5,209 bases of DNA. Source: a bacterium. Its GTDB lineage: Bacteria; BMS3Abin14. Location of the stretch: positions 1 through 5,209 of the forward strand of contig JARGFV010000150.1 in NCBI GenBank assembly GCA_029210545.1, written 5' to 3'. The translations under genes and the position numbers were made by a program. Positions 1-5,209 of the stretch are shown here, one piece after another. The stretch's first letter is position 1. Every line of letters starts with the position of its first letter. Below the pieces are notes generated by a model that saw nothing but the letters and a program-made list of their open reading frames with translations, had not been told where the DNA came from and did no database searches.

Positions 1-175
1 TAAAAAAAGCCGGCACCAGGCAGAGGATCACGTGCTCCCTGGCGTACCATTTTGCCAGGGCGAAAGATTCAACGATGGCACCCTGAAGGCGGATCGACTC
101 GATAGGCAGAAAGAAGAGCAGCAGGAAGCTGCCCACAATGTAGAGCAGTGGTTTGTATTCCTTTTTCCACTCCAT
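1..175 (-). CDS. arsP: ArsP-type permease (two-domain permease, old DUF318 family), N-terminal fragment
   Basis: Reading the minus strand from the ATG at 175 gives 58 open codons and part of another before the window ends, beginning MEWKKEYKPLLYIV. A short basic N-terminus is followed by a hydrophobic helix (about residues 10-24, LLYIVGSFLLLFFLP), an amphipathic stretch, then AKWYAREHVILCLVPAFF, which enters a second membrane segment. This resembles the start of ArsP/DUF318 permeases, inner-membrane proteins that in studied cases export trivalent organoarsenicals and are common in arsR clusters. The start is supported by an AAGGAA ribosome binding site 9 bases upstream, set inside the loop of an inverted repeat. 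It follows the DUF2703 gene by 69 bases on the same strand, so the two are probably cotranscribed. Most of the protein lies outside the window, so the substrate cannot be judged. The family call rests on a short N-terminus plus context. Confidence 0.72.
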   Translation of the reverse strand, partial: MEWKKEYKPLLYIVGSFLLLFFLPIESIRLQGAIVESFALAKWYAREHVILCLVPAFF

Positions 176-210
176 ATAAATTTCTGTTCCTTTCAGTCTC
201 AGAAATTTAT
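176..210 (-). promoter_or_regulatory. 11-bp perfect inverted repeat abutting the permease start codon, with the ribosome binding site in its loop
   Basis: ATAAATTTCTG (176-186) and CAGAAATTTAT (200-210) are exact reverse complements separated by 13 bases. On the coding (minus) strand the second arm ends at the base immediately before the permease ATG, and the spacer contains the AAAGGAA Shine-Dalgarno. Two readings are possible: a DNA operator (AT-rich dyads of this length are common for winged-helix regulators), or an mRNA hairpin that controls access to the start codon. It differs in sequence from the dyad at the arsR promoter. Confidence 0.6.
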
Positions 211-244
211 CTATGCAAAATTTGTCGGCGCCTTAAATTAACCG

Positions 245-853
245 TCAACAGCAGCAGGATGGCATGTTTTTAACCTGTTTTCTGTTATCGAAATACCGCT
301 TCAGGTTTTCCGGAAGCTCCTCCAGGGGCCCCGAAGTGAAAAACGGCAGGTCATCTATTTTCAACATGGCTTCCATGATGGCTTCGATCAGAAGCGGGAG
401 GGGTACCGAAGGATAAACCTCGCCCCGGTAATGCCAATCACGACACTCAATTATGGCGTTTTTTTCCGTCAGATCTCCGCAGGAGGCGCACTCCGACTCG
501 CGGATGTCCTGGGCGATGTCCCGGCCGTTTACCCGTATCGTCGGCGAGCTGAGCAGGGCCCTGGCCTGCGCCTCTTCCGGAGTCCGCACAACGGTCTCCC
601 GGTACATCAACACCACGCCCAGAGCCTCAGCCACCGGTCTGAGAAGCCGCACCGCGGTCCTGAGCTGTTCTCCGGTGGGGACGCAGCGCTCGCAGGTTTC
701 CAGGTCTATCGCCAGCAGCTCCACATCCAGGATATTCCTACCTGCCCGGGTCCCCTGAACGTTCTCCGGGGATGTCTGTAGCCTGTCTGGCCCACATCCG
801 CAGCCGCAACCCGGATCGGTATCAACCAACCATCCCGTTTCCTTTTCTTTCAT
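245..853 (-). CDS. DUF2703 family cysteine-rich protein of the arsenic-resistance cluster
   Basis: This 202-residue protein starts at the ATG at 853, preceded by GGGAG at 862-866 with an 8-base gap. An open frame continues upstream to 1060, but it only translates the inserted repeat element, so that longer start is rejected. An in-frame ATG at 868 lacks a ribosome binding site. The core (about residues 41-165) matches the DUF2703 pattern: LDVELLAIDLETCERC with Cys54/Cys57 in a CxxC, then SPTIRVNG (Pro104, like the cis-proline loop of thioredoxin folds), SECASCG (Cys122, Cys125), Cys137 in CRDW, and a C-terminal helix. Extra cysteine clusters lie at the N-terminus (Cys16, 18, 20 in GCGCGCG) and at the extreme C-terminus (Cys200-202). 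The biochemical role of DUF2703 is not established. Its usual place beside arsR and arsP genes and its many thiols suggest metalloid binding or redox handling, which is inference. No signal peptide is seen, so it is probably cytoplasmic. Confidence 0.85.
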   Translation of the reverse strand: MKEKETGWLVDTDPGCGCGCGPDRLQTSPENVQGTRAGRNILDVELLAIDLETCERCVPTGEQLRTAVRLLRPVAEALGVVLMYRETVVRTPEEAQARALLSSPTIRVNGRDIAQDIRESECASCGDLTEKNAIIECRDWHYRGEVYPSVPLPLLIEAIMEAMLKIDDLPFFTSGPLEELPENLKRYFDNRKQVKNMPSCCC

Positions 854-861
854 CTTATCTT

Positions 862-866
862 CTCCC
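862..866 (-). promoter_or_regulatory. Ribosome binding site deciding the DUF2703 start
   Basis: On the minus strand GGGAG lies 8 bases before the ATG at 853. The alternative ATGs at 868 and 1060 have no comparable motif. The site lies outside the inserted element, whose edge is at 878. Confidence 0.65.
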
Positions 867-877
867 ATGTCGAATGT

Positions 878-1034
878 TGATAGAGTCGCAAAAAGTCCAT
901 CAACGCACCCCGCGTGGGGTGCCCAAATCAATGACCCGCACCGTAAGTCATTGATTTGTGAGGAAAGGGAAAACGACGCTTTTCCCTTTCCGTGGAGCGA
1001 AAAGTCCCGGATTGGACTTTTTGCGACCCTATCA
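878..1034. repeat. 157-bp multi-hairpin element with terminal inverted repeats (MITE- or REP-like), copy 1
   Basis: The two ends are inverted copies over 22 bases with one mismatch (TGATAGAGTCGC... at 878-899; its complement ends at 1034, with G for A at one site). Flanking ATGT occurs directly at both junctions (874-877 and 1035-1038), within a 7-base direct match AATGTTG (873-879, 1034-1040), consistent with a target duplication. The interior is almost all stem-loop: GCACCCC/GGGGTGC (905-911/916-922); an 11-bp stem AAATCAATGAC/GTCATTGATTT (925-935/947-957); a 12-bp stem GGAAAGGGAAAA/TTTTCCCTTTCC (962-973/980-991); and AAAAGTCC/GGACTTTT (1000-1007/1014-1021). It has no credible coding sequence. 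A second copy at 5136-5209 confirms that it is a repeat family. It separates arsR from the DUF2703 gene within one apparent operon. Confidence 0.88.
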
Positions 1035-1241
1035 ATGTTGCGTTGATCCATGCTGGACACCCCGTTCCCGTCCCGATTCCTCTATCCCTCCTGTCATGGA
1101 AGCTGGACCTCGGATCCGCCCGCGGGCGGCGGAGCACCAAACCTCAAGCTTCAAACGACGTTAAACCCCTATTTATTCCGGCAAGGATTCTTTAAATAAC
1201 GGATAAAACAGTAAAAAACCGATTACTCGCTGAACGTTTCT
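1035..1241. other. Intergenic remainder between arsR and the inserted repeat
   Basis: No gene is supported here. It contains a 14-base perfect GC palindrome (CCGCCCGCGGGCGG, 1116-1129) that is not followed by a T-run on either strand. An AT-rich stretch at about 1160-1225 lies just downstream of arsR. I see no convincing terminator, so readthrough from arsR toward the DUF2703 gene is possible. TGCGTTGAT at 1039-1047 is complementary to ATCAACGCA at 899-907 inside the repeat, so the element might extend slightly past its terminal repeats. Confidence 0.4.
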
Positions 1242-1565
1242 TCATCCCGCCACAGCCGCGAGATGTTCGCGGGCCTGACTTTCCAGAGCTTTCCGGACGC
1301 AGGAAAAAAACCCGACCACGCACTCCATCCGTACCGTGAAAAAAACCATGTTGCCTCTTTTCTGGTCCACCAGCACCCCGGCGTTCCTGAGGACCGTTAA
1401 ATGCTTTGAGACCGTAGAGGTATCAAGCCCGAGCATGTTGACCAACTCGCAAACGCACTTTTCACCAGCAGCGATCTGCTCAACCATGAACAGACGGGCC
1501 GGATGTGCCAGGGCCTTGAAAACGGCTGCCTGGTTCTCATAAGGGGCGAGAGATGCCTTTTCCAT
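1242..1565 (-). CDS. arsR: ArsR/SmtB-family metalloid-responsive repressor
   Basis: This 107-residue protein has the usual length for ArsR-type repressors. The order is an N-terminal helix, ALAHPARLFMVEQIA (residues 18-32), the metal-site box EKCVCELV with Cys37 and Cys39, the recognition helix LDTSTVSKHLTVLRNAGV (47-64), and the beta-wing QKRGNMVFFTV (68-78). In ArsR proteins the CVC pair at the foot of the DNA-binding helix binds As(III)/Sb(III), which releases the operator. Two extra cysteines (Cys82, Cys89) lie in the C-terminal dimer helix region and could complete a site. The start at 1565 is firm: AAGGAGG at 1571-1577 is 5 bases upstream. It is the first gene of the minus-strand cluster and has a near-consensus promoter with an overlapping dyad, so it probably represses itself and the genes after it. 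The specific inducer is inferred from the cysteine pattern. Confidence 0.92.
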   Translation of the reverse strand: MEKASLAPYENQAAVFKALAHPARLFMVEQIAAGEKCVCELVNMLGLDTSTVSKHLTVLRNAGVLVDQKRGNMVFFTVRMECVVGFFSCVRKALESQAREHLAAVAG

Positions 1566-1583
1566 GAAATCCTCCTTGGCTTT

Positions 1584-1617
1584 TTGGCAATATAGCCAAC
1601 CAGCTAGGGACCGTCAA
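1584..1617 (-). promoter_or_regulatory. arsR promoter with overlapping operator dyad
   Basis: On the minus strand, TTGACG (-35, 1612-1617) is separated by exactly 17 bases from TATATT (-10, 1589-1594), a near-consensus sigma70 promoter. The dyad TTGGCAATATAGCCAA (1584-1599) has TTGGC/GCCAA arms and an ATAT centre, and it covers the -10 box completely. A bound ArsR dimer there would block polymerase. A second partial GGC half-site (about 1577-1580) follows toward the gene. Confidence 0.8.
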
Positions 1618-1678
1618 GCGTTTCTTCGTGTTGGACTTACTGTGGACATAATCGCAGTGAGAAGAGACCGGCGGGGGT

Positions 1679-1777
1679 GTATAACCCCGGTAACCCCGGT
1701 GTCTAACCCCGGTGTCAGAGCAAGTAACCCCTGTGTCAGTAACCCCTGTGTCAGAGTAACCCCTGTGTCAGAGCAAG
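1679..1777 (+). repeat. Tandem array of TAACCCC / GTGTCAG units upstream of the RAYT gene
   Basis: Six TAACCCC cores occur at 1682, 1691, 1704, 1725, 1740 and 1757, joined by GGTGTC or TGTGTCAG linkers. The longer GTGTCAGAGCAAG occurs twice, at 1712-1724 and 1765-1777. The first three units carry CCCCGG and the last three CCCCTG, suggesting stepwise duplication with divergence. CCCGGTGTCAGAGCA (1708-1722) reappears exactly, inverted, at 2732-2746 downstream of the transposase. A small hairpin GGGGT/ACCCC lies at the left edge (1674-1688). This fits the cis-acting repeat DNA that typically brackets RAYT genes. Confidence 0.8.
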
Positions 1778-1837
1778 AACAAACATATTTTTCCGGAAGG
1801 TATGGAGTTTTGGCAGCATCCTTGCAGCGTCTCCTGC

Positions 1838-2491
1838 ATGGGACGTCCACTGCGGGTCATACAGAACATCTACCCCTACCACTTAACGTGCCGGACCAAC
1901 AACCGGACCTTCCGCTTCAATCAGCGGCAGGTCACCCGCATCTTCTTCCAGGCACTGAAGGAAACCCATGAAAAATATAGCTTTCTCATCCACCACGTGG
2001 TCCTCATGTCCGACCATTATCACATCATCGCCACCACCACCGAAGAGAACCTTCACCGCGCCATGCAATACCTCAACTCCAGGATCGCCGTCCGGTACAA
2101 CAAAATGGTCGGACGCTCCGGACACCTGTGGGGGGGCAGGTACGGGTCGTGTATCATCGATACGGACGAATACTACATGGCCTGTGTAAGGTACATCTAC
2201 CGCAACCCCAAAAGAGCCGGCATGGTTGACGATCTGGAGGAGTTTTCATACTCTTCCTTCCAGTTCTGGGCTTTTGGCAACAAGCTGGACGTGTTGCTCG
2301 TCGACGATCACCTGGCCATGCGCTGGGGCAAGGGAAAGAGAAGGTCCAGGGAGTTTTTCAAGATCCTGGTCCTGGACGAGGGCTTCGGGTTCACGGATGA
2401 CAATGTGAAGAAGGGCCTGAGACGCATGTTCTTCGGTTCGGCCGACTTTAAGCAACAGATGTACGATACCTACTGCTGTCCCGCCTCCTGA
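1838..2491 (+). CDS. REP-associated tyrosine transposase (RAYT, Y1/HUH transposase, IS200/IS605-related)
   Basis: The chosen product has 217 residues. It begins MGRPLRV..YHLTCRTNNR, the N-terminus typical of this family. The HUH metal motif is His60-Tyr61-His62 in VLMSDHYHIIA. The following conserved blocks are YLNSRIAVRYNKMVGRSGHLWGGRY (residues 78-102) and EYYMACVRYIYRNPKRAGMV (111-130), in which Tyr119 is the likely catalytic nucleophile, then YSSFQFWAFG (138-147). RAYTs nick and join single-stranded DNA at REP-type hairpins. They are usually single-copy, domesticated-looking genes, unlike true IS200 transposases. The C-terminal part (about 150-217) is longer than in minimal members. An earlier in-frame ATG at 1802 would add 12 residues; its GGAAGG is only 1 base away, so it is less likely, though neither start has a good ribosome binding site. 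A run of seven G (2130-2136) encodes part of the LWGGR block. The frame is intact, so activity is plausible. Confidence 0.9.
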   Translation: MGRPLRVIQNIYPYHLTCRTNNRTFRFNQRQVTRIFFQALKETHEKYSFLIHHVVLMSDHYHIIATTTEENLHRAMQYLNSRIAVRYNKMVGRSGHLWGGRYGSCIIDTDEYYMACVRYIYRNPKRAGMVDDLEEFSYSSFQFWAFGNKLDVLLVDDHLAMRWGKGKRRSREFFKILVLDEGFGFTDDNVKKGLRRMFFGSADFKQQMYDTYCCPAS

Positions 2492-2519
2492 AAATATCCT
2501 TTATTCGGTACCTTGCTTT

Positions 2520-2540
2520 CCTTGAAACCAGGTTTCCAGG
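2520..2540. other. 21-base imperfect dyad after the RAYT gene
   Basis: GAAACC/GGTTTC (2524-2529/2531-2536) is a perfect 6-bp dyad around one central base. It extends to 2520-2540 with a single mismatched pair. No function is assigned. Confidence 0.35.
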
Positions 2541-2562
2541 AACGGGTACGCTCAAAACCCAT

Positions 2563-2588
2563 GGGGCCGGTCTTTTCTGACCGGCCTT
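2563..2588 (+). terminator. Strong GC hairpin after RAYT, possible terminator
   Basis: GGCCGGTC (2565-2572) and GACCGGCC (2579-2586) form a perfect 8-bp stem with a TTTTCT loop, extendable by two G-U pairs to 2563-2588. It lies 71 bases after the RAYT stop codon. The T-rich stretch (CTCTTTT) comes only after TGGCC, so it is not a textbook intrinsic terminator. It could instead be a REP-type hairpin belonging to the RAYT element. Confidence 0.45.
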
Positions 2589-2712
2589 GGCCCTCTTTTC
2601 GATCCCGAACCTCCAAACCAAACACCCTTGATCTTCCCGAGCCGGTAAATCCTTCAATTTTTATCCAGGATTGTCCTTTATTTGTCCGAACCGGACCGTA
2701 TCCCTCCCTCTG

Positions 2713-2760
2713 GCTCTGACACCGGGCGGGATGCTCTGACACCGGGCGGGATGCTCTGGC
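2713..2760. repeat. 20-bp tandem direct repeat carrying the inverted RAYT-flank core
   Basis: A 20-base unit beginning GCTCTGACACCGGG occurs exactly twice (2713-2732, 2733-2752), and a third degenerate copy starts at 2753. The inverted core TGCTCTGACACCGGG (2732-2746) is the exact reverse complement of 1708-1722. The RAYT gene is therefore bracketed by inverted copies about 1 kb apart, marking the probable outer limits of the RAYT module. Confidence 0.8.
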
Positions 2761-2885
2761 GTCTGGACCAGGTGGCGGGCAAAGTCGCGCGTCACGCGGG
2801 TCAGTTGTATCTGAAGGTCCAGTAGGCGTACTATGGTTTGTTCGAAATGATCCGGCGGAGGATCCTTATCTTCACGATGGCGTAA
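2754..2885 (+). pseudogene. Decayed C-terminal remnant of a DDE transposase
   Basis: The plus frame through 2751-2885 reads LDQVAGKVARHAGQLYLKVQ, then a TAG stop at 2823-2825, then AYYGLFEMIRRRILIF and a TAA at 2883-2885. The pattern of a KVxRHAxxLxLKV strand-helix followed by YxxLFxxIRRRI resembles the C-terminal end of DDE transposases such as the IS1380 group. No catalytic residues or upstream body remain: the sequence before it is the 20-bp tandem repeat. It seems that the RAYT module or a deletion replaced the rest. The family assignment is tentative, from pattern memory only. Confidence 0.42.
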
Positions 2886-3055
2886 TCACGCCGGTGGCGT
2901 GACTGAAAAGAGGCGTGTGAGGTGTTCCGGAGCCTGGCTGCCGCGGGCAGGGGGGAACTCTGCCAGAAATCCGGCGATGGGACATCCCCGGTCGGATTCC
3001 CGGAGCGGGTGGGCGGCATCGGGTCGCTGGTTGAACCTCCCGGTGGCCGCCGACG
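2886..3055. other. Structured non-coding stretch between the transposase remnant and the direct repeat
   Basis: No gene is supported. A 7-bp hairpin TCACGCC/GGCGTGA with a 3-base loop (2886-2902) directly follows the remnant's stop and may be the old insertion sequence end or its terminator. Several short GC dyads follow (for example CTGCC/GGCAG around 2939-2949 and GATG/CATC around 2975-2985). Open frames on both strands show no family features and look like repeat DNA. Confidence 0.4.
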
Positions 3056-3115
3056 GTAAAAACGGCTCCGCAAACGCCCCGACCGGAGGCCGATCAAAAC
3101 CAATCTGATTTCGGG
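3056..3115 (+). repeat. Degenerate ~60-bp direct repeat, copy A (downstream of the phosphoethanolamine transferase gene)
   Basis: This segment aligns with 5065-5125 in the same orientation with small indels. Shared blocks are AAAAACGGC, CTCCG, the exact 14-mer GCCCCGACCGGAGG (3076-3089), CAAAA-CAATC, and GATTTCGGG. In both copies CTCCG and CGGAG can pair around the GCCCCGAC segment (3066-3070 with 3084-3088 here). Confidence 0.65.
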
Positions 3116-3132
3116 CCAGCCGTAGCTCTTGA

Positions 3133-3153
3133 CCTTCGAAGTTTAAACGAAGG
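3133..3153. other. Short hairpin just past the end of the phosphoethanolamine transferase gene
   Basis: CCTTCG (3133-3138) and CGAAGG (3148-3153) pair around an AT-rich loop containing GTTTAAAC. It lies 30 bases beyond the stop codon on the minus strand and could help end transcription, but no T-run follows. Confidence 0.3.
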
Positions 3154-3182
3154 AGGTTCATGCGAAGGCTGGTTCCGCATTC

Positions 3183-4850
3183 TTAGTTCCGGCTTTTTCC
3201 ATAGGGCTTCCCGGCGATGGATCTGGGAGCAGGGGTGAAATCCGGCGACAGGATGTCGGCCGCGGGGTCATAATACTCGCCGGAGATCCCCATGAGGCCC
3301 AGCAGGGTATGGTCAAGACGATCTGTCTGGTAAGGCCTTTGAGCCAACTGTTCAGGTTCCACCCGGAACTCCGGATAAGAAGGGGAACGCCATAAGATCA
3401 TGGGGATTTCATACATGGCCGGGACCCTGTGGTTGTGCCCTATGAAATTTGTATAGTGGCCGACATCTTCCCCGTGGTCGGGGATATACAGCCAGGCCAC
3501 CGATTGACCACTTTCCCCGCACAGGTCGATGGTCTTTTTCAAAACGTGGTCTGAGTAAAGCATGGCGTTGTCGTAGAAACCCCGCCACTTGATCACACCG
3601 AAATTCCGGCCGGCCTTTTTCATCTCCCTTGTCACTTCGTCTTCGACACCGTTGAACACGGCAAACGGTTCAGGGTAGCGGAAATAAAAGACCGGGTGGG
3701 CGCCGAGGAGATGAAGGACGATAAACTTCCTGTGAGCGGGATCCTCCAGGGCCGTTTTCAAGGCAGGCAGCACCACCTCATCATATGAGCTTTCCGTCCT
3801 CGACCCCCCCCGGTTCGTGCTCACGATCTCATCCGCGTGCTTGGCGATGATCGCGATGGAACCGGTCAGGTCTGTCGTGTGATTGGTGATCCAGAACGTT
3901 TTGTATCCAACCTTGCGGGCCATGGACAGAAGGTCCGGCGTCTTTTCGAACCGCCCGGGATCCTCGCGGGTCGCCGGCCCCATGATCAACTGGATGTCCC
4001 CCACCGTTGACGCAGCGGTCGTGATGACATCCCTGAAACTCAACAGTTCCTTACCCATGGCCTCGAGTTGTGGTGTCGTTTTCCTGGGATACCCGTACAT
4101 GGACCAGTTGAGCCTGGTTGTGCTCTCACCGATCACGAAAACCACCGTCCGATCCTCGTCGCCGGTGTAGTCCAATCCTTTGAAGGCCTCATCCATGTCC
4201 ATGGCGGCATCGATCCTGTCCCGGACCTGTTCGACCCGCTTCAGATCCTTCTGCCACTTGGCATGCCGGATGGGGAAATAAAGGAGCGGGTTTTCCTTGC
4301 GGGTGGTGGGGTTGAGATGAACGAGAAGCAGCAGGACGGTCAGAACCAGGGGGAGAACATTTTTCTGCCTGGAGACCGGCGCTCCATCTTTACCGGGAAC
4401 CCCGGATGTGTCGGCCTTGAGAGATTCCCGGGTCCTGCTCCTTCGCGGCTTCCAGCCAAGGAGGAACCAATACACGCCTGCAACGACAAGTATCACAACC
4501 AGGTGCTTGCCGATGTAGGAAATGTTCTGGAGCACAAACTCCGAAGCTTCACTGGCGTCCGTGTTGAACAGGGCCGCTATCACGATAATGTCATCGTGGG
4601 CGACACCGAAGATATCCCTTACAAACCCCTGGAATGAGATGATCCCCGCAAAAAGCAGGAAGGTGATGAAAGTCGCCGCCCTGCCGGGTCGGCTCTCCTG
4701 CCCCTTTTTCGTTGTCCACGAGGTTACGGTGAGGATTGACAAGGCTCCCAGGAAACCGACCTTGCCAGCCTGGATGAAGTTCAGCCAGCCCATGACCCCG
4801 TAAAAGGTCACGGCGGCTATGTATCCTCCAACCCTGATCAAATACAGCAT
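3183..4850 (-). CDS. Inner-membrane phosphoethanolamine transferase, EptA/CptA-like (sulfatase superfamily)
   Basis: This 555-residue protein has a normal length for the family. The N-terminal part has five predicted membrane segments (about residues 7-23, 31-46, 59-76, 116-132, 164-178), and a periplasmic alkaline-phosphatase-fold domain follows from about 230. Catalytic features are visible: VFVIGESTTRLNWSMYGYPR with metal ligand Glu242, the nucleophile region TTAASTVGD with Thr282 (40 residues later, the spacing known in Neisseria EptA), HLLGAHPVFYFRYP with His385, IPDHGED with Asp458/His459, and GHNHRVP with His472. Such enzymes move phosphoethanolamine from phosphatidylethanolamine to lipid A or LPS core sugars, lowering negative charge and often polymyxin sensitivity. 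The exact acceptor cannot be read from sequence. The start at 4850 has GAGGG at 4857-4861, 6 bases upstream. It is a monocistronic-looking gene with its own promoter. A run of eight G on the sense strand (3804-3811, Gly348-Gly349) is a possible slippage site. Confidence 0.9.
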   Translation of the reverse strand: MLYLIRVGGYIAAVTFYGVMGWLNFIQAGKVGFLGALSILTVTSWTTKKGQESRPGRAATFITFLLFAGIISFQGFVRDIFGVAHDDIIVIAALFNTDASEASEFVLQNISYIGKHLVVILVVAGVYWFLLGWKPRRSRTRESLKADTSGVPGKDGAPVSRQKNVLPLVLTVLLLLVHLNPTTRKENPLLYFPIRHAKWQKDLKRVEQVRDRIDAAMDMDEAFKGLDYTGDEDRTVVFVIGESTTRLNWSMYGYPRKTTPQLEAMGKELLSFRDVITTAASTVGDIQLIMGPATREDPGRFEKTPDLLSMARKVGYKTFWITNHTTDLTGSIAIIAKHADEIVSTNRGGSRTESSYDEVVLPALKTALEDPAHRKFIVLHLLGAHPVFYFRYPEPFAVFNGVEDEVTREMKKAGRNFGVIKWRGFYDNAMLYSDHVLKKTIDLCGESGQSVAWLYIPDHGEDVGHYTNFIGHNHRVPAMYEIPMILWRSPSYPEFRVEPEQLAQRPYQTDRLDHTLLGLMGISGEYYDPAADILSPDFTPAPRSIAGKPYGKSRN

Positions 4851-4929
4851 TTACAACCCTCGAAATTCATCGATACACGTCCTGCCCGTCAGGATAATGA
4901 GCATTCCATTGTTGTCTGAAAAGTCACTG

Positions 4930-4958
4930 AGTATACAAAGCGGGGCCAACACGGTCAA
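4930..4958 (-). promoter_or_regulatory. Promoter of the phosphoethanolamine transferase gene
   Basis: On the minus strand TTGACC (-35, 4953-4958) is separated by exactly 17 bases from TATACT (-10, 4930-4935). Both are close to sigma70 consensus. Transcription would start near 4923, giving a leader of about 73 bases. The leader holds a small stem TCCTG/CAGGA. No dyad overlaps the promoter, so no operator is called. Confidence 0.7.
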
Positions 4959-5010
4959 CAAACCGCGAATACCCGAAATCCACCTGTTGGACCCCTCCAG
5001 CCGGGGTTGG

Positions 5011-5061
5011 GGCGTCACTCAACAGTTCCTGACGCCGCCCGGACCCGTTCTTCGGACCGGG
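5011..5061. other. Two adjacent hairpins upstream of the phosphoethanolamine transferase promoter
   Basis: GGCGTCA (5011-5017) and TGACGCC (5030-5036) form a perfect 7-bp stem with a 12-base loop. CCCGG (5038-5042) and CCGGG (5057-5061) form the base of a second, imperfect stem. They sit next to repeat copy B and may belong to the same repeat unit. No gene is seen in 4959-5135. Confidence 0.4.
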
Positions 5062-5064
5062 ACC

Positions 5065-5125
5065 GAAAAAACGGCCTCTCCGATGCCCCGACCGGAGGTT
5101 GGCAAAAACAATCGCGGATTTCGGG
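5065..5125 (+). repeat. Degenerate ~60-bp direct repeat, copy B (upstream of the phosphoethanolamine transferase gene)
   Basis: This is the partner of 3056-3115: it has the identical 14-mer GCCCCGACCGGAGG (5085-5098), a CTCCG/CGGAG pairing, CAAAAACAATC, and GGATTTCGGG, in the same orientation. It ends 10 bases before the second copy of the 157-bp element. Confidence 0.65.
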
Positions 5126-5135
5126 TGTCCCTGCT

Positions 5136-5209
5136 TGATAGAGTCGCAAAAAGTCCAATCCGGGACTTTTCGCTCCACGGCAAGGGAAAAGCGTCGTTTT
5201 CCCTTTCCT
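5136..5209. repeat. 157-bp multi-hairpin element, copy 2, inverted and cut by the window edge
   Basis: These 74 bases match the reverse complement of 961-1034 with 2 differences (A for G in the terminal repeat, C for A in the 12-bp stem). The terminal TGATAGAGTCGC is intact, and the AAGGGAAAA/TTTTCCCTT hairpin is present. The C-for-A change breaks one pair of that 12-bp stem. The remaining half lies beyond the window. Confidence 0.88.

Follow-up and report, generated by a model that had tools for sequence, protein, structure and literature searches.

A probable TIRtron with ends multiplied into small tandem arrays

The 5209-bp window analysed here, one entire contig (G000:C150) of a 2.72-Mb, 241-contig assembly, contains an element that is very probably a TIRtron, with an IS200/IS605-related Y1 transposase gene placed between inverted cognate ends, (CC)GGTGTCAGAGC. 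From sequence comparison, these ends appear to represent the GGGGWSAS ends of TIRYTs in a local form. The observations behind this assignment are the family and catalytic residues of the enzyme, the inverted flanks of its homologues elsewhere, the spread of the core through the family, one deletion derivative that the ends delimit and the tandem clustering of the ends. TIRYTs and TIRtrons were named by Di Nocera et al. in 2013 for RAYT-like genes located between inverted non-REP repeats, which occur singly, as dimers and in groups; the GGGGWSAS motif is found in the majority, not in all, of the TIRtrons described (PMC3733652). Since this layout has already been reported as TIRtron/TIRYT (PMC3733652, PMC6006769), the element is not a new kind of system, but a TIRtron that differs by one core base and has no C-terminal extension on its transposase. 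Less ordinary than the layout itself is the multiplication of the ends into patterned small tandem arrays. The first-pass annotation had described a RAYT gene bracketed by inverted copies of a core within such arrays; its account of enzyme, core and layout holds and the orphan copies it proposed to look for exist, while the published precedent, with its GGGGWSAS motif, had been overlooked.

The enzyme would most likely bind the core on single-stranded DNA, where Tyr131 would cut near the core before the strands are rejoined; the end sequence could be copied or moved to new sites, as could, occasionally, the gene or derivatives of it with deletions, and repeated action would leave clusters of ends. 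Core recognition, cleavage and mobility are inferred; action of the protein on the core is supported by the fact that core and transposase co-vary. In the TIRYT literature (PMC3733652, PMC6006769), no demonstration was found of a protein cutting or moving its own TIRs. The element bears on how RAYT-related enzymes spread repeats and on the targets of those members that have no GTAG hairpins; this lineage offers a short end sequence that changes with the transposase, orphan copies, deletion derivatives and an array boundary that might predict the nick.

The transposase and related enzymes

The product of the window ORF (Table 1) matches PF01797 (Y1_Tnp) with an E value of 1e-11 and reaches 83.8 bits for NCBIfam NF047646 (REP-associated tyrosine transposase), above the cut-off of 80, in agreement with its initial recognition as a RAYT-like Y1 transposase; no second Pfam domain was found in the protein. 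In the alignment with homologues, H72, H74 and Y131 are invariant. The true start is probably Met13, at base 1838, where distant homologues begin, giving a protein of 217 aa. The E. coli TnpAREP structure 4ER8 is a weak sequence match (E 0.008). Most aligned relatives at about 30% identity are 287-317 aa long (about 320) and carry a C-terminal extension, which the window protein lacks; in one of these long relatives a sub-threshold match to a DnaA-type helix-turn-helix is present. A plasmid search with the window protein gave only relatives below 60% identity. In place of the WG[DG]RY[RK]S of near homologues the protein has WGGRYGS, and this variant may mark it as a slightly degenerate copy.

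Among the known systems, the described TIRtrons are the closest. The window likewise has a Y1 transposase of RAYT type (HUH plus Y...NP), located, as are many homologues, between inverted repeats unrelated to GTAG REPs; these repeats are dispersed, and their GG(T)GTCAG is close to GGGGWSAS. Conversely, a T replaces the third G in the window core, so that GGTGTCAG fits the motif with one mismatch, whereas the GGGGTCAG of the G001 and G010 orthologues fits it exactly; furthermore, both window ends consist of tandem arrays whose leaders are specific to the locus, a feature for which no description was found in the text of PMC3733652. Among the papers listed for a literature query with the core itself, none concerned transposases.

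Most TIRYTs belong to TnpAY1 subclass 2.1, whose distribution includes deltaproteobacteria and whose members have a median length of 238 aa and a C-terminal HTH-type extension (Quentin et al. 2018, PMC6006769). The window protein shares with this subclass the NHYH-type HUH motif (DHYH in the window), the Y...NP motif and the lack of REPs, and its 229 aa bring it near the median by length alone; differently from the subclass, it has no C-terminal helix-turn-helix-type extension and shows WG in place of W[EQ]/FQ. Because this extension is missing, the protein is not filed here as a firm member. The REPtron/TnpAREP of E. coli (4ER8; PMC8266576) belongs to the same enzyme family and is also bracketed by inverted cognate repeats, whereas the window ends have neither the GT[AG]G foot nor a hairpin. 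The Y1/HUH domain PF01797 is shared with IS200/IS605 as well; however, the window element has no subterminal hairpins, no tnpB and a low copy number, and its Y motif ends in NP and is not of the Q type.

Organization of the ends

The transposase ORF lies between inverted CCCGGTGTCAGAGC copies, each within its own tandem array. The inverted-repeat search of the window recovered CCCGGTGTCAGAGCA at 1708-1722 and its exact complement at 2732-2746 (pair I9, 15/15), at the positions given by the first-pass annotation, together with the additional inverted pairs I5 and I7. GTCAGAGC occurs four times in the window (1714+, 1767+, 2713-, 2733-) against 0.11 expected, and at least four copies were reached in 0 of 200 shuffles. 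Six TAACCCC starts precede the ORF, at 1682, 1691, 1704, 1725, 1740 and 1757. Both arrays that had been proposed are real, and the 20-bp unit on the right, GCTCTGACACCGGGCGGGAT, is repeated 2.3 times with 100% identity; the full core, however, is present in only two of the six TAACCCC units, the others ending sooner and at differing points.

Table 1. Main features of the element in the window
Feature	Position	Strand	Description
Y1/HUH transposase gene (TIRYT/RAYT-like)	1802..2491	+	229 aa; PF01797, NF047646, catalytic residues
Left (5') end array	1682..1777	+	six TAACCCC units; full GTGTCAGAGC in units 3 and 6
Left-array units in order			TAACCCCGG / TAACCCCGGTGTC / TAACCCCGGTGTCAGAGCAAG / TAACCCCTGTGTCAG / TAACCCCTGTGTCAGAG / TAACCCCTGTGTCAGAGCAAG
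Right (3') end array, inverted	2713..2758	-	two identical core-bearing 20-bp units and a degenerate third

The ends could derive from the GTAG hairpins of a classic REP-type RAYT by decay of the repeats. A minority variant of the core, GGTGTCAGAGAC (GAGA class of the family's orphan cores, e.g. L012 3880-3950), is indeed palindromic in part, and its folding is weak: of 24 such cores, 9 reach -4 kcal/mol or lower, against 15% of shuffles. On the other hand, the window flanks contain no GTAG or GTGG foot, the GAGC-type cores of the window fold no better than shuffles, and linear GGGGTCAG ends are common to distant relatives. The REP-hairpin reading was rejected on the shuffle-level folding of the window cores, and decay from REPs is considered highly improbable; the contrast with the GTAG-plus-hairpin layout drawn at first sight is correct. 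The GAGA-class GGTGTCAGAGAC cores may connect linear TIRs with REP hairpins.

A role in autoregulation of the transposase gene, or in pairing of the transcript ends, would need no DNA processing: the repeated sites just 5' of the gene could serve a repressor as binding sites, and a long transcript could allow pairing between its inverted ends. This is an improbable explanation, since orphan copies of the same core and arrays are also found where no transposase gene is near, and the right array lies 222 bp past the stop codon. The suggestion that the arrays pair the transcript ends found no specific support; folding of the left array as a single strand does not surpass that of shuffles.

The neighbouring genes in the window (245-1060, 1242-1565, 3183-4850) code for a DUF2703 protein, an ArsR-type regulator and a CptA-like phosphoethanolamine transferase.

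Flanks of homologous genes

Comparison of the flanks of near and distant homologues indicates that the end sequence follows the lineage of the transposase. Homologues at 75-77% protein identity keep the same core as inverted flanks, and those at 60-61% have GGGGTCAGAG; thus, the core behaves as a flanking element of the transposase, as had been assumed, and orthologues with unrelated flanks, which would have spoken against this assumption, were not the outcome. The G008 homologue (75%), which has different neighbour genes, carries TCAGAGCACTTT adjoining masked bases on its upstream side and, downstream, CCCGGTGTCAGAGAC twice in inverted orientation. In G001 and G010 (60-61%), likewise in another genomic context, the GGGGTCAGAG ends are inverted, and one side in G010 is a 30-bp tandem triplet. 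Some homologue flanks are N-masked, and the counts for distant loci cover readable flanks only: among 17 such loci at about 30% identity, GGGG-type inverted ends are found in 12, with GGGGTCA or GGTGTCA in eight of these, other inverted ends in three and none in two. In the genome of the window, CCCCCGGTGTCAGAGC immediately precedes a second RAYT start, which is situated at a contig end.

Dispersed cores and remnants

The core is a dispersed repeat of this bacterial family. GTGTCAGAGC has nine copies in its own genome, four of them in the window, against one for the reversed control, and 4-26 copies per genome in seven relatives against 0-3; across 12 family genomes CCGGTGTCAGAG gives 75 matches against 10 for the control, part of those within genes presumably being due to chance. 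The copies of the core that the first reading had expected in this and related genomes are therefore present, orphans included. Many orphan cores carry the extended left-end sequence GGTGTCAGAGCACTTTGGCA; stop-free stretches gave no useful split of orphan cores into coding and non-coding in this GC-rich DNA. In a scan for generality, GGGGTCAG pairs number 10 against one control in the class of G051, while in the phylum of G058 they show no excess over the control.

An internal-deletion derivative with both ends is present in G003 (L055). Several 5' remnants in G009 have identical stop codons and differing flanks; this looks like spread after decay, though another copying route is possible. In G002 and G011 many cores are present but no close transposase was detected, so that core and enzyme do not always occur together. 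The search for empty sites or recent jumps met only variable intergenic regions and no empty site.

Boundaries of the array units

In the window and in loci of G002, G003, G008 and G010, a leader of about 7-11 nt, specific to each locus, is common to successive units on the core's outer side, while the points at which they stop on the inner side vary. The same design was observed at L279, L285 and L287, in a genome related only at the level of the same domain. The boundaries were evaluated on 40 close same-strand core pairs taken without selection; 18 of these are strict tandem duplications, with periods of 12-34 nt. In these 18 the outer-side match clusters at 6-12 nt (sd 2.98 against 5.35 for random phase, fraction 0.009), and the period correlates with the tail (rho 0.64, p 0.004) and not with the leader (rho 0.08); the numbers are small, pairs within an array are not independent, and the tail is by construction at least as long as the search core.

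The arrays beside a genuine TIRYT are more probably than not ordinary duplications by replication slippage or microhomology, unlinked to the enzyme. Short tandem duplications arise everywhere, the periods are short, and microhomology of 2-3 nt occurs at some unit junctions (e.g. CAG/GAG at G002:966246); nevertheless, slippage does not readily account for the clustering of the outer-side match, for a period that tracks only the tail or for the recurrence of the design in unrelated genomes.

The arrays could instead be an enzymatic footprint. The transposase would nick at a fixed distance of about 7-11 nt outside the core, the freed 3'-OH would be extended over a variable length, and the new end would be joined to the 5'-phosphotyrosine; each event would add a unit of leader and core, truncated on its inner side, beside the old one, in a sort of abortive rolling-circle-like amplification. 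TnpAREP enzymes cut and transfer strands near their own repeats (PMC8266576). This proposal is tentative and rather unlikely, because of the non-independent pairs, the small numbers, the floor on the tail and the junction microhomology. If it were true, the position of the nick could be read from the arrays in the genome, and these would also offer the ends a means of multiplication.

Other repeats in the window and related genomes

A different repeat, whose inverted arms are 23 bp long (TTGATAGAGTCGCAAAAAGTCCA) and which contains the palindrome GGAAAGGGAAAA...TTTTCCCTTTCC, is found at 877-1035 and 5135-5209 of the window; the contig end falls inside the second copy. A dispersed repeat containing GACCGGAGG occurs at 3040-3116 and 5061-5109, and has many copies also in G003. 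A further dispersed repeat of about 250 bp, which looks like a miniature transposable element, is present at L231:588-837 (G003:C4) and in about 40 places in G000, with 92-100% identity across two genera; many G000 contigs start or stop within it. Finally, the reverse strand of L051 (G009:C32) has, near 110-330, a decayed RAYT copy whose interruption lies beside about five tandem GTGGACAGTTTG units, reminiscent of IS21-type multiple end repeats.
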